Below, piece by piece: positions 1-64,000 of a DNA stretch of 64,000 nt (the first letter of the stretch is position 1; each line of letters begins with the position of its first letter). Source of the DNA: Endomicrobium proavitum (lineage in GTDB: Bacteria > Elusimicrobiota > Endomicrobiia > Endomicrobiales > Endomicrobiaceae). The position numbers and the translations under genes were made by a program. The notes below the pieces were generated by a model that saw nothing but the letters and a program-made list of their open reading frames with translations, ran no database searches and had not been told where the DNA came from. The DNA lies in NCBI RefSeq assembly GCF_001027545.1, contig NZ_CP009498.1, positions 1,364,001-1,428,000 on the forward strand, given 5' to 3'.

Positions 1-563
1 AAAAAGACACCGAAAAATATGTGGGAATGGCGGAGTCTTTAATTTCCGACGACGTTACTTCGTTAGACGTTGCGGCTGCGCTTTTAAAAATGGCGGTTGC
101 GTCCGAACAAAAAGAACAGAAAGAAAAAGCGGACGTGTTTTCCGCCAAAAAAAGCGAAGGTTATAGCAAAGGCTATTCCAACACCGGCGCAAGAGACCAC
201 GGCATGACAAGATTGTTTATTAATATCGGCAAAAAAGATAACGTTCGCGCCGGAGACTTTGTTGGCGCAATAGCGGGCGAAGCCGGCATAAGAGGCGACG
301 CCGTGGGAAACATTAAAATTTTAGAAGCGTTCTCTTTTGTTGAAGTCCCTACTGAAAATGCAGACGACGTAATAAACGCATTAAACGCAAGCAATATAAA
401 AGGCAAAAGAGTAAACGCAGAACCCGCCAAAGAAAGCGATTCTTCCGGCGACCGCGGCGACAGCCGCGCAAAGTTTAACAGATATTCCAAAGGTTCCTCA
501 TCAAGCTACGGCAACAAAAAAAGAAGCGGCAGCAGCTACGAAGATTTTGCAAAAAGAAGATAG
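1..563 (+). CDS. DEAD-box RNA helicase, C-terminal part (5' truncated)
   Basis: The reading frame is open from the left edge (codons start at base 3), so this is the 3' end of a longer gene; the ATG at 21 is internal. The visible ~187 residues hold a DbpA/CsdA-type RNA-binding domain, recognisable from RLFINIGKKDNVRAGD, the GDFVGAIAGEAGI segment and FSFVEVP. A short Ser/Gly/Arg/Lys-rich basic tail follows, as is common after this domain in cold-shock helicases. By family knowledge the protein unwinds structured RNA (ribosome assembly, mRNA remodelling) and the C-terminal domain anchors it to RNA. The helicase core (Walker A, DEAD box) lies outside the window, so DbpA and CsdA/DeaD types cannot be separated. 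Confidence 0.85.
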   Translation, partial: KDTEKYVGMAESLISDDVTSLDVAAALLKMAVASEQKEQKEKADVFSAKKSEGYSKGYSNTGARDHGMTRLFINIGKKDNVRAGDFVGAIAGEAGIRGDAVGNIKILEAFSFVEVPTENADDVINALNASNIKGKRVNAEPAKESDSSGDRGDSRAKFNRYSKGSSSSYGNKKRSGSSYEDFAKRR

Positions 564-724
564 ATAACAGCAAGTAACAAATAATAAGTAATAGGTAAAA
601 GGTAACAAACAGCAGTTCCGTTAATTCCCCTTTAGAAAAAATATATGGTAAGAGGTTAAGAGGGTAAGAAGGTAAGAAACGACAAGTAATAAAGAATAGG
701 TAAAAGGTAACAAACAGCAGAGCC
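564..724. repeat. Purine-rich intergenic repeat block with a half core
   Basis: No gene is visible. The block is built from variants of GTAAGAAGGTAAGAAG and AATAGGTAAAAGGTAACAAA words on the plus strand. A half copy of the palindromic core (GTTAATTCCCCTTT) near 618-632 runs straight into purine-rich sequence. The same words recur in at least seven other gaps of this window. A minus-strand reading frame across the block (475-759) is a by-product of the repeat composition. Confidence 0.75.
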
Positions 725-776
725 GTTAATTCCCCTTTTGCAAAAGGGGTGGCAGGCAAAGCCTGCCGGGGTATTT
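725..776 (+). repeat. Palindromic core repeat, copy 1 (forward)
   Basis: The core has the form GTTAATTCCCC, then a first hairpin CCCCTTTTGCAAAAGGGG, then a second hairpin (GGCAGGC AAA GCCTGCC), then GGGGTATTT. It ends two bases before the ATG of the DUF559 gene. An inverted partner core lies at the 3' end of the same gene (1138-1188). Confidence 0.85.
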
Positions 777-778
777 TG

Positions 779-1159
779 ATGTCAATATTACATTACAATA
801 GCAAACTAAAACAGACTTCGCGCAATTTAAGAAAAGCAGGAATTTTGCATGAAGTTTTACTTTGGCAGCAACTGAAATCTAAAAAATTAAACGGATTAAA
901 TTTTACCCGCCAAAAAGTAATAGGCAGTTATATAGTTGATTTTTATAACGCGGCAAATAAAATTGTTATTGAAATAGACGGACATTCGCATGATAATAAT
1001 GATAAACATGCGAAGGATATTTTAAGAGATAAATATTTAAGAAATTTAGGAATAAAAGTTATACGCATAACGGCAAAAGATGTTTTGCAGAATATAAACG
1101 GTGTTGTTGAGTTGTTAAAGCAAGAAACAAAGACAGAAATACCCCGTCAAGGTCGTTGA
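779..1159 (+). CDS. DUF559 small endonuclease-like protein
   Basis: A 126-residue stand-alone protein of the DUF559/Vsr-like PD-(D/E)XK nuclease group. The expected acidic residues are in order: E25 in the first helix (HEVLLW), D54 in SYIVDFY, E65 and D67 in IVIEIDG, then an LRDKYL helix and the strand GIKVIRIT. I start it at the ATG at 779 because the upstream in-frame GTG at 749 lies inside the palindromic core. The last codons and the stop also lie inside an inverted core copy, so the gene is bracketed by inverted repeats and encodes part of one (C-terminus IPRQGR). Family members are predicted DNA nucleases of unknown role. No methylase or specificity partner is adjacent. A link to mobility of the repeats is an inference. 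Confidence 0.8.
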   Translation: MSILHYNSKLKQTSRNLRKAGILHEVLLWQQLKSKKLNGLNFTRQKVIGSYIVDFYNAANKIVIEIDGHSHDNNDKHAKDILRDKYLRNLGIKVIRITAKDVLQNINGVVELLKQETKTEIPRQGR

Positions 1160-1188
1160 CCTTGCCACCCCTTTTGCAAAAGGGGAAT
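1138..1188 (-). repeat. Palindromic core repeat, copy 2 (inverted)
   Basis: The reverse complement reads as the core: ATTCCCC, first hairpin CCCCTTTTGCAAAAGGGG, second hairpin CAAGGTC AAC GACCTTG, then GGGGTATTT. It overlaps the last codons and stop of the DUF559 gene. Its second stem differs from copy 1 but matches the copy at 1559-1614. Confidence 0.85.
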
Positions 1189-1558
1189 AATACATGGGAA
1201 AAAGTTTGAAGTTAATATCAGAAAAATAAAAATGCCTTGTAGTTAATCCCCTTTTTTTAAGGGGTGAGTGTGCGACCAATAAGAAGCATTAGCCACAAAC
1301 GGGCGCTTGTAAATAAGATGTTAATCCAAAAACGAGCCTTCCCCGTAAGGTTGTAATACGGGGTAAAATAGATGGTAAGAGGCTGAGAAGGTAAGAAGGT
1401 AAGTAACGGCAAGTTGTTAAAGTAGAAAGTAGGAAGGAGTAAGGAGCAAGTGTTGTCAATTCCCCTTTTGCAGAAATAGATGGTAAGAGGTTGAGAAGGT
1501 AAGTAACGGCGAGAAAAAGTAGTAAGTAATAGTTAAAAAGGTAGGAAACAACAGAGGC
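1189..1558. repeat. Mosaic intergenic repeat region
   Basis: No gene is visible. From left to right: a degenerate core (AATCCCCTTTTTTTAAGGGG, 1242-1265), the 67-bp repeat B (listed separately), a purine-rich block, a ~65-bp conserved unit (CGGCAAGTTGTTAAAGTAGA onward, ~1410-1462) ending in a half core (TCAATTCCCCTTTTGCAG), and more GTAAGAGG-type words. The same 65-bp unit recurs near 25091-25150, 31335-31395 and 49672-49732, and reversed near 44170-44225 and 45465-45520. Confidence 0.7.
1298..1364 (+). repeat. Repeat B, copy 1
   Basis: About 67 bp beginning AACGGGCGCTTGTAAATAAG and ending in a hairpin CCCCGTA...TACGGGG. It is almost identical to 50642-50711, differing at only a few positions. 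No reading frame is evident. Confidence 0.75.
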
Positions 1559-1614
1559 GTTAATTCCCCTTTTATAAAAGGGGTGGCAAGGTCAACGACC
1601 TTGACGGGGTATTT
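1559..1614 (+). repeat. Palindromic core repeat, copy 3
   Basis: Forward core with the ATAA-loop version of the first hairpin (CCCCTTTTATAAAAGGGG) and the second stem CAAGGTC/GACCTTG. It ends 63 bp before the start codon of the zinc-ribbon gene at 1678 and has that gene's orientation. Confidence 0.85.
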
Positions 1615-1677
1615 AGTCTTTGTCGTTAATTCCACTTTTCACTCTTCACTTTTAACTTTGCATATCTAAGGGGTTTT

Positions 1678-1899
1678 ATGCCTTTGTTTGAATTTGTTTG
1701 TAATAAGTGCAATAGAAAATTTGAGACGCTGGTTTTAAGCGGCGATGAAAAAATAGAGTGTCCGGAATGTAAAAACGGCGAAGTTACAAAACAGTTTTCG
1801 CTTTTTTCTGCGGCTTCAAATGCCGCGCCGTCTTGCGGCACTGCGGATTATTGTCCGTCAAAAACAAAACACAAATGTTCCGGCGGTTGTTGCCGCTGA
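1678..1899 (+). CDS. FmdB-family zinc-ribbon protein
   Basis: A 73-residue protein starting MPLFEFVCNKC with two CxxC pairs (C8/C11 and CPEC near residues 28-31), the pattern of the FmdB/CxxC_CxxC_SSSS regulatory-protein family. A Ser/Ala linker and a second cysteine-rich tail (CGTADYC, CSGGCC) follow. Such proteins probably bind one zinc. FmdB itself was described as a putative regulator, but most members have no known role. The ATG follows AAGGGGTTTT, a usable ribosome site. Confidence 0.8.
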   Translation: MPLFEFVCNKCNRKFETLVLSGDEKIECPECKNGEVTKQFSLFSAASNAAPSCGTADYCPSKTKHKCSGGCCR

Positions 1900-1940
1900 G
1901 TTAAGGCAATTGAAAATTAAGAATTGAGAATTACAACTAT

Positions 1941-2480
1941 ATGGATAGAATAGAAAATAAAGTTTTTCCTCCTCTTGCCGTTATAACGGCTATAACAATA
2001 ATAAGCTGCGTTTACGAATCTTTTATAAACCGTTTTAGTTTTGGCGCGCTTTTAAATATTGCGCTTTATATTTTGGTTGTAATGTTGTGTTATATCTGCG
2101 TTTTAAAAATATATAAACATTACACGGCAGCTTTTGTTGCCGCGTTTTTTTTAGCAATAGCGCCCAACTTTGTTAATATTTTTAGCGTAAATCCCGTAAC
2201 TTTTGCGTCTTTTATTTTAGCGTTGTGGTCTATAGCGGTTTACACGCTTACGGATTCTTCAGGGCTTAAGCACAATCAGGCAAAAATTTATTTTATTTTT
2301 TCCGTTATTTTGTATGCGGCGTCGCTTGCTTTGTCGTCGTATCCGGTTTTGGCGCCCGTAATACTTTTAGCTTATGAAATTATAAGTAAAGACGATGTTC
2401 AAACCGCATCAAAACGTCTTATACCTTTTACGGCGCTGGCTCTGATTTATATTGTTTTAAAAGTCGCCGGACTTTACTGA
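1941..2480 (+). CDS. Predicted multi-pass membrane protein, unknown function
   Basis: A 179-residue, strongly hydrophobic protein with about five membrane-spanning segments (near residues 10-30, 36-56, 60-82, 112-140 and 155-176). No motif is recognised. The stop overlaps the next start (TGATG at 2478), so it is probably translationally coupled to the lipoprotein that follows. The N-terminus resembles the first helices of membrane TPR or glycosyltransferase-type proteins, but that is too weak to name. A small role in the envelope is the most that can be inferred. Confidence 0.6.
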   Translation: MDRIENKVFPPLAVITAITIISCVYESFINRFSFGALLNIALYILVVMLCYICVLKIYKHYTAAFVAAFFLAIAPNFVNIFSVNPVTFASFILALWSIAVYTLTDSSGLKHNQAKIYFIFSVILYAASLALSSYPVLAPVILLAYEIISKDDVQTASKRLIPFTALALIYIVLKVAGLY

Positions 2481-2956
2481 TGAAAAATAAAGTTTTGTTG
2501 TTAATCTTATTTTTTTGCGCTATAACTTTTTGCTCGTGCGGCGGCGCGGTAAAAAAACCGCTGCGCTGCAATTTAGACGCAATTGCGGAACTTAAAGACA
2601 GAAATATTTCTCTTCCCAACAAAAGCGCAAACGAAATAGATAATTATTTAAAAACTTCCCCGGTTTGGAAACTTATAGCGCGTATGAAAGGCAAATTAGA
2701 CCACGGCGCCGCATACATTGCCGCAAAAAGCAGAAAAGCGATAGTTGTTACGTATAATTCTCACAGCGCGCGCAGCGGACACGTTGCGGTAGTTTCCGGA
2801 AAAAAACAAATGGCTTACAGCAACAGTTTTAAAGCGCAAGTCCCGTATGCATGGGGCAGCGTAAACGGCGAAGATCCGCAGTTAACTTTGTTATCGCTGC
2901 AGTTTGCCGCCGATAAAGAGCCTCAAATGAATTATTATGTTTATGTCGGGGAATAA
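2480..2956 (+). CDS. Predicted lipoprotein
   Basis: A 158-residue protein with a lipoprotein signal: Met-Lys-Asn-Lys, a hydrophobic stretch, then a Cys in a lipobox-like FCSCGG (about residue 19). The mature part contains SGHVAVVSGKKQMAYSNS and VPYAWGS, weakly reminiscent of CHAP or NlpC/P60-type folds, which carry a His in GHVAVV. A catalytic Cys cannot be placed, so I do not assign a hydrolase. Its start overlaps the stop of the upstream membrane-protein gene by one base, so the two are likely co-translated. It is followed 61 bp later by dnaE. Confidence 0.6.
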   Translation: MKNKVLLLILFFCAITFCSCGGAVKKPLRCNLDAIAELKDRNISLPNKSANEIDNYLKTSPVWKLIARMKGKLDHGAAYIAAKSRKAIVVTYNSHSARSGHVAVVSGKKQMAYSNSFKAQVPYAWGSVNGEDPQLTLLSLQFAADKEPQMNYYVYVGE

Positions 2957-3017
2957 ATAGCCGCGAAGTTGTCGCCTCAACGTCTGTATAGCCGCATCGT
3001 AAAAATTGGGAAAAATT

Positions 3018-6000
3018 ATGGCAGAGTTTGTTCATCTTCACAATCATACCGAATATTCGCTTCTTGACGGGGCATGCCGTTTAACCGACGACAGAGGAAA
3101 CCCCGGAGAGCTTTTTAAATTAATAGCCAACGAATACAAAATGCCTGCGCTTGCAATAACCGATCACGGCAATATGTACGGCGCAATGGAATTTTACGGC
3201 GCGGCAAAAGCAAGCGGCATAAAACCTATAATAGGTTGCGAAGTATATGTTGCTCCGAAATCTCGTTTTTCAAGAACCATAGATAAAAATTCCGACGACG
3301 GCGGCAATTACAACCATTTAACTTTGCTGGCAAAAGATTTTAAAGGCTATCAAAATTTAATGCACATAGTCAGCGTAGGTTTTACGGAAGGTTTTTATTA
3401 TAAACCGCGCGTGGACAAAGAAGTTTTAAAAAAATATTCCAACGGAATAATTGCGCTGTCGGGCTGTCTTGCCGGCGAGGTGGCTTCATTTTTGCTTAAA
3501 GGCAATAAAGAAAGAGCGCTTAAAGCGGCGGGCGAGTATCGCGATATTTTCGGCAAAGATAATTTTTACATAGAAGTTATGGACAACGGTCTTGAAGACC
3601 AGCAAAAAATAATTCCGGATTTAATAGAACTTTCAAAAAAAACCGATATCCCTCTTGTGGCAACAAACGATTGTCATTTTTTGCGCAAAGAAGACGCCGC
3701 AATCCACGATATTCTTCTTTGCATCGGCACCGGCAAAACGTTAAACGACGTTAACAGAATGCGTTTTGATTCGGATTTGTTTTTTTACCGCAGCGCCGAA
3801 GATATGGCTAAAACTTTTTCATATCTTCCCGAAGCTTTAAAAAATACCTTGGAAATTGCCGAAAAAACAAATTTAGAAATAAAAACAGACCAGCTTCTTT
3901 TGCCGCAGTTTCCCGTGCCGCAGGGCTTTGCCTCAGACAGTTTGTATCTTGAAAAACTTTGCCGCGACGGACTTGCGCGAAGATATAAAACCGTAACGCC
4001 CGAGCACGAGGCTCGTTTAAAACACGAGCTGGGCGTAATAAATAAAATGGGTTTTGCGTCTTACTTTTTAATAGTTTCCGATTTCATAAAGTTTGCAAAA
4101 GATAACGGCATTCCCGTAGGGCCGGGAAGAGGTTCGGGCGCGGGCGCCATGGTGGCTTACACTTTAGGCATAACCGATATTTGTCCTTTAAAATACGGAC
4201 TTCTTTTTGAGAGATTTTTAAATCCCGACAGACGTTCAATGCCGGACTTGGATATAGATTTTGCGGATTTCGGACGCGACAGAGTTATAGAATACGTGCG
4301 CAAAAAATACGGCGAAGAAAAATGCGCGCAGATTATAACTTTCGGCTCCATGCAGGCGCGTCTTGTAATTAAAGACGTTGCGCGCGTTATGGGTTTTACG
4401 CCCGCGGAATCAAATAATATTGCAAAACTTATTCCGTTTAACTCAAGCATTGCCGAAGCGTTACAAACTTCTTCGGATTTGGTTAAACTTATAAAAGCCG
4501 ACGAGCGCGTTGCAAAACTTATAACGGCGTCGCAAAAACTTGAAGGCTTAAAAAGACACACCGGCGTTCACGCGGCGGGCATGGTTATTGCAAACGAAGA
4601 AATAACAAATTATTCTCCTCTTGCCAAAGGCGCAAAAGACGTTATCACAACGCAGTATGACGGCGTTGTGCTTCCGAATTTAGGTCTTTTAAAAGTAGAT
4701 TTTTTAGGTCTTAGAACGCTTACAATTATAGACGACGCCGTAAAATTAATAAAAGCAAAAAATCCGTCGTTTAATATTGACGGCATTTCTCTTGAAGACA
4801 AAAAAACTTACGAACTTCTTGCCGAAGCAAAAACGCTCGGCGTGTTTCAGCTTGAAAGCAAAGGCATGCGCGACTTAATGAGAAAGCTGAAAGCTTCAAG
4901 CATTGACGACATAATAGCGCTGATAGCTCTTTACCGTCCGGGACCTATGGGCTCGGGCATGCTTGACGATTTTGTAAACCGCAAACACGGCAGAACAAAA
5001 GTAGTTTACGACCATTCTCTGCAGGAGCCCATACTAAAAGACACTTACGGCGTAATTTTGTATCAGGAACAGGTAATGAAAATTTCCGTAGAGCTTGCGG
5101 GCTTTACTCCCGGCGAGGCGGACTCTTTACGCAAAGCCATGAGCAAAAAAATTCCTGAAGTTATTGAAAAATTGCGCGACAAATTTATTGACGGCGCGCG
5201 CGCTAAAAACGTTGACAAAAAAACAGCCGAAAAAGTTTTTGACGATATAGTAAAATTTGCGGGATACGGATTTAATAAATCGCATTCGGCCGCATACGGC
5301 GTTGTATCGTATCGCACGGCGTATCTTAAAGCCAACTATCCGCTTGAATATATTACCGCCCTTTTAAATTCGGAAATAGGGCGTTCCGCGGTTAAAGATA
5401 ATGAAGAAAGCAAACTTGTTATGTATCTTGAAGACGCGCAAGCGTTCGGCATAAAAATTTTGCCGCCAAGCATTCAACTGTCGGCGGGACACTTTAAAAT
5501 GGAAAACGGCAACATACGTTTTGGGCTGCTTGCGGTAAAAAACGTGGGCGAAGGCGTTACCGATGCCGTAGAACGCGCAAGAATTGAAAACGGAAAATTT
5601 AAAGAGTTTACGGACTGGGACGATTTTTTAAACAGAATAGATTTGAAATCAATAAATAAAAAAGCTCTTGAAAGTTTTACAAAAGCGGGCGTGTTTGATT
5701 CTTTTGCGCAAAAAGGCGAAGATAAATTATTAATACGCGCGTCTATTCTTGCAAGCATAGATTCGTCGGTGGACAGAGCCGCAAAAATAAGGCAGGATAA
5801 AGAATCCGCGCAGGGTTTTTTGTTTGACTCCGCCGACACCATAAAACAAAAAAGTTCAATTCAAAAAGCCAAGCCGCTTGATCAATTTGAAGCGCTTGAA
5901 TATGAAAAAGAAGTTTTAGGTTTTTATCTTTCGGGGCATCCTCTTACGCCGAGAAAAAGAGAAATAATCGCTTATTCAAATTACAGATTAGATTCTCTTC

Positions 6001-6551
6001 CCGTTCCCAAAGAAAACGTTGACATAAAAGACGCGCAAATTATCCGCATAGCCGGAATGATTGCTTCCGTAAAAAAGTTTATTTCAAAAGCAAAGAAAGA
6101 GCCATATGCAAAATTTAAAGTTGAAGATTTACACGGCAACGTGGAAGTTATACTGTTTCCCAAGGCCTATGAAAGATATCAAGACTATCTTACGCAAAAC
6201 AACGTTGTCGTTATAAAAGGACGCCTTATGGGCGCCGAAGGTCAGTGCGAAATTATAGTTGAAGAAATGATGACAATAGACGAGGCAAAAAAGAAATTTC
6301 CTCCCAATTGCGGCGAGGTGCACGTAAAACTTTCCACCACAAGATACGATGACGATTTAAATGCCGCGCTGTCTGAAATTTTCAATCGGCACAAAGGCAA
6401 AGCGAAAGTTTTTTTTGATTTGGAAGACGAAGTTCACGGAAGTTATATCGTGGAAACTCAGCACCTTGCGGACTGCTGCGACAAATTTATAGACGACATA
6501 GAAAAAGCAATAGGCTCAAAAGATATAGTAGAGCTTCATTACGCATCATAA
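3018..6551 (+). CDS. dnaE: DNA polymerase III subunit alpha
   Basis: A 1,177-residue replicative polymerase catalytic subunit. The N-terminal PHP domain is clear (FVHLHNHTEYSLLDGA, residues 4-19). The palm carries the catalytic acids D410 and D412 in PDLDIDF and D561 in VDFLGL. The motif GPGRGSGAGAMVAY precedes the palm. An OB-fold segment (IAGMIASVKKFISKAK onward) lies near residue 1,010, and the length is that of DnaE1 rather than PolC. I use the ATG at 3018 rather than the in-frame TTG at 3006, because homologues begin just before the PHP motif. It lies 18 bp upstream of serS and is probably cotranscribed with it. Second-subunit genes are not in the window. Confidence 0.97.
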   Translation: MAEFVHLHNHTEYSLLDGACRLTDDRGNPGELFKLIANEYKMPALAITDHGNMYGAMEFYGAAKASGIKPIIGCEVYVAPKSRFSRTIDKNSDDGGNYNHLTLLAKDFKGYQNLMHIVSVGFTEGFYYKPRVDKEVLKKYSNGIIALSGCLAGEVASFLLKGNKERALKAAGEYRDIFGKDNFYIEVMDNGLEDQQKIIPDLIELSKKTDIPLVATNDCHFLRKEDAAIHDILLCIGTGKTLNDVNRMRFDSDLFFYRSAEDMAKTFSYLPEALKNTLEIAEKTNLEIKTDQLLLPQFPVPQGFASDSLYLEKLCRDGLARRYKTVTPEHEARLKHELGVINKMGFASYFLIVSDFIKFAKDNGIPVGPGRGSGAGAMVAYTLGITDICPLKYGLLFERFLNPDRRSMPDLDIDFADFGRDRVIEYVRKKYGEEKCAQIITFGSMQARLVIKDVARVMGFTPAESNNIAKLIPFNSSIAEALQTSSDLVKLIKADERVAKLITASQKLEGLKRHTGVHAAGMVIANEEITNYSPLAKGAKDVITTQYDGVVLPNLGLLKVDFLGLRTLTIIDDAVKLIKAKNPSFNIDGISLEDKKTYELLAEAKTLGVFQLESKGMRDLMRKLKASSIDDIIALIALYRPGPMGSGMLDDFVNRKHGRTKVVYDHSLQEPILKDTYGVILYQEQVMKISVELAGFTPGEADSLRKAMSKKIPEVIEKLRDKFIDGARAKNVDKKTAEKVFDDIVKFAGYGFNKSHSAAYGVVSYRTAYLKANYPLEYITALLNSEIGRSAVKDNEESKLVMYLEDAQAFGIKILPPSIQLSAGHFKMENGNIRFGLLAVKNVGEGVTDAVERARIENGKFKEFTDWDDFLNRIDLKSINKKALESFTKAGVFDSFAQKGEDKLLIRASILASIDSSVDRAAKIRQDKESAQGFLFDSADTIKQKSSIQKAKPLDQFEALEYEKEVLGFYLSGHPLTPRKREIIAYSNYRLDSLPVPKENVDIKDAQIIRIAGMIASVKKFISKAKKEPYAKFKVEDLHGNVEVILFPKAYERYQDYLTQNNVVVIKGRLMGAEGQCEIIVEEMMTIDEAKKKFPPNCGEVHVKLSTTRYDDDLNAALSEIFNRHKGKAKVFFDLEDEVHGSYIVETQHLADCCDKFIDDIEKAIGSKDIVELHYAS

Positions 6552-6569
6552 AATATACCGGAGAAAACG

Positions 6570-7844
6570 ATGTTAGACATTAAAGTTATCAGAGATGACG
6601 TCCAGAAAGTTACAAAAGCCATGCAGTCAAGAAATCAGAACATAAATTTTGACATTCTGCTTGGGTGGGATGACGAAAGAAAAACCGTTATAACGCAAAC
6701 CGAACAAATGAGGCTTAAAAGAAATCAGGAGTCCGAAGAGATAGGCAAGCTTAAAAGAGCCGGCAAAGAGCCGTCTGCGGAGCTTCTAAGCGAAATTAAC
6801 GAGCTTAGAGATAAAATCCAGCAGCAGGAAAAACATCTTCTCTCAATAGAAAGCCGTATTGAAGATTTTTTACTTAGCGTGCCCAATATTCCCGACGAAA
6901 GCGTTCCCGTCGGCAAGGACGAAAAAGACAACAAAGTTGTCCGCGTTGTCGGCGAGCCTGCGAAACTTTCTTTCAAAGCCAAACACCACTGGGAGATAGG
7001 CGAAAATCTCGGAATACTTGATTTTGAAGCCGCTTCAAAAATATCCGGCTCAAGATTTGCGGTTTTAAAAAACGAGGGCTGCGCTCTTGAAAGAGCGATA
7101 ATAAGTTTTTTCTTAGACGAGCACAAGAAAAAAGGTTACGGCGAAATAATGACGCCGTATCTTGTAAACCGCTTGTCTATGAGAGGCACGGGGCAGCTTC
7201 CGAAATTTGCGGAAGAAGCGTTTAAGTGCGCCGACGACGATTTGTATTTAATTCCTACGGCGGAAGTTCCGGTAACAAATATTTACAGAGAAGAAGTTTT
7301 GGAAGAAAGCGGTCTTCCTAAAAAATATGTTTCTTACTCGGCGTGTTTCAGGCGAGAGGCGGGCTCTTACGGCAAAGATACGAAAGGGCTTATAAGAAAT
7401 CACCAGTTTAATAAAGTGGAACTTGTAAAATTTGTCCGTCCGGAAGATTCCATGCAGGAGCTTGAATCTCTTGTTGCCGACGCGGGAAACGTTTTAGAAA
7501 AACTCGGACTTGCTTACAGAGTGTCTCTTCTTTCAACCGGCGACACAGGCTTTTCATCGTCTAAAACTTACGATCTTGAAGTGTGGCTTGCCGGCGACGG
7601 CGCTTACAGAGAAATTTCGTCATGCTCTAACTTTAAAGATTTTCAGGCAAGAAGAATGAATATAAAATATAAAAATGCGGCGACCAAAAAAAGAGATTTT
7701 CTCCACACGCTCAACGGTTCCGGCGTGGCGGTAGGCAGAACTTTTGCGGCGATACTTGAAAACTTTCAAACAGAAGACGGCAGCGTGGTTGTTCCCGAAG
7801 CGCTTCGCAAGTACACGGGGTTTGATATAATAGTTAAAAAGTAA
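6570..7844 (+). CDS. serS: Seryl-tRNA synthetase
   Basis: A 424-residue class II aminoacyl-tRNA synthetase that charges tRNA-Ser. The N-terminal ~110 residues form the expected long coiled-coil arm that contacts the tRNA variable loop. Motif 2 is present as [10 protein letters not shown] and motif 3 as [16 protein letters not shown]. Length and order match the family. A GGAGAA ribosome site precedes the ATG. A tRNA-Ser gene lies about 2.7 kb downstream. The gene is followed by a strong terminator shared with the convergent minus-strand genes. Confidence 0.97.
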
Positions 7845-7951
7845 ACGTCTTCAAGCTGCCGCCTTGCAGAACTTTGTCGCGGCGTAGGGACGAAGCCCCA
7901 AAGGCGAACGCGAAATACTTTAAGCAGATAATAATGATAAATGGAAAATAA

Positions 7952-7984
7952 AAAAACAGCCTTTTTTCAAGAGGCTGTTTTTTT
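7952..7984. terminator. Bidirectional intrinsic terminator
   Basis: Stem AAAAACAGCC/GGCTGTTTTT with an 11-base loop, flanked by A-rich and T-rich runs. It sits between convergent serS and the Lys-rich small gene, so it can serve both strands. Confidence 0.85.
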
Positions 7985-8005
7985 ATAGAAACTTTTTAGA
8001 TAAAC

Positions 8006-8125
8006 TTATTTTTTCTTTTTTACAACTTTCTTTTTTGCAACAACTTTTTTCTTCGCCGCTTTCTTTACAACTTTCTTCTTTACTGCTTTTTTAGTTGCTT
8101 TCTTTTTTGTGCATCCGCAAGCCAT
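8006..8125 (-). CDS. Tiny Lys/Ala/Val-rich basic protein
   Basis: A 39-residue reading frame starting MACGCTKKK and continuing as alternating KKVV, KKAA and KKK blocks to a TAA; about half of the residues are lysine. A good ribosome site (AAGGAGCC) lies 7 bases before the ATG, and a terminator lies just past the stop, so it looks like a real gene and not random composition. The composition resembles histone H1-like bacterial nucleoid proteins or the basic tails of some ribosomal proteins. The N-terminal CGC could bind a metal. No function can be assigned. Confidence 0.6.
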   Translation of the reverse strand: MACGCTKKKATKKAVKKKVVKKAAKKKVVAKKKVVKKKK

Positions 8126-8244
8126 TGTAGGCTCCTTTTGCCTTTCGGCGGTTTTTTAATTCCGCAAGCAACGCGGAACTTTTTATCTCACATCTAAATT
8201 AAATTAAAAAAATAAATAAATTGCAATAGTTTTTTTAAAATTTT

Positions 8245-9042
8245 TTATTTTTTCAAATCCGAAGGATTCTCTCTCGGAGGCATTTTTATGCTTTTCATTG
8301 TAAATAAACCGGATACAATTGCGCCGACAAAGTATATTGCCCAGACATAAGTGTAATATCTTCCGAACACAACCGTAACTCCGGCGGCAATAAATGAAAC
8401 CGCAAAAACAATAAGACTTACTTCAAGATATTTCCATTTCAGCGGCATTAAATTATAAATGTTGGCAAGTTGATAATTGTGTCTTCTGTGACGTACGTAT
8501 GCCGCCGCCAGAAGCAAAAACCCGACGGGAGAAATAAATTGGCATATTAAATGTATAGCCACAATTTGACCTGCCGGCGCGCCGTTTGCAAACCATATGG
8601 GGTCGTAAATTTTTATTATTCCCCACGAGTAAAGCAGTTTTGAACCGTCAACGGCAAGCGTATTTAACAAAACAAAAATTATTCCCATTAAAGCGCCCAA
8701 TGCGTAAGCCGCAAATTTTGACGAGCGGGGCGCGCCGCTTGGCGTTGGCACCCAGTGAAAAATTGCCACAAGTATTGACGGCGCAATAACGGCCATCAAA
8801 AAAAACTGTCTTAAACAATTAACTATTAAAGGCATCGGGTGAGGCCCTAAAAAATTCTGAAGAGGGCGGGTAATAAAATAAATCCCAAAAAGTATAAACG
8901 CGCCCGCCATTTTTTTAAAACCTATTTCGCCAAACATCATGGCGCGGTATTTTCCCGTTTGTTGAACCAAAAACGCCATAAAAAAATATATAAGCCCCGT
9001 CAATACGGGCAAAAAAAACGTTATTAAAAAATCACTTTTCAT
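8245..9042 (-). CDS. Predicted multi-pass membrane protein, unknown function
   Basis: A 265-residue hydrophobic protein with about seven transmembrane segments (for example near residues 5-27, 45-65, 78-98, 112-132, 155-185, 205-225 and 230-250) and a polar C-terminal tail (KMPPRENPSDLKK). No catalytic motif is recognised. It is the middle gene of a minus-strand group: folD and the next gene upstream overlap, and this gene begins 10 bp after the latter's stop. That spacing suggests one transcript from the folD promoter region. Its role cannot be named. Confidence 0.6.
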   Translation of the reverse strand: MKSDFLITFFLPVLTGLIYFFMAFLVQQTGKYRAMMFGEIGFKKMAGAFILFGIYFITRPLQNFLGPHPMPLIVNCLRQFFLMAVIAPSILVAIFHWVPTPSGAPRSSKFAAYALGALMGIIFVLLNTLAVDGSKLLYSWGIIKIYDPIWFANGAPAGQIVAIHLICQFISPVGFLLLAAAYVRHRRHNYQLANIYNLMPLKWKYLEVSLIVFAVSFIAAGVTVVFGRYYTYVWAIYFVGAIVSGLFTMKSIKMPPRENPSDLKK

Positions 9043-9052
9043 AAAACCCCTT

Positions 9053-9598
9053 TTAGTTTTTAACGCTTATATTATAATACTTTAAAGGCAATTTGTTATC
9101 TTTTAATTTTGACGGTTCCGTTACAAAAAACACGGGGTGCTGTCCCGACTTGTTTTCCGCAACTTCGCAGTGGAAAGATTTTTTAAGCATAGTAAAAAAG
9201 CTTAAGCGCGGATTGTTAAATTCAAGCTCTATCGCCAGCAAATCTTTTTGTGAAAGTTTTCCCGAGTAAAACTTTTTTAAAAATTTTGTTCCCTTATCAA
9301 GAGCGAGTACTAAAAATAATTTTCTAAATTTTAAATTTAAAGGGTTTATTAAAATAAAATCTTCGTTATCGTCGTGGCTGCTTAAGCGAGCGACCGTAGA
9401 CCTTTTGCCTACGCACATAAGCGTGTGCGTTCCGAATTTTTCTTTTGATGTGTAAAATTTTGAAACGGCGCCGGTTTTTGTTTTTGTATTGACGGCTTTC
9501 TGCGTGGGGGTAATAAGTTTTACAAGTTTTTTGCTCTCCAAAAAAGCAAAAAGTTCGGGCGTTGCTTTTTGGGCGGTTAAAAAAATTTCTCTCTTCAT
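9053..9598 (-). CDS. Conserved-looking hypothetical protein
   Basis: A 181-residue soluble, basic protein with no signal peptide or membrane segment. No motif is recognised. Its start codon overlaps the stop of folD by four bases (ATGA arrangement), indicating translational coupling. The multi-pass membrane protein follows 10 bp later. It could be an accessory protein to the membrane protein, but that is inference only from gene order. Confidence 0.6.
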   Translation of the reverse strand: MKREIFLTAQKATPELFAFLESKKLVKLITPTQKAVNTKTKTGAVSKFYTSKEKFGTHTLMCVGKRSTVARLSSHDDNEDFILINPLNLKFRKLFLVLALDKGTKFLKKFYSGKLSQKDLLAIELEFNNPRLSFFTMLKKSFHCEVAENKSGQHPVFFVTEPSKLKDNKLPLKYYNISVKN

Positions 9599-10461
9599 TT
9601 TCTGTTGTTAAACGCTTTTAAAGTGTTTTCCAAAAGCATGGTTATAGTCATAGGCCCCACTCCTCCGGGAACGGGAGTAACAAAAACGTTTGCGTTTGTT
9701 AACGATTCAAAATCTACGTCGCCGTAAAGCTTTCCGTCAACTCTGTTAATGCCCACGTCTATTACCGTTGCGCCGTCTTTTATAAATTCTTTGGTAACAA
9801 ATTTAGCTTTGCCTATAGCGGCAACCACAATGTCTGCGTTTTTGCAAACTTCTTTTAAATTTTTAGTTTTGGAATGCGCCATAATTACCGTTGCGTCGTT
9901 TGCAAGAAGCATCATTGAAAGAGGTTTGCCCACAAGGTTAGAGCGTCCTATAACAACCGCGGTTTTTCCCGCTATTTCTATTTTTGAAGCGTGCAGAAGA
10001 TGTATTACGCCCGACGGAGTGCATGAAAGCAAAACGTTTTTATCAATAAGCTCCTGCCAGTTTTTTGAAAGGTTTAAAAGACCGGCGTTAAAAGGGTGAA
10101 GTCCGTCAACGTCTTTTAAAGGACTTATTGCATTTATGCAGTCTTGCGCAAAACTATTGTCCGGCAGAGGAAGCTGCAGCAAAATTCCGTCTATTTGGGA
10201 ATCTGCGTTTAGATTTTTTATAAGAGAAATAATTTCTTCTTTTGAGGAGTTTGCCGGCAGCGTGCGGTGGAAAGATTTTATCCCTGCGTTTTCGCAAGCT
10301 TTTATTTTAGAGTTTATATAAACCTGACTTGCCGGATTTTCTCCGACTAAAATTGTCGCAAGTCCGGGAACCTTTCCCGTTTCTTTTGTTATCTTTGAAA
10401 CTCTTTCTTTAATTTCCGCCCGTTTAGCGTCGGAAATTTTCTTGCCGTCAATTATATTCAT
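9595..10461 (-). CDS. folD: Methylenetetrahydrofolate dehydrogenase/cyclohydrolase
   Basis: A 288-residue FolD. It interconverts 5,10-methylene-THF and 10-formyl-THF in one-carbon metabolism (purines, formyl-Met). Signatures are the substrate-side YINSKIKACE segment with its catalytic Lys (near residue 53), DGILLQLPLP, the Rossmann part with VIGRSNLVGKP, and the C-terminal PVPGGVGPMTITMLLENT. Length matches the family. It leads the minus-strand group and overlaps the next gene by four bases. Confidence 0.97.
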   Translation of the reverse strand: MNIIDGKKISDAKRAEIKERVSKITKETGKVPGLATILVGENPASQVYINSKIKACENAGIKSFHRTLPANSSKEEIISLIKNLNADSQIDGILLQLPLPDNSFAQDCINAISPLKDVDGLHPFNAGLLNLSKNWQELIDKNVLLSCTPSGVIHLLHASKIEIAGKTAVVIGRSNLVGKPLSMMLLANDATVIMAHSKTKNLKEVCKNADIVVAAIGKAKFVTKEFIKDGATVIDVGINRVDGKLYGDVDFESLTNANVFVTPVPGGVGPMTITMLLENTLKAFNNRK

Positions 10462-10524
10462 AAATTTTCAATTCTCCGTTTTCAATTCTCAATTGCAATT
10501 AGATTATATTAAAAATTTTAATTA

Positions 10525-10554
10525 TTGAAAAGGCGGACTCTTATTTGATATAAT
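10525..10554 (+). promoter_or_regulatory. Sigma-70-type promoter for tRNA-Ser
   Basis: TTGAAA at 10525-10530 and a perfect TATAAT at 10549-10554 with an 18-bp spacer. The first base of the tRNA lies 33 bp past the -10 box. Confidence 0.75.
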
Positions 10555-10586
10555 GCCCAAACCGAAATTTGTAATTTCCGGCACTT

Positions 10587-10678
10587 GGAGGGGTCGCATA
10601 GTTGGCCTAGTGCGCTGGTTTGCTAAACCGGTATACGGATGAAAGTCCGTATCGAGGGTTCAAATCCCTCCCCCTCCG
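10587..10678 (+). tRNA. tRNA-Ser (GCT anticodon)
   Basis: Acceptor arms GGAGGGG and CCCCTCC pair fully. The anticodon loop TTGCTAA gives GCT at 10622-10624, reading AGC/AGU codons. A long class II variable arm (TACGGAT...GTCCGTA) and the T arm GAGGG-TTCAAAT-CCCTC follow. The discriminator is G, as expected for serine. A complete CCA is not encoded. Confidence 0.95.
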
Positions 10679-10805
10679 CCCGTCTTTGGGACGTTGTCCC
10701 TGCGACGCGGCAAGTTAGTCTTCAGGGCAAGGAATTCTAATAGACGCATGTAAAAAGATTTAAGACGGTGTTGCGCCGCAGAAGCGAAGCGCCGAAGGCG
10801 GATAT

Positions 10806-11045
10806 ATGAAGTATGTATATATTCTTACCGATATTAACTATCCAGAAAATTACTACACAGGCATAACTTCCTATTTAAAACGCAGACTCAGCGAGCATAA
10901 TTCAATTAATCATAAACATTCTCAACAATTTCAGCCTTGGGAAATAAAATGTTATTTTGCATTTAAAAACCATAAGCAAGCGGCTGATTTTAAACAATAC
11001 TTAAAAACTTCTTCCGGCAGATTTTTCTGTAAAAAACATTTTTAA
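10806..11045 (+). CDS. Small GIY-YIG domain protein
   Basis: A 79-residue protein beginning MKYVYILTD with YYTGIT and LKRRLSEHN, the GIY-YIG nuclease signature in the short UPF0213/YhbQ-like arrangement (Tyr near residue 4, YTGIT near 18-22, Arg in KRRLSEH). The C-terminal half, with AADFKQYLK and SGRFFCKK, fits the family. Such single-domain proteins are common and are probably DNA-processing nucleases, but their roles are mostly unknown. The usual catalytic Glu of larger members is not evident. It stands alone between tRNA-Ser and the Bax-like genes. Confidence 0.8.
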   Translation: MKYVYILTDINYPENYYTGITSYLKRRLSEHNSINHKHSQQFQPWEIKCYFAFKNHKQAADFKQYLKTSSGRFFCKKHF

Positions 11046-11061
11046 CAAGGGTGACTATCTC

Positions 11062-11901
11062 ATGCGATTTTTTACGTTATCGCTTGTCGTTATTCTAACA
11101 ACAATTTTAACAGGCTGTTTTGCACTGCATAAAAAAGATTTGCATAATAATTTTTTTGTGGCTAGTTCTTACGCGCAGATGGAGCGGATTTGCGAAAAAT
11201 ACGGCGACGAGCCGGATAAAATGCGTCTTGAAAAAAAAGCTCCGCTTTTGCTGTTTAAAGGTTTTCCGCCGGATTTTCCGCAGCAGGATTTATCGCTTAG
11301 AAAGAAAATATTTATACAAGCGGTGCTTCCGGTGGCGCTGGCTGTAAATCGGGAGATAATGTCAAAAAGAGAAAAGCTTATACTTTTAAGTAAAAAATCT
11401 TCGCTTTCTTCTTCGGATGAACGCTGGATTTCCGAAGTTAAAGACGAATACGGCGGACAATCGCTTTCTTTGGAAGAGCTTATAAAAAGAGTTGACGTTA
11501 TTCCTGCGTCTCTTGTTCTTGCTCAGGGCGCGCACGAAACGGCTTGGGGCAGCTCAAGATTTTTAGTGGAAGGAAACGCGCTGTTTGGCGAGTGGGTTTG
11601 GGATTCGTCGGGAATAATTCCGCTTGGCAGACCCGAGGGGCAAAATTATTCCATAAAAAGTTTTGCGTCTATTTACGATTGCGCCCGAAGTTATGCCGAT
11701 AAACTCAACCGTCTTGACGCTTATGCAAAATTTAGAACGCTGCGCGCAAATTTAAGAGCTGAAAATGCGCCGCTTTCCGGAACGGTTCTTGCCGAAGGTT
11801 TGGAAAATTATTCCGGCGAAGGCAAGGCTTATATCAATAAAATAAAGTCGCAAATAGCGGAAAACGGTTTATCTGATTTTGACGAAGTTGTATTAAAATA
11901 A
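11062..11901 (+). CDS. Bax-like glucosaminidase lipoprotein, paralogue 1
   Basis: A 279-residue exported protein. The signal peptide ends in LTGC, a lipobox, so it is probably a lipoprotein. The C-terminal half is a glucosaminidase (Bax/FlgJ-type) domain: VIPASLVLAQGAHETAWGSS with the candidate catalytic Glu in HETAWG, then RFLVEGNALFGEW, SFASIYDCARSYADKLNR and ENYSGEGKAYINKI. By family knowledge it would cut the glycan strands of peptidoglycan. The next gene is a paralogue with the same layout 12 bp downstream. They are likely an operon for wall remodelling, perhaps with the DUF45 and OmpA genes that follow. Confidence 0.85.
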   Translation: MRFFTLSLVVILTTILTGCFALHKKDLHNNFFVASSYAQMERICEKYGDEPDKMRLEKKAPLLLFKGFPPDFPQQDLSLRKKIFIQAVLPVALAVNREIMSKREKLILLSKKSSLSSSDERWISEVKDEYGGQSLSLEELIKRVDVIPASLVLAQGAHETAWGSSRFLVEGNALFGEWVWDSSGIIPLGRPEGQNYSIKSFASIYDCARSYADKLNRLDAYAKFRTLRANLRAENAPLSGTVLAEGLENYSGEGKAYINKIKSQIAENGLSDFDEVVLK

Positions 11902-11913
11902 CCGGAGGATAAA

Positions 11914-12753
11914 ATGCGGTATTTTTCAATTGCAGCTTTATTTTTGGTTGCCGGAATATTTCTTTTTTCGTGCAGCTCCGACAAGGCGCAAGGCGCTTTT
12001 GTAAAAGTTGAACATTTTAAAGAAATGGTTGAGCTTTGCAAAGAGCACGGACTTGACGCTAAAGTAATACGCGAAACAAAAAAAGCCCCAAGATTTTTCT
12101 TTAAAAATTTGCCCCAAGATTTTGCAAAAACCGAAAACGAGCAGTTAAGAAATGAAATGTTTATTCATGCTATCGGTCCGATTATTTTGCTTGCTAATGA
12201 AAATATAGCAAAAGACAGAGAAAAACTTATAAAGCTGTCAAATCAGTATTCCATTACTAGCGAAGAGGAAGAGTGGCTTACGGCTTTGCAAAAAGAGTAT
12301 GAAGCAGAACATTTGTCTATATCTGAACTTATAGAAAGAGTTGATATTGTTCCCGTGTCTCTTGCCATAGCGCAGGCGGCGCAGGAATCTTGGTGGGGAA
12401 CGTCCCGCTTTGCGCTTGAAGGCAATGCTTTTTTCGGCGAACATATAAACAATACTTCAGGCATGCTTCCAAAAGAGCACTCAAAAAAAATAACGTGGTC
12501 TGTTAAAAAATTTCCGTCAATTTACAGATCCGTTAGAAGTTATGCGGATAAAATTAATCGCGTGGACGCATATAAAGAATTAAGAGATATTAGAGCAGCC
12601 GCAAGAAAAGCAGGACGTCCTATTTTGGGTTTTGAACTTGCGCAAGGTCTTGGACATTATTCCGAGCAAGGCGACAAATATATAACTTACATACAAGCTG
12701 TTATAACTAAAAATAATCTTGAAGATTTAGATCGCGTGCGTCTTGTAAAATAA
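11914..12753 (+). CDS. Bax-like glucosaminidase lipoprotein, paralogue 2
   Basis: A 279-residue paralogue of the preceding gene with a lipobox near LFSCSS and the same glucosaminidase domain: PVSLAIAQAAQESWWGTS (candidate catalytic Glu in QESWWG), RFALEGNAFFGEH, FPSIYRSVRSYADKINR and GHYSEQGDKYITYI. A strong ACCGGAGG ribosome site precedes the ATG. Identical length and conserved motif spacing indicate a tandem duplication that has diverged. It ends two bases before the DUF45 protease start, so it is translationally close-coupled. It acts in the periplasm on peptidoglycan, by family. Confidence 0.85.
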   Translation: MRYFSIAALFLVAGIFLFSCSSDKAQGAFVKVEHFKEMVELCKEHGLDAKVIRETKKAPRFFFKNLPQDFAKTENEQLRNEMFIHAIGPIILLANENIAKDREKLIKLSNQYSITSEEEEWLTALQKEYEAEHLSISELIERVDIVPVSLAIAQAAQESWWGTSRFALEGNAFFGEHINNTSGMLPKEHSKKITWSVKKFPSIYRSVRSYADKINRVDAYKELRDIRAAARKAGRPILGFELAQGLGHYSEQGDKYITYIQAVITKNNLEDLDRVRLVK

Positions 12754-12754
12754 A

Positions 12755-13438
12755 ATGGAAAGCATTGAGTTTGACGGCGTTAAAGCTTTAATAATAAGAA
12801 AGAAAATAAAAAACGCGTATATAAAAATAAAATCTTCCGGCGAAGTCGTTATAACTGCGCCGTTAAGATATCCGTCGGTGCTTATAGAAAGATTTTTCGG
12901 CAGAAAACTCGGCTGGATAAAAAAACGCAAAGCCGCCGTTTTAGCGCGCCCGGCAAAAATTAAAAATTTGTATATCGACGGAGAACATGTTGAATTATTC
13001 GGCAAAAAATACGCGCTTAACGTTTACAATGCAAAAAAATCCTACGTTGTTTTAAATTGCGATTCAATATGTTTATACGTTAAAGACGGCGCGGGATACG
13101 ATAAAAAGAAAAAAGCCATGGACGCTTTTTATAAAAAACAATTAGAAAATATTGTTCCGGCGTTTATAAATAAATGGCTTCTGGAAATACGCGCCGTGGC
13201 GCCTGCTCCAATAACTCTCTGTTTTAAAAGTATGAAAAGCAAATGGGGCAGTTGCAGAGTAAACGAAAGAAAAATTACTCTTAACACCGAACTTGCGAAA
13301 AAATCCGTCAGATGCGCGGAGTATGTATGCGCGCACGAAGTTTTACATTTGCGCCAAATACGTCACAATAAAGATTTCAAAGATTTTATGAAACGGGCTT
13401 TCCCCGACTGGAAAGCGCTTGAGGAAGAGTTGAAATGA
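12755..13438 (+). CDS. DUF45 (YgjP/SprT-like) zinc metallopeptidase
   Basis: A 227-residue protein with the SKWGSCR motif and, near residue 192, the zinc-binding CAHEVLHLRQIRHN (an HExxH with the third ligand in the following RHN). A basic N-terminal beta-rich part carries KIKSSGEVVITAP. This is the YgjP/DUF45 family of soluble predicted metalloproteases of unknown substrate. It lies directly after the Bax-like pair (two bases) and overlaps the next gene by four bases (ATGA), so it belongs to the same transcription unit. Confidence 0.85.
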   Translation: MESIEFDGVKALIIRKKIKNAYIKIKSSGEVVITAPLRYPSVLIERFFGRKLGWIKKRKAAVLARPAKIKNLYIDGEHVELFGKKYALNVYNAKKSYVVLNCDSICLYVKDGAGYDKKKKAMDAFYKKQLENIVPAFINKWLLEIRAVAPAPITLCFKSMKSKWGSCRVNERKITLNTELAKKSVRCAEYVCAHEVLHLRQIRHNKDFKDFMKRAFPDWKALEEELK

Positions 13439-13893
13439 TAAACGCAATAAAAATTTTTACAATTGTCTTTGTAATTTCTTTTGTTTGCGCCGGCGCGCTT
13501 TTTGCAAAAGAGTACGTTTCGGATTCCGCAACTTCCGCCGCTGCGGTTAAAGCCGGCTCAAAAATTATAATTCCCGGATTTTATTTTGATAAAGAAAACT
13601 CTTCAAACGCAAGCTTGAAAAAGCGCGTTAAAAATGTTGCAGCCCAAATAAAGAAGGTAAAATTTTCAAAAGTTATAGTTGAAGGGTATGCGGATAATTC
13701 CGGAACTTCTTCCCAAAGTTTAAAAAATTCAAAATCAAGAGCGAATTTTGTCCGCAAAGAACTTATAAAAAACGGAATTCCCGCAAAAAAAGTTACCATA
13801 AAATCTTTTGGCTCCGTAAACCCCTTGGCAAGCAACGGCGATGACCAAGGCAGAATGCTCAATCGCCGCGTTGAACTCCTTCTTGTCCGCTAA
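13435..13893 (+). CDS. OmpA-family peptidoglycan-binding protein
   Basis: A 152-residue exported protein: a signal peptide (residues ~1-24, ending GALFA) and one OmpA C-terminal domain with VIVEGYADNSGT, the NSKSRANFVRKELI helix, KKVTIKSFGSVNP and the NRRVELLL end. It would tether the outer membrane to peptidoglycan through meso-diaminopimelate binding. The Asp in YADNSG and the Arg of NRRVE are conserved ligands. There is no beta-barrel, so it is a soluble or Pal-like type, but no lipobox Cys is seen. The start overlaps the DUF45 stop. Confidence 0.88.
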   Translation: MINAIKIFTIVFVISFVCAGALFAKEYVSDSATSAAAVKAGSKIIIPGFYFDKENSSNASLKKRVKNVAAQIKKVKFSKVIVEGYADNSGTSSQSLKNSKSRANFVRKELIKNGIPAKKVTIKSFGSVNPLASNGDDQGRMLNRRVELLLVR

Positions 13894-13901
13894 CTTCCGT
13901 C

Positions 13902-13930
13902 TTGATTTTTACCTGGAAAAATAATAGAAT
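13902..13930 (+). promoter_or_regulatory. Sigma-70-type promoter for tRNA-Met
   Basis: TTGATT at 13902-13907, a 17-bp spacer, and TAGAAT at 13925-13930, with the tRNA starting 16 bp further on. Confidence 0.65.
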
Positions 13931-13946
13931 TATCAAACTGATTTTT

Positions 13947-14018
<72 letters not shown>

Positions 14019-14232
14019 TTTTTGTTTCATCTTTTAAGTTTATGCTGCGTTGCGCATTTCCTCGCGCGCCTTTTGCACGCTTCGTCGGTGTGCGCCTTGC
14101 CTAAACTTAAAATACTTCGCAAAAATTGCAGGGCTTTTGAATTTATATTCCATAAAAAATATCTCATTTAAGTAATGGCAACTCTCCGGGTTTTATCCAA
14201 AAATAAAACTTTTTCCTTTTCAAACAAAACCT

Positions 14233-16380
14233 ATGCGACAGAAACTTTTCCTTTTAATTATTGGCGTTTGCGCTGCGTTTATTGAGTTTTTAATTTTTCG
14301 GGAAGCTCTTCCCGTGTTTCAGGGAACGGATATTATTTCCGGTTTTATAGTTGCCGATATTGCAGCCGCTTTTTGGTTGGGCGTTTATTTTTACGGCAAG
14401 CAAAAGATATTTAATTTTTCAAAAAGAAATTTTTTTATAGGCATATTTGTTTTGTGCGCAGCGTTTGTTTTTTCTTTTGTTGTTTTTAGAAGTTTGCGCG
14501 CATTTTTAGGCGTTGCGTTGGGCGGCGGAATTTCTTTGAAATCTGCATTTTTGTATATTTTTTTAGCGGTTGTCCCCGTAAATTTTATGCAGGGCGCGCT
14601 TTGCGCGGCATCCGTAAAGTTTGCGGCTGGCGCAAAAAATCCTGCAAAAGAAAGTTTTATTTTCATATCGCTTGGTTTTGCGGCGGGCGCAATAATTTGC
14701 TCGTTATTTTTAGGAGCATTTTTAGCGACAGATATTATTATAATAACGGCGATATTGTTTTTGCTTTCGCCTCTGCTTTTTGCGCAGACTAAAAAAGAAG
14801 CGTGCTGTACCGTTTTGGCGGTTATTTTTGCGGCGGTTGCCGTAAGCGGCGCGTCGGCAAAAATTGACAAGAAAATTCTTGAGGGCAGTTTCGGATTTTG
14901 GGAAGTAAAAGAGTATAAATATACGCCGTACGGTCAAACGGCGCTGGTTTCTAAAAACGGCGAATCGGCTCTTCTGGAAAACGGAATAATAAATTACTCT
15001 AATCCGGACGCCGAAATAATAGATTCTGAAAATTTTGGGCACATTCCCGCTTTGTATCATGAAAATCCGAAAAAAGTTTTAATTATCGGCGGCGCTGCAA
15101 GATATTTGCCGATGATTTTAACTCATAAAGTTAAACAAATTGACTACGTAGAGCCCGATAAAGCCGTAACCGATATTATAAGCTCAAACATTTACCGCGA
15201 AAGCAAAATGTTTGACGATATAAAAGTTAACATTTACAATGAAAATATAAGGCAGTTTATAAAAAACACTCCAACGCGCTACGATTTAATTCTTGTCGGT
15301 TTTTCCGACCCTGTAAATCTTTATATCAACGGTTTTTACACAAAAGATTTTTTCCTCAAGGCTAAAAAAGTTTTGGCGCCCGGCGGGTTGTTGGCGGTAA
15401 ATCTTTCCGGCAAGCTTACTTTTTCTTCTTATATTATGGCGGAACTTAACAAATCCGTTGCCCGTGCGGTCGGCGAAGCGTTTAAATATTCAAGCATTAT
15501 TCCGGGAGCGCGCAACATAATTGTAGGCGGCGACTCTAAAATGCCTTACAGAATAAACGTTAAACGCAGGCTTTACGAAGTTCAGCAAACCACTCTTGTT
15601 CTTTCAAAATATTACCTTGACGACTTAATGGACACGCAGGCAACCCTGTGGTTTAAAAACGAAATGGACATAATTGCAAAAAGAGACGTCGTAAATTCGG
15701 ATTTAAGTCCAAGCGCAATGATGCTGTCGGTTTTATATATGCAATCCGGTTTTTCGCCTTATTTAAGCGTTTTTTTAGACGACATTTTGCAGTATTCTTA
15801 TCTTGCGGTGTTTGCGGTTATAATAATATTTTTCCTTTCCCGAACTCTTTATAAAACGGCGGCTTTTGCGCAAGGCGTATCGGCGGCATGGCTTGCTTTT
15901 AATGTTATTTTCGCGTTTCAAACTTACAGCGGACAAATTTTCAGATGGGGCGCTTGCGCCTGTGCGGTTTTTATTTTGGGGGTTCTTGTCGCAATATTGT
16001 TTTACGGCAAAATTTATAAACGCGCGCCGTTTATAAATAAGATGTTTTTATGCGAAGCGCTGCAAATAGCGCTGTTTATTGTTTGGTATATAATTTTAAA
16101 GATTTACGCCGTCAATGTTTGGACGGCGCTTGCGGTAATTTTGTGTTTGGGCGTTTTGTTCGGCGCCGGTGTTGCGCTGCTTACGGAACATACGCGCAAA
16201 CTTGCCGACAGAAAACGCGCACTTGTTTTAACGCTTGCCGGTTTTGTTGCGGCGTCGCTTTTGGGCGGCGGTTTTTTAATTCCCGCATGGGGAATAGAAG
16301 GTTCTTTGTATTTCATATTTTTTCTGAAGTTTTTAATTTTTTGCCGATGGGCGGATTTGAAAAAGACAATTACGAATTAG
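14233..16380 (+). CDS. Membrane protein with spermidine-synthase-like domain
   Basis: A 715-residue fusion. An N-terminal membrane region (about seven helices, residues 5-215) is followed by a soluble Rossmann methyltransferase-like domain (~220-480), then four to six further helices (~515-705). The soluble part matches spermine/spermidine synthase-like proteins: KKVLIIGGAARYLP, IDYVEPDKAV, ILVGFSDPVNL, FYTKDFFLKAKKVLAPGG. The nucleotide loop GGAARY departs from the classical GGGDGG, so aminopropyl transfer should not be assumed. Membrane-fused members of this family are widespread and mostly uncharacterised. It stands alone between tRNA-Met and aroB. Confidence 0.75.
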   Translation: MRQKLFLLIIGVCAAFIEFLIFREALPVFQGTDIISGFIVADIAAAFWLGVYFYGKQKIFNFSKRNFFIGIFVLCAAFVFSFVVFRSLRAFLGVALGGGISLKSAFLYIFLAVVPVNFMQGALCAASVKFAAGAKNPAKESFIFISLGFAAGAIICSLFLGAFLATDIIIITAILFLLSPLLFAQTKKEACCTVLAVIFAAVAVSGASAKIDKKILEGSFGFWEVKEYKYTPYGQTALVSKNGESALLENGIINYSNPDAEIIDSENFGHIPALYHENPKKVLIIGGAARYLPMILTHKVKQIDYVEPDKAVTDIISSNIYRESKMFDDIKVNIYNENIRQFIKNTPTRYDLILVGFSDPVNLYINGFYTKDFFLKAKKVLAPGGLLAVNLSGKLTFSSYIMAELNKSVARAVGEAFKYSSIIPGARNIIVGGDSKMPYRINVKRRLYEVQQTTLVLSKYYLDDLMDTQATLWFKNEMDIIAKRDVVNSDLSPSAMMLSVLYMQSGFSPYLSVFLDDILQYSYLAVFAVIIIFFLSRTLYKTAAFAQGVSAAWLAFNVIFAFQTYSGQIFRWGACACAVFILGVLVAILFYGKIYKRAPFINKMFLCEALQIALFIVWYIILKIYAVNVWTALAVILCLGVLFGAGVALLTEHTRKLADRKRALVLTLAGFVAASLLGGGFLIPAWGIEGSLYFIFFLKFLIFCRWADLKKTITN

Positions 16381-16441
16381 GAATTACAAATTACGAATTT
16401 CACAATAAGACAAACCTTTAAAAAAATTGTAGAATTAACTT

Positions 16442-17533
16442 ATGCAAACAATAAAAGTCAGGCTTAAAACCAATCCTTATAATATTTTAATTTCAGAGTC
16501 CTCGGCGGATTTTGTAGCCGCTTTTAAAAAAGTTTTCCGCGCGAAAAATATTTTTATAGTTACGGATTCCAACGTCGCTAAAATTCACTTAAAATCGTTT
16601 TCGGATATTTTAAAAAAAGCTGGGTTTCAAACTTCTTTTGCGGTTATACCCGCCGGCGAAAGCGGCAAAAGCATAGCGTCTTTAAGCTCTTTGTATGATA
16701 AGGCTCTTAAAGCGGGGCTTGACAGGAAAGGTTGCGTTATAGCTTTGGGCGGCGGAGTTGTCGGCGACGTTGCGGGGTTTTTTGCGGCAACGTATATGCG
16801 CGGCGTTAAATTTGTTCAGGCGCCTACTACGCTTCTTGCCATGACGGATTCTTCCGTCGGCGGAAAAACTGCCGTAAATACTTCCGGCGGAAAAAATATT
16901 GCCGGAACTTTTTATCAGCCGTCTTTTGTGTGGATAAACTCTTTTTACCTTGCCACGCTTGACGAGCGTCAGCTAAAAAACGGTCTTGCCGAAGTTGTAA
17001 AATACGCCTTTACTTTTGATAAAAATTTTTACGACTATCTTCAAGATGTTTTAGAAAAAGGCATTATCGGCGCGGACGAATTTAACTATATGATTTTTAA
17101 AAGCTGCTCTTACAAAGCGCGCGTCGTTGAAAAAGACGAAAAAGAAGTTACCGGCGTTCGCGCGGTTTTAAATTTCGGACATACCTTGGCGCACGCAATT
17201 GAAACTTTTACAAAATATAAAAAATTTCTTCACGGAGAAGCCGTGGCCGCCGGAATGCTTTACGCGGCAAAACTTTCTCTCGATTTAAAATTGTGCGGCA
17301 AAGAAACGTTTCTGCAGGTAAAAGAGCTTTTAACCGCCGCCGGATTTGTTTTCAACTTTAAAAACTTAAATGCTCTCAAACTTTTGGAACTTATGAAAAA
17401 AGATAAAAAATCCGTAAACGCGTCTTTACGTTTTGTATTATTAAAAGATATAGGAAAAAGCATTTCGGACGCGGAAGTTAAAGACGGCGCGGCTTTAAAA
17501 ACGCTTAAAGAATTTTTGAGGGAGAATAAATGA
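16442..17533 (+). CDS. aroB: 3-dehydroquinate synthase
   Basis: A 363-residue AroB, the second shikimate-pathway enzyme (DAHP to 3-dehydroquinate; NAD and a divalent metal). Seen: the NAD site GGGVVGDVAGFFAATYMRG (near residues 100-118), PTTLLAMTDSSVGGKTAVN, and the metal ligands in LAEVVKYAF, NFGHTLAHAIE and HGEAVAAGM. Length is normal. It overlaps aroQ, the next enzyme in the pathway, by four bases. Confidence 0.97.
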   Translation: MQTIKVRLKTNPYNILISESSADFVAAFKKVFRAKNIFIVTDSNVAKIHLKSFSDILKKAGFQTSFAVIPAGESGKSIASLSSLYDKALKAGLDRKGCVIALGGGVVGDVAGFFAATYMRGVKFVQAPTTLLAMTDSSVGGKTAVNTSGGKNIAGTFYQPSFVWINSFYLATLDERQLKNGLAEVVKYAFTFDKNFYDYLQDVLEKGIIGADEFNYMIFKSCSYKARVVEKDEKEVTGVRAVLNFGHTLAHAIETFTKYKKFLHGEAVAAGMLYAAKLSLDLKLCGKETFLQVKELLTAAGFVFNFKNLNALKLLELMKKDKKSVNASLRFVLLKDIGKSISDAEVKDGAALKTLKEFLRENK

Positions 17534-17958
17534 AAAAAATATTGATAATAAACGGCCCCAACATAAACATGCTCGGCTCTCGCGAACCCGGAATTTACGG
17601 CAACGCTACGCTTGCCGATATTGAAAAAGCAATAAGTTCGCTTGCCAAAGAATTGAAAGTTGAAGTTGAGTTTTTTCAGTCTAACCACGAAGGCGAGATA
17701 GTTGATAAAATTCAATCCGTAAAAGATAAAGTTTTCGCTATTGTAATTAATCCGGCGGCGTTCACGCACACGTCGGTGGCAATAAGAGACGCAATTTCCG
17801 CAATAGCCGCGCCTGCAATTGAAGTGCACATTTCCAACGTCTATTCAAGAGAAGAGTTTCGCCACAAATCTTACATCGCCGGCGTATGCATAGGTCAAAT
17901 TGCCGGTTTCGGAGTTGACGGCTACCTCTTCGCCCTAAAAAAATTAGCTTCGCTGTAA
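17530..17958 (+). CDS. aroQ: Type II 3-dehydroquinate dehydratase
   Basis: A 142-residue type II dehydroquinase, which converts the AroB product to 3-dehydroshikimate. Motifs: ILIINGPNINMLGSREPGIYG with the catalytic Tyr near residue 23, QSNHEGEIVDKIQ, INPAAFTHTSVAIRDA, and EVHISNVYSREEFRHKS with the catalytic His. The ATGA overlap with aroB gives translational coupling. The gene is closed by a strong terminator at 18021. Confidence 0.97.
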   Translation: MKKILIINGPNINMLGSREPGIYGNATLADIEKAISSLAKELKVEVEFFQSNHEGEIVDKIQSVKDKVFAIVINPAAFTHTSVAIRDAISAIAAPAIEVHISNVYSREEFRHKSYIAGVCIGQIAGFGVDGYLFALKKLASL

Positions 17959-18020
17959 TCAAGCTGTTAGCAGTTGCCGCCTCAGCGCGGTTTATGATTG
18001 GAAAAGTTTCATTAAAATAA

Positions 18021-18055
18021 AAAAAGCCTTGAAGATATTATCTTCAAGGCTTTTT
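18021..18055. terminator. Bidirectional intrinsic terminator
   Basis: Near-perfect 17-bp stem AAAAAGCCTTGAAGATA/TATCTTCAAGGCTTTTT with a one-base centre. It lies between convergent aroQ and the cold-shock gene. Confidence 0.9.
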
Positions 18056-18069
18056 AGTTGTTGGTTAGA

Positions 18070-18273
18070 TTAGATCTTTTTTATGTTTGCTGCTTTAGGA
18101 CCTTTGTCTGAATTAACAACTTCAAATTCAACGCTGTCGCCCTCTGCCAACGATTTGAAACCATCAGACTGAATTGCTGAATAGTGTGCAAATACGTCGC
18201 CTGATCCGTCATCGTTAGAAATGAATCCGTAACCTTTCTGGTCGTTAAACCACTTTACTTTGCCTTGTGCCAT
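18070..18273 (-). CDS. Cold-shock protein (CspA family)
   Basis: A 67-residue single cold-shock domain starting [13 protein letters not shown]1 is KGYGFI; RNP2 is VFAHYSAI, where Ala replaces the usual Val. It binds single-stranded RNA and DNA as an RNA chaperone. I place the start at the ATG at 18273, preceded by AAGGAG, and not at an upstream in-frame ATG at 18297 that would add residues no homologue has. A long 5' leader of about 85 bases separates it from a TTGACA promoter, typical of csp genes. Confidence 0.95.
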
Positions 18274-18396
18274 TTGCTGAAACTCCTTGTTTACCATCCG
18301 TCTTTGCGGATAACTTAAATTGCGAATTCTAAAGTTTGCCTAAACATACTTTGAAGTTCGTTGCAGTATTTAATAAAATAATAACAAAGATGTCAA
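18274..18396 (-). promoter_or_regulatory. csp promoter and 5' leader
   Basis: On the minus strand TTGACA (18396-18391) is followed after 17-18 bp by TTAAAT/TAAATA (around 18373-18367). The predicted transcript would carry an ~85-base leader before the csp start. A structured, cold-responsive leader is expected from the family but not demonstrated here. Confidence 0.65.
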
Positions 18397-18460
18397 GTGT
18401 TATTTTTTGCCGTTAGCTTACAAATAGGCTCCGGCGGGTTTTTAAACCAAAGGAATAATA

Positions 18461-19519
18461 ATGTTAAATAAAATTAAAGCTCTGCAGGAAAAATACAAAA
18501 CCGAAGGCGAAGCTTTTCTTTTTACAAATCAAAAAGAAACTTTTTATTTATCCGGCGCGGAGTTTGACGGGTTTTGGATTTTTGCCTGCAGGCAAACAAT
18601 TTACGTTGTATGTTCAAAGATGACGCAAAACCAAATGAAAGAATTTTTTGCCGGACAAAATGCGGAAATAATTGCCGGCGCTCCGTTTAGCGCGCAGACT
18701 GCCAAAGCTGCAAAAGACAATGCCGTAAAACGCATAATTACGGATGCAAAGTATATAAGCGCCGCGGATTTTATAGTTTTGCAAAAAAAGCTTGCGGCAA
18801 ACAATATAGAGCTTTGCGCAAAAACCGGCGTTTTGGATAATTTGCGTATTGTAAAAACAAGCGAAGAAATTGCAAATTTAAGAAAAGCGTGCGAAATTGT
18901 TTCTCAAGTTTGCCAAACGGTTAAAGAAGAAATTAAAGCCGGTATGACAGAGCTTGACGTTTGCTACAGGGTTCTTGAACTTTTCGCGCAAAACAAAGTA
19001 AAAGAAAGCTTTACTCCCATAGTGGCAGCGGGTGAAAATTCCGCAAACCCGCATCACGCAAGCTCAAATCGCAAAATTCGGGAAAACGATATAATAATGA
19101 TGGATATCGGCTGCGTGTATAAAGGTTACTGTTCGGATTTGACACGAACATACTTTTTAGGTAAAATTAATACGAAATTCAGAGAAATTTGGGATATTGT
19201 AAAAGAGTCCCAAAGCGCTGTTTTGAAAGCAATAAAAGCCGGCTTGCCCGTATCTTGGGCAGACAAAACCGCAAGAAACGTTATAGATGCGGCCGGATAT
19301 AAAGATAATTTTATTCACACTACCGGACACGGGGTGGGAATAGAAATTCACGAAATGCCTTTGCTTGCATATAATGCCGAAGGCGTTTTTTTAAGCTCCA
19401 CGGCTGTAACGGTTGAGCCCGGAATTTATCTTGCCGGAGAGTTCGGCGTTAGAATAGAAGACACAATACTTATAACAGAAAACGGCTGCGAGATTTTAAC
19501 GTCCGCTCCGTATAAATAA
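18461..19519 (+). CDS. M24 family Xaa-Pro-type aminopeptidase
   Basis: A 352-residue creatinase/prolidase-fold peptidase: an N-terminal creatinase-like domain (to about residue 125) and a C-terminal pita-bread domain. Metal ligands are visible: two Asp in MMDIGCVYKGYCSDLTRTYF, the His in HTTGHGVGIEIHEMP, and the Glu residues in VEPGIYLAGEFGVRIED. It removes N-terminal residues before proline, or splits X-Pro dipeptides; the two cannot be told apart here. It lies 16 bp upstream of efp. The order peptidase-efp-accB-accC is a well-known conserved arrangement. Confidence 0.92.
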   Translation: MLNKIKALQEKYKTEGEAFLFTNQKETFYLSGAEFDGFWIFACRQTIYVVCSKMTQNQMKEFFAGQNAEIIAGAPFSAQTAKAAKDNAVKRIITDAKYISAADFIVLQKKLAANNIELCAKTGVLDNLRIVKTSEEIANLRKACEIVSQVCQTVKEEIKAGMTELDVCYRVLELFAQNKVKESFTPIVAAGENSANPHHASSNRKIRENDIIMMDIGCVYKGYCSDLTRTYFLGKINTKFREIWDIVKESQSAVLKAIKAGLPVSWADKTARNVIDAAGYKDNFIHTTGHGVGIEIHEMPLLAYNAEGVFLSSTAVTVEPGIYLAGEFGVRIEDTILITENGCEILTSAPYK

Positions 19520-19535
19520 ACAATCAGGAGAACAA

Positions 19536-20096
19536 ATGGTTTCAACATCAGATTTCAAAAACGGACTTAATATTTTGGTTGACGGCGAGCCCTACCAAAT
19601 TACGTGGTTTCAAAACCACAAACCCGGCAAAGGCGGAGCCGTAATGCGCGTAAAACTTCGCCATCTTAAAAAAGGCGGCACGGTAGAACGCACTTTTAAA
19701 AGCGGTGAAAAATTTGAAGCTTTAACCGTTTCCCGTCAAAAGAAACAGTTTCTCTACAAAGAAGGCGAAAATTTTAATTTTATGGATATGAATTCATACG
19801 AGCAAATAAGCGTTGCCCCCGTATTGCTTGGAGAAATGGCAAACTTCTTAAAAGAAAATCTTGAAGTTGAAGCCGTTTATCTTGAAAACGAACTTATAGG
19901 CATAGACCTGCCGCTGATTATAGAAATGAAAATTGCAGAATCGGAGCCCGGCATTAAAGGCGACTCTGTTTCCAACATGACAAAAATGGCAAAACTTGAA
20001 ACCGGCGCGGATATTCGCGTTCCTCTTTTTATTAAAGAGGGCGACAGAGTGAAAGTTGATACTCGTACAGGCGAATACGTAGAAAGAGTCTCATAA
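19536..20096 (+). CDS. efp: Translation elongation factor P
   Basis: A 186-residue three-domain EF-P that relieves ribosome stalling at polyproline stretches. The loop NHKPGKGGAV carries Lys32, the position of the post-translational modification in many bacteria; no modifying enzyme lies in the window. The domain signatures LRHLKKGGTVERTF and the C-terminal GDSVSNMTKMAKLETG...VPLFIKEGD...TRTGEY are intact. An AGGAGAAC ribosome site precedes the ATG. Confidence 0.97.
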   Translation: MVSTSDFKNGLNILVDGEPYQITWFQNHKPGKGGAVMRVKLRHLKKGGTVERTFKSGEKFEALTVSRQKKQFLYKEGENFNFMDMNSYEQISVAPVLLGEMANFLKENLEVEAVYLENELIGIDLPLIIEMKIAESEPGIKGDSVSNMTKMAKLETGADIRVPLFIKEGDRVKVDTRTGEYVERVS

Positions 20097-20097
20097 T

Positions 20098-20165
20098 TAG
20101 AAGTTTGGCAGTTTGGCAGCCAAGAAGTTTGGCAACGACTTTTTTACTAAACTTCCAAACTTCTT
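20098..20165. repeat. Imperfect inverted intergenic repeat
   Basis: The words AGAAGTTTGGCAGTTTGG and AAGAAGTTTGG on the left are complementary to CTAAACTTCCAAACTTCTT on the right, forming a hairpin between efp and accB. The same word family occurs in the ilvC leader (34545-34802). Confidence 0.6.
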
Positions 20166-20188
20166 ATCTTCTTAAAACGGAGTTTTAC

Positions 20189-20608
20189 ATGAATCCGCAG
20201 GAAATAAAAGCTTTTTTAAAGTCTGTTAAAGAAACCGATATTGAAGAACTTGAGTATCAAAGCGGCGAAGATTCTTTGTATTTCAAAAAGAGCGCCGCAG
20301 AGTTTGACGCCGCGCCCGCTGCGCAGGCCGCGGCAGAGCAGGTTGTCGCAGAAGAGGAAAAATCTTCTATTGTCGCAATAACTTCTGCCACAGTGGGCAC
20401 TTTTCACGCCGCCGGCAGCGACAAAAGCCAAGTTATTAAAGAAGGTTCGTCGGTAGAGCCGGGCAAAAAAGTCGGGCAAATTGAAGCTATGAAAATTATA
20501 AAAGACGTAGTTTCAAAAGTTAAAGGCAAAGTTGTGAAAGTTTCAGTTGCAAACGGCGCGTCGGTGGAATACGGACAGGAATTATTTTTAGTTGACACAA
20601 GCAAATAA
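20189..20608 (+). CDS. accB: Acetyl-CoA carboxylase biotin carboxyl carrier protein
   Basis: A 139-residue BCCP: an N-terminal region MNPQEIKAFLKSVKETDIEE, an Ala/Glu-rich flexible linker, and a biotinyl domain with EAMKIIKDV, where Lys102 is the biotin site. The first residue of the usual AMKM is kept and the fourth position is Ile. The ATG at 20189 is chosen: the in-frame extension to 20105 would translate the intergenic inverted repeat. With accC it forms the biotin half of acetyl-CoA carboxylase, the first step of fatty acid synthesis. accA and accD are not in the window. Confidence 0.95.
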   Translation: MNPQEIKAFLKSVKETDIEELEYQSGEDSLYFKKSAAEFDAAPAAQAAAEQVVAEEEKSSIVAITSATVGTFHAAGSDKSQVIKEGSSVEPGKKVGQIEAMKIIKDVVSKVKGKVVKVSVANGASVEYGQELFLVDTSK

Positions 20609-20699
20609 TAGCGGCAAATTTAAAAGTGAAAAGCGGAAAGTGAAATTAACGATTCGCATAAGACTTTTCAGACTCCAAACTGTTTTTTAGGAGATAAAA

Positions 20700-22049
20700 G
20701 TGTTTAAAAAAGTTTTGATTGCAAACAGAGGCGAAATAGCCTGCAGAGTAATAAGAGCCTGCAGAGAGCTTGGCGTTAAAACGGTGGCAATTCATTCCGA
20801 CGTTGACAGAGAAAGCATGCACGTGAAACTTGCCGATCAGTCTATATGCGTTGGTCCGGCAAGCGCAACCGAAAGTTATTTAAATATTCCAAGCATAATA
20901 GCGGCTGCTGAAATTTCCGGCGCGGACGCAATTCACCCGGGATACGGGTTTTTAGCCGAGAACACATATTTTGCGGAAGTCTGCGAAGCCTGCGGAATTA
21001 AATTTATAGGCCCTGATAAAGAGTCAATAGAAAAAATGGGCGATAAAATTACCGCAATAGAGCTTATGAAAAAAGCCGGCGTTCCCGTGGTTCCGGGCTC
21101 TAACGGACCGGTAAACGCAGACGACGCAAAGCTTTTTTCGCTTGCAAAAAAAATAGGCTATCCCGTAATAATTAAAGCAACTGCGGGCGGCGGCGGAAAA
21201 GGCATGAGAATAGTTAACGCCGAAAGCGAATTAAAAAACGCAATTGCCATGGCGCAGGCGGAAGCCAAAGCGTCTTTTAGCAACCCCGAAGTTTACATGG
21301 AAAAATATATTGAAGAGCCGCACCACATAGAGTTTCAGGTGCTTGGCGACAGATTCGGAAAAGTGGCGTATCTTCCCGAGAGAGATTGTTCTATACAAAG
21401 AAGACATCAAAAACTCGTTGAAGAAAGTCCGTCTCCGCTAATAAGTTCTGCGCTTAGAAAAAAAATGGGCAAAGCTGCAAAAAACGCAGCCGCAGCCGTA
21501 AAATATGTAACCGTCGGCACGGTTGAATTTCTTGTTGATAAAAAAGGACATTTCTATTTTATGGAAATGAACACAAGAATTCAGGTAGAACATCCGGTAA
21601 CGGAAATGATTACCGGTATAGATCTTGTAAAAGAGCAGATAAGGCTTGCCGCCGGTGAAAAACTTTCGTTTAATTCGGAAAAAATAAAAATACTCGGACA
21701 CGCTATAGAATGCAGAATAAACGCCGAAGATCCGGATAAAGATTTTATTGCGTCCCCCGGAAAAATCGGCAAACTGTATTTGCCCGGAGGTCCCGGAATA
21801 AGAGTTGACACGCACGTTTATTCCGGATATACAATTCCTCCTTTTTACGACAGCTTAATAGCTAAAGTTATTGCGCTTGGCGCAGACAGAGAAGAAGCTA
21901 TAGACAGAATGTCGCGCGCATTAAGAGAAGTAGAAATTGAGGGCATAAAAAATACGTCTTCTCTTCACGGCAAAATTATGACAAACGAACATTACCGCAA
22001 AGGTTCCGTAGCCACGGACTTTTTGCCAAAATATATTTTCGGACGCTAA
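20700..22049 (+). CDS. accC: Acetyl-CoA carboxylase biotin carboxylase
   Basis: A 449-residue ATP-grasp enzyme that carboxylates the biotin on AccB. Signatures: FKKVLIANRGEIACRVIRAC at the start, the glycine loop TAGGGGKGMR, ERDCSIQRRHQKLVEE, EMNTRIQVEHPVTEM with the catalytic Glu/Arg set, and the C-terminal GHAIECRINAEDP. The start codon is GTG, preceded by TAGGAG. It ends in a stem-loop terminator at 22081, closing the peptidase-efp-accB-accC unit. Confidence 0.97.
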   Translation: MFKKVLIANRGEIACRVIRACRELGVKTVAIHSDVDRESMHVKLADQSICVGPASATESYLNIPSIIAAAEISGADAIHPGYGFLAENTYFAEVCEACGIKFIGPDKESIEKMGDKITAIELMKKAGVPVVPGSNGPVNADDAKLFSLAKKIGYPVIIKATAGGGGKGMRIVNAESELKNAIAMAQAEAKASFSNPEVYMEKYIEEPHHIEFQVLGDRFGKVAYLPERDCSIQRRHQKLVEESPSPLISSALRKKMGKAAKNAAAAVKYVTVGTVEFLVDKKGHFYFMEMNTRIQVEHPVTEMITGIDLVKEQIRLAAGEKLSFNSEKIKILGHAIECRINAEDPDKDFIASPGKIGKLYLPGGPGIRVDTHVYSGYTIPPFYDSLIAKVIALGADREEAIDRMSRALREVEIEGIKNTSSLHGKIMTNEHYRKGSVATDFLPKYIFGR

Positions 22050-22080
22050 AAACCTGCGGGTTTCCTTAATATTTAAAACA

Positions 22081-22117
22081 AAAGCCCGTTGTCTTAAAGC
22101 GACACTCGGGCTTTTAT
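22081..22117 (+). terminator. Intrinsic terminator after accC
   Basis: Stem AAAGCCCG/CGGGCTTT with an inner TGTC/GACA extension, then a short T tract. Confidence 0.8.
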
Positions 22118-22145
22118 GTTTTAAAAACGTAAACAGGAGCTGCAA

Positions 22146-22721
22146 ATGCAAGAAACTATAAAAAGTTTAATTAATGAAAGCGTTGAAGCAAAAAAAGCTT
22201 TGCTTTCCGACCAATATCTTAAAACGATAGAAAAAATTTCAAATACAATAATTGAAGCTTACGGAAACGGCAAAAAAACTCTTATTGCCGGAAACGGCGG
22301 TTCGGCTTCCGATGCGCTCCATTTTGCCGCGGAGCTTGTCGTGCGGTTTGAAAAAAACAGAGCGGCTCTTCCGTCCATAGCGTTATCCGAAAATATTTCC
22401 ACAATAACCGCCGCGGGAAATGATTTCGGTTATGAACAGTCTTTTAGCCGCCAAGTAGAGGCGTTTGCGCAAAAAGGCGACGTGTTTGTTGCAATATCAA
22501 CAAGCGGAAATTCGCCAAACGTTCTTAAAGCAATAGAAGCTGCAAAAAAAATCGGCGTTACGGTTATAGGTTTTACAAATTCCGACGGCGGCAAAATGAA
22601 AGATATTTGCGATATAATTTTTCGCGCGCCGTCAAAAACTACTGCCCGCGCGCAGGAATGTCATATTTTGGCCATACATATAATTTGCAAAATTTTAGAA
22701 GCGCAGCTTTTTAAAGACTAA
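22146..22721 (+). CDS. gmhA: Sedoheptulose-7-phosphate isomerase
   Basis: A 191-residue SIS-domain isomerase, the first step of ADP-heptose synthesis for the LPS inner core. Motifs: LIAGNGGSASDALHFAAELV, ITAAGNDFGYEQSFSRQVEA, VFVAISTSGNSPNVLKAI, and a C-terminal His (ECHILAIHIICKI) that takes part in catalysis in this family. Homologues of this length are tetramers. The downstream adenylyltransferase supports the pathway call. GmhB and the HldE kinase domain are not in the window. Confidence 0.93.
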   Translation: MQETIKSLINESVEAKKALLSDQYLKTIEKISNTIIEAYGNGKKTLIAGNGGSASDALHFAAELVVRFEKNRAALPSIALSENISTITAAGNDFGYEQSFSRQVEAFAQKGDVFVAISTSGNSPNVLKAIEAAKKIGVTVIGFTNSDGGKMKDICDIIFRAPSKTTARAQECHILAIHIICKILEAQLFKD

Positions 22722-22828
22722 ACAAATAGCAAGCGCATTGTGCTTTAGCTGTGTTGCGTTATTGCGGCGAAATACGAAAATCCGTTTTTAAATAAACAGA
22801 GCTTCTCCTTATTTTTAAAGGAATCAAA

Positions 22829-23314
22829 ATGAAGAACAGAGCCCTAACCAGAAAAGAGCTGCAGGCTGAAATAAAAAAACTTCAAAAATCCGGCAAGAAA
22901 GTTGTTTTTACAAACGGATGTTTTGACTTGCTTCATTTAGGTCATACAAGTCTTTTCAAAAAAGCAAAATCGCTTGGCGACGTTTTGGTTGTGGCTATAA
23001 ATTCCGATAAGTCTTTAAGCTGTTTAAAAGGTCCCAAACGTCCGCTTGTGGGCGAAAAAGACAGAGCGCAATTATTGCTTGCGTTAAAGCCCGTAGATTA
23101 CGTTGTGGTTTTCGGCGAACAAACTCCGCACGAACTTTTAAAAGCCGTTAAGCCCGACGTTTTAGTTAAAGGCGGCGACTACAAACTTCAAGATATTGTC
23201 GGCAGAGAGTTTGTGAAAAAAGTTTATCGCTACCCGTTTGTAAAAGGCAAATCAACAACAAATTTAATTAACACCATTGTGGAACGATATGGCAAAAAGA
23301 CAAGTAGTAAGTAG
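22829..23314 (+). CDS. Heptose-1-phosphate adenylyltransferase (RfaE domain II)
   Basis: A 161-residue nucleotidyltransferase matching the C-terminal half of HldE/RfaE as a stand-alone protein: VVFTNGCFDLLHLGHTSLF with the HxGH nucleotide site, VAINSDKSLSCLKGPKRP, DYVVVFGEQTPHELLKAVKPDVLVKGGDY. It would make ADP-D-glycero-beta-D-manno-heptose from heptose-1-phosphate. The split of kinase and adenylyltransferase into separate genes is common. It is followed 11 bp later by thiD2; that gap is a piece of the purine-rich repeat. Confidence 0.92.
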   Translation: MKNRALTRKELQAEIKKLQKSGKKVVFTNGCFDLLHLGHTSLFKKAKSLGDVLVVAINSDKSLSCLKGPKRPLVGEKDRAQLLLALKPVDYVVVFGEQTPHELLKAVKPDVLVKGGDYKLQDIVGREFVKKVYRYPFVKGKSTTNLINTIVERYGKKTSSK

Positions 23315-23325
23315 GAAGGAGTAAG

Positions 23326-23742
23326 GTGAAAGGTAAAAAGAATGTTTGTCGTATAATAGATGCGAATTTAAATCGTTGTCGCGAAGGGCTTCGCGTGGTT
23401 GAAGATTGTTTGCGTTATGTTTTAAACGACGGCGCTTTGTATAAAAAAATTCGCGATATAAGGCATAATACCGATAAAATTTTAAGAGAATGTTATTCTT
23501 GCTTAATTCAAGAACGCGATACGGTTACAGATAGCGGCAGAGACATGCCGGAAACGGCAAAAAAAGAATTGCCGGAAATTTTGGCGGCAAACTTTAAACG
23601 CGCGCAGGAATCTTTAAGAGTTTTGGAAGAGTATTCAAAAACCGTTTTTCCTCAAAGCAGCGCAAAATTTAAAACTCAAAGATACGCCGCGTATAATTTG
23701 GAAAAAAAAGTTTATTTAAAATATAAGAAATTTTTTGCATGA
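23326..23742 (+). CDS. ThiD2-type hydroxymethylpyrimidine-phosphate kinase
   Basis: A 138-residue protein with RIIDANLNRCREGLRVVEDCLRYVL, RDIRHNTDKIL and ANFKRAQESLRVLEEYSK. These are the signatures of the ThiD2 family, otherwise seen as the N-terminal domain of some ThiE proteins. By family knowledge ThiD2 phosphorylates HMP-P to HMP-PP and is unrelated in fold to ThiD. The start is GTG with AAGGAG, which lies in repeat-derived sequence. It overlaps no gene and sits 28 bp before thiC, whose product it would use. No ThiE domain is fused. Confidence 0.8.
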   Translation: MKGKKNVCRIIDANLNRCREGLRVVEDCLRYVLNDGALYKKIRDIRHNTDKILRECYSCLIQERDTVTDSGRDMPETAKKELPEILAANFKRAQESLRVLEEYSKTVFPQSSAKFKTQRYAAYNLEKKVYLKYKKFFA

Positions 23743-23770
23743 GAGAAAATTTAAGCCAAAGGGAACAAAT

Positions 23771-25036
23771 ATGACGTTAATGCAAGACGCGCAAAATAAA
23801 AAAGCGAACAAATTAATTCAAGCCGCCGCAACCGCGGAAAATTTAAGCGAAGATTTTATAAGAGAAGGCGTAGCGGACGGCACAATAGTAATTCCTAAAA
23901 ACATAAACAGAAAACTTTCAAAAATAATCGCGGTAGGCAAAGGTTTAAAAACAAAAGTTAACGCAAATATCGGCACATCGCCCGACTACATAAATTTGGA
24001 AGAAGAGCTTGTAAAGCTTGACGTTGCCGTTAAAGCCGGCGCCGACGCGGTTATGGATTTGTCCACCGGCGGAAATTTAACGCAAATAAGAAAAGAAATT
24101 TTAGCCCGCTGTCCTGTGCAGGTTGGCACGGTGCCTATTTATGAAGCCGCATGCAGAACGGTTGCGCAGGGCAAAAAAATATCGCAAATAGACGGCGAAA
24201 TGTTGTTTGACGTTATAGAAGAACAGGCGCAGCAGGGCGTAGATTTTATTACCGTTCATTGCGGAATAAATAAAGCCACCGTTGAAATATTAAACCGTCA
24301 GGGACGCTTGGCGGGCGTTGTAAGCCGCGGCGGATCGTTTTTAGTTAAATGTATAAACGCTACGGGCAAAGAAAATCCTTTATACGCTCAATACGACAGA
24401 CTTTTGGCTATAGCAAAAAAGTACGACGTAACTTTATCGCTTGGCGACGGTTTTCGTCCGGGCGCAGCTTTTGACGCGTCCGACGCAGTTCAGCTTGGCG
24501 AGCTTGCCGTGCTTGGCGAACTTGTTTTAAAAGCCCGAGCCGCCGGCGTGCAAACTATGATAGAAGGTCCGGGACACGTGCCGCTAAATCAAATTGAAGC
24601 AAATGTTACGCTTGCAAAAAAATTAGGTCACGGCGCGCCTCTTTACTTTTTAGGGCCTTTGGTTACAGACATCGCCCCCGGTTACGACCACATAACGTCG
24701 GCAATCGGCGGAGCTTTAGCCGCGGCCAAAGGCGTAGATTTTATTTGCTACGTAACGCCTGCGGAACATATAAGACTTCCGAACGTCAAAGACGTCCGCG
24801 AAGGCGTAATTGCCGCAAGAATTGCCGGACACGCCGCCGATATTGTTAAAGGCGTCAAAGGCGCAAAAGATCAAGACGACGCAATGTCTAAATATAGAAA
24901 GTTAAGAGACTGGAAAAAGCAGGAAGAGTTTTGCATAGACCCTGAAAAATTAAGAACCGAAAGAGCAAAGCTGCCGCCGCAGCAAGATGACGTATGCACT
25001 ATGTGCGGCGAGTTCTGCGCTATGCGCGACGAATAG
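23771..25036 (+). CDS. thiC: Phosphomethylpyrimidine synthase
   Basis: A 421-residue radical-SAM-type ThiC making HMP-P from aminoimidazole ribotide. The length is that of the short form lacking the N-terminal domain. Motifs: NIGTSPDYINLEEELVKL, VGTVPIYEA, FITVHCGI, SRGGSF, EGPGHVPLN and FLGPLVTDIAPGYDHI. The C-terminal cluster motif reads CTMCGEFC (C409, C412, C416), a CX2CX3C spacing one residue shorter than the textbook CX2CX4C. The ATG at 23771 is preferred over 23735, which lies inside thiD2. I see no TPP riboswitch upstream. Confidence 0.96.
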   Translation: MTLMQDAQNKKANKLIQAAATAENLSEDFIREGVADGTIVIPKNINRKLSKIIAVGKGLKTKVNANIGTSPDYINLEEELVKLDVAVKAGADAVMDLSTGGNLTQIRKEILARCPVQVGTVPIYEAACRTVAQGKKISQIDGEMLFDVIEEQAQQGVDFITVHCGINKATVEILNRQGRLAGVVSRGGSFLVKCINATGKENPLYAQYDRLLAIAKKYDVTLSLGDGFRPGAAFDASDAVQLGELAVLGELVLKARAAGVQTMIEGPGHVPLNQIEANVTLAKKLGHGAPLYFLGPLVTDIAPGYDHITSAIGGALAAAKGVDFICYVTPAEHIRLPNVKDVREGVIAARIAGHAADIVKGVKGAKDQDDAMSKYRKLRDWKKQEEFCIDPEKLRTERAKLPPQQDDVCTMCGEFCAMRDE

Positions 25037-25345
25037 CTATAACGGCAGAGGGTAAGAAGTTAGGAAGTTGGGAAGTTGAGAAGATGAGAAACGGCAAGTT
25101 GTTAAAGTAGAAAGTAGGAAGGAGTAAGGAGCAAGTGTTGTCAATTCCCCTGATAAAGATGATAAGAGGGTAGGATGGTAGGAAGATAAGTAACGGCAAG
25201 TAATAAAGAATAAGTAAAAGGTAACAAGCAGCGGAGTTGTTAATTCCCCTTTTATAAAAAGGGGTGCCCGATAGGGCGGGGTATTTGTTTTTTTGTCGTT
25301 GTTGAATGTCATTATTTAACATATAAAAGTAAAGGAATTAAATAA
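25037..25345. repeat. Mosaic intergenic repeat region with core copy
   Basis: There is no gene in these 309 bp. In order: GTAAGAAGTTAGGAAGTTGG-type purine words, the conserved 65-bp unit (~25091-25150) ending in a half core, a second purine block (GATAAGAGGGTAGGATGG), then the full palindromic core at 25239-25286. Minus-strand frames here (for example 25037-25312) are compositional. Confidence 0.75.
25239..25286 (+). repeat. Palindromic core repeat, copy 4
   Basis: CCCCTTTTATAAAAAGGGG first hairpin, second hairpin GCCC GATA GGGC, then GGGGTATTT. It ends 59 bp before the thrB start, in the same orientation. The shorter GCCC/GGGC stem is shared with the copy at 35878. Confidence 0.85.
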
Positions 25346-26266
25346 ATGAAAGTGCGAATGAGGGTGCCGGCTACTACGGCAAATTTAGGTCCCGGGTTTG
25401 ATGTGTTCGGCGCGGCGCTGTCTGTTTATAACGAGTTTGAAGCTGCAACCGTTGAAAACGGCAAGGGCGGCAAAATTGTTTTAAAAGGCGAAGGTAAAAT
25501 TGCGCTTCCTAAAAGCGAGAAAAATCTTGTTTGGCAGGCAATGAAAGAAACTTTTAAAGTTCTCGGCGAAACAAAATATAATTTTAAAAATTTAAATATA
25601 ACCATTAACACAGGCATTCCCTTAAGCGGCGGGCTTGGCTCAAGCGCGTCGGCAATTGTCGGCGGCATAGCTTTGGCAAACGCGCTTTGCGGCTTAAAAC
25701 TTAACAAATCTCAAATAACGGAACTTGCGGTTAAAATTGAAGGTCATCCCGACAACGTGGCGCCGGCGGTTTTCGGCGGAGTTTGCGTTTGTTCAAAAAA
25801 CGATCAAAACCCGCACGGCGAAATTTTGCATTTGCCGGTTCCTAAATTAAAAGTTGTTTTGTGCGTTCCGTCGTTTGAGCTTCGCACGAAACGTTCAAGA
25901 CAAATTTTGCCCAAATGCGTTAACTTGCAGGACGTTGTTTTTAATACGTCGGGCGTTGCGTTTCTTACGGCGGCGTTTTGTACCGGCGACTGGACGCTTT
26001 TGAAAAAAGGCACGCAGGATAAAATTCATCAGCCTTACAGAGGCAAAATGATTCCCGCAATGAACGAAGTTTTACGCGCAGCGATAGATGCCGGCGCGTA
26101 CGGCGCGTATCTTTCCGGCTCCGGCCCTACTCTTGCGGCTTTTTGCGACGCAAAAAAAGCGGAAACCGTAAAAAAAGAAATGACAAAAATTTGGAAAAAA
26201 GAAAGCGTAGCGGTTAAAAGTTATATTTTGGATTTTGACAAAAAAGGCGTTGAGAGACAAAGTTAA
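25346..26266 (+). CDS. thrB: Homoserine kinase
   Basis: A 306-residue GHMP kinase that phosphorylates homoserine on the threonine branch. Seen: the N-terminal RVPATTANLGPGFDVFG, the ATP loop PLSGGLGSSASAIVGG (near residues 91-106), KIEGHPDNVAPAVFGG, and the C-terminal motif GAYLSGSGPTLAAF. Together with lysC downstream it supplies threonine, which alongside citramalate can feed isoleucine synthesis. The 168-bp gap to lysC contains a small GC-rich inverted sequence and no gene. Confidence 0.95.
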   Translation: MKVRMRVPATTANLGPGFDVFGAALSVYNEFEAATVENGKGGKIVLKGEGKIALPKSEKNLVWQAMKETFKVLGETKYNFKNLNITINTGIPLSGGLGSSASAIVGGIALANALCGLKLNKSQITELAVKIEGHPDNVAPAVFGGVCVCSKNDQNPHGEILHLPVPKLKVVLCVPSFELRTKRSRQILPKCVNLQDVVFNTSGVAFLTAAFCTGDWTLLKKGTQDKIHQPYRGKMIPAMNEVLRAAIDAGAYGAYLSGSGPTLAAFCDAKKAETVKKEMTKIWKKESVAVKSYILDFDKKGVERQS

Positions 26267-26434
26267 AAGCGACGCGAAGTGCCATTGCGGAATGTTATTG
26301 AAAAGAAGTTCTTCCGCGGCAGCCTGCGCCGTAGCGTCTAAATACGGCGGGATCCGCGTTTGCTGAATATATTTTTAAAAGCGAAATTAAATGTTTTTCA
26401 AATAATAAAATCAGTTTTGTTTTAGGAGAAAAAG

Positions 26435-27667
26435 ATGGGATTAGTGGTAATGAAATTCGGCGGGTCGTCAGTGGCGGACGCCGACAAAATGAAAGTTGTA
26501 GCAAGAAAAATTACGGCTAAAAAAAACGCGGGCAATAAAGTTGTCGCGGTAGTTTCCGCTCCCGGAGACACCACCGACGATTTGCTTGAAATGGCGGAAA
26601 AAGTTTCGGCAAATCCTCCCGCAAGAGAAATGGATATGCTGCTTGCCACCGGCGAGCAGGTTTCAATTTCTCTTCTTGCCATGACCATAGACGCAATGGG
26701 CGAAAAAGTTGTTTCTATGACCGGTCCTCAGGCGGGCATTACCGCAGATGCCGACTATACGCGCGCAAAAATAAGAAAAATAGATCCTAAAAAAGTTAAA
26801 GCGCAGCTTGCAAAAGGCAACATAGTTATTGTTGCCGGTTTTCAGGCGGCAAATCCTAAAGGCGACATTACAACTCTCGGACGCGGCGGTTCGGATTTAA
26901 CTGCCGTCGCTTTGGCTGCGGCGTTAGAAGCAGATTCCTGCGAAATATATTCTGACGTTGAGGGCGTTTACACAACCGACCCCCGCGCGGTGAAAAACGC
27001 AAGAAAATTAGATTATCTTTCCTACGACGAAATGCTTGAAATGGCGGGTTCGGGCGCGCAGGTTTTGCAGGCGCGCAGCGTTGAGGTTGCAAAAAAGTTC
27101 GGTGTGGAAATTCATTCAAGAAGCACTTTCAGCGATAATGTGGGCACAATTATAACAAGCGAAGAAAAAATAAGGAGAAAAAAGATGGAAGCATTATTGG
27201 TTTCCGCAGTAACTTTTGATAAAAATCAGGTTAAGTTTACAATAATAGATTTGCCGGATATTCCGGGCGTTGCCGCAAAAATTTTCGGCAAACTTGCAAA
27301 AATCGGCGTGAATGTGGACATGATTATTCAGTCCGCCGCCGTTGACAAAAAAAACGATATCTCTTTTACGGTAAGCAAGCAAGACATAAAAAAAACGCAG
27401 CTTGAGCTTGATAAAATTGCCGCGGAACTTAAAGCGTCAAACGTTGTTGCCGACGAAAACGTGGCGAAAGTTTCCGTGGTAGGCATAGGCATGAGAAGCA
27501 ACGCCGGAGTAGCCGCGCAAATGTTTGAAATTCTTTCAAAAAAAGGCATTAACATAGAAATGATTTCCACAAGCGAAATAAAAATTTCCTGCATTGTTGA
27601 TTCAACGGATTTAACAAAAGCCGTTGAGTACCTGCATGATGGTTTTAAATTAGCAAAGAAAAAATAG
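26435..27667 (+). CDS. lysC: Aspartate kinase
   Basis: A 410-residue monofunctional aspartokinase. N-terminal kinase domain: VMKFGGSSVADADKMK, FQAANPKGDITTLGRGGSDLTA and YSDVEGVYTTDPR. The C-terminal half has two ACT domains, in the strands after IDLPDIPGVAAKIFGKLAKIG and the segment SVVGIGMRSNAGVAAQMF, which bind lysine and/or threonine for feedback control in this family. Length and layout match LysC of the Lys-sensitive type. An internal start at 27185 (TAAGGAG...ATGGAA) could give a separate ACT subunit as in Bacillus; this is plausible but unproven. Confidence 0.95.
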   Translation: MGLVVMKFGGSSVADADKMKVVARKITAKKNAGNKVVAVVSAPGDTTDDLLEMAEKVSANPPAREMDMLLATGEQVSISLLAMTIDAMGEKVVSMTGPQAGITADADYTRAKIRKIDPKKVKAQLAKGNIVIVAGFQAANPKGDITTLGRGGSDLTAVALAAALEADSCEIYSDVEGVYTTDPRAVKNARKLDYLSYDEMLEMAGSGAQVLQARSVEVAKKFGVEIHSRSTFSDNVGTIITSEEKIRRKKMEALLVSAVTFDKNQVKFTIIDLPDIPGVAAKIFGKLAKIGVNVDMIIQSAAVDKKNDISFTVSKQDIKKTQLELDKIAAELKASNVVADENVAKVSVVGIGMRSNAGVAAQMFEILSKKGINIEMISTSEIKISCIVDSTDLTKAVEYLHDGFKLAKKK

Positions 27668-27984
27668 GCGCTGCGTCTTTTGCGTTTCTGCTTAGAAACT
27701 TCGCCGCTTATGTAGCGCTGCTACACCGCGTGTCAAAGTTTCGTCGCATAAACGCAAAATATTTTGTCTTTGCTTGTCATCCCCGAAAGTTGTTATCGGG
27801 GATCCATGGTTGGTAAAAATAAATATTCATTACACGCTGAAAGCGTGAGTTGTAAAAAGACAATATTTTAGTAAAAATGGATTCCGGATCAAGCCCGGAA
27901 TGACAAACATACAAACATGCAGTTATTGCCTGTCAATGCAAGTAATAACGAAGTTCCGATACGGTATATGTTGGCGGGGTAAAA
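27668..27984. other. Intergenic region without a gene
   Basis: These 317 bp hold a GC-richer stretch (27668-27770), the GTCAT-ended inverted repeat element (listed separately, 27776-27905) and ~80 bp leading to cimA. No reading frame is supported. A GGCGGGGT run lies just before the cimA ATG. Confidence 0.6.
27776..27905. repeat. GTCAT-ended inverted repeat element, copy 1
   Basis: 130 bp. The left end is GTCATCCCCGA...TCGGGGATCCATGG, a hairpin; the right end is ATGGATTCCGGATCAAGCCC followed by GGAATGAC, also a hairpin. The outer ends (GTCATyCC and GGAATGAC) are inverted to each other. The centre holds ACGCTGAAAGCGT. This type of GTCAT/ATGAC palindromic element occurs in many unrelated bacteria. 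Related copies are at 45227-45338 and 46366-46400. Confidence 0.75.
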
Positions 27985-29550
27985 ATGAAAAACATACAAA
28001 TCTTTGATACAACGTTAAGGGACGGGTCGCAGGGTGCGGGCATATCTTTTAGCGTTGAAGATAAAATAAAAATTGCCAAAGCGTTAGACGCTTTCGGCGT
28101 TTCATATATTGAAGGCGGCTGGCCGGGAGCAAACCCTAAAGACGAACAGTTTTTTGCTTTGGCAAAGAGGCTTCGCCTTTCTTCTAAATTAGTTGCTTTC
28201 AGCTCTACCCGCCGCAAAGGCGTTAAAGCCGCGGACGATTCTAATTTGCGCGCCGTTATAAAATCCGGCGTGAAAACGGCTTGTATTTTTGGAAAATCTT
28301 GGGACATGCACGTTAAATACGCGCTTAAAACCACAAGCGAAGAAAATTTAAAAATGATTTCCGACAGCGTGGCGTTTTTGAAATCTAAAAAACTTGAAGT
28401 AATATTTGACGCCGAACATTTTTTTGACGGTTACAAAAACAATAAAAATTACGCTTTAGCTTCGGTAAAAGCGGCATCCGACGCGGGCGCGGATATTGTT
28501 TGCCTTTGCGAAACAAACGGCGGAATGCTGCCGTCGGACATTTCAAAAATAACGGCGCAAACGGTTGAAGCGTTTCCAAAAGTTAAATTTGCAATTCACG
28601 CCCATAACGATTCCGGCTGCGCGGTTGCAAATTCCATAAGCGCGGTTGAAGAAGGCTGCGTTATGGTTCAGGGGACAATTAACGGCATCGGCGAGCGTTG
28701 CGGCAACGCAAATTTGTGTTCAATAATTCCCGCGCTGCAAATAAAAAAAGATTATAAATGTGTTGCGCCCAAAGCGCTTTCAAAACTTACGGAACTTTCA
28801 AGATACGTTGACGAAATAGCAAACCTTATACCCGACGATACAAAACCTTACGTAGGCAGAAACGCGTTTGCGCATAAGGCGGGCATACACGTTTCGGCAA
28901 TAGAAAAAAATTCGCAGACTTACGAGCATATAAAGCCCGAAAGCGTGGGCAATGAAAGAAGAATTATAGTAAGCGATATGTCCGGCAAAAGCAACGTTGT
29001 CTCTAAAGCCGGCGAACTTGCGCTTGGGCTTAAAGGCGACGGCGAAGACGTAAAACAGGTAATAAAAATAATTAAAGAAAAAGAAAATGCGGGCTATCAA
29101 TACGAAGACGCCGACGGATCTTTCTTTTTGCTTACAAAAAAAGCGCTTGAATCTTTTAAGCCGTTTTTCTCTTTGAAAAGTTACAGAGTTGCGGTAGAAA
29201 AAGACGAAACCGGCGCGATAGTTTCCGAAGCTACGGTTAAACTTAACATAAAAGGCAAAGAAGAACACACGGTTGCCGAAGGCGACGGCCCGGTAAACGC
29301 GCTTGATAATTGTTTGCGCAAAGCGTTAATAAAATACTATCCGCAGATAAAAAACGTTTTTCTTACGGACTTTAAAGTGCGCGTTGTTGACAGCAAAGCA
29401 AACACTGCCGCAAGGGTGAGAGTTTTCATAGAATCTTCGGACGCTTCCAAATCTTGGGGAACAATCGGCGTAAATGAAAACATAATAGACGCTTCATGGC
29501 AGGCGTTGTCGGACGCGGTGGAATATAAACTTATAAAAAGCAAAAAGTAA
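27985..29550 (+). CDS. cimA: (R)-citramalate synthase
   Basis: A 521-residue enzyme of the isopropylmalate-synthase superfamily that condenses pyruvate and acetyl-CoA to citramalate, a threonine-independent route to 2-oxobutyrate for isoleucine. Seen: IFDTTLRDGSQGAGISFS, EGGWPGANPKDEQFF (the EGG(W/F)PG feature separates CimA from LeuA), HAHNDSGCAVANS metal ligands, GTINGIGERCGNANL, FAHKAGIHVSAIEK, and a C-terminal regulatory domain (~380-520). Its position just ahead of ilvD-ilvB-ilvN-ilvC supports this over LeuA. Confidence 0.94.
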   Translation: MKNIQIFDTTLRDGSQGAGISFSVEDKIKIAKALDAFGVSYIEGGWPGANPKDEQFFALAKRLRLSSKLVAFSSTRRKGVKAADDSNLRAVIKSGVKTACIFGKSWDMHVKYALKTTSEENLKMISDSVAFLKSKKLEVIFDAEHFFDGYKNNKNYALASVKAASDAGADIVCLCETNGGMLPSDISKITAQTVEAFPKVKFAIHAHNDSGCAVANSISAVEEGCVMVQGTINGIGERCGNANLCSIIPALQIKKDYKCVAPKALSKLTELSRYVDEIANLIPDDTKPYVGRNAFAHKAGIHVSAIEKNSQTYEHIKPESVGNERRIIVSDMSGKSNVVSKAGELALGLKGDGEDVKQVIKIIKEKENAGYQYEDADGSFFLLTKKALESFKPFFSLKSYRVAVEKDETGAIVSEATVKLNIKGKEEHTVAEGDGPVNALDNCLRKALIKYYPQIKNVFLTDFKVRVVDSKANTAARVRVFIESSDASKSWGTIGVNENIIDASWQALSDAVEYKLIKSKK

Positions 29551-29651
29551 GCGGGATATTTCAATTGTCCGCATATGCGAAGATTTAGTATAATAAAAAA
29601 TATTTTTAACCCAAAAATGAAGTCTTAACAAAGTTTTAACGGAGCTTTAAA

Positions 29652-31301
29652 ATGAGAAGCGACCAAATAAAAAAGGGCGCCGTTCGCGCGCCAAACAGAT
29701 GTTTGCTTTACTCCACGGGAATTTCTCCCAGAGATTTAAATAAGCCTTTTATCGGCATTGCGTCGTCGTTTACGGATTTGGTTCCGGGGCACGTTTCAAT
29801 GCGCGAACTTGAAAGATATATTGAAAGAGGCATTGCGGCAGGCGGCGGAGTTCCGTTTATTTTCGGCGCGCCGGCGGTTTGCGACGGCATAGCTATGGGT
29901 CACAGCGGCATGCATTATTCGCTTGGTTCAAGAGAAATAATTGCGGATTTGGTTGAAACCGTCGCCAACGCTCACATGTTGGACGGTTTGGTTTTACTTT
30001 CAAATTGCGACAAAGTTACGCCGGGAATGCTTATGGCTGCGGCGCGTTTAAATATTCCCGCAATAGTTGTTACGGCGGGAGCAATGCTTACGGGAATGTA
30101 TGAGAAAAAAAGACGTTCAATGGTAAGAGATACGTTTGAAGCGGTAGGTCAATTTCAGGCGGGAAAAATTACCGAAGAGCAGCTTTGCGAACTTGAAATG
30201 GCGGCATGTCCGGGAGTCGGCGCGTGTCAGGGAATGTACACGGCAAACACTATGGCGTGTTTAACCGAAACAATGGGAATGTCTCTAACCGGCTGCGCCA
30301 CTGCGCTTGCGGTAAGCGCGAAGAAAAAAAGAATAGCTTACGAATCGGGAATAAGAGTTGTTGAGCTTGTTAAAGAAAATATAAGACCGCGCGACATATT
30401 AACGTTAGACTCTTTTAAAAATGCAATTACCGCGGACATGGCTTTAGGCGGTTCTACAAATACGGTTTTACATTTGCCGGCAATAGCAAATGAAGCGCAA
30501 ATAAAATTGCCGTTAGAGTTGTTTGACGAAATATCCAAAAAAACTCCGCAGATTTGCTGCCTTGAACCTGCCGGCGACCATTACATGGAAGATTTAGATA
30601 ACGCAGGCGGCGTGCCCGCTGTGCTTTGCGCAATGGCAGACAAATTAAATTCAAATAAAACCGTTAACGGAATTGATATAAAAGAAATTGCAAAGTCCGC
30701 AAAAATTCTTGACGAAGACGTTATAAGAGCAAAAAATCCTTACAAGCCCGAAGGCGGCATTGCGGTGCTTTTCGGAAATATCGCACCGAACGGTTCCGTT
30801 GTTAAACAGGCGGCGGTCAGCGAAAAAATGAAAGTTTTTTCAGGGCGCGCAAGAGTTTTTAATTCCGAAGACGATGCAATGAAAGCTATACTTGATAAAA
30901 AAATAGTTTCAGGCGACGTTGTTGTTATAAGATACGAAGGACCAGCCGGCGGGCCCGGAATGCGCGAAATGCTTTCTCCCACAAGCGCCTTAACGGGAAT
31001 GGGTCTTACGGATTCGGTAGCGCTTCTTACCGACGGCAGATTTTCCGGCGGAACAAGAGGCCCGTGCATAGGGCATATTTCCCCTGAGGCGGCAAGCGGC
31101 GGAGCAATTGCCGCAATAAATGAAGGCGACACAATAGAAATAAATATTCCCAAAAGAACATTAAACGTTAAGTTGTCCGATGAGGAAATAAAGGCAAGAA
31201 TTGCAAAAGCAATTAAGCCCGAACCGAAAGTAAAAACCGGCTACATGGCAAGATACGCAAAACTTGTCCAGTCGGCAGATACGGGCGCGATACTTAAATG
31301 A
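29652..31301 (+). CDS. ilvD: Dihydroxy-acid dehydratase
   Basis: A 549-residue Fe-S dehydratase, the third common step of valine/isoleucine synthesis. Cluster cysteines are in [10 protein letters not shown] and [36 protein letters not shown] and the C-terminal [12 protein letters not shown] and [19 protein letters not shown] are intact. Length is normal. After its stop comes a 341-bp repeat-filled gap before ilvB, so the two may be separate transcripts or joined through the repeats. Confidence 0.97.
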
Positions 31302-31642
31302 TAAATAGATGATAAGAAGGTAAGAGGATAGGAAGATGAGAAACGGCGAGTGGTTAAAGTAGGAAGGAGTAAGGAGCAAGTGTCGTTAATTCCCCTTTTG
31401 CAAAAGGGGTGCCTGATAACAAATTTTATACAAATTATGCACGTGAAGGAAAGAAGATAGGAGGGCAAGAGGATAAGCAACATCTTTTTTGAGTCTTTAC
31501 TCACCCTCTGCATCCTGTGTCGTTAATTCCCCTTTTATAAAAAGGGGTGGCAGGCGTAGCCTGACGGGGTATTTGTTGTTGTTTGTCATTAGCTGCTAAA
31601 TAATTTCAGCAATAAGCAAATTCTATAAGGAGGACAAACACT
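31302..31642. repeat. Mosaic intergenic repeat region with half and full cores
   Basis: No gene. Purine block (31305-31345), a shortened form of the conserved 65-bp unit, a first core lacking its second stem (31384-31418: CCCCTTTTGCAAAAGGGG then TGCCTGATAAC), a purine block AGGAGGGCAAGAGGATAAGC, a pyrimidine block (CTTTACTCACCCTCTGC) that pairs with it, and the full core at 31522-31574. Confidence 0.75.
31522..31574 (+). repeat. Palindromic core repeat, copy 5
   Basis: First hairpin CCCCTTTTATAAAAAGGGG, second hairpin CAGGC GTA GCCTG, then ACGGGGTATTT. It ends 68 bp before the ilvB start, in the same orientation. Confidence 0.85.
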
Positions 31643-33379
31643 ATGGCAGAATTAACAGGCGCGCAAATCTTAATAGAATGTTTACTTAAAGAGAATGTTG
31701 AAGTAGTGTTTGGACTTCCGGGCGGACAGGCTTTGCCTATATTTGACGCAATACACGGTTCAAAATTAAATTTTATATTAGCGCGCCATGAGCAGGCGGC
31801 GGGGCATATGGCGGATGGTTATGCGCGCTCTACCGGAAAACCCGGCGTTTGCATTGTTACGTCAGGGCCGGGCGCTACAAATATAGTTACGCCTTTAGCT
31901 ACAGCTTATATGGATTCCGTGCCTCTTGTTGCTTTTAGCGGACAGGTTTCAACTGCGGTTATCGGTCAGGACGCTTTTCAGGAAGCGGACATTACGGGCA
32001 TTACGCGCCCCGTTACAAAACATAATTTTTTAGTTAAAGACGTTAAAGATTTGGCGCGCACAATTAAAGAAGCTTTTTACATAGCTTCTACCGGAAGACC
32101 GGGGCCTGTGCTTGTAGATATTCCCGTAGATGTTCAGCGCGGAATTTGCGAACTTGTTTATCCTGAAAAAGTAAGCATTCGTTCTTATAAACCAAATTAC
32201 AACGGACACCCAGGGCAAATTAAAAAAGCGGCTTCTATAATTAATGAAAGCAAAAATCCCGTATTTTACATAGGAACGGGCGTTGTCGTTTCAAACGCCG
32301 AAAAAGAAATTTTAGAAATTTCAAAAAAAGCGGACATTCCCGTAACAAACACTTTGCTTGCCGTGGGAGCGTATCCTCACGATACAAATTTAAGTTTAGG
32401 AATGCTCGGCATGCACGGAACGTATGCGGCAAACAAAGCCGTTCAGGCGGCGGACGTTATAATTGCCGTCGGCGCGCGTTTTGACGACCGCTGCACCGGC
32501 AAAGTTTGCGATTTCGCTAAAGCCGCTAAAATTATTCATGTTGATATAGACCCTACGGCAATATCTAAAGTTGTAGAAACCGATATTCCGGTTGTTGGCG
32601 ACGCAAAAAAAGTTTTGGAAGAGATGTCGGGACTTGTTGAAAGTAAAAAAAGAGCAGATTGGATTAAAAAAATTGACGCGTGGAAAGCAGAGCATCCTTT
32701 AGGTTACGAAAGAAACGACGATAAACTTCATCCGCAATACGTTATAGAAAAAATTTCAGAGTTAACAAAGGGTGAGGCGGTAATAACCACCGAAGTAGGT
32801 CAGCATCAAATGTGGTCTGCTCAATATTATAAAGCCGCAAACCCCAGACTTTTTGTAAGTTCCGGCGGGCTTGGCACTATGGGTTTTGGTTTTCCGGCGG
32901 CAATAGGCGCTAAATTCGGCAATCCCACAAAAGAAGTTATAGCCGTTGCCGGCGACGGTTCGTTTCAAATGAACATGCAGGAAATGGCAATTGCAATTTT
33001 AAACGACGTTAACGTTAAAGTTGTAATTTTAAATAATCAATATTTAGGAAACGTCCGCCAGTGGCAGGAGATGTTTTACGGGAAAAGATATTCGCACACG
33101 TGTCTTGCAAAACGTCCTGCGTGCCCGTCGTGGTGCAATTCGCCCGACAGAAGCAAGTGTCCGGTTTATGTTCCGGATTTTGTGAAATGGGCGGAAAGTT
33201 ACGGCGCTTTGGGCATTCGCGTTACTCATAAAAAAGACGTTGAAGGCGCAATAAAAAAAATGCTTGAAGCAAAAAATTCCGTGGTGTTAGACGTGTGGGT
33301 TGAAATAGAAGAAAATATTTTTCCTATGGTGCCTGCGGGGAAATCTCTTGACGAAATAATAACAAGGATCGGCGGTTAG
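31643..33379 (+). CDS. ilvB: Acetolactate synthase large subunit
   Basis: A 578-residue ThDP enzyme forming acetolactate or acetohydroxybutyrate. Seen: GLPGGQALPIFDAI, the catalytic Glu in ARHEQAAGHMADGYAR, TSGPGATN, and the ThDP-Mg motif GDGSFQMNMQE...NNQYLGNVRQW. After FYGKRYSHT the usual short loop is expanded and carries four cysteines (C487, C494, C498, C506; spacing x6, x3, x7), which could bind metal. The ATG has an AAGGAGG ribosome site. ilvN, the regulatory subunit, follows after 94 bp. Confidence 0.96.
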   Translation: MAELTGAQILIECLLKENVEVVFGLPGGQALPIFDAIHGSKLNFILARHEQAAGHMADGYARSTGKPGVCIVTSGPGATNIVTPLATAYMDSVPLVAFSGQVSTAVIGQDAFQEADITGITRPVTKHNFLVKDVKDLARTIKEAFYIASTGRPGPVLVDIPVDVQRGICELVYPEKVSIRSYKPNYNGHPGQIKKAASIINESKNPVFYIGTGVVVSNAEKEILEISKKADIPVTNTLLAVGAYPHDTNLSLGMLGMHGTYAANKAVQAADVIIAVGARFDDRCTGKVCDFAKAAKIIHVDIDPTAISKVVETDIPVVGDAKKVLEEMSGLVESKKRADWIKKIDAWKAEHPLGYERNDDKLHPQYVIEKISELTKGEAVITTEVGQHQMWSAQYYKAANPRLFVSSGGLGTMGFGFPAAIGAKFGNPTKEVIAVAGDGSFQMNMQEMAIAILNDVNVKVVILNNQYLGNVRQWQEMFYGKRYSHTCLAKRPACPSWCNSPDRSKCPVYVPDFVKWAESYGALGIRVTHKKDVEGAIKKMLEAKNSVVLDVWVEIEENIFPMVPAGKSLDEIITRIGG

Positions 33380-33473
33380 TTAAACGGCAATTACAAATGC
33401 AGTTGTTTTTAAGTTATCTAATATAAGCGCGCAACGCGCGCCGTAATTAGTAATTGTTGTTAAAGGAATTTTT

Positions 33474-33950
33474 ATGAAACATACTATTTCTGTTCTTGTT
33501 GAAAATAAGTTCGGCGTGCTTGCAAGAATTTCCACGCTTTTTGCCGCGCGCGGGTTTAACATAGACTCTCTTGCAGTGGGTGAAACCGAAGACCCGGAAG
33601 TTTCAAGAATGACGATAGTCGTTAAAGGCGACGATTCCGTTTTAGAGCAGGTTACAAAACAGTTAAACAAGCTTGTGGACGTTATAAAAGTTAACGATTA
33701 TAAAGACGTAGATTATGTGGAACGCGGTTTGGCTCTTGTAAAAATTAACGTAAAAAATTCCACGCGCGACGCGCTTATGAAAACTATCGGAATTTTTAGA
33801 ACAAGAATTATAGATTTAGCTCAAGACAGCGCTATTGTTGAAATAACCGGCGACGAAGATAAGGTGAACGCGTTTATAAAAGCGGTTTCGTCTTTCGGAA
33901 TAAAAGAAGTTTGCAGAACCGGCGTTGTGGCTCTTTCAAGAGGCAAATAA
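33474..33950 (+). CDS. ilvN: Acetolactate synthase small (regulatory) subunit
   Basis: A 158-residue regulatory subunit: an N-terminal ACT domain (HTISVLVENKFGVLARISTLFAARGFNIDSLAVGETEDP), the ERGLALVKINV segment and a C-terminal domain ending EVCRTGVVALSRGK. It confers valine feedback inhibition on IlvB in this family. Also called IlvH; the size fits either name. An AAAGGAAT ribosome site precedes the ATG. Confidence 0.95.
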   Translation: MKHTISVLVENKFGVLARISTLFAARGFNIDSLAVGETEDPEVSRMTIVVKGDDSVLEQVTKQLNKLVDVIKVNDYKDVDYVERGLALVKINVKNSTRDALMKTIGIFRTRIIDLAQDSAIVEITGDEDKVNAFIKAVSSFGIKEVCRTGVVALSRGK

Positions 33951-34019
33951 AATAAAGCGGCAGTGTTTTCGCAGGATAAGCTTCACGAGTTGCAAATAAA
34001 TAAACCGGAGAGGTGCCGT

Positions 34020-34466
34020 ATGAAGAAGATGTTGTCCGTGTTGGCCGCTGCTATTTTTGTGATGGGCGTTTCGGGTCAGGCGTTTGCAGCAAAGAAGGAA
34101 ATTGTTGAAAAGGTAAACATTGCAAAAAGCACGTATGAAAATTTTGACAAAAAACTTTCTAAAGCTAAATCCGATTTAAATTTAACGGCGGATCAAAGCG
34201 CAAAAATTGACGCATTAGACGCAGACTTGAAAGCTAAACAAAAAGACGCAAAAAAGAAAATTTCCAACTTGAAAACGGAAAAAGTAAAACTTCTTGCAAG
34301 TAAAGATTTTGAAGGCGCAAAAGCAAAAGACGCCGCAATCTCTCAAACCGAAACTTCTTTGAAAAATGCGCAGACAGATTATATACAGGCTGTTTCGCAA
34401 GTTTTAACGCCCGAACAGTCTCAGAAACTTGATACTGCTTTGCAAGATGCGGTAAAAAGAAAATAG
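34020..34466 (+). CDS. Periplasmic Spy/CpxP-like coiled-coil protein
   Basis: A 148-residue protein with a signal peptide (residues 1-23, ending GQAFAA) and a Lys/Ala-rich helical mature part. It contains LNLTADQSAKIDAL and VLTPEQSQKLDTAL, the two LTxxQ-type motifs of Spy/CpxP-like periplasmic chaperones. I use the ATG at 34020 because the upstream in-frame start at 33963 would put 19 polar residues before the signal peptide. It lies between ilvN and ilvC, breaking the biosynthetic order; a role in branched-chain synthesis is not suggested by its sequence. A hairpin (GCAATAAA/TTTATTGC, 34482-34503) follows. Confidence 0.75.
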   Translation: MKKMLSVLAAAIFVMGVSGQAFAAKKEIVEKVNIAKSTYENFDKKLSKAKSDLNLTADQSAKIDALDADLKAKQKDAKKKISNLKTEKVKLLASKDFEGAKAKDAAISQTETSLKNAQTDYIQAVSQVLTPEQSQKLDTALQDAVKRK

Positions 34467-34544
34467 TTTTTTTGTGCCGCTGCAATAAATTTTATTGCGG
34501 CGGCGCAAACACAAGCGCTGCATGTCAGCGTTTATGTTTGCCGT

Positions 34545-34802
34545 AAGAAAAAATAGATTTAAAAGCAGAAGATAAGCAGCTTAGAAGTTTGGAAGTTTAG
34601 TAACAGCAAAGCAACGTTGTTGCTAAACATCCAAACATCTAAACTTCCAATCTTCCAATCTTCCAATATTAAGGAGTAAGAAAAAATAGATTTAAAAGCA
34701 GAAGATAAGCAGCTTAGAAGTTTGGAAGTTTAGTAACAGCAAAGCAACGTTGTTGCTAAACATCCAAACATCTAAACTTCCAATCTTCCAATATTAAGGA
34801 GT
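34545..34802 (+). repeat. Tandem duplication in the ilvC leader
   Basis: Two copies of a ~130-bp unit (34545-34677, 133 bp; 34678-34802, 125 bp). They are otherwise the same; the second lacks one 8-bp CTTCCAAT unit. Each contains an inverted repeat (GAAGTTTGGAAGTTTAG...CTAAAC...CTAAACTTCC) with GCAACGTTGTTGC at the tip, and ends in AAGGAGTAAGAAAAAAT. In the second copy that end supplies the ribosome site just ahead of ilvC. Confidence 0.85.
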
Positions 34803-34810
34803 AAGAAAAA

Positions 34811-35809
34811 ATGAAAGAAGCAAAAATGTATTACGAATCTGACGCAGATTTAAATTTGTTAAACGGTAAAACAATCGCAATTTTAGGTTACGGAAGTCAG
34901 GGTCACGCGCATGCGCTAAACCTTAGAGATTCCGGTGTCCGTGTTATAGTTGCGCAAAGAGAAGGCGGCGCAAATTATAAGAAAGCCGTTGAAGACGGGT
35001 GGAAACCGGTAAGCGTTGCCGAAGCCGTAAAGCAGGCCGACTGGGTTCATATTCTTCTTCCGGATGAAGTTCAAAAAAAAGTTTGGGACGAAGACGTTCT
35101 TCCTAACATAAAAAAGAATGCAATTTTAAGTTTTTCCCACGGGTTTAATATTCGCTATAAAAGAATTTCGCCGAATGCTGATTTAGACGTAATAATGATT
35201 GCGCCTAAAGGTCCGGGACATTTGGTAAGAAGCCAGTATGAAGAAGGCAAAGGCGTTCCGTGTTTGATTGCGGTAGAACAAAACGCAAGCGGAAAAGCCA
35301 AAGAACTTGCGCTTGCCTACGCTAAAGGTATCGGCGGAACAAGAGGCGGCGTGCTTGAAACAACCTTTACCGAAGAAACAGAAACGGATTTGTTCGGCGA
35401 GCAGGCCGTTTTGTGCGGCGGTTTGGTAGAACTTATAAATTCCGGTTTCGAAACTCTCGTAGCCGCCGGTTATCAGCCTGAAATAGCGTATTTTGAGTGC
35501 TGTCACGAAGTGAAACTTATTGTTGATTTAATTTTCCAAGGCGGAATAGGAAGAATGAATTATTCAATTTCAGACACCGCCGAATACGGCGAATACGTTA
35601 CGGGAAAAAGAATAATTACCGACGAAACAAGAAAAGAAATGAAAGCCGTTTTGGCGGACATTCAGTCCGGAAAATTTGCCGACAACTGGATTAAAGAAAA
35701 CGAAACCGGCAGACCAAACTTCAAAAAATCAAGAGAAGAAATAGCCAACAGACTTATAGAAAACGTAGGAGCAAGACTCCGCTCCAAAATGAGCTGGGCG
35801 AAGAAGTAG
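34811..35809 (+). CDS. ilvC: Ketol-acid reductoisomerase
   Basis: A 332-residue class I KARI, the second common step of valine/isoleucine synthesis. NADPH site: [25 protein letters not shown]. Catalytic metal ligands are in the helical domain: [18 protein letters not shown] and [15 protein letters not shown]. Further marks are SHGFNI and APKGPGH. The ATG lies after AAGGAGTAAGAAAAA, part of the duplicated leader unit. It is the last gene of the branched-chain block. Confidence 0.97.
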
Positions 35810-35973
35810 GCAGTATAGAGGGTAAGAGGTTAAGAGGGTAGGAAGATAAGCAACGGCAAGTCACAAACAGCAGTGTCGTTAATTCCCCTTTTGAAAAAGG
35901 GGTGCCCGATAGGGCGGGGTATTTGTTGTTGTCCTTATTTAAACTTTGTCTTATAAAAAACTCGGAGCGTAAT
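35810..35973. repeat. Intergenic repeat block with core copy 6
   Basis: Purine words (GTAAGAGGTTAAGAGGGTAG) followed by the full core at 35878-35924: CCCCTTTTGAAAAAGGGG, second stem GCCC GATA GGGC, then GGGGTATTT. The core ends 49 bp before the TTG start of the PASTA gene, in the same orientation. Confidence 0.8.
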
Positions 35974-36912
35974 TTGTTTAAAACTCTTCTCAAAATTTTT
36001 ATAGCTTTTGTAATAATTGCGGCGGCGGGGTATTACTCTTTTAATCTTGTCATGAATTTTTTTATTCACGCTAAAAAAGAGATAATTCTTCCGGAGTTGC
36101 GCGGCAAAAGCATAGAGTCTGCGGTTGAAGAACTTTCCTCCATCGGTTTAGGACTTAAAAAAGAAGGGGAAGAGTTTAATAACAGCGTTTCTCCCGGCGT
36201 TATTTTAAGACAAAGCCCTCCGGCGGGCATGAACGTGCGCAGCGGAAAAGTTATAAAAGTTACCGTAAGTCGCGGCGGGGAAATGATATATGTTCCTAAC
36301 ATTGTCGGGCAAACTGTGCGCGCCGCCGATATAATTTTGAAAGGGTCTTCGCTTGTTATGGGCGAGGTAACAAAAAAATATTCGTTCTCTCAAGGCAAAG
36401 GTCTTGTTGTTTCCCAAGATCCTCAGGCGGACGTTTCTGCCGATAAAGACGCGGTTGTAAATATTGTAGTTTCAGACGGACATCCTCCGGCAGGCGTTAA
36501 ACTTATGCCGCTTTTTGCGGGCAAAAATCTTGACGACGCAAAACTTTTGGCGGCAGAAAACGGATTGTCCGCAGACGTCCGATATGAAGAAACACAAGAT
36601 TATCCGTCGGGAAGCGTTATAAGGCAAAGACCTGCTGTGGATTCCGATTTAAAAAATATTAAAAAAGTTATTCTTGTTATTGCAAAAAATTCCGGCGACA
36701 TTAAAGATATTACGTTTAATTATCAACTTCCCAAAAAAGGCGGAAATCAAAACGTCCGCCTTGTTCTTGAAGACGATAACGGAAAAAAAGAAATTTTTAA
36801 TTCAGTAAAAAGCCAAGGCGCCATAATTTCCGTGCCTATACGCGTTAAAGGCGCGGGTACGGTAAAAGTTTATATAAATAAAAAATTTACGGAAGATATA
36901 CAGCTGCATTAA
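35974..36912 (+). CDS. Membrane-anchored PASTA-domain protein
   Basis: A 312-residue protein: a short cytoplasmic N-terminus, one membrane helix (~residues 6-30), then three PASTA domains (~40-105, ~106-172, ~175-240) with ELRGKSIESAVEELSSIGL, VPNIVGQTVRAADIIL and PLFAGKNLDDAKLLAAENGL, and a C-terminal beta-rich region. There is no kinase or transpeptidase domain. I start at a TTG with GGAG at the right distance, because the in-frame ATG at 35902 lies in the repeat. PASTA domains bind peptidoglycan fragments in known proteins. The gene lies 10 bp before rpe. Confidence 0.8.
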   Translation: MFKTLLKIFIAFVIIAAAGYYSFNLVMNFFIHAKKEIILPELRGKSIESAVEELSSIGLGLKKEGEEFNNSVSPGVILRQSPPAGMNVRSGKVIKVTVSRGGEMIYVPNIVGQTVRAADIILKGSSLVMGEVTKKYSFSQGKGLVVSQDPQADVSADKDAVVNIVVSDGHPPAGVKLMPLFAGKNLDDAKLLAAENGLSADVRYEETQDYPSGSVIRQRPAVDSDLKNIKKVILVIAKNSGDIKDITFNYQLPKKGGNQNVRLVLEDDNGKKEIFNSVKSQGAIISVPIRVKGAGTVKVYINKKFTEDIQLH

Positions 36913-36922
36913 CGGAGCTATT

Positions 36923-37570
36923 TTGAAAAGAATAATTGTCGCGCCGTCAATTTTGTCCGCGGATTTTGCGGACTTAAAAACAGAGCTTAAAAGAATTGAA
37001 GCCGCGGGCGCAAACTGGGCTCATGTGGATGTTATGGACGGGCATTTCGTTCCAAACATTACTATCGGCGCGCCGGTTGTGAAGTCTTTAAGAAAAGCCA
37101 CGCCGCTTACGCTTGACGTTCATCTTATGATAACCGATCCGCAAAAATATTGGAAAGATTTTCAGGAAGCGGGCGCGGATATTATAGTTTTTCACGTTGA
37201 AGCGGTTAAAAATGCAAAAGGATTGCTTGAAGAAATTAAAGCGTCCGGCATTAAAGCGGGAGTTTCAATAAAGCCCGCAACTCCTGTTTCTGAAATTGAA
37301 AGTTTGCTGGACAGTTTGGATTTGGTTTTAGTTATGACCGTAGAGCCGGGTTTTGGCGGTCAGTCTTTTATGGAAACGCAAGTTTCCAAAATTGCGGCTT
37401 TAAGAAAAATAATAGACGATAGAAAATATAATTGCATTATAGAAGTTGACGGCGGCATAAACGATAAAACCGCAAAAGTTTGCGTAGCTGCCGGCGCAGA
37501 CGCGCTTGTAAGCGGCAACTATATTTTTTCTGCCGGCGATATAAAAAAAGCCGTAGAATCTTTAAGATAA
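36923..37570 (+). CDS. rpe: Ribulose-phosphate 3-epimerase
   Basis: A 215-residue TIM-barrel epimerase of the pentose phosphate pathway. Motifs: IVAPSILSADFADLKTE, WAHVDVMDGHFVPNITIG, LDVHLMI, VMTVEPGFGGQSFM, and IEVDGGINDKTAKVCVAAGAD; the catalytic Asp and metal-binding His residues are within these. The start codon is TTG with GGAG upstream. A terminator follows immediately. Confidence 0.96.
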   Translation: MKRIIVAPSILSADFADLKTELKRIEAAGANWAHVDVMDGHFVPNITIGAPVVKSLRKATPLTLDVHLMITDPQKYWKDFQEAGADIIVFHVEAVKNAKGLLEEIKASGIKAGVSIKPATPVSEIESLLDSLDLVLVMTVEPGFGGQSFMETQVSKIAALRKIIDDRKYNCIIEVDGGINDKTAKVCVAAGADALVSGNYIFSAGDIKKAVESLR

Positions 37571-37597
37571 AACCGCTTTTTAAAAGGCGGTTTTTAT
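37569..37597 (+). terminator. Intrinsic terminator after rpe
   Basis: Stem AAACCGC(T)TTTT/AAAAGGCGGTTT followed by T-rich sequence; the stem begins at the rpe stop. Confidence 0.75.
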
Positions 37598-37645
37598 TTT
37601 TATACTATTATATAGAGTAACGTAAAATTATTTGGAGGGTAGAAT

Positions 37646-38326
37646 ATGCATATTCCCGACGGGTTTTTAAATAACGGTTTAGCCGGCGGACTTCTTGCGG
37701 GCGCCGTTGCAATGTTGTCTTATTGTTTTAGCAAAGTGTTAAGCGCGGTTACTGTTGTTTCAAAGAAATTAGCGGGTAATAATAATGCAACTTTGTCGCA
37801 ATCTTTCCCGGGTTTAAGTTCAAACGCCGGCGGGTATTTCAGAAAATTGGCGTTAATTGCAATTTGGGTTTTTGCATGCCAAATGTTTAATATTACCGTT
37901 GCGTCGGCAACAAGCGTGCATTTGCTCGGCGGAGTTTTTGCCGCGGTTTTAGCGGGGCCTTTTGCCGGTTTTGTAATTATGTCTTCGGTGTTAACGGTTC
38001 AATCTTTGTTTTTTGCCGATGGCGGATTTTTGGCGCTTGGCGCAAATATTGTTAACATGGCTTTTGTAGGTTCTTTTTTAGCTTATTATGTTTACAAGGC
38101 TGTTGCAAAAAAGAATTATTATTTAGGCGTTAGCGCAGCGTGCTTTTTTTCCGTTCTTACGGCCGCGGCGTTTTGTTTGATAGAACTTGGTTTTTCCGCA
38201 ACGGTTTCTTTTAACGAAGCGTTTAAAGATATGATGAGCCTGCATTTTCTTTTTGCCGTTGTAGAAACAATTCTTACCGTTATAATGCTTAAACTTTTCA
38301 AATCGTTAGGAGCGGACAATGAATAA
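37646..38326 (+). CDS. CbiM/NikM-type nickel or cobalt transporter membrane subunit
   Basis: A 226-residue S-component of an ECF-type metal importer. The N-terminus is MHIPDGFLNN, in which Met1, His2 and a later loop form the metal site in this family. About six membrane helices follow, with HLLGGVFAAVLAGPFAGFVIM and LTVQSLFFADGGFLALGANIVNMA. It overlaps the next small gene by eight bases. The lar genes just downstream suggest nickel as the likely ion. The CbiQ and CbiO partners are not in the window. Confidence 0.88.
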   Translation: MHIPDGFLNNGLAGGLLAGAVAMLSYCFSKVLSAVTVVSKKLAGNNNATLSQSFPGLSSNAGGYFRKLALIAIWVFACQMFNITVASATSVHLLGGVFAAVLAGPFAGFVIMSSVLTVQSLFFADGGFLALGANIVNMAFVGSFLAYYVYKAVAKKNYYLGVSAACFFSVLTAAAFCLIELGFSATVSFNEAFKDMMSLHFLFAVVETILTVIMLKLFKSLGADNE

Positions 38327-38597
38327 AAAAGTTTTTGCCGCAATCGGCGTTCCGGTTGCAATAGTTTTTTTTGCAAGTCTGTTTGCGTCTTCTCATCCCG
38401 ACGCTTTAGAGAGAATTTCCATAAATTACGGTTTTGAAGATAAAGCAAAAGAAACGTCTTCGTTTTTTACGGATTATTCTCTGTCTTTTATAAATAATGA
38501 ATTTTTGTCCGCGTTTTTTGCGGGAGTTATAGGGTTGGTTTTGCTTTACGGTTTGTATAAACTTATCTCAATAGCCGCGCAGCGCTTTGCAAAATAA
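38319..38597 (+). CDS. CbiN/PDGLE-like transporter accessory subunit
   Basis: A 92-residue protein with two membrane helices (~5-24 and ~60-82) and between them SSHPDALERISINYGFEDK, the PDGLE-type extracytoplasmic segment seen in NikN/CbiN-like partners of CbiM. It starts eight bases before the end of the CbiM-like gene, so the two are translationally coupled. In the family it helps metal loading of the S-component. It is closed by a terminator at 38618, so the larB gene is a separate transcript or relies on readthrough. Confidence 0.8.
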   Translation: MNKKVFAAIGVPVAIVFFASLFASSHPDALERISINYGFEDKAKETSSFFTDYSLSFINNEFLSAFFAGVIGLVLLYGLYKLISIAAQRFAK

Positions 38598-38617
38598 AAT
38601 TTATTTATAAACATATT

Positions 38618-38652
38618 AAAAAAGGCGCTCTGTTTTTTGTAGAGCGCCTTTT
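38618..38652 (+). terminator. Intrinsic terminator after the transporter pair
   Basis: Stem AAAAGGCGCTCT/AGAGCGCCTTTT with a nine-base loop GTTTTTTGT. Confidence 0.85.
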
Positions 38653-38672
38653 AAATTTATATAATAAACGCT

Positions 38673-39425
38673 ATGGATGCCAAAAAAATTCTCCGACATT
38701 TTAAAGACGGTAAAATTTCCGCCGAAAAAACTTTAACCAAATTAAAAGTTTTACCGTTTAACAATTTAGGATATGCAAATATAGATTATCACAGAAGTTT
38801 AAGGCAGGGCGCCTGCGAAACAATTTACGCCGAAAGCAAAACGTGCCGGCAAATATTGGGCATAGTTTCGGACATGAACGCGAAAGGTTTAAAAAATATA
38901 ATAGTTACAAGAGTGTCGCCGGAAAAAATAAAATATTTAACCGCAAAAAAAGTAAACTTAAAATACTTTCCACAGGCAAAACTTGCCGTAGTTAACTTCA
39001 AAGAAATAAAAAATAAAAAAGGTTCTGTGGTAATAGTTTCCGGCGGAACAAGCGATATTCCGGTTTGCGAAGAAGCTGCCGTTACGGCTGAAGTTTTGGG
39101 CAGCCGCGTTACGCGCCTTTACGATGTGGGCGTTGCCGGCGTGCACAGGCTTTTATCTAATGCGGAAACTCTTGCAAACGCGCGCGTTGTTATTGCGGTT
39201 GCGGGTATGGAAGGCGCGCTTGCTTCGGTTGTGGGCGGAGTTGTGGGGTGTCCCGTTATAGGCGTTCCCACAAGCGTTGGTTACGGCGCAAGTTTTGGCG
39301 GAGTAAGCGCTCTTTTGTCCATGCTTAATTCATGCGCTAACGGAGTATCGGTGGTAAATATAGACAACGGTTTCGGGGCGGGCGTAATAGCCCACCGTAT
39401 AAATAAAACGGAGAGCGCAAAATGA
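38673..39425 (+). CDS. larB: Nickel-pincer cofactor biosynthesis protein LarB
   Basis: A 250-residue PurE-like carboxylase/hydrolase. LarB turns nicotinic acid adenine dinucleotide into the dicarboxylate precursor of the nickel-pincer nucleotide. Seen: NLGYANIDYHRSLRQGACETIYAESKT in the N-terminal part, then the PurE-like domain VVIVSGGTSDIPVCEEAAVTAE, YDVGVAGVHRLL, VAVAGMEGALASVVGGVVGCPVIGVPTS and NIDNGFGAG. It overlaps larC by four bases. Confidence 0.94.
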   Translation: MDAKKILRHFKDGKISAEKTLTKLKVLPFNNLGYANIDYHRSLRQGACETIYAESKTCRQILGIVSDMNAKGLKNIIVTRVSPEKIKYLTAKKVNLKYFPQAKLAVVNFKEIKNKKGSVVIVSGGTSDIPVCEEAAVTAEVLGSRVTRLYDVGVAGVHRLLSNAETLANARVVIAVAGMEGALASVVGGVVGCPVIGVPTSVGYGASFGGVSALLSMLNSCANGVSVVNIDNGFGAGVIAHRINKTESAK

Positions 39426-40594
39426 AAACGCTCTATTTAGAATGTTTAAACGGCGCCGCCGGAGATATGATAGCTGCCGCGTTATACGAATTAATTTCCG
39501 ATAAAAAATCTTTTATAAAAAAAATGAATTCGCTCGGGTTGAGCGGTGTTAAAGTAAACGTGCAAAACGTTAAAAAATCCGGCATTAAAGGGTATAAGTT
39601 TAACGTTGCCGTAGGCGGGCATTGCGAAAGTAACTTTTCAGTCAAAAAAAATCATAAATCTAAAAATTTGCAGGATATAAATAAAATTGTCGCAAAACTT
39701 CCCGTATCGGAATTTGTCAAAAAAAATACGCTTGCAATTTATAATATTTTAGCGCGTGCCGAGGCTAAAGTTCACGGCGTAAAAGTTTCGCAAATACATT
39801 TTCACGAAATCGGCAATTTAGACGCAATTGCGGATATTGCCGCCGCGTGCATTTTAATAGAAACTATTGCTCCGGACAATATAGTCGCATCGCCCGTTAA
39901 TGCGGGCGGCGGATTTGTTAAATGCAGCCACGGAACGCTTCCCGTTCCCGCGCCCGCAACGGCGGAGCTTTTAAAAGATATTCCGGTTTTTTCAGGAAAA
40001 ATAAAATCCGAACTTTGCACGCCCACGGGCGCCGCAATTATAAAACATTTCGCAAAAAATTTCAGATCAATGCCTGAAATAAAAATAAAAAAAACAGGAT
40101 ACGGGTTTGGTTCTAAAGAATTTAAAACGTTAAATTGCGTTCGCGCATTTTTAGGCGAAAGCTTAAACCTTAAAGATGTGGTCGTGCAGCTTGAATGTAA
40201 TTTAGACGACGCTACGGGGGAAGAAGTCGGCTACGCCTGCGAGCTTCTTTTAAGAAAAGGCGCTCTTGACGCTTTTGTTTTGCCGGTGTTTATGAAAAAA
40301 AACCGTCCCGGTTTTTGGCTGTTCTGTTTGTGCAAACGGCAAGACGCGGATAAGTTTGCTCAATTGATGTTAAAACATACGTCGTCGCTGGGCGTGCGTG
40401 AAACCGTTTACGACAGATATATTTTAGAAAGAAAACTAACCGCCGCTAAAACTCCGTACGGAAAAATAAATATTAAAACGGGCGTTGGTTACGGCGTTAA
40501 AAAATCAAAATGCGAATATGAAGACGTTGCTAAAGCCGCAAAAAAATCAGGAGTATCCCTTAATGAGCTTAAGCAAAAAATACGAAAACCTTAA
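39422..40594 (+). CDS. larC: Nickel-pincer cofactor biosynthesis protein LarC
   Basis: A 390-residue LarC that inserts nickel into the pincer ligand. N-terminal YLECLNGAAGDMIAAAL, HFHEIGNLDAIADI, SPVNAGGGFVKCSHGTLPVPAPAT and ELCTPTGAA are present, followed by a C-terminal domain with LECNLDDATGEEVGYACELLL. In Lactiplantibacillus the protein needs a programmed frameshift to join two frames; here it is a single uninterrupted frame. The start overlaps larB and the end overlaps larE by 32 bases. Confidence 0.94.
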   Translation: MKTLYLECLNGAAGDMIAAALYELISDKKSFIKKMNSLGLSGVKVNVQNVKKSGIKGYKFNVAVGGHCESNFSVKKNHKSKNLQDINKIVAKLPVSEFVKKNTLAIYNILARAEAKVHGVKVSQIHFHEIGNLDAIADIAAACILIETIAPDNIVASPVNAGGGFVKCSHGTLPVPAPATAELLKDIPVFSGKIKSELCTPTGAAIIKHFAKNFRSMPEIKIKKTGYGFGSKEFKTLNCVRAFLGESLNLKDVVVQLECNLDDATGEEVGYACELLLRKGALDAFVLPVFMKKNRPGFWLFCLCKRQDADKFAQLMLKHTSSLGVRETVYDRYILERKLTAAKTPYGKINIKTGVGYGVKKSKCEYEDVAKAAKKSGVSLNELKQKIRKP

Positions 40595-41384
40595 AAAATA
40601 TCTTTCCGGTTTTGAAAACATTGCCGTAGCTTTTTCCGGCGGCGTTGACTCCACTTTTCTTTTAAAAGTCGCCAAGGAAGTTTTAAATAATAATGTTATC
40701 GCGGTAACGGCAATGTCTTGCTCTTTTCCGAAAAGAGAGCTTAACCAAGCCTTGCGGTTTTGCAAGAAAGAAAAAATAAAACACATTGTTTGCGAATCGG
40801 AAGAGTTAAACATTGAAGGTTTTTCAAAAAATCCCGTTAATCGCTGCTATCTTTGCAAAACCGAATTGTTTGAAAAAATTTGGAATGTCGCAAAAATTAA
40901 CGCAATTAAAAATATCGCGGAAGCTTCAAATATGGACGACAACGGCGATTATCGCCCGGGGCTGAAAGCCGTCAAAGAGCAAAAAGTTTTAAGCCCGTTA
41001 AGAGAAGCAAAATTAACAAAAAATGAAATTCGCGCTTTATCAAAAAAGTTAGGGCTTAAAACTTGGAACAAGCAGTCTTTCGCGTGTTTGTCGTCAAGAT
41101 TTCCTTACGGTCAGGAAATTACGCCGCAGGCGCTTTCTATGATAGACGCGGCGGAACAATTTTTATTGGATTTAGGGCTAAAACAAGTTAGAGTGCGCTA
41201 TCACGGAAATATTGCAAGAATTGAAACTGACGAAACGGGCATAAAATTTTTAACTGCCGCAAAAATCCGCAAGCGCATCTATAAAGAATTTAAAAAAATA
41301 GGTTTTGTTTACGTAGCGATTGACATTTTGGGTTATCGCACGGGAAGTATGAACGAAACGCTTCCGCCTAAATTATTGCGTTAA
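40563..41384 (+). CDS. larE: Nickel-pincer cofactor sulfur transferase LarE
   Basis: A 273-residue PP-loop protein: AVAFSGGVDSTFLLKVA is the ATP motif, NRCYLCKTELFE and ASNMDDNGDYRPGLKA follow. SFACLSSRFPYG carries Cys175, matching the single sacrificial cysteine of the one-Cys LarE type, so this would be a suicide sulfur donor. I choose the ATG at 40563, with AGGAG lying inside larC, over the 26-residue in-frame extension to 40485. It overlaps larC by 32 bases. LarA, the lactate racemase that uses the cofactor, is not in the window. Confidence 0.93.
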   Translation: MSLSKKYENLKKYLSGFENIAVAFSGGVDSTFLLKVAKEVLNNNVIAVTAMSCSFPKRELNQALRFCKKEKIKHIVCESEELNIEGFSKNPVNRCYLCKTELFEKIWNVAKINAIKNIAEASNMDDNGDYRPGLKAVKEQKVLSPLREAKLTKNEIRALSKKLGLKTWNKQSFACLSSRFPYGQEITPQALSMIDAAEQFLLDLGLKQVRVRYHGNIARIETDETGIKFLTAAKIRKRIYKEFKKIGFVYVAIDILGYRTGSMNETLPPKLLR

Positions 41385-41403
41385 AAAACAATCGGAAATA
41401 ACA

Positions 41404-41892
41404 ATGGCAGATTATAAATTTACAACCGGAAACGTTCAGGAAGCGCTTTCAATAATACGCGAGGCTGCCGAGTGGATGAAAAATACAGGCAAGCCTATGT
41501 GGCTTACGGAAGATTTAACTTTTGAAAAAATTGCAAAACCGCAAGATGACTATATTGTTATGTGGGACGGCGGCGAAAGCGTTGCGGCGGTTATTTTAAG
41601 TTTTGAAGACAGAGATTTTTGGCTTGATATTGCGGTAAACTTTTCCGGTTTTATACATAAACTTTCAGTGCGCAGAAAATACGCGGGGACCGGCGCCGCC
41701 AAAAAAATTATTGAACACGCAAAACAAATATGCAAATCAAAAAACATCAATGCTTTGCGTTTAGACACAGACCCGCACAGAACGAGTTTGATAAAATTTT
41801 ATGAAAATTTGGGTTTTAAATTTCAGCAGTCAAAAGCGATAAGTTATAAGGAAAGAAAAATTGAAGTTGGTCTTTACGTTTTAGAGCTGTAG
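41404..41892 (+). CDS. GNAT-family N-acetyltransferase
   Basis: A 162-residue acetyltransferase fold with the acetyl-CoA loop in LSVRRKYAGTGAAKKIIEHAKQI (motif A, R/Q-x-x-G-x-G/A), then the ALRLDTDPHRTSLIKFYENLGFKF motif B region. The substrate is unknown. It follows larE by 19 bp on the same strand and so may be cotranscribed. It is convergent with the ftsB-like gene, with only four bases between stops. Confidence 0.85.
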   Translation: MADYKFTTGNVQEALSIIREAAEWMKNTGKPMWLTEDLTFEKIAKPQDDYIVMWDGGESVAAVILSFEDRDFWLDIAVNFSGFIHKLSVRRKYAGTGAAKKIIEHAKQICKSKNINALRLDTDPHRTSLIKFYENLGFKFQQSKAISYKERKIEVGLYVLEL

Positions 41893-41896
41893 AAAA

Positions 41897-42175
41897 TTAT
41901 TTTTTGTTAAACCTGTATTCCACTTCGCCCGGCGCTATTACAAGAAGCTCTTCCCTGACGGCTCTCTCAATGTAAGACGGTTCGTTTTCAAGGTAGTAAA
42001 TGCGTTTTTTCAAACGCGCGTTTTTTTCGTAAGCGGTGGCAATGTCGGAGTTTAGTTTTTTCTTTTCAAACCAGCGGCGCACAAGCGTTCTTGAGCCGGA
42101 GTTTAAAGTTAATATTAAAATAAGCGTTAAAAAAAATGCGCCGCGCACTAAAGTTTTTTTTCTCGTTGTGTTCAT
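41897..42175 (-). CDS. FtsB/DivIC-type septum formation initiator
   Basis: A 92-residue bitopic protein: a basic N-terminus, one membrane helix (~10-26), a coiled-coil (LNSDIATAYEKNARLKKRIYYLEN) and the C-terminal EPSYIERAVREELLVIAPGEVEYRF, the usual FtsB/DivIC motif. It would act in the divisome with FtsL and FtsQ. It lies 14 bp downstream of eno on the same strand, the same eno-ftsB order found in many bacteria, which supports the call. Confidence 0.88.
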   Translation of the reverse strand: MNTTRKKTLVRGAFFLTLILILTLNSGSRTLVRRWFEKKKLNSDIATAYEKNARLKKRIYYLENEPSYIERAVREELLVIAPGEVEYRFNKK

Positions 42176-42189
42176 TGTTTTTTTTGCCG

Positions 42190-43969
<1,780 letters not shown>

Positions 43970-43984
43970 ACGGCAATTATACAA

Positions 43985-44264
43985 AATTTGAAAGAAGTTT
44001 TGTAAAACAGAGGATGAGAGGGTAGGATGACAGGAAGATAGGAGGACAAGAGGGTAAGCAACGTCTTTTTAGCTTTTACTTATCTTCTTGCCATCTTGTC
44101 ATCTTACCCTCCGCCTTTCAGGGCTGTTACTTAACTTCTTATCATCTATTTTTGCAAAAGGGGAATTAACGACACTTGCTCCTTACTCCTTCCTACTTTC
44201 TACTTTAACAACTTGTCGTTACTTATCTTCTCACCCTCCTACCTTCTTATCCTCTGCTTTACTG
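43985..44264. repeat. Mosaic intergenic repeat region (reverse orientation)
   Basis: No gene. A purine block (GATGAGAGGGTAGGATGACA) and a later pyrimidine block (CTTGCCATCTTGTCATCTTA) form an imperfect hairpin over about 44011-44104. A reversed half core (CAAAAGGGGAATTAACGACA, from ~44155) is followed by the reversed 65-bp unit (44170-44225) and another pyrimidine block. Confidence 0.7.
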
Positions 44265-44293
44265 TTGCTTTTTTTAACAAATTAATTTATAAT
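44265..44293 (+). promoter_or_regulatory. Sigma-70-type promoter upstream of the AGAC array
   Basis: TTGCTT (44265-44270), a 17-bp spacer and a perfect TATAAT (44288-44293). Transcription would begin near 44300, before the AGAC array and both terminators. I see no equally good promoter between the terminators and the outer-membrane protein gene. Confidence 0.7.
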
Positions 44294-44340
44294 AGTGAAG
44301 CAAAATTTATTACATTTGAAAAAGAGAAAAAACGTGATTT

Positions 44341-44404
<64 letters not shown>

Positions 44405-44436
44405 CATCTAAATACCTATTCTATATCTATAGCTTT

Positions 44437-44466
44437 GCGCAGCCCGAAAGGGGTTGCGCTTTTTTA
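44437..44466 (+). terminator. Intrinsic terminator T1 in the leader
   Basis: Stem GCGCAGCCC/GGGTTGCGC (one G-T pair) with loop GAAAG and a following TTTTTT tract. Confidence 0.85.
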
Positions 44467-44474
44467 TTTAATTA

Positions 44475-44515
44475 AAAACCTGCACGGTTGAAATTTAACC
44501 GTGCGGGTTTTTTTT
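44475..44515 (+). terminator. Intrinsic terminator T2 in the leader
   Basis: 13-bp stem AACCTGCACGGTT/AACCGTGCGGGTT (one wobble pair), loop GAAATTT, followed by a run of eight T. It ends about 60 bp before the outer-membrane protein start codon. Confidence 0.88.
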
Positions 44516-44574
44516 CTTTTTGCGGTAAATCCGCATAAAAAATGCACACAAGTTGTGCAAAAAAAGGAGAGCAC

Positions 44575-45114
44575 ATGAAGAAATTAGTATTGGCAGCATT
44601 GGCAGTTGCAGTATTGGCAGGCACATCTTTTGCAGCAGCAGACTTGAAAGTGAAAGTAGGTGGAGATTTTTTAGGAAAGTCTAGTGCAGGTGGTGCAAGC
44701 GCAGATCTAAACACCGGTATTACGGCGGCTGCGGAATTTTTGTTTGCTGTGTCAGACGGAGTTAAAGTAGGTCCTGCTGTAAGTTATGGTTTGGCAAGAG
44801 AATTTTCGGATAATAATCCTGCACAGTTTCAGTATTCATACCTTTCTACCTACGCAACAGTTGAAGTAGCTCCTTTTGAAAAAGTAAAAGGTTTATTTTT
44901 CAAAGGAAACATTGGTTTGGGTATAACTGATTTAAGTTCTGGTCTTGCAGGAGTTATAGGTTCAACCAGCGAAAGCGGTTTGTACTTTGGAATCGGCGCA
45001 GGTTATGAACTTGCAAACGGAATATTTTTTGACGCTCTCTATGGTTCACACGGCTTTGAAGGTGGAAGCTCAAGCAAAATTACAGTCAGCGCAGGCTACA
45101 AATTTGCTCTTTAA
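44575..45114 (+). CDS. Outer-membrane beta-barrel protein
   Basis: A 179-residue protein with a signal peptide (MKKLVLAALAVAVLAG...SFAAA, cleavage near residue 20) and a mature part of alternating amphipathic strands rich in Gly and aromatic residues (VGPAVSYGLAREFS, YLSTYATVEVAPFEKVKGLFFKGNIG, SGLYFGIGAGYELANGIFFDALYG), ending KITVSAGYKFAL. This fits an eight-strand OmpW/OmpX-like barrel. I use the ATG at 44575 with AGGAG upstream, not the in-frame ATG at 44542. Composition is less GC-biased at third positions than in neighbouring genes, consistent with strong expression or transfer. The leader (array plus T1 and T2) suggests switched expression. Confidence 0.82.
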   Translation: MKKLVLAALAVAVLAGTSFAAADLKVKVGGDFLGKSSAGGASADLNTGITAAAEFLFAVSDGVKVGPAVSYGLAREFSDNNPAQFQYSYLSTYATVEVAPFEKVKGLFFKGNIGLGITDLSSGLAGVIGSTSESGLYFGIGAGYELANGIFFDALYGSHGFEGGSSSKITVSAGYKFAL

Positions 45115-45153
45115 TATTTAAAATATTAAACAGCGCGAAGTTGCCTTACCCCT

Positions 45154-45192
45154 CTCTCCGGCGGATTTAATTTCGCCGGAGAGTTTTTTTTA
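45154..45192 (+). terminator. Intrinsic terminator after the barrel gene
   Basis: Stem CTCTCCGGCGGA/TCGCCGGAGAG with an eight-T tract. A strong, textbook form. Confidence 0.9.
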
Positions 45193-45226
45193 TGTCTGTA
45201 AAGCTCAATATAACAAGCGCGGCAGT

Positions 45227-45338
45227 GTCATTGCACGCCGTATTTAGGCGCTACGGTGTAAATTCCGGCTACGCCGAAGGCGTAAATTGTTAGAGACAAT
45301 AATTAGTAAAAATGGATTGCGGCTTTCGCCGCAATGAC
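45227..45338. repeat. GTCAT-ended inverted repeat element, copy 2
   Basis: 112 bp from GTCATTGC to GCAATGAC (inverted ends). It holds the right-hand hairpin GGATTGCGGCTTTCGCCGCAA, an internal hairpin GGCTACGCCGAAGGCGTA, and a 21-bp segment (CGCCGTATTTAGGCGCTACG) found inverted with one mismatch near 26320-26345. Confidence 0.7.
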
Positions 45339-45352
45339 AAATAATAGGGAAG

Positions 45353-45444
45353 ATGATAAGAGGATAGGAGGGTAGGAGGGTAAGCAACGTTTTTTTAGCT
45401 TTTACTTATCTTCTTACCCTCTTGCCCTCCTATCCTCTTATCAT
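45353..45444. repeat. Long purine/pyrimidine hairpin
   Basis: Left arm 45353-45384 (ATGATAAGAGGATAGGAGGG onward) and right arm 45413-45444 pair at 30 of 32 positions around a 28-base loop (CAACGTTTTTTTAGCTTTTA core). One strand of each arm is nearly pure purine. A reversed half core (TGCAAAAGGGGAATTGACAA) follows at ~45452, then the reversed 65-bp unit to ~45520. No gene lies in 45193-45634. Confidence 0.85.
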
Positions 45445-45634
45445 CTATTTCTGCAAAAGGGGAATTGACAACACTTGCTCCTTACTCCTTCCTACTTTCT
45501 ACTTTAACAACTTGCCGTTTCTTATCCTCTTACCCCCTCTGTTTTATTGAGCGTTTCACAAATCCCTTCTAAATTTTGTATAATCACTGCTGTCTTATAT
45601 TAAGTTACAATCATTACAAGCAAGGAGATAAGAA

Positions 45635-46354
45635 ATGAGCTGTTCTAAAGAAAAGTGCGCTTACGAGTGTTCTCACGAAGTGGCGCAAATGACTTGCGTA
45701 GCAAAAGGCGCAAATCACGGTCCGGCGCCTATTCCGGAAGAAGGCAAATGGGTAAAAGCTAAAGAAATAACCGACATCAGCGGACTTACGCACGGCGTGG
45801 GTTGGTGCGCTCCGCAGCAAGGCGCGTGCAAGCTTACCCTCAACGTTAAAAAAGGCGTTATAGAAGAAGCTCTTATTGAAACCGTAGGCTGCAGCGGCAT
45901 GACGCATTCCGCCGCAATGGCCGCCGAAGTTTTAAGCGGCAAAACTATTTTGGAAGCGTTAAATTCCGACCTTGTTTGCGACGCTATTAACACCGCAATG
46001 AGAGAGTTATTTTTGCAAATAGCTTACGGAAGAACGCAGACCGCGTTTTCCGAAAACGGACTTCCCATCGGCGCCGGTCTTGAAGATTTGGGCAAAGGTT
46101 TGCGCTCGCAGGTTGGCACAATGTACAGCACAAAAGTAAAAGGCGTTCGCTATCTTGAAATGGCTGAAGGTTACGTTTTGGAAATTGGTCTTGATAAAAA
46201 CGATGAAGTTATAGGCTACAAATTTGTGCACCTCGGAAAATTTACCGAAGACGTCAGAAAAGGCGTGCCTCATAAAGACGCTTTTGAAAAACACACAAAA
46301 ACTTACGGCAGATTTGACGAAGCCGTTAAAAAAATAGACCCGAGAAAAGAATAA
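45635..46354 (+). CDS. IscU/NifU-like Fe-S scaffold-type protein
   Basis: A 239-residue protein with an N-terminal Cys-rich segment (MSCSKEKCAYEC) and an IscU-like part: WCAPQQGACKLTLNVKKG, EALIETVGCSGMTHSAAMAAE, NSDLVCDAINTAMRELFLQIAYGRTQTAF. The cysteines in GWCAPQ, VGCSGM and DLVCD stand where IscU has its cluster ligands. A further C-terminal domain (~170-239) is not part of IscU. It sits 63 bp upstream of the GGGtGRT gene; this pair recurs in anaerobes by my recollection of the families. The exact reaction is unknown. Confidence 0.8.
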   Translation: MSCSKEKCAYECSHEVAQMTCVAKGANHGPAPIPEEGKWVKAKEITDISGLTHGVGWCAPQQGACKLTLNVKKGVIEEALIETVGCSGMTHSAAMAAEVLSGKTILEALNSDLVCDAINTAMRELFLQIAYGRTQTAFSENGLPIGAGLEDLGKGLRSQVGTMYSTKVKGVRYLEMAEGYVLEIGLDKNDEVIGYKFVHLGKFTEDVRKGVPHKDAFEKHTKTYGRFDEAVKKIDPRKE

Positions 46355-46365
46355 TAATGCGCGCA

Positions 46366-46400
46366 GTCATTGCGAGGAATGTAATGACGAAGCAATCCAG
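46366..46400. repeat. GTCATTGCGAGG-type palindromic repeat
   Basis: The stretch GTCATTGCGAGGAATGTAAT followed by GACGAAGCAATCCAG lies in the 63-bp gap between the IscU-like and GGGtGRT genes. Repeats of this wording are known from many unrelated bacterial genomes. It may be a degenerate relative of the GTCAT-ended elements here. Confidence 0.75.
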
Positions 46401-46417
46401 ATTAAACAGGAGAAATT

Positions 46418-47419
46418 ATGGCTGTAACATTTGAAAGTTACGAGAGAAGAATAAAACAAATAGAAAAAACTTTAAAAGAAAACGGCATAGCAAGTCTTGA
46501 AGAAGCGCAGAAAATTTGTCTTGACAAAGGCATTGACGTGGACAAAATAGTTAAAGGCATTCAGCAAATTGCTTTTGAAAACGCGGTTTGGGCATACACT
46601 GTGGGCGCGGCAATAGCAATTAAAAAAGGCGCAAAAAACGCCGCCGAAGCCGCCGAAATAATCGGCATAGGCTTGCAGTCTTTTTGCATTCCCGGATCGG
46701 TTGCAGACCAGAGAAACGTGGGCATAGGCCACGGAAATCTTGCGGCTATGCTTTTAAGAGAGCAGACAAAATGTTTCTGCTTTTTAGCGGGTCATGAAAG
46801 TTTTGCCGCCGCGGAAGGCGCAATAGGCATTGCAAAAACCGCAAACAAAGTTCGCAAAGAACCTCTTAAAGTTATTCTTAACGGACTTGGAAAAGACGCC
46901 GCTTACGTTATAAGCAGAGTCAACGGTTTTACCCACGTTGAAACCGAATACGATTACCACACCGGAAAACTTAACATTACAAAAGAAACTAAATTTTCCG
47001 AAGGAGATAAAGCAAAAGTTAGAGTTTACGGAGCCGACGACGTTAGCGAAGGCGTAGCCATAATGGTTAAAGAAGGCGTTGATGTTTCCATTACGGGAAA
47101 TTCTACAAACCCTACAAGATTTCAGCACCCCGTGGCCGGCACATATAAAAAATGGGCTATAGAAAACGGTAAAAAATATTTTTCCGTAGCATCGGGCGGC
47201 GGCACCGGCAGAACGCTTCATCCGGACAACATGGCGGCAGGCCCTGCGTCTTACGGCATGACAGACACCATGGGGCGCATGCATGGCGACGCGCAATTTG
47301 CGGGTTCGTCTTCTGTTCCCGCGCACGTTGAAATGATGGGTCTTATCGGCATGGGAAACAATCCTATGGTAGGCGCGTCGGTTGCCGTAGCGGTTGCCAT
47401 TGAAGAATCGTATAAATAA
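46418..47419 (+). CDS. GGGtGRT family protein
   Basis: A 333-residue protein carrying the family-defining FSVASGGGTGRTLHPDNMA (near residues 260-275), plus FCIPGSVADQRNVGIGHGNLAAML, FCFLAGHESFAAAEGAIG and GLIGMGNNPMVGASVAVA. The family is named for its motif and has no settled biochemical role that I can state with confidence. The IscU-like neighbour suggests iron-sulfur or metal-related chemistry. Ribosome site AGGAG precedes the ATG. Confidence 0.9.
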   Translation: MAVTFESYERRIKQIEKTLKENGIASLEEAQKICLDKGIDVDKIVKGIQQIAFENAVWAYTVGAAIAIKKGAKNAAEAAEIIGIGLQSFCIPGSVADQRNVGIGHGNLAAMLLREQTKCFCFLAGHESFAAAEGAIGIAKTANKVRKEPLKVILNGLGKDAAYVISRVNGFTHVETEYDYHTGKLNITKETKFSEGDKAKVRVYGADDVSEGVAIMVKEGVDVSITGNSTNPTRFQHPVAGTYKKWAIENGKKYFSVASGGGTGRTLHPDNMAAGPASYGMTDTMGRMHGDAQFAGSSSVPAHVEMMGLIGMGNNPMVGASVAVAVAIEESYK

Positions 47420-47478
47420 AAATATTTGTCAAAGCGAAAAGCGGGCGGTTGTTTTAGCCCGTTTTTTAGCTTTTGGCG

Positions 47479-47507
47479 TTGACAAGGCACACAATATATA
47501 ATATAAT
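47479..47507 (+). promoter_or_regulatory. Consensus sigma-70 promoter for the rpsP operon
   Basis: Perfect TTGACA (47479-47484), a 17-bp spacer and a perfect TATAAT (47502-47507), 45 bp before rpsP. It is the strongest promoter match in the window, as expected for ribosomal protein genes. Confidence 0.9.
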
Positions 47508-47551
47508 CCCAAGTTCAGACACAGGGTTAAACCCTATATGGAGGAATACAG

Positions 47552-47794
47552 ATGGCAGTTAGACTACGTTTGCAGAGATTCGGCAAACCAAAAAGACCTT
47601 ATTACAGAGTTGTTGCAATTGATCAAAGAGCAAAAAGAAACGGAAAGCCTATTGAAATATTAGGTCAGTATGATCCTATAGCTCAAGATAACAAACTTAA
47701 CGTAAATTTGGAAAGAGTAAACTATTGGTTGGGTACGGGCGCGAAAGCTTCCGACACCGTAGCAGAATTGGTGAAAAAAGCCCAAACCAAGTAG
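47552..47794 (+). CDS. rpsP: 30S ribosomal protein S16
   Basis: An 80-residue S16: AVRLRLQRFGKPKRPYYRVVAIDQRAKRNGKPIEILGQYDP, with the standard fold and length. It leads the classical rpsP-khpA-rimM-trmD-rplS operon behind a consensus promoter, with GGAGG upstream of the ATG. Confidence 0.98.
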   Translation: MAVRLRLQRFGKPKRPYYRVVAIDQRAKRNGKPIEILGQYDPIAQDNKLNVNLERVNYWLGTGAKASDTVAELVKKAQTK

Positions 47795-47829
47795 CAATTA
47801 GTAAACCGAGAAGTTTCGGGGAGGGGACA

Positions 47830-48060
47830 ATGAAAGAATTAGTTCTTTACATCGCAAAGGCGTTGGTTGACAATCCGGATCAGGTTGAAGTTAAAGAGAT
47901 TGCAGGTGAAAAAGCGACTATTCTTGAATTAAAAGTTTCCGCCGAAGACAGAGGCAAAGTAATTGGTAAAGAAGGCAGAATTATAAAAGCCGTAAGAATT
48001 ATCGTAAATTCAGCTTCCGCAAAACTTGACAAAAGGGCTACGGTAGAAATAGTAGAATAA
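47830..48060 (+). CDS. khpA: KH-domain RNA-binding protein KhpA
   Basis: A 76-residue single KH domain: VLYIAKALVDNPDQVEVKEI and the RNA-binding loop DRGKVIGKEGRIIKAVR (the GxxG is GKEG). The ATG at 47830 follows GGGGAGG; the in-frame extension to 47725 lies in rpsP. It has the position and size of KhpA/YlqC, which binds RNA, often with KhpB, and affects cell-size control in some Firmicutes. Confidence 0.93.
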   Translation: MKELVLYIAKALVDNPDQVEVKEIAGEKATILELKVSAEDRGKVIGKEGRIIKAVRIIVNSASAKLDKRATVEIVE

Positions 48061-48068
48061 GAAGGCAA

Positions 48069-48383
48069 ATGACAGCGGATATTTTAAGCACCAAAAAATG
48101 GAACGTTTCCGATATATTGGGTTTTGAAGTTTTCAGCCAGTCCGGAGACCGTTTAGGCGTTCTTTCAGACGTTATATCTACCGGCAGCAACGACGTTTGG
48201 GTAGTTAAATACGAGGGCGAAGAAGTCCTTATCCCTGCGTTAAAAAGTATAGTCGGCGAAGTGAACGTTTTAAGAAAAAAAATTTTTGTAACGCTTCCCA
48301 AAGGTTTTGAAGATATTTATACGCAGGCAAAATCTGCCGACGGAAACCTTGAATATAACGGCTACACGGTTTATGAAGATTGA
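48069..48383 (+). CDS. rimM: RimM-like protein, PRC-barrel domain only
   Basis: A 104-residue protein: [39 protein letters not shown] and [37 protein letters not shown] match the C-terminal PRC-barrel half of the ribosome maturation factor RimM. The N-terminal RimM domain (PHGIKGEVKV-type) is absent: typical RimM proteins are about 165-180 residues, and only eight bases separate this start from khpA, leaving no room for it. Its position between khpA and trmD supports descent from rimM. It overlaps trmD by 11 bases. Confidence 0.8.
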
Positions 48384-49074
48384 TATTCTTACAATTTTTC
48401 CGCAAATGTTTAACGGACCTCTTTCGGAAAGTTTAATAGGCAAAGCGGCAAACAAAGGCATTTTAGAAATTAACGTTACGGATATTCGCTCTTTCTCTAA
48501 AGATAAACATAAAAAAGTTGACGACAAACCTTTTGGCGGCGGCGTTGGAATGGTTTTAAAACCCGAGCCCGTTTACGACGCGCTAAAAAGTGTGGGCGTA
48601 AAAAAGAAAAACAAAGAATACAAAAATTCTTTCGCAAAACCTTTGGTAATTTATATGTCTCCGCAGGGCAAAACGTTAAATTCCGACCTTGTGAAAAATC
48701 TTGCAAAATACAAACATATTGTTTTTTTGTGCGGACATTACGAAGGCGTTGACGAACGTATTATGAATTTTGTTGACGAAGAAATATCGGTTGGCGATTA
48801 CGTTCTTACCGGCGGAGAAATTCCGGCGATGATTGTAACCGACGCCGTAGCAAGAATGATTCCCGGCGTGGTAAAAGAAGAAGATTCCGTTAAAAACGAT
48901 TCTTTTTACAACGGGCTTTTAGATTATCCGCATTATACGCGTCCGGCGGTATTTAAAAAATTTAAAGTTCCGGAAGTTTTACTTTCCGGCGACCATAAAA
49001 AAATAGAAAATTGGCGCAAAAACGAAGCGCTTAAACGGACTTTACAAAGACGTCCGGATTTAATAAAAAAATAG
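48373..49074 (+). CDS. trmD: tRNA (guanine-37-N1)-methyltransferase
   Basis: A 233-residue TrmD with the knotted SPOUT fold: [91 protein letters not shown] and [13 protein letters not shown]. It makes m1G37 in tRNAs reading CNN and prevents +1 frameshifting. The ATG at 48373 is chosen over 48307, since homologues begin [10 protein letters not shown]. It overlaps rimM by 11 bases. Confidence 0.97.
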
Positions 49075-49092
49075 AACAGAGAATAGTTTTGG

Positions 49093-49161
49093 AGTTTTTG
49101 CTAAGCAAAAACTTATAATAGATTTCAGCTTTGCTGAAATATAACATTTAATATCTATTAT
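49093..49161 (+). promoter_or_regulatory. Structured leader before rplS
   Basis: Two adjacent hairpins (AGTTTTTGC/GCAAAAACT at 49093-49113 and ATTTCAGC/GCTGAAAT at 49122-49140). An outer pairing of ATAATAGAT with ATCTATTAT encloses the second. A TATAAT (49114-49119) is also present. It could be an autogenous L19 leader or a promoter region; the sequence does not decide. Confidence 0.5.
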
Positions 49162-49187
49162 CTGTAGTTAAAAAGGGAGTAAGTAAA

Positions 49188-49577
49188 ATGTCATTATTGG
49201 ATTTCGTGAATGCAGCTCAGAAAAAAGAGTTGGGCGTATCTTTTAAACCCGGCGACCAGGTAAAGGTTCACTTCAAAGTTGTTGAAGGCGGAAATGAAAG
49301 AATACAGGTTTTTGAAGGCGTTGTTATAAGAATTAAAGGAAGCGGTCTTAGCGAAACTTTTACCGTTAGAAAAATTTCTTTCGGCATAGGCGTGGAAAGG
49401 ATTTTCCCCGTTAATTCCCCAAGAATTGATAAGGTTGAAGTTGCAAGACGCGGAAAAGTCCGCAGAGCAAAACTTTATTATTTAAGAAACCTCTCCGGCA
49501 AAGCCGCAAGAATTTCGGAAGATTCTTCAAGAAGACCCGCAGCGGAAACCGCAAAGACAGAAACAAAAGCGGCATAA
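49188..49577 (+). CDS. rplS: 50S ribosomal protein L19
   Basis: A 129-residue L19: [91 protein letters not shown]. The core matches the family, with a slightly longer Lys/Ala/Glu C-terminal tail ([15 protein letters not shown]). It closes the rpsP operon and is followed by a strong terminator. The upstream 113 bp carry hairpins. Confidence 0.98.
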
Positions 49578-49587
49578 CAAAAACATC

Positions 49588-49628
49588 AAAACGGCAGATT
49601 GTATTTTTACAATCTGCCGTTTTTTTTA
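49588..49628 (+). terminator. Intrinsic terminator after rplS
   Basis: 16-bp stem AAAACGGCAGATTGTA/TACAATCTGCCGTTTT with loop TTTT and a following T tract. Confidence 0.92.
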
Positions 49629-49921
49629 TTGCAAAGATGGATGATGAAGCAGAGGGTGGGAAGATGAGAAACGGCAAGTTGTTAAAGTAGAAAGTAGGAA
49701 GGAGTAAGGGGCAAGTGTTGTCAATTCCTCTTTTGCAGAAATAGATGATAAGAAGATAGGATGCAAGAGGGTAAGCAACGTCTTTTTGAGCCTTTACTCA
49801 CCCTCCGCCTTCCGTGTCGTTAATTCCCCTTTTATAAAAAGGGGTGGCGGACAAAGTCCGGCGGGGTATTTGTTTTTAATTTATAATTATTTTCTCATTG
49901 CATTTATAATATAAAAAACTC
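49629..49921. repeat. Mosaic intergenic repeat region with core copy 7
   Basis: No gene. The conserved 65-bp unit (~49672-49732) ends in a half core (TCAATTCCTCTTTTGCAG). A purine block and the pyrimidine block CTTTACTCACCCTCCGCC pair, and the full core is at 49819-49871 with second stem GGAC AAA GTCC. It ends 50 bp before rnhB, in the same orientation. Confidence 0.78.
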
Positions 49922-50554
49922 ATGTTACATCTATTTGACAAAGCATATCACGATAAAGGCGTCAACTTTCTTGCCGGTATAGACGAGGCGGGAAGGGGGC
50001 CTCTTGCGGGTCCGGTAACCGCTGCCGCTGTAATTTTTCCTCAAGACGCGCGCATACCTTTTTTAAACGATTCCAAAAAATTAACGCCAAAAAAAAGAGA
50101 AGAACTTTTTGAAATAATTCAAAACACGGCGCTGGCGTTTGCCGTTGTTTCGATTGATAATAAAATTATAGACGAAATAAATATTTTGCAGGCAACTTTT
50201 CTTGCAATGAAACGCGCCGTTGAAAGCCTTAAAATAAACCCCGAACTTTGTCTTGTTGACGGCAATCATAAAATTCCAAACTTACTGTTTAACCAAGAAG
50301 CCGTAATCGGCGGCGATGCCAAAAGCGCGTCGGTAGCGGCCGCGTCTATTCTTGCAAAAGTTACAAGAGACAAACTTATGCTTGAATACGCAAAACAATA
50401 CCCTCAATATTTTTTTGAAAAACACAAAGGCTACGGCACAAAAACCCACATAGAAGCCATAAAAAAACACGGTGCCTGCTCAATACACCGCTTAACTTTT
50501 GCGCCAATAGCGCAAGAAAACAAAGGGTGGGAAGGAGCAAGGAGCAAGGAGTAA
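49922..50554 (+). CDS. rnhB: Ribonuclease HII
   Basis: A 210-residue RNase HII that removes ribonucleotides from DNA duplexes. The catalytic acids are in LAGIDEAGRGPLAGPVTAAAVIF (Asp-Glu-Ala-Gly) and the later LCLVDGNHK and KVTRDKLM segments. It continues through KHKGYGTKTHIEAIKKHGACSIHRLTFAPI. The last ~10 residues (NKGWEGARSKE) are encoded by repeat-like purine sequence and look like a recent extension. Confidence 0.95.
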   Translation: MLHLFDKAYHDKGVNFLAGIDEAGRGPLAGPVTAAAVIFPQDARIPFLNDSKKLTPKKREELFEIIQNTALAFAVVSIDNKIIDEINILQATFLAMKRAVESLKINPELCLVDGNHKIPNLLFNQEAVIGGDAKSASVAAASILAKVTRDKLMLEYAKQYPQYFFEKHKGYGTKTHIEAIKKHGACSIHRLTFAPIAQENKGWEGARSKE

Positions 50555-50641
50555 GGAGTAAGGAACAAAATATTATGAGCTGTCTTTTTTTCCTCTCCCC
50601 TTGCGGGGTTGCAGTGCGACGAATAGGGAGCACGAGTCTGC

Positions 50642-50711
50642 AACGGGCGCTTGTAAATAAGATGTTAATCTAAAAACGAGCCTGCCCCGTAAGGTTGCAA
50701 TACGGGGTGAG
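50642..50711 (+). repeat. Repeat B, copy 2
   Basis: AACGGGCGCTTGTAAATAAG onward with the hairpin CCCCGTA...TACGGGG, almost identical to 1298-1364. The flanks differ, so it is an independent module. Confidence 0.75.
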
Positions 50712-50980
50712 CGCCCCGGAAGTAGCGCAGTTACATTACAAAACTGCGACTACTTGGGCAGGGTGAGGGGTATGTAGTTCACCAAAAGTAATTATTCAAA
50801 AATAGATGGTAAGAGGGTGAGAAGGGGAGTAACGGCAAGTAACAAATAATAAATAATAGGTAATAAACTGCAGAGGATAAGAAGGTGCGAGGGTGGGAAG
50901 ATAGGAGGGTAAGCAACGTCTTTTTGAGTTTTTACTTACCGTCTTATCCTCTTATCTTCTCACCCTCTGCCTTCCGTGTC

Positions 50981-51033
50981 GTTAATTCCCCTTTTATAAA
51001 AAGGGGTGGCGGACAAAGTCCGGCGGGGTATTT
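50981..51033 (+). repeat. Palindromic core repeat, copy 8
   Basis: First hairpin CCCCTTTTATAAAAAGGGG, second hairpin GGAC AAA GTCC, then GGGGTATTT. It ends 67 bp before the yraN start, in the same orientation. Confidence 0.85.
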
Positions 51034-51100
51034 GTTTTTGACGTTGATTTGTAATTGCTGTTTAAGCGCAGTCTAACTAAAACAACATTGAGGGTTGTCA

Positions 51101-51460
51101 ATGAGCAGAGATATTGGTTTTGCTAAAGAGAAAGAAGTTGCGGATTTTTTAAAAAAACGCGGGTATAAAATTTTGGAGACAAATTTTTTAACGCGGTTTG
51201 GCGAAATAGACATAATTGCAAAACATAAAAAAACCATTGTTTTTATTGAAGTAAAGTACAGAAGCTCTTTGTATGCGGGCGCGCCTCAGGAAGCGGTTAC
51301 GTCGTCCAAGCAAAAGAAAATAATAAAAGCGGCAATAATGTATATAAAATTGCACAACATAAATTCCGACTTGCGCTTTGACGTTGCCGCCGTGGATGAT
51401 AAAAGCATAAACATAATAGAATCCTCATTTGAAGCCCCTGAAAACTCATACTACTTGTAA
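51101..51460 (+). CDS. YraN/UPF0102 family nuclease-like protein
   Basis: A 119-residue protein of the UPF0102 family with a PD-(D/E)XK-like core: FAKEKEVADFLKKRGYKILETNF, RFGEIDIIAKHKKTIVFIEVKYRSS (candidate catalytic GEIDII Asp and the EVK motif), GAPQEAVTSSKQKKIIKAA and LRFDVAAVD. Family members are uncharacterised, with a proposed Holliday-junction resolvase-like fold. The ATG at 51101 is used rather than the TTG at 51095. Its pairing with rnhB is a common gene order. Confidence 0.9.
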   Translation: MSRDIGFAKEKEVADFLKKRGYKILETNFLTRFGEIDIIAKHKKTIVFIEVKYRSSLYAGAPQEAVTSSKQKKIIKAAIMYIKLHNINSDLRFDVAAVDDKSINIIESSFEAPENSYYL

Positions 51461-51601
51461 ACTTTTAAAACTCGCATTAATAATGCGCATTCAGCGTAAG
51501 CAAACAGAAGCAAGTTTTTTTATATAAACTACAAGCATTTTTCATATTTTTTAGCTATAATTAACACGGTATATTGCATCTAAACTTACAAGGTGGTTCC
51601 T

Positions 51602-54600
51602 ATGAAGAGATCGTTAAATTTATTTGTAGTGTTTTTGTTTACGTTTTTAATTTTTTCAGCAAAAGATTTACAAGCGTTTAGCAGGCCAACCATTAACGGC
51701 GCCGGCGTGCTTGAAACTTTTGACGCGTTGCTGCTTCCTGCGAGGTTAGCCGATACGTTCACTCTTACTTCTAAACCTTACCCTACGAACAAATGGTACA
51801 CTTCGCTTTTTGTAAATATTGCAGGGAAAACTTCAGATGCAACTATATTAAATGCATTTTATGGTAATAAAATTTCACCTACTCCTATGCTTGTGGTTTA
51901 CGATACAGTGTTTCCATATACCAATGTGGCATGGGGCAACGGTTGGGGTTATTCTTTAGGCGGACATAATGTAGGCTATGGAACTTTCGGGCCTCCAAGC
52001 GGCGGAGTCGGCGTTAAGGCTGCGGATATTTTGCCTATAGCCGTTCAAGCGGCGTGGGGCAGCGGCGTTGATGATGTTATTAAAGCGAACTCTACGGAGC
52101 TTAAAGATTATGGAGATTGGTCGTTTACTGCCGTTCTTACAGATAATGTTAATTCCACAAGAAAAATGACGTCAACTTTCGGCAAAGGCTTTCTGTTTAC
52201 ATATAATTATTTCACGAATAATGTGAATCCAAGATTTAGAATGAAAACGTATGAGAGCGGAACGGCATATACATACTATTATAATAACGGCGGCGTTATG
52301 ACGCAAATTGCCCCGGGCAACCAAGTAACAACCGATTCTATAATGATTAAAATTTATACTGTCGCAACTACTCTTGGCGCATCGGCATATCAATATTTTG
52401 CTGTATATGCTCCGGCAGGAACAGTGTTTAGAGTTGAAACCGCGCCAAGCCCCGGCGAAATTGTCAACATAACTCTTTCCGGCGCAACGGAAAGCGATAG
52501 ATATTTAGCAATAGGGCTTTTAAAATCTCCCGCGCCTGCCGCAAGCGATGTCGCCGCATTTGATATTTTTAAAGATTATTATAAATACGCTTATAATTTC
52601 ATTACGGATACTCAAGTAAGCTGGGCTTATAATTCCGACGCGTCAATAACAACAACTTATAATTTTACGGTAACGCCAAAAAGAACAGATCATGCAGGCT
52701 ATGTGGCCGGGCAAACTGTTTACGGACTTTATCCTCATCATTACAGAAATATTACCACAGGGGTAAATACCGCTTATACATATAATACTATAAGAGGCGA
52801 GTTGCGGGTAAACACGGGAGCATCTTTCCAGACAAAAGTTAATTTTCAGGGAATGCTGCCGTATTTCCCTTACGAAGTTCCCGACGGAGCTCGTAAAACG
52901 CAGCTGCAGGCATATATTAATAACGATAAAAATTTTAACCCGTCAAATCCGCGTGGTCAAAATACTTACTACTATGGCAAAGCTCTTGCAAGAGCGGCAA
53001 ATTTAATTCCTATTTTTAACCAAACAAATAACGCAGCTGCCCGTAACACAATGATTACAAGATTGAAAAACGAATTAATAGCTTGGTATAGCGGCGCAGG
53101 CGCAACGGATAATAAGTTTTTTGGTTACGATTCTCTTTACGGCGGCATTATAGGGCGCGGACCTAGCGGTTATAATGCTATAGATTTTATTGGCGAAGAG
53201 ATTGATTTTGGCGCGACAAAATATAACGATCATCATTTTCATTACGGGTATTATATTTACGCGTCCGCATTGCTTGCAATGTTTGATCCGGACTTTGCTT
53301 CTAACTTGCAGTATAAAGAAATTGTTGACGCGCTTGTTAAAGAAATTGCAAACCCTGACAGGAATAGCACGCATTTTCCGTTTTTAAGATATTTTGACGT
53401 GTATGAAGGACACTCTTACGCTAACGGCAAAGGCGGCGGTATCCGCGATTACGGCAACGACGAAGAATCTTCTTCTGAAGCCATGAATGCATGGGCGGGA
53501 ATATATCTTTGGGGCGTAGCGACAAACAATGAAGAATATAAAAAATTAGGACTTTACTTATACACCACCCATTACGAAGCCATAAGAAAATATTATTTTG
53601 ATATAGACTTAGATATTTACAGAACGAAATATCCAAGCTATGCGCATTCAACTATCGGTATGCTGTTTGACAGTATGTTCACATGGGATTTATGGTGGTC
53701 GCCAAAAATTAATAAAACTATAATGGGCATTCAAATTTTGCCGGTAAATCCGACGTCTCTTTACTTGGCGTATGATACAACCCACGCGCAGCAATATTAC
53801 ACAGAGATGAACGGAGAAACCGGTTATGATAATTTTTGGAAAGACGTGTGGCTTAAATTTAAATCTTTCTTTGACCCTGCCGGAGCGTTAACTGACTGGG
53901 CGTCTGCCGGGCTTCCGTTAGGTTTTCCCGATACATGGGCAAGCAACGGCGGCGGCGACGACGGAACAACATTAACGCATTCGTATCAATTTATAAATTT
54001 CTTTGATTCTGTGGGAACGTTAAATACAGGATATTATGCTACCGATTCTTCAGGAAATTCAGTTCCTTTTGCCGTTACAAAGAAAGGTTCGGATTATACT
54101 TTTGTGGCATACAACGGCGCGGCATCGGCAAAAATTATTACATTCTATCCAAGAGGCGGCTCCCCTGCGGTTCCGGGCAGCGGCATTATGAATGTGCCCG
54201 CAAGATCTATAATGACAACGAAAGATTTTGCAAGCTTTAAAACGGACGGTAGTTTAGTTTTTAATTATAACTATGCAAGCCCTAACGGCTGGGGAGTTTC
54301 TATAACCGGAATGTCGCCGGCTTTAAATTTTGATATACAAGCCGCTTTTAGCGAAGCGCCAAACCCGGCTTCAACTAATACGCAGTACGAATATCTTGGC
54401 AACTCGTATTTTACAGTTACCAAAACTACCGTAAGCATAAACGGAACAATTCCTATGACGTACGATTACAGTTCTGCGGTTATCCCTGCGGGCGTAAATG
54501 AGGATGATTTAAGGCTTGCAGTTTACGACAGCGCTCTGCAAACTGTTACTCCAATTAACATAGCGCCAAATACTATTTCACACACTATAACCGTGCAAGT

Positions 54601-54922
54601 CGGAAATGCAGATTTTAACAAATCGTATATGCTTGTAAGAGTTATAAATATTGACAAAAGCGTTTACGCATACCCAAATCCGTATAACCACTTGCGCCAC
54701 AGATCTGCGGGAATACACTTTGCGAATTTACAAGCAGGCGCGCAAATAAGCATTTACAATATTTCCGGCGAAAAAGTTTTTGAAACAACAACTGCGTCAA
54801 GCGGGGAATGCGTTTGGAACGTCAGAAATAACTCCGGCAGAACAATAGCCTCCGGCGTTTACATTTACCACATAAAGACCGGCGGAAAAACAGTTAAAGG
54901 AAAAATTGCCATAGAAAGATAA
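51602..54922 (+). CDS. Secreted GH81 endo-beta-1,3-glucanase with C-terminal sorting-like domain
   Basis: A 1,106-residue secreted enzyme. Signal peptide ~1-27; GH81 N-terminal beta-sandwich and (alpha/alpha)6 barrel to about residue 760. The family motif YNDHHFHYGYYIYASALLAM holds the candidate acid D543, and DEESSSEAMNAWAGIYLWG holds E622 and E626, whose spacing matches the catalytic/base Glu pair of GH81. Then come a beta-rich linker and a C-terminal FlgD/Por-tail-like domain (YAYPNPYN, near residue 1,021, to GKIAIER), a sorting domain of the type IX secretion kind. It would hydrolyse beta-1,3-glucan (laminarin, callose, fungal or euglenoid glucan) outside the cell. GTG 51593 is an unlikely alternative start. 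Confidence 0.9.
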   Translation: MKRSLNLFVVFLFTFLIFSAKDLQAFSRPTINGAGVLETFDALLLPARLADTFTLTSKPYPTNKWYTSLFVNIAGKTSDATILNAFYGNKISPTPMLVVYDTVFPYTNVAWGNGWGYSLGGHNVGYGTFGPPSGGVGVKAADILPIAVQAAWGSGVDDVIKANSTELKDYGDWSFTAVLTDNVNSTRKMTSTFGKGFLFTYNYFTNNVNPRFRMKTYESGTAYTYYYNNGGVMTQIAPGNQVTTDSIMIKIYTVATTLGASAYQYFAVYAPAGTVFRVETAPSPGEIVNITLSGATESDRYLAIGLLKSPAPAASDVAAFDIFKDYYKYAYNFITDTQVSWAYNSDASITTTYNFTVTPKRTDHAGYVAGQTVYGLYPHHYRNITTGVNTAYTYNTIRGELRVNTGASFQTKVNFQGMLPYFPYEVPDGARKTQLQAYINNDKNFNPSNPRGQNTYYYGKALARAANLIPIFNQTNNAAARNTMITRLKNELIAWYSGAGATDNKFFGYDSLYGGIIGRGPSGYNAIDFIGEEIDFGATKYNDHHFHYGYYIYASALLAMFDPDFASNLQYKEIVDALVKEIANPDRNSTHFPFLRYFDVYEGHSYANGKGGGIRDYGNDEESSSEAMNAWAGIYLWGVATNNEEYKKLGLYLYTTHYEAIRKYYFDIDLDIYRTKYPSYAHSTIGMLFDSMFTWDLWWSPKINKTIMGIQILPVNPTSLYLAYDTTHAQQYYTEMNGETGYDNFWKDVWLKFKSFFDPAGALTDWASAGLPLGFPDTWASNGGGDDGTTLTHSYQFINFFDSVGTLNTGYYATDSSGNSVPFAVTKKGSDYTFVAYNGAASAKIITFYPRGGSPAVPGSGIMNVPARSIMTTKDFASFKTDGSLVFNYNYASPNGWGVSITGMSPALNFDIQAAFSEAPNPASTNTQYEYLGNSYFTVTKTTVSINGTIPMTYDYSSAVIPAGVNEDDLRLAVYDSALQTVTPINIAPNTISHTITVQVGNADFNKSYMLVRVINIDKSVYAYPNPYNHLRHRSAGIHFANLQAGAQISIYNISGEKVFETTTASSGECVWNVRNNSGRTIASGVYIYHIKTGGKTVKGKIAIER

Positions 54923-54981
54923 ATATTGGGCAAGTGAAATTAACTACAAGGGGCAGCGTTAGCATCTTCACCGAAAATATT

Positions 54982-57900
54982 ATGAAAAAAAGTTTATTGA
55001 AAGTATTATCCATAGTTTTGCTTACGGCGGCATGCGTTGTGCCGGCGGCGTTTGGGCAGGATTATAATATTCCCGCTCCCACAATAACCGGCGCGGGAGC
55101 TTTCGGCACAAACGACGCCAACCTTACCAACCAGATGCCTAAAGCTGATTTAAAAATGAGCTCTCAAACACGGGCTTACCCTACCAACAGATGGTGGGGG
55201 TCTATGATATTTACAAACAGCTATCATAATTTTTCGCTTGCCATGAACGCTGCCCCCATGGCGGTAAATTTTAATACCGGCGCAAAGAATTGGTGGGAAA
55301 TTCCGGGAGCCGGTTACGTTATTGGGCATCCGGATTTATCTTACACGGCAAGTCCGGATATGCTTAGAAGTTCCGGCGGCTGGGGAATTTATGTTTTAGG
55401 ACATAACGGCGACGCGGGAGGAACCGGCACTTACGGCTTTATGACCGCAAGCACAACCTTTGTAAAAAATTATTCCGATTGGGCTTTCACCGCTATAGTG
55501 CAAGACAGAAACAGGCCGCAAGATAAATTAACAGCTACAATAGTTAAAGGTTCGCCGTTTACATATAATTATTACACTGCCAGTGTAAAGCCTTCTATTA
55601 TAGTTACAAACGGAAGTATTACTCTTTACAATAATGTCGGCACGCCGTCTACGGGAACTTTTACCGGCGACAGAGTAATAGTTATGGTTAACGACGGAAC
55701 AAAATATCAGTATTACGGCGTTTACGCGCCTGCAAGCACGGGGTTTACAAGACAATCAACCACGGAATTGCGTCTTACTTTGCCAAGCGCCGTAGAATCC
55801 GAAAGATACGTTTCCGTGGCGCTTCTTTACTCGGGCGCAAGTGAAAATCTTGCAACGGCAAAAAGCGTTTTTGACGAATACTACAAATATGCTTACAACT
55901 TTGTAACAAACACGCAGGCAAGCTGGACGTTAAACAACAACGCTTCCATAACCACAACGTTCAACGTTACTTTAACCGCAAAAAGAACGGGCGGCAGTTT
56001 TGTTTCCGGTCAGACGGTTTTTGCGTTGTATCCGCACCAGCACAAAAATTTAGATTCTGCGTCGCCGGCTTCATATTACAGCGCGGTAGATTTTAAAACG
56101 CTTCGCGGAACAATGAAAATTTACAGAGGCTCTTCTTTTAAAACAAAATATAATTTTAACGGAATGCTTCCCGCCTTGCCTTATGAAACGCCTGAGGCAA
56201 ACAAATCAAAAATTCAAACGTATCTTGACGCTGAAAGCAATATTAATTTAGCGGCTACCACATACCGCGACACTTACTACGGCGGAAAAATTTATGAAAA
56301 AGTTGCAAATATGATACCTATTGCGCATATGCACGGCGATATAGCTACAAAAAACAGCTTAATAAACAAACTGAAAACCGAGCTTGTACAAAGATACAGC
56401 AATAACTCAGCGAGATATTTTTTATACGACCAGCGTTATGGCGGTATTCAAGGGTATCACTATTTAGCTTACAACAACGAAGATTTCGGCTCGCGTTATT
56501 ATAACGATCATCATTTTCATTACGGAATGTTTGTTTACGCTTCCGCAATTCTTGCAATGTTTGATCCGGACTTTGCCTCGTCGTCGCAATATCAAAGCAT
56601 GGTTAATGCCGTTATCAAAGATTTTGCAAATGCCGACAGAAACGACGTAAGTTTTCCTTTCCTTAGATATTTTGACGTTTACGAAGGACATTCTTGGGCA
56701 AACGGCAGAGGAACTACCTCGGGCGACGACGGCACAGATCAGGAATCTTCGTCCGAAGCCATGAATGCTTGGGCTGGCATATATCTGTGGGGCGTTGCAA
56801 CAAATAATCCGGATCTTATAGCTTTGGGTATTTATTTATACACAACGGAATACGCAGCGATAAAAGAATATTTCTTTGATATGGACGGCACAACTTACTC
56901 GGGAACTCCGTGGGCGCACAAATCCATAGGCAGGCTTTACGACAATCGCGTGTCTTACGATTTATGGTGGACGCCGCAAATTACGCAAACAATTTTGGGC
57001 ATTCAAGTTTTGCCTTTAACGCCGTCAATGCTTTATTTAGGGTATAACCCGACGTTCTCGCAAAGTTTTTATAATGAAATGTGGAATGGCAGAGATACCG
57101 GCGGCAACGCAAATTTATGGAAAGATATTTGGCTTAGATACAAATCCCTTTTTGACGGCGCGGGCGCGCTTACCGACTGGAACTCGTGGAACCCAACGTC
57201 CTCAAGCGATGCGGAATTCGGCAGCAGCTTAACTCTTTCTTACCACTTTATAAACTTTTTCAACAAGCTTGGAACGGTAAACACAAACTATTACGCAACG
57301 GAATCCGGCGGCGCGGTTGTGCCGTTTACAACTATGCAAAGCGCAAGCGGTCCGGTATATATTGCATATAATAATTCTAACGCATACAAAACCGTAAACT
57401 TTTACACCAAAGCGGGCGCCAGTGTGGGCAGCGCGGCGGTTCCTCCATACACCACAATTCAAACGGGCGATTTTAACGACTACAAATACGATTCCTTAAG
57501 AGCAATGTACAGCACAAACACGTGGTATGCGCTGGCTGTGGACAAATACGGCGACAGCGTGCGCGTAAGTTCTATTGCCGCGCCGCCTGTAAACTCTACA
57601 TATTACGTTACGCTGCCGGCTGTTTTTAGAGTTACGCATAGCAACGCAACTTTTGACCCCATGGCGGGATACGTTTCTATTGCAACGTCAACGGTTCCGG
57701 ACGGCTACAGCCCAAGCGATATAAAACTTGTCAAATATAACGGAGCAAGTTTAGCGGAAGTTGCCGGACAAAGCGTAACGCTGAATGCAAAAGACGCCAG
57801 AATTGCGGCAAACTTTACTTCTACCGGCACCTATCTTCTTGTAATACAAAAACCTATAACGCTTTTGTCGGGAACTGTAAAAAATAACAAAGGCAATACA

Positions 57901-60900
57901 AATCTTAACGCAAACCTTCTTGTTTGGTCAAGCGTTGACGCAGCTTCAACAACGGTTGCCGCAAACGGTTCTTACTCTAATTTGGAATTAAGTTACGGCG
58001 GAAATTATACCGTTACTCCGGCTTTGGCAAATTTTATTTTTGAGCCGGCAGTTTTTGCAATAACCCCCTCAAGCGTAGGCGTTACGTTAACGCAAAATTT
58101 TACCGGTTTTGCCGTAAGTAAAACAAGCGGAAACGTTACAAATAATATCGGCGGCGCAGCGGCTAACGCCACGGTTTATATTTACGATGTTACTGCAAAC
58201 TCTACAATTACAAAATCTGCAGCAGGGTGGTATGTTGCGGAAAATTTAATTGAAGACAGAAACTATGTTATTACGCCTGTTGCCGACAGGTTTATATTTG
58301 CGCCGTCAAGTTTTGCGTTTACCGCAACAGCTGCAAATAAAATTCAACACTTTACCGCATATGCAATAAGCAACACAAGCGGAGTGATAAAAAACAATAA
58401 AGACAATTCAAACGTTGCCGCTACGGTTTACATAAAAGACGTTGCCGCAAATACGGTTTCAACAAAAACGGTAAACGGATTTTACGCAACAGATAATTTG
58501 GTTGAAGGCAGAAACTATGTGATAAACATTGAAGCGCCGAACTTTTTATTTGTGCCTTCAAGCTACGCGTTTAGCGCAAGCGCGTCTGATGAAGCGCGCA
58601 ACTTTGCGGCTTTTGCCGTAAGCCGTTCAAGCGGAACAATAAAAAATAATATCGGCGGCGCAAATGTTAACGCTAATATATATGTGTATGACGTTCTTGC
58701 AAACTCTACGGCAACAAAGTCAGCAAACGGCTGGTATCAAACGGATTATTTGTATGAAAGCAAAAACTATGTGCTTACGCCTTTTGCAGACAGATTTATG
58801 TTTGTTCCGTCAAGCGTTGCTTTTGCGGCAACAAACGCGGACGTTGTTTACAGCTTTACCGGTTACGCGCTTTCCAAAACAAGCGGAACGATAAAAAATA
58901 ATAAAGATAATTCTAACGTTAACGCAAGCATGTCCGTTTACGATACTGCGGCAAATTCTACAAATACGTTTTCATCGGGTTCGGGTTTTTATGCAACAGG
59001 GTGGCTTACCGAAGGTAAAAATTACGTTGTAACGCCGCAGGCCGACAGATTTAAATTTTCTCCTGTAAATACCGCTGTCAACGCGTCTAATTTAGATATA
59101 TACAGAAACTTTATAGCCACAGCGTTAAGCATTGCAAGCGGAACAATTAAAAACAACGCCGGCGGCGGCAACATTAACGCTACCGTTTACATTTATGACG
59201 TTGTTGCAAATTCCAGCGCAACAAAATCTGCCAACGGCTTTTATGTTACCGATTGGCTGGACGAAGGAAAGAACTTTATTATAACGCCGGCGGCAAACAG
59301 ATTTAAATTTGTTCCGCAAAGCGCGTCTTTTACGGCGGCCGCGGCGGACGTATTTAAAAATTTCACAGGATACGCTTTAAGCGTTACCAGCGGCGTTGTA
59401 AAAAATAATATCGGCGGCGCAAATGTTAACGCTAATATATATGTGTATGACGTTCTTGCAAACTCTACGATAACAAAATCCGCAAACGGTTTTTACGCTA
59501 CGGACGATTTAACGGAAGGTCAAAATTATATTATTACAGCAAAGGCCGCAGGGTTTAAATTTCTTCCGCAGTCTTACGCGTTTACCGCGGGCTCTGCAGA
59601 CGCAGCAAAAAACTTTACGGGTTACGCTTTAAGCTACGCTACCGTAACTTTGAAAAACGCGCAAAACGGCGCCAATGTAAATGTTAATATAAAAATATAC
59701 GATTCGCTTTCAAACTCCACAAATACAATTTATGCGTCGGGGGGGGCGTACGTAATAGAAGCTACGGAAGGATTATCTTACGCAATAACTCCAGACGATG
59801 AACTTTACGAATGGACTCCGGCAAGTTGGACGTTTACCGCGACTACCGCAAATAGAGCTCAAATATTTAGCGGAGCAGTAAAAAAGATTTTAAGCGGCAA
59901 CATAACAAATAATATCAACAGCGCGCCGCTTGCGATAAATTTAAATATTTTTGACGTTGCTCTTAATTCTACCATAACAAAAACCGGCGTAAGTTCGTAT
60001 AGCACGGGTCTTGTTTACGGCAAGCAATACGTTGTAACGCCGTCCTTGGCAAACTTTATGTTTGTTCCGTCAAGTTTTGCTTTTACGGCGGGAAACGTTG
60101 ATATAACGCAAAACTTTACGGGTTACGCATTAAGCAAAACCAGCGGTACGGTAAAAAATAATACCGGCGGCGCAAATGTTAACGCTACAATTTATATTTA
60201 TGATATTGTTGCAAATTCAACTGCAACAAAATCCGCAACCGGTTTTTACGCCAGCGACAATTTAATTGAAGGCAGAAATTACATAATAACGCCGCAAGCC
60301 GCAAACTTCAGATTTGAGCCGCAAAGCGTAAATCTAACGGCTACAAATGCGGACGTGTTTAGAAATTTCACAGGCTATGCGTTAAGTAAAACTACGGGAA
60401 CGGTTCTCAACAATAAAGATAGTTCCGCCGTAAGCGCTAATATACATATATATAGCGTAGTCGCAAATTCCACAGTAACAAAATCTGCCAACGGGTTCTA
60501 TATAACGGACGATTTGGATCAAGGTAAAAATTACGTAATAACCCCTATTGCCAACAGGTTTATGTTTGTTCCCGAAAAAGATACGTTTACAGCAACAACT
60601 TCAAACAGAGTTGCAAACTTTACAGGCTACGCGGTAAGCATTACAAGCGGCGTTGTGAAAAATAACATAGGCGGCGCAAACGTCAACGCAACGGTTTACA
60701 TTTGGGACGCAGTTGCAAATTCAACGATAACAAAATCTGCAAACGGCTTTTACGCCAGCGACAATTTAATTGAAGGCAGAAATTATGTGATAACGCCGCA
60801 AGCTGCAAACTTTAGATTTACGCCGCAAAGCGTAAGTTTTACGGCAACAAGCGCGGATACGTATAAGAATTTTACGGGATATGCAATAAGCAAAAGCAGC

Positions 60901-63900
60901 GGCACGATAAAAAATAATATAGGCGGGGCAAACGTCAACGCAACGGTTTACATTTGGGACGTAGTCGCAAATTCCACAGTAACAAAATCTGCCAACGGGT
61001 TCTATATAACGGACGATTTGGATCAAGGTAAAAATTACGTAATAACCCCTATTGCCAACAGGTTTATGTTTGTTCCCGAAAAAGATACGTTTACAGCAAC
61101 AACTTCAAACAGAGTTGCAAACTTTACAGGCTACGCGGTAAGCATTACAAGCGGCGTTGTGAAAAATAACATAGGCGGCGCAAACGTCAACGCAACGGTT
61201 TACATTTGGGACGCAGTTGCAAATTCAACGATAACAAAATCTGCAAACGGCTTTTACGCCAGCGACAATTTAATTGAAGGCAGAAATTATGTGATAACGC
61301 CGCAAGCTGCAAACTTTAGATTTACGCCGCAAAGCGTAAGTTTTACGGCAACAAGCGCGGATACGTATAAGAATTTTACGGGATATGCAATAAGCAAAAG
61401 CAGCGGCACGATAAAAAATAATATAGGCGGGGCAAACGTCAACGCAACGGTTTACATTTGGGACGTAGTCGCAAATTCCACAGTAACAAAATCTGCCAAC
61501 GGGTTCTATATAACGGACGATTTGGATCAAGGTAAAAATTACGTAATAACCCCTATTGCCAACAGGTTTATGTTTGTTCCCGAAAAAGATACGTTTACAG
61601 CAACAACTTCAAACAGAGTTGCAAACTTTACAGGCTACGCGGTAAGCATTACAAGCGGCGTTGTGAAAAATAACATAGGCGGCGCAAACGTCAACGCAAC
61701 GGTTTACATTTGGGACGCAGTTGCAAATTCAACGATAACAAAATCTGCAAACGGCTTTTACGCCAGCGACAATTTAATTGAAGGCAGAAATTATGTGATA
61801 ACGCCGCAAGCTGCAAACTTTAGATTTACGCCGCAAAGCGTAAGTTTTACGGCAACAAGCGCGGATACGTATAAGAATTTTACGGGATATGCAATAAGCA
61901 AAAGCAGCGGCACGATAAAAAATAATATAGGCGGGGCAAACGTCAACGCAACGGTTTACATTTGGGACGTAGTCGCAAATTCCACAGTAACAAAATCTGC
62001 CAACGGGTTCTATATAACGGACGATTTGGATCAAGGTAAAAATTACGTAATAACCCCGGTTGCCAACAGATTTATGTTTGTTCCCGAAAAAGATACGTTT
62101 ACAGCAACAACCTTAAACAGAGTTACAAACTTTACCGGTTTTGCTTTAAGCTTTGCCACGGGAACGCTTAAAAACGTTGCGAATAATTCAAATGTAAATG
62201 TTTCCGTCAGAGTTTATGATGTCTCGGCAAATTCTGCCACAATTATAAATAACGCAAACGGTTTTTACAGCGCGCGCGTTATTGAAGGCAGAAACTATAT
62301 AATTACTCCGGACAACGAATTTTACGAATGGACTCCGGCAAGCTGGACGTTTACCGCAGGAGCAACTGACAAAATTCAAAATTTTGTCGGCGCTAAAAAA
62401 ACTGCAGTAACGGGAACGATAAAAAATAATATCGGCGCAACAAATATAAACGCAAACATTTATATTTATGACGGAACCGCAACTACTACAAAAACCGTTA
62501 CCGGCTCTTACAGCGCAGGGCTTGTTTTCGGTAAAACTTACACGTTAACGCCGAAGGCGGACAGATTTATTTTTGTTCCCGCAAGCTGGACGTTTACCGC
62601 CGACAGCAGCGATAAAGTGCAAAATTTTACAGGCAAAGCGATAAGCTGGACAAGCGGAACCGTCCGCAATAATAAGGATAATTCCAACGTTAACGCAACT
62701 GTTTACATTTGGGACGTTCTTGCAAACTCTACCGCGGCGGTTATAAACGCAAACGGTTTTTATTCAAGCGGTTATTTAATTGAAGGTCAAAATTATGTGA
62801 TAACGCCGACGGCGGCAAACTTTATATTTGTTCCCGCGGCGTCAACGTTTACGGCTACAAGCGCCGACGCGCTTAAAAACTTTACAGGTTTTGCGCTTTC
62901 CAAATCAAGCGGAACTATAAAAAATAATACCGGCGGCGCAAACGTGAGCGCTACGGTTTATATTTATGACGTTCTTGCAAACTCTACGGCAACAAAATCC
63001 GCCAACGGGTTCTACGCTACCGACGATTTAATTGAAGGCAGAAATTACGTGATAACTCCCGTTGCAAACAGATTTGTGTTTGTTCCGCAGCGCGATACGT
63101 TTACCGCCGCATCGGTAAACAGAGAATTAAATTTTACCGGTTACGCCACAAGCATTTTAAGCGGAACGGTTAAAGGCGCCGTAAGAACAAATCAAAATAT
63201 TGCCGGACAAATGCGCGTGTATGACAACTTTACAAACTCTACAAACGTTTACGCCTTTGACGGACGCTATGAAGTTAACACGGTTGAAGGGTATAAATAC
63301 GAGCTTGCGCCTTTTGGCAGCAGAGTTTTATTTACAACCGCCGCGGGCGTATTTAACGCTTCAACTTTTGCTTATACTGCGACAAGTCAGGACAAGCGTC
63401 AGGATTTTGTTGCTTACGCTTTAACAAAAGCAAGCGCGACAATTTTAAATAATATCGGAAATACCGCGGCATGGGCGGACGTTTATCTCTACGACGCCGC
63501 GGCAAATTCTACGCTTACATGGACGCATAACACCGGCGGCGCAAACGAAACTCAAGATTTAATTGAAGGCAGAAATTACGTTATATCGGTTGTTCCTTAT
63601 ACTGGCGGAATGACTCCGGTAAATCAGAGAAACTTTATATTCAAACCGTCAAGCGTGGCGTTTACCGCCGCAACTGCCGATAGGTTTGACGCAATTAAAG
63701 CTTACAGATTTACTTATATCAGCGCTACGGTAACAAACGTTCAGTATGCCACCGCGGTTGTAAGCGGAATGATGCATATAACCGATTCGTTCTTTGGAGA
63801 TCAGCACATTGCGTTTGCAAGCACGCACACTTATGTAATTGTTGAAGGCATGAGCTACGCGTTTGCGCCGGAAGCGGCAAGCCATGTTATTGACGCGTAT

Positions 63901-64000
63901 TCGTTTACGGTAAATTCCGTTGACAGCGTTCTGGATCATGTCTTTATGGCGTATCCTTCTTACGCGATAGGCGGACAAATTACTTTTTCAAACGGTTCCC
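54982..64000 (+). CDS. Giant secreted GH81 endo-beta-1,3-glucanase with tandem repeat domains (3' truncated)
   Basis: Open to the window edge: at least 3,006 residues, no stop. Signal peptide ~1-25 (...VVPAAFG). The GH81 module is paralogous to the previous gene: TRAYPTNRWWGSM, YNDHHFHYGMFVYAS with D509, and DQESSSEAMNAWAGIYLWG with E588 and E592. From residue ~963 on come about 24 tandem copies of an ~84-residue beta-type unit, consensus SGTIKNNIGGANVNATVYIYD, ANSTATKSANGFYATDDL, EGRNYVITP, FMFVPSSFTATSAD, FTGYALSKT. They resemble carboxypeptidase-regulatory/SdrB-like beta-sandwich repeats and probably form an extended stalk. Copies 8 and 18 share an EWTPASWTFTA variant. The end, possibly a sorting domain, is not seen. 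Confidence 0.88.
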   Translation, partial: MKKSLLKVLSIVLLTAACVVPAAFGQDYNIPAPTITGAGAFGTNDANLTNQMPKADLKMSSQTRAYPTNRWWGSMIFTNSYHNFSLAMNAAPMAVNFNTGAKNWWEIPGAGYVIGHPDLSYTASPDMLRSSGGWGIYVLGHNGDAGGTGTYGFMTASTTFVKNYSDWAFTAIVQDRNRPQDKLTATIVKGSPFTYNYYTASVKPSIIVTNGSITLYNNVGTPSTGTFTGDRVIVMVNDGTKYQYYGVYAPASTGFTRQSTTELRLTLPSAVESERYVSVALLYSGASENLATAKSVFDEYYKYAYNFVTNTQASWTLNNNASITTTFNVTLTAKRTGGSFVSGQTVFALYPHQHKNLDSASPASYYSAVDFKTLRGTMKIYRGSSFKTKYNFNGMLPALPYETPEANKSKIQTYLDAESNINLAATTYRDTYYGGKIYEKVANMIPIAHMHGDIATKNSLINKLKTELVQRYSNNSARYFLYDQRYGGIQGYHYLAYNNEDFGSRYYNDHHFHYGMFVYASAILAMFDPDFASSSQYQSMVNAVIKDFANADRNDVSFPFLRYFDVYEGHSWANGRGTTSGDDGTDQESSSEAMNAWAGIYLWGVATNNPDLIALGIYLYTTEYAAIKEYFFDMDGTTYSGTPWAHKSIGRLYDNRVSYDLWWTPQITQTILGIQVLPLTPSMLYLGYNPTFSQSFYNEMWNGRDTGGNANLWKDIWLRYKSLFDGAGALTDWNSWNPTSSSDAEFGSSLTLSYHFINFFNKLGTVNTNYYATESGGAVVPFTTMQSASGPVYIAYNNSNAYKTVNFYTKAGASVGSAAVPPYTTIQTGDFNDYKYDSLRAMYSTNTWYALAVDKYGDSVRVSSIAAPPVNSTYYVTLPAVFRVTHSNATFDPMAGYVSIATSTVPDGYSPSDIKLVKYNGASLAEVAGQSVTLNAKDARIAANFTSTGTYLLVIQKPITLLSGTVKNNKGNTNLNANLLVWSSVDAASTTVAANGSYSNLELSYGGNYTVTPALANFIFEPAVFAITPSSVGVTLTQNFTGFAVSKTSGNVTNNIGGAAANATVYIYDVTANSTITKSAAGWYVAENLIEDRNYVITPVADRFIFAPSSFAFTATAANKIQHFTAYAISNTSGVIKNNKDNSNVAATVYIKDVAANTVSTKTVNGFYATDNLVEGRNYVINIEAPNFLFVPSSYAFSASASDEARNFAAFAVSRSSGTIKNNIGGANVNANIYVYDVLANSTATKSANGWYQTDYLYESKNYVLTPFADRFMFVPSSVAFAATNADVVYSFTGYALSKTSGTIKNNKDNSNVNASMSVYDTAANSTNTFSSGSGFYATGWLTEGKNYVVTPQADRFKFSPVNTAVNASNLDIYRNFIATALSIASGTIKNNAGGGNINATVYIYDVVANSSATKSANGFYVTDWLDEGKNFIITPAANRFKFVPQSASFTAAAADVFKNFTGYALSVTSGVVKNNIGGANVNANIYVYDVLANSTITKSANGFYATDDLTEGQNYIITAKAAGFKFLPQSYAFTAGSADAAKNFTGYALSYATVTLKNAQNGANVNVNIKIYDSLSNSTNTIYASGGAYVIEATEGLSYAITPDDELYEWTPASWTFTATTANRAQIFSGAVKKILSGNITNNINSAPLAINLNIFDVALNSTITKTGVSSYSTGLVYGKQYVVTPSLANFMFVPSSFAFTAGNVDITQNFTGYALSKTSGTVKNNTGGANVNATIYIYDIVANSTATKSATGFYASDNLIEGRNYIITPQAANFRFEPQSVNLTATNADVFRNFTGYALSKTTGTVLNNKDSSAVSANIHIYSVVANSTVTKSANGFYITDDLDQGKNYVITPIANRFMFVPEKDTFTATTSNRVANFTGYAVSITSGVVKNNIGGANVNATVYIWDAVANSTITKSANGFYASDNLIEGRNYVITPQAANFRFTPQSVSFTATSADTYKNFTGYAISKSSGTIKNNIGGANVNATVYIWDVVANSTVTKSANGFYITDDLDQGKNYVITPIANRFMFVPEKDTFTATTSNRVANFTGYAVSITSGVVKNNIGGANVNATVYIWDAVANSTITKSANGFYASDNLIEGRNYVITPQAANFRFTPQSVSFTATSADTYKNFTGYAISKSSGTIKNNIGGANVNATVYIWDVVANSTVTKSANGFYITDDLDQGKNYVITPIANRFMFVPEKDTFTATTSNRVANFTGYAVSITSGVVKNNIGGANVNATVYIWDAVANSTITKSANGFYASDNLIEGRNYVITPQAANFRFTPQSVSFTATSADTYKNFTGYAISKSSGTIKNNIGGANVNATVYIWDVVANSTVTKSANGFYITDDLDQGKNYVITPVANRFMFVPEKDTFTATTLNRVTNFTGFALSFATGTLKNVANNSNVNVSVRVYDVSANSATIINNANGFYSARVIEGRNYIITPDNEFYEWTPASWTFTAGATDKIQNFVGAKKTAVTGTIKNNIGATNINANIYIYDGTATTTKTVTGSYSAGLVFGKTYTLTPKADRFIFVPASWTFTADSSDKVQNFTGKAISWTSGTVRNNKDNSNVNATVYIWDVLANSTAAVINANGFYSSGYLIEGQNYVITPTAANFIFVPAASTFTATSADALKNFTGFALSKSSGTIKNNTGGANVSATVYIYDVLANSTATKSANGFYATDDLIEGRNYVITPVANRFVFVPQRDTFTAASVNRELNFTGYATSILSGTVKGAVRTNQNIAGQMRVYDNFTNSTNVYAFDGRYEVNTVEGYKYELAPFGSRVLFTTAAGVFNASTFAYTATSQDKRQDFVAYALTKASATILNNIGNTAAWADVYLYDAAANSTLTWTHNTGGANETQDLIEGRNYVISVVPYTGGMTPVNQRNFIFKPSSVAFTAATADRFDAIKAYRFTYISATVTNVQYATAVVSGMMHITDSFFGDQHIAFASTHTYVIVEGMSYAFAPEAASHVIDAYSFTVNSVDSVLDHVFMAYPSYAIGGQITFSNGS
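60456..62057 (+). repeat. Perfect 504-bp tandem repeat (3.2 copies) inside the giant GH81 gene
   Basis: The sequence from 60456 to 62057 is periodic at 504 bp (two 84-residue units), with no mismatch found by eye between copies. The period breaks at 60455 (G against A) and 62058 (G against T). Outside it the repeats have diverged to roughly half to three-quarters protein identity. Three identical minus-strand 86-residue frames 504 bp apart are shadows of it. Confidence 0.9.

Follow-up and report, generated by a model that had tools for sequence, protein, structure and literature searches.

The 64,000-nucleotide window analysed here (the whole stretch of DNA) is part of the complete 1.589-Mb genome of a member of the Endomicrobium family and carries a DUF559 (PF04480) gene that is bracketed by two inverted copies of a palindromic core, an arrangement that the preliminary description had reported and that we also observed. 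The gene (positions 779 to 1159, forward strand, 126 amino acids, ATG start; identified by ORF, Pfam match and predicted structure) begins two bases past the left core (725 to 776, forward strand; exact pattern match at 732 to 773). This core, which we designate type A, is made up of a triplex motif CCCCTTTTgcAAAAGGGG, hairpin 2 GGCAGGCaaaGCCTGCC and a third strand GGGGTATTT. The right, inverted type A core (1138 to 1188, reverse strand; exact pattern match at 1140 to 1185) holds the last DUF559 codons and the stop codon, and the C-terminus of the protein reads into it. DUF559 is the only ORF between the two cores.

All six gene-less forward cores that had been listed for the window (starting at 1559, 25239, 31522, 35878, 49819 and 50981) are present. 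Their solo cores span 1566 to 1611, 25246 to 25283, 31529 to 31571, 35885 to 35921, 49826 to 49868 and 50988 to 51030, all on the forward strand; the first of them is 96% complementary to the inverted right core over 52 nt. A partial forward core with hairpin 1 only and no third strand lies at 31392 to 31411. The cores contain a third block, GGGGTA, that was overlooked in the preliminary description and that completes an intrastrand triplex motif. Tested as single-stranded DNA, three window cores gave folding z scores of −3.4 to −4.6. Throughout the 1.59-Mb genome, CCCCTTTTNNNAAAGGGG is found at 22 sites on the forward and 21 on the reverse strand (reversed control, 0), and the full-core pattern has 20 matches (control, 0). 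Among adjacent type A cores of this genome with a spacing below 3 kb, a single pair is convergent, the one enclosing the DUF559 gene. The genome's only other DUF559 gene is located 12 kb upstream of the window and has inverted cores on both sides, which are of a different, BoxC-like type (type B; CCCTCGCCCCTTGCGGGAGAGGGTAGGGTGAGGGG); the two type B cores that are oriented towards each other enclose this second gene.

The window protein matches PF04480 with an E value of 8.4e−30 (103 bits against a curated cut-off of 20.6). Its structure model (AlphaFold, pLDDT 86.7) matches gonococcal 3hrl, the homing endonuclease I-Bth0305I and Vsr, and TnsA more weakly. 3hrl is the structure of gonococcal NGO0050, a member of a large uncharacterised nuclease family to which E. 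coli YcjD also belongs. I-Bth0305I shares with DUF559 both the fold (Foldseek, 2.7e−4; Z 12.0, rmsd 2.9 over 94 residues) and significant sequence similarity (hmmsearch profile, E = 1.4e−4). An acidic/histidine motif, D..E-x-D-G-x-x-H, is invariant in a 40-sequence alignment and is present in 78 of 80 DUF559 loci; the residues invariant in this alignment are R17, E24, W28, R43, Q44, D53, E64, D66, G67, H70 and D79. Judged by its predicted structure, DUF559 is a Vsr-fold PD-(D/E)XK nuclease, in line with the earlier expectation of a nuclease-like enzyme and no transposase.

Knowledge of BoxC, PIT and TM repeats in E. coli goes back to the 1990s, and we know of no mobiliser for them. Holder et al. 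(2015, PMC4666352) describe them as purine-motif intrastrand triplexes, with formation in vitro shown for the E. coli motif, and report them from over 260 genomes. By sequence comparison, the cores described here have the architecture of these repeats, a kinship that the preliminary description missed. Nearly all flank arms consist of a C-block, a G-block that closes the hairpin and a second G-block, and the cores are likewise dispersed in many bacteria. Type B cores (CCCTCGCCCCTTGCGGGAGAGGGtAGGGTGAGGGG) closely match E. coli BoxC (CCCTCGCCCCTTTGGGGAGAGGGTTAGGGTGAGGGG), whereas type A cores have an extra hairpin between strands 2 and 3. A further difference is that no gene partner or mobility role is reported for the known repeats (PMC4666352), whereas here a DUF559 gene lies between inverted motifs. 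Two E. coli records hold 27 and 11 strict BoxC copies, several of which form convergent pairs with a recurring spacer.

In a purine triplex, a third-strand A or T is expected on an A:T pair and a third-strand G on a G:C pair. Across 113 unique type A cores, a duplex A goes with a third-strand A in 76 cases and with G in 2, while a duplex G goes with a third-strand G in 35 and with A in none (Fisher test, P = 3e−27, a value that overstates independence because the cores share ancestry). The A and G third-strand variants coexist within single genomes. Across phyla, triad agreement is 92%, compared to 74% (maximum 80%) when the strands are permuted; in this wider set, only the first G-run anchors the third strand. 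These comparisons indicate that a three-strand (C-G-G) purine-triplex code is conserved in the motif, and a triplex is predicted in the cores. Nearly all cores have a palindromic second hairpin, located between strands 2 and 3, and 49 distinct stem arms of it occur among the 113 cores. In the cores of G000, G010, G022 and G032, this hairpin appears to change rapidly with its pairing kept, as if self-templated.

The association of gene and repeat extends well beyond the window. At 80 DUF559 loci from at least a dozen phyla, obtained from a scan of 85,000 species genomes, inverted repeats (score of at least 30, within 250 bp of the gene) flank 57 genes, compared to 0 of 400 control positions chosen at equal spacing within these loci; because the loci were selected for their resemblance to seven seed genes, of which most are flanked, this proportion holds for this part of the DUF559 family, and large multidomain DUF559 proteins (ORFs of 1,200+ amino acids) lie outside the count. 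The remaining 23 loci have no flanks at this threshold. A triplex motif at both ends with the tails inward was found in 51/90 cases versus 0/450 controls. Among other Endomicrobiaceae loci, two have type B ends (L020 and L021), three have type A ends (L022, L023 and L037) and one has none (L024). A genome may carry up to 8 DUF559 copies. E. coli ycjD fits this arrangement only partly: in one strain, the 3′ end of the gene runs into a BoxC core, and at the 5′ end there is an unrelated palindrome and BoxC was not found.

The class of the flanking motif follows the phylogeny of the protein. The protein tree separates an SH clade (clade I; E-x-D-G-G/Y-S-H) from a GQH clade (clade II), to which E. 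coli YcjD belongs by its motif (E-L-D-G-G-Q-H). Mapped on this tree, the motif class changes 22 times, compared to a mean of 41 and a minimum of 34 for shuffled classes. The BoxC/GGGAGGG classes are found at 0 of 38 SH-clade loci and at 21 of 32 GQH-clade loci (P = 3e−10), and the genome of the window has both clades, each with its own motif type. Comparison of the loci thus shows that each nuclease clade has its own motif classes.

The presence of cores in a genome is also linked to the presence of the gene. Among 60 Endomicrobiaceae genomes, any core was found in 6 of 7 with a stand-alone DUF559 gene and in 8 of 53 without (P = 4e−4). All 4 genomes that carry a GQH-clade gene have type B cores, compared to 4 of the remaining 56 (P = 1e−4), and type A cores were found in 4 of the 5 genomes with an SH-clade gene and in 8 of the remaining 55 (P = 0.004). 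A survey of 120 Hymenobacteraceae genomes found one core type in 56 of 107 with DUF559 and 2 of 13 without (P = 0.017). All of these P values ignore relatedness, and several of the genomes are incomplete. Equal frequency of cores in relatives that lack the gene, which would have spoken against the link, was therefore not observed. The stricter expectation, that genomes without DUF559 lack cores, held in part: cores are much rarer there, but they still occur in 8 of the 53 Endomicrobiaceae and 2 of the 13 Hymenobacteraceae genomes.

Orthologous sites, proposed earlier as a source of clean presence or absence, are informative about the extent of the unit and show that the pairing of gene and motif occurs even within essential genes. 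In four Hymenobacteraceae genomes, metH contains a whole unit, with EEEKARVAALE on one side and SRFAGKILLATVKGDVH on the other, or close variants of these; in 115 other genomes from this family, nothing interrupts the junction. The insert spans motif to motif, with the left motif degraded in L169, and is in frame throughout in three of the four genomes and frameshifted past the insert in L171. A DUF559 unit is likewise found in frame in ispE of four Gastranaerophilales genomes, in the linker before NDLEWAVIDDY, with relatives uninterrupted; one of these four units (L226) has a degraded right-hand end and yielded no scored inverted repeat. The four filled genomes in each case may represent one inherited event or several. 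In the metH and ispE inserts, the tails point outward and not inward, and the outward orientation reads without stops. No target-site duplication was recognised by eye at the metH and ispE junctions or at the outer flanks, which lack an exact recent empty site for comparison. These comparisons show that the unit moves as one piece, bounded by the motifs. In three Hymenobacteraceae genomes (L172, L173 and L174), a phosphoribosylformylglycinamidine synthase-like protein continues in frame at its C-terminus into a DUF559 element; its purQ/purL identity was assigned by reading alone.

BoxC is also present or absent depending on the E. coli strain at trpS-yhfZ and gcvP-ygfF. Because these sites are messy, with a REP-like block replacing BoxC in one strain, they show polymorphism and not exact ends. 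At trpS-yhfZ (L136, L162 and L163), the strains have BoxC, a REP-like block or neither, and this site is a hot spot common to two repeat families.

Copies without a gene are abundant in some genomes. A generic motif pattern has 239, 160 and 219 matches in two Pontibacter genomes and one Bacteroidaceae genome (control, 0 to 1) and no match in 6 of 50 genomes with flanked DUF559 genes. Adjacent cores less than 300 bp apart in five Hymenobacteraceae genomes are convergent in 27 cases and otherwise oriented in none; in one of these five genomes (G136), a DUF559 gene was undetected. Sixteen gene-less pairs were read from end to end: their surroundings differ, and their sub-terminal sequence is conserved (GACAAGGC..AAGAACC and CAGCACGAGTAATC, with close variants and in both orientations). 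This comparison shows that non-autonomous gene-less copies exist. Another palindromic repeat (GTAGGGGCAATCCCTTGTGGTTGCCC) is nested in several gene-less convergent pairs (L229, L230, L233-L236, L238 and L244).

We propose that the unit consisting of a triplex motif, a DUF559 nuclease gene and an inverted triplex motif is probably a mobile element, and that its non-autonomous copies are the scattered solo motifs together with the convergent pairs that lack a gene. The architecture suggested in the preliminary description, an autonomous nuclease-bearing element with short non-autonomous copies, is supported by the flanks at 57 of 80 loci, the metH and ispE insertions, the convergent gene-less pairs and the tracking of protein clade by core class. 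Comparison across loci and genomes shows the unit, its ends, its cognate pairing with the protein, its insertion and its non-autonomous copies. For the mechanism, cutting and copying by the DUF559 nuclease, we infer each chemical step. The motif would fold in single-stranded DNA, as on the template of the lagging strand, or under supercoiling, and the Vsr/homing-type nuclease would recognise the folded motif (hairpin or triplex) or its sequence and nick or cut at it. Repair or replication from the broken 3′ end would then copy the motif-bounded DNA to a new site, and solo motifs and gene-less pairs could be mobilised in trans. A nuclease without a strand-transfer domain would be unusual as the sole mobility enzyme, which counts against the mobile-element reading. 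So do the cores in genomes where no DUF559 gene was detected, the 23 of 80 loci below the flank threshold, the selection of the 80 loci by similarity to largely flanked seeds, the outward tails of the metH and ispE inserts, the failure to recognise a target-site duplication, the single BoxC of E. coli ycjD and the mismatch-repair interpretation of Caulobacter VsrA.

Alternatively, the motifs may multiply by another route, such as replication slippage, template switching or a host recombinase, and DUF559 may process or resolve the resulting structures, gene and motif then being neighbours because their linkage is useful. E. coli triplex motifs have been linked to genomic instability (Holder et al. 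2015, PMC4666352), the second hairpin varies yet stays palindromic (49 arms among 113 cores), suggesting self-templated correction, and some genomes hold cores without a DUF559 gene. However, this explanation does not account for gene-bearing blocks that sit motif to motif inside metH and ispE, nor for inverted motifs at both ends across phyla, and we consider it unlikely.

It is improbable, in our assessment, that DUF559 is a captured passenger and that the motif pairs are MITE-like ends moved in trans by an unrelated transposase. Short convergent pairs do resemble MITEs, and in Legionella, three copies are reported of a segment that contains a transposase and a DUF559 gene (PMC12308824). Yet the only convergent pairs in the genome of the window enclose DUF559 genes, the motif class follows the DUF559 tree, and remnants of transposases or integrases were never found in the surroundings of the E. 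coli motifs (Holder et al., PMC4666352).

The Vsr fold also allows for DUF559 to be a host mismatch-repair nuclease whose flanking motifs are incidental or regulatory. In Caulobacter cells that lack a cytosine methyltransferase, DNA damage depends on VsrA, a protein with a DUF559 domain that has been interpreted as a nuclease of mismatch repair (PMC12907096). This interpretation supports the host-repair explanation, and the underlying result suggests that a DUF559 family member can damage DNA in vivo. Given the flanks at 57 of 80 loci versus 0 of 400 positions, the in-frame insertion into unrelated genes and the multiple copies per genome (up to 8), we regard such a role as very improbable. 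A chance or low-complexity artefact, conceivable for cores that are C/G-rich palindromes, has a negligible probability and was excluded because the reversed and control patterns gave 0 matches in the genome and the position controls gave 0/400 and 0/450.

Among known systems, the mobile element that we propose invites comparison with REP/BIME-RAYT systems and REPINs, in which a dedicated gene is also flanked by palindromic repeats and accompanied by dispersed solo repeats and inverted pairs. We treat this resemblance as an analogy and not as membership: the proposed element would operate in the manner of a REP/RAYT or MITE system in which a homing-type nuclease takes the place of the transposase. 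The enzyme here is predicted to be a Vsr-fold DUF559 protein and not a Y1 HUH transposase, the motif has a third triplex strand, and gene-bearing copies lie in frame within genes; the GTAG/CGTC tag is absent from the window cores, which start with ATTCCCC and end with GGGGTATTT. MITEs and insertion sequences share inverted ends, gene-less derivatives and insertion into genes, whereas here the ends are triplex motifs, there is no transposase between the window cores and no target-site duplication was recognised. Homing enzymes spread DNA by cutting, and the fixed-site insertions in metH and ispE, empty in relatives, recall a homing element; most copies of the DUF559 system, however, are dispersed. 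The PDB entry of I-Bth0305I calls it a mobile intron protein, whereas inverted terminal repeats and non-autonomous copies are features of the DUF559 elements, in which we identified no intron or intein. Vsr and Caulobacter VsrA share the fold and, for VsrA, the DUF559 domain, and differ in that the DUF559 members analysed here are linked to dispersed repeats. The proposed element thus departs from REP/RAYT in its enzyme and in the missing tag, and from homing endonucleases in its terminal repeats and dispersed gene-less copies. In the open-access literature (subscription journals and preprints were outside the search), we found no paper linking DUF559 to triplex repeats; papers on Caulobacter VsrA, Thermosynechococcus inteins and Legionella hotspots mention DUF559 with no link to these repeats.

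We further conjecture, with the evidence evenly poised, that DUF559/YcjD genes with triplex-motif ends are bacteria-wide, nuclease-driven mobile elements in which a Vsr/homing-type nuclease reads an intrastrand triplex, and that they are the source of the BoxC/PIT/TM repeats. A candidate partner enzyme can thereby be named for a very widespread repeat class, and the data point to DUF559/YcjD as the long-missing partner that spreads BoxC repeats. A function is at the same time proposed for a large uncharacterised nuclease family. Triplex DNA is usually deemed an accident, and our data suggest that it may be the recognition end of a mobile element.

Two other readings of the locus were rejected. 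A cmscan search of the first 2.5 kb for RNA families gave only a sub-threshold SprD match outside the element, which was dismissed as chance, and PADLOC matches to defence systems were only weak and partial (DpdF and mREase_II).

Several further repeats were noted. In mosaic copies (L009, L013, L014 and L015; window positions 1248 to 1300), GTGAGTGTGCGACGAATAAGGAGCACGAGC or a variant of it comes after hairpin 1 and replaces hairpin 2 and the third strand. A second, purine-rich intergenic repeat family (GGTAAGAAGGTAAGAGG... AACGGCAAGTTGTTAAAGTAGAAAGTAGGAAGGAGTAAGGAGCAAG; 100 to 130 bp, on both strands) often adjoins a triplex core and is located in the window at 641 to 695, 1363 to 1503, 25053 to 25209, 31303 to 31405, 44130 to 44262, 45349 to 45539, 49633 to 49761 and 50794 to 50932. 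An (AGAC)n tetranucleotide tract of about 17 units (44335 to 44412) is a possible slippage or phase-variation site. Finally, positions 58095 to 63591 hold an array of a 252-nt (84-amino-acid) repeat, some units of which are identical over 300 nt, and which is a candidate repetitive ORF or surface protein.
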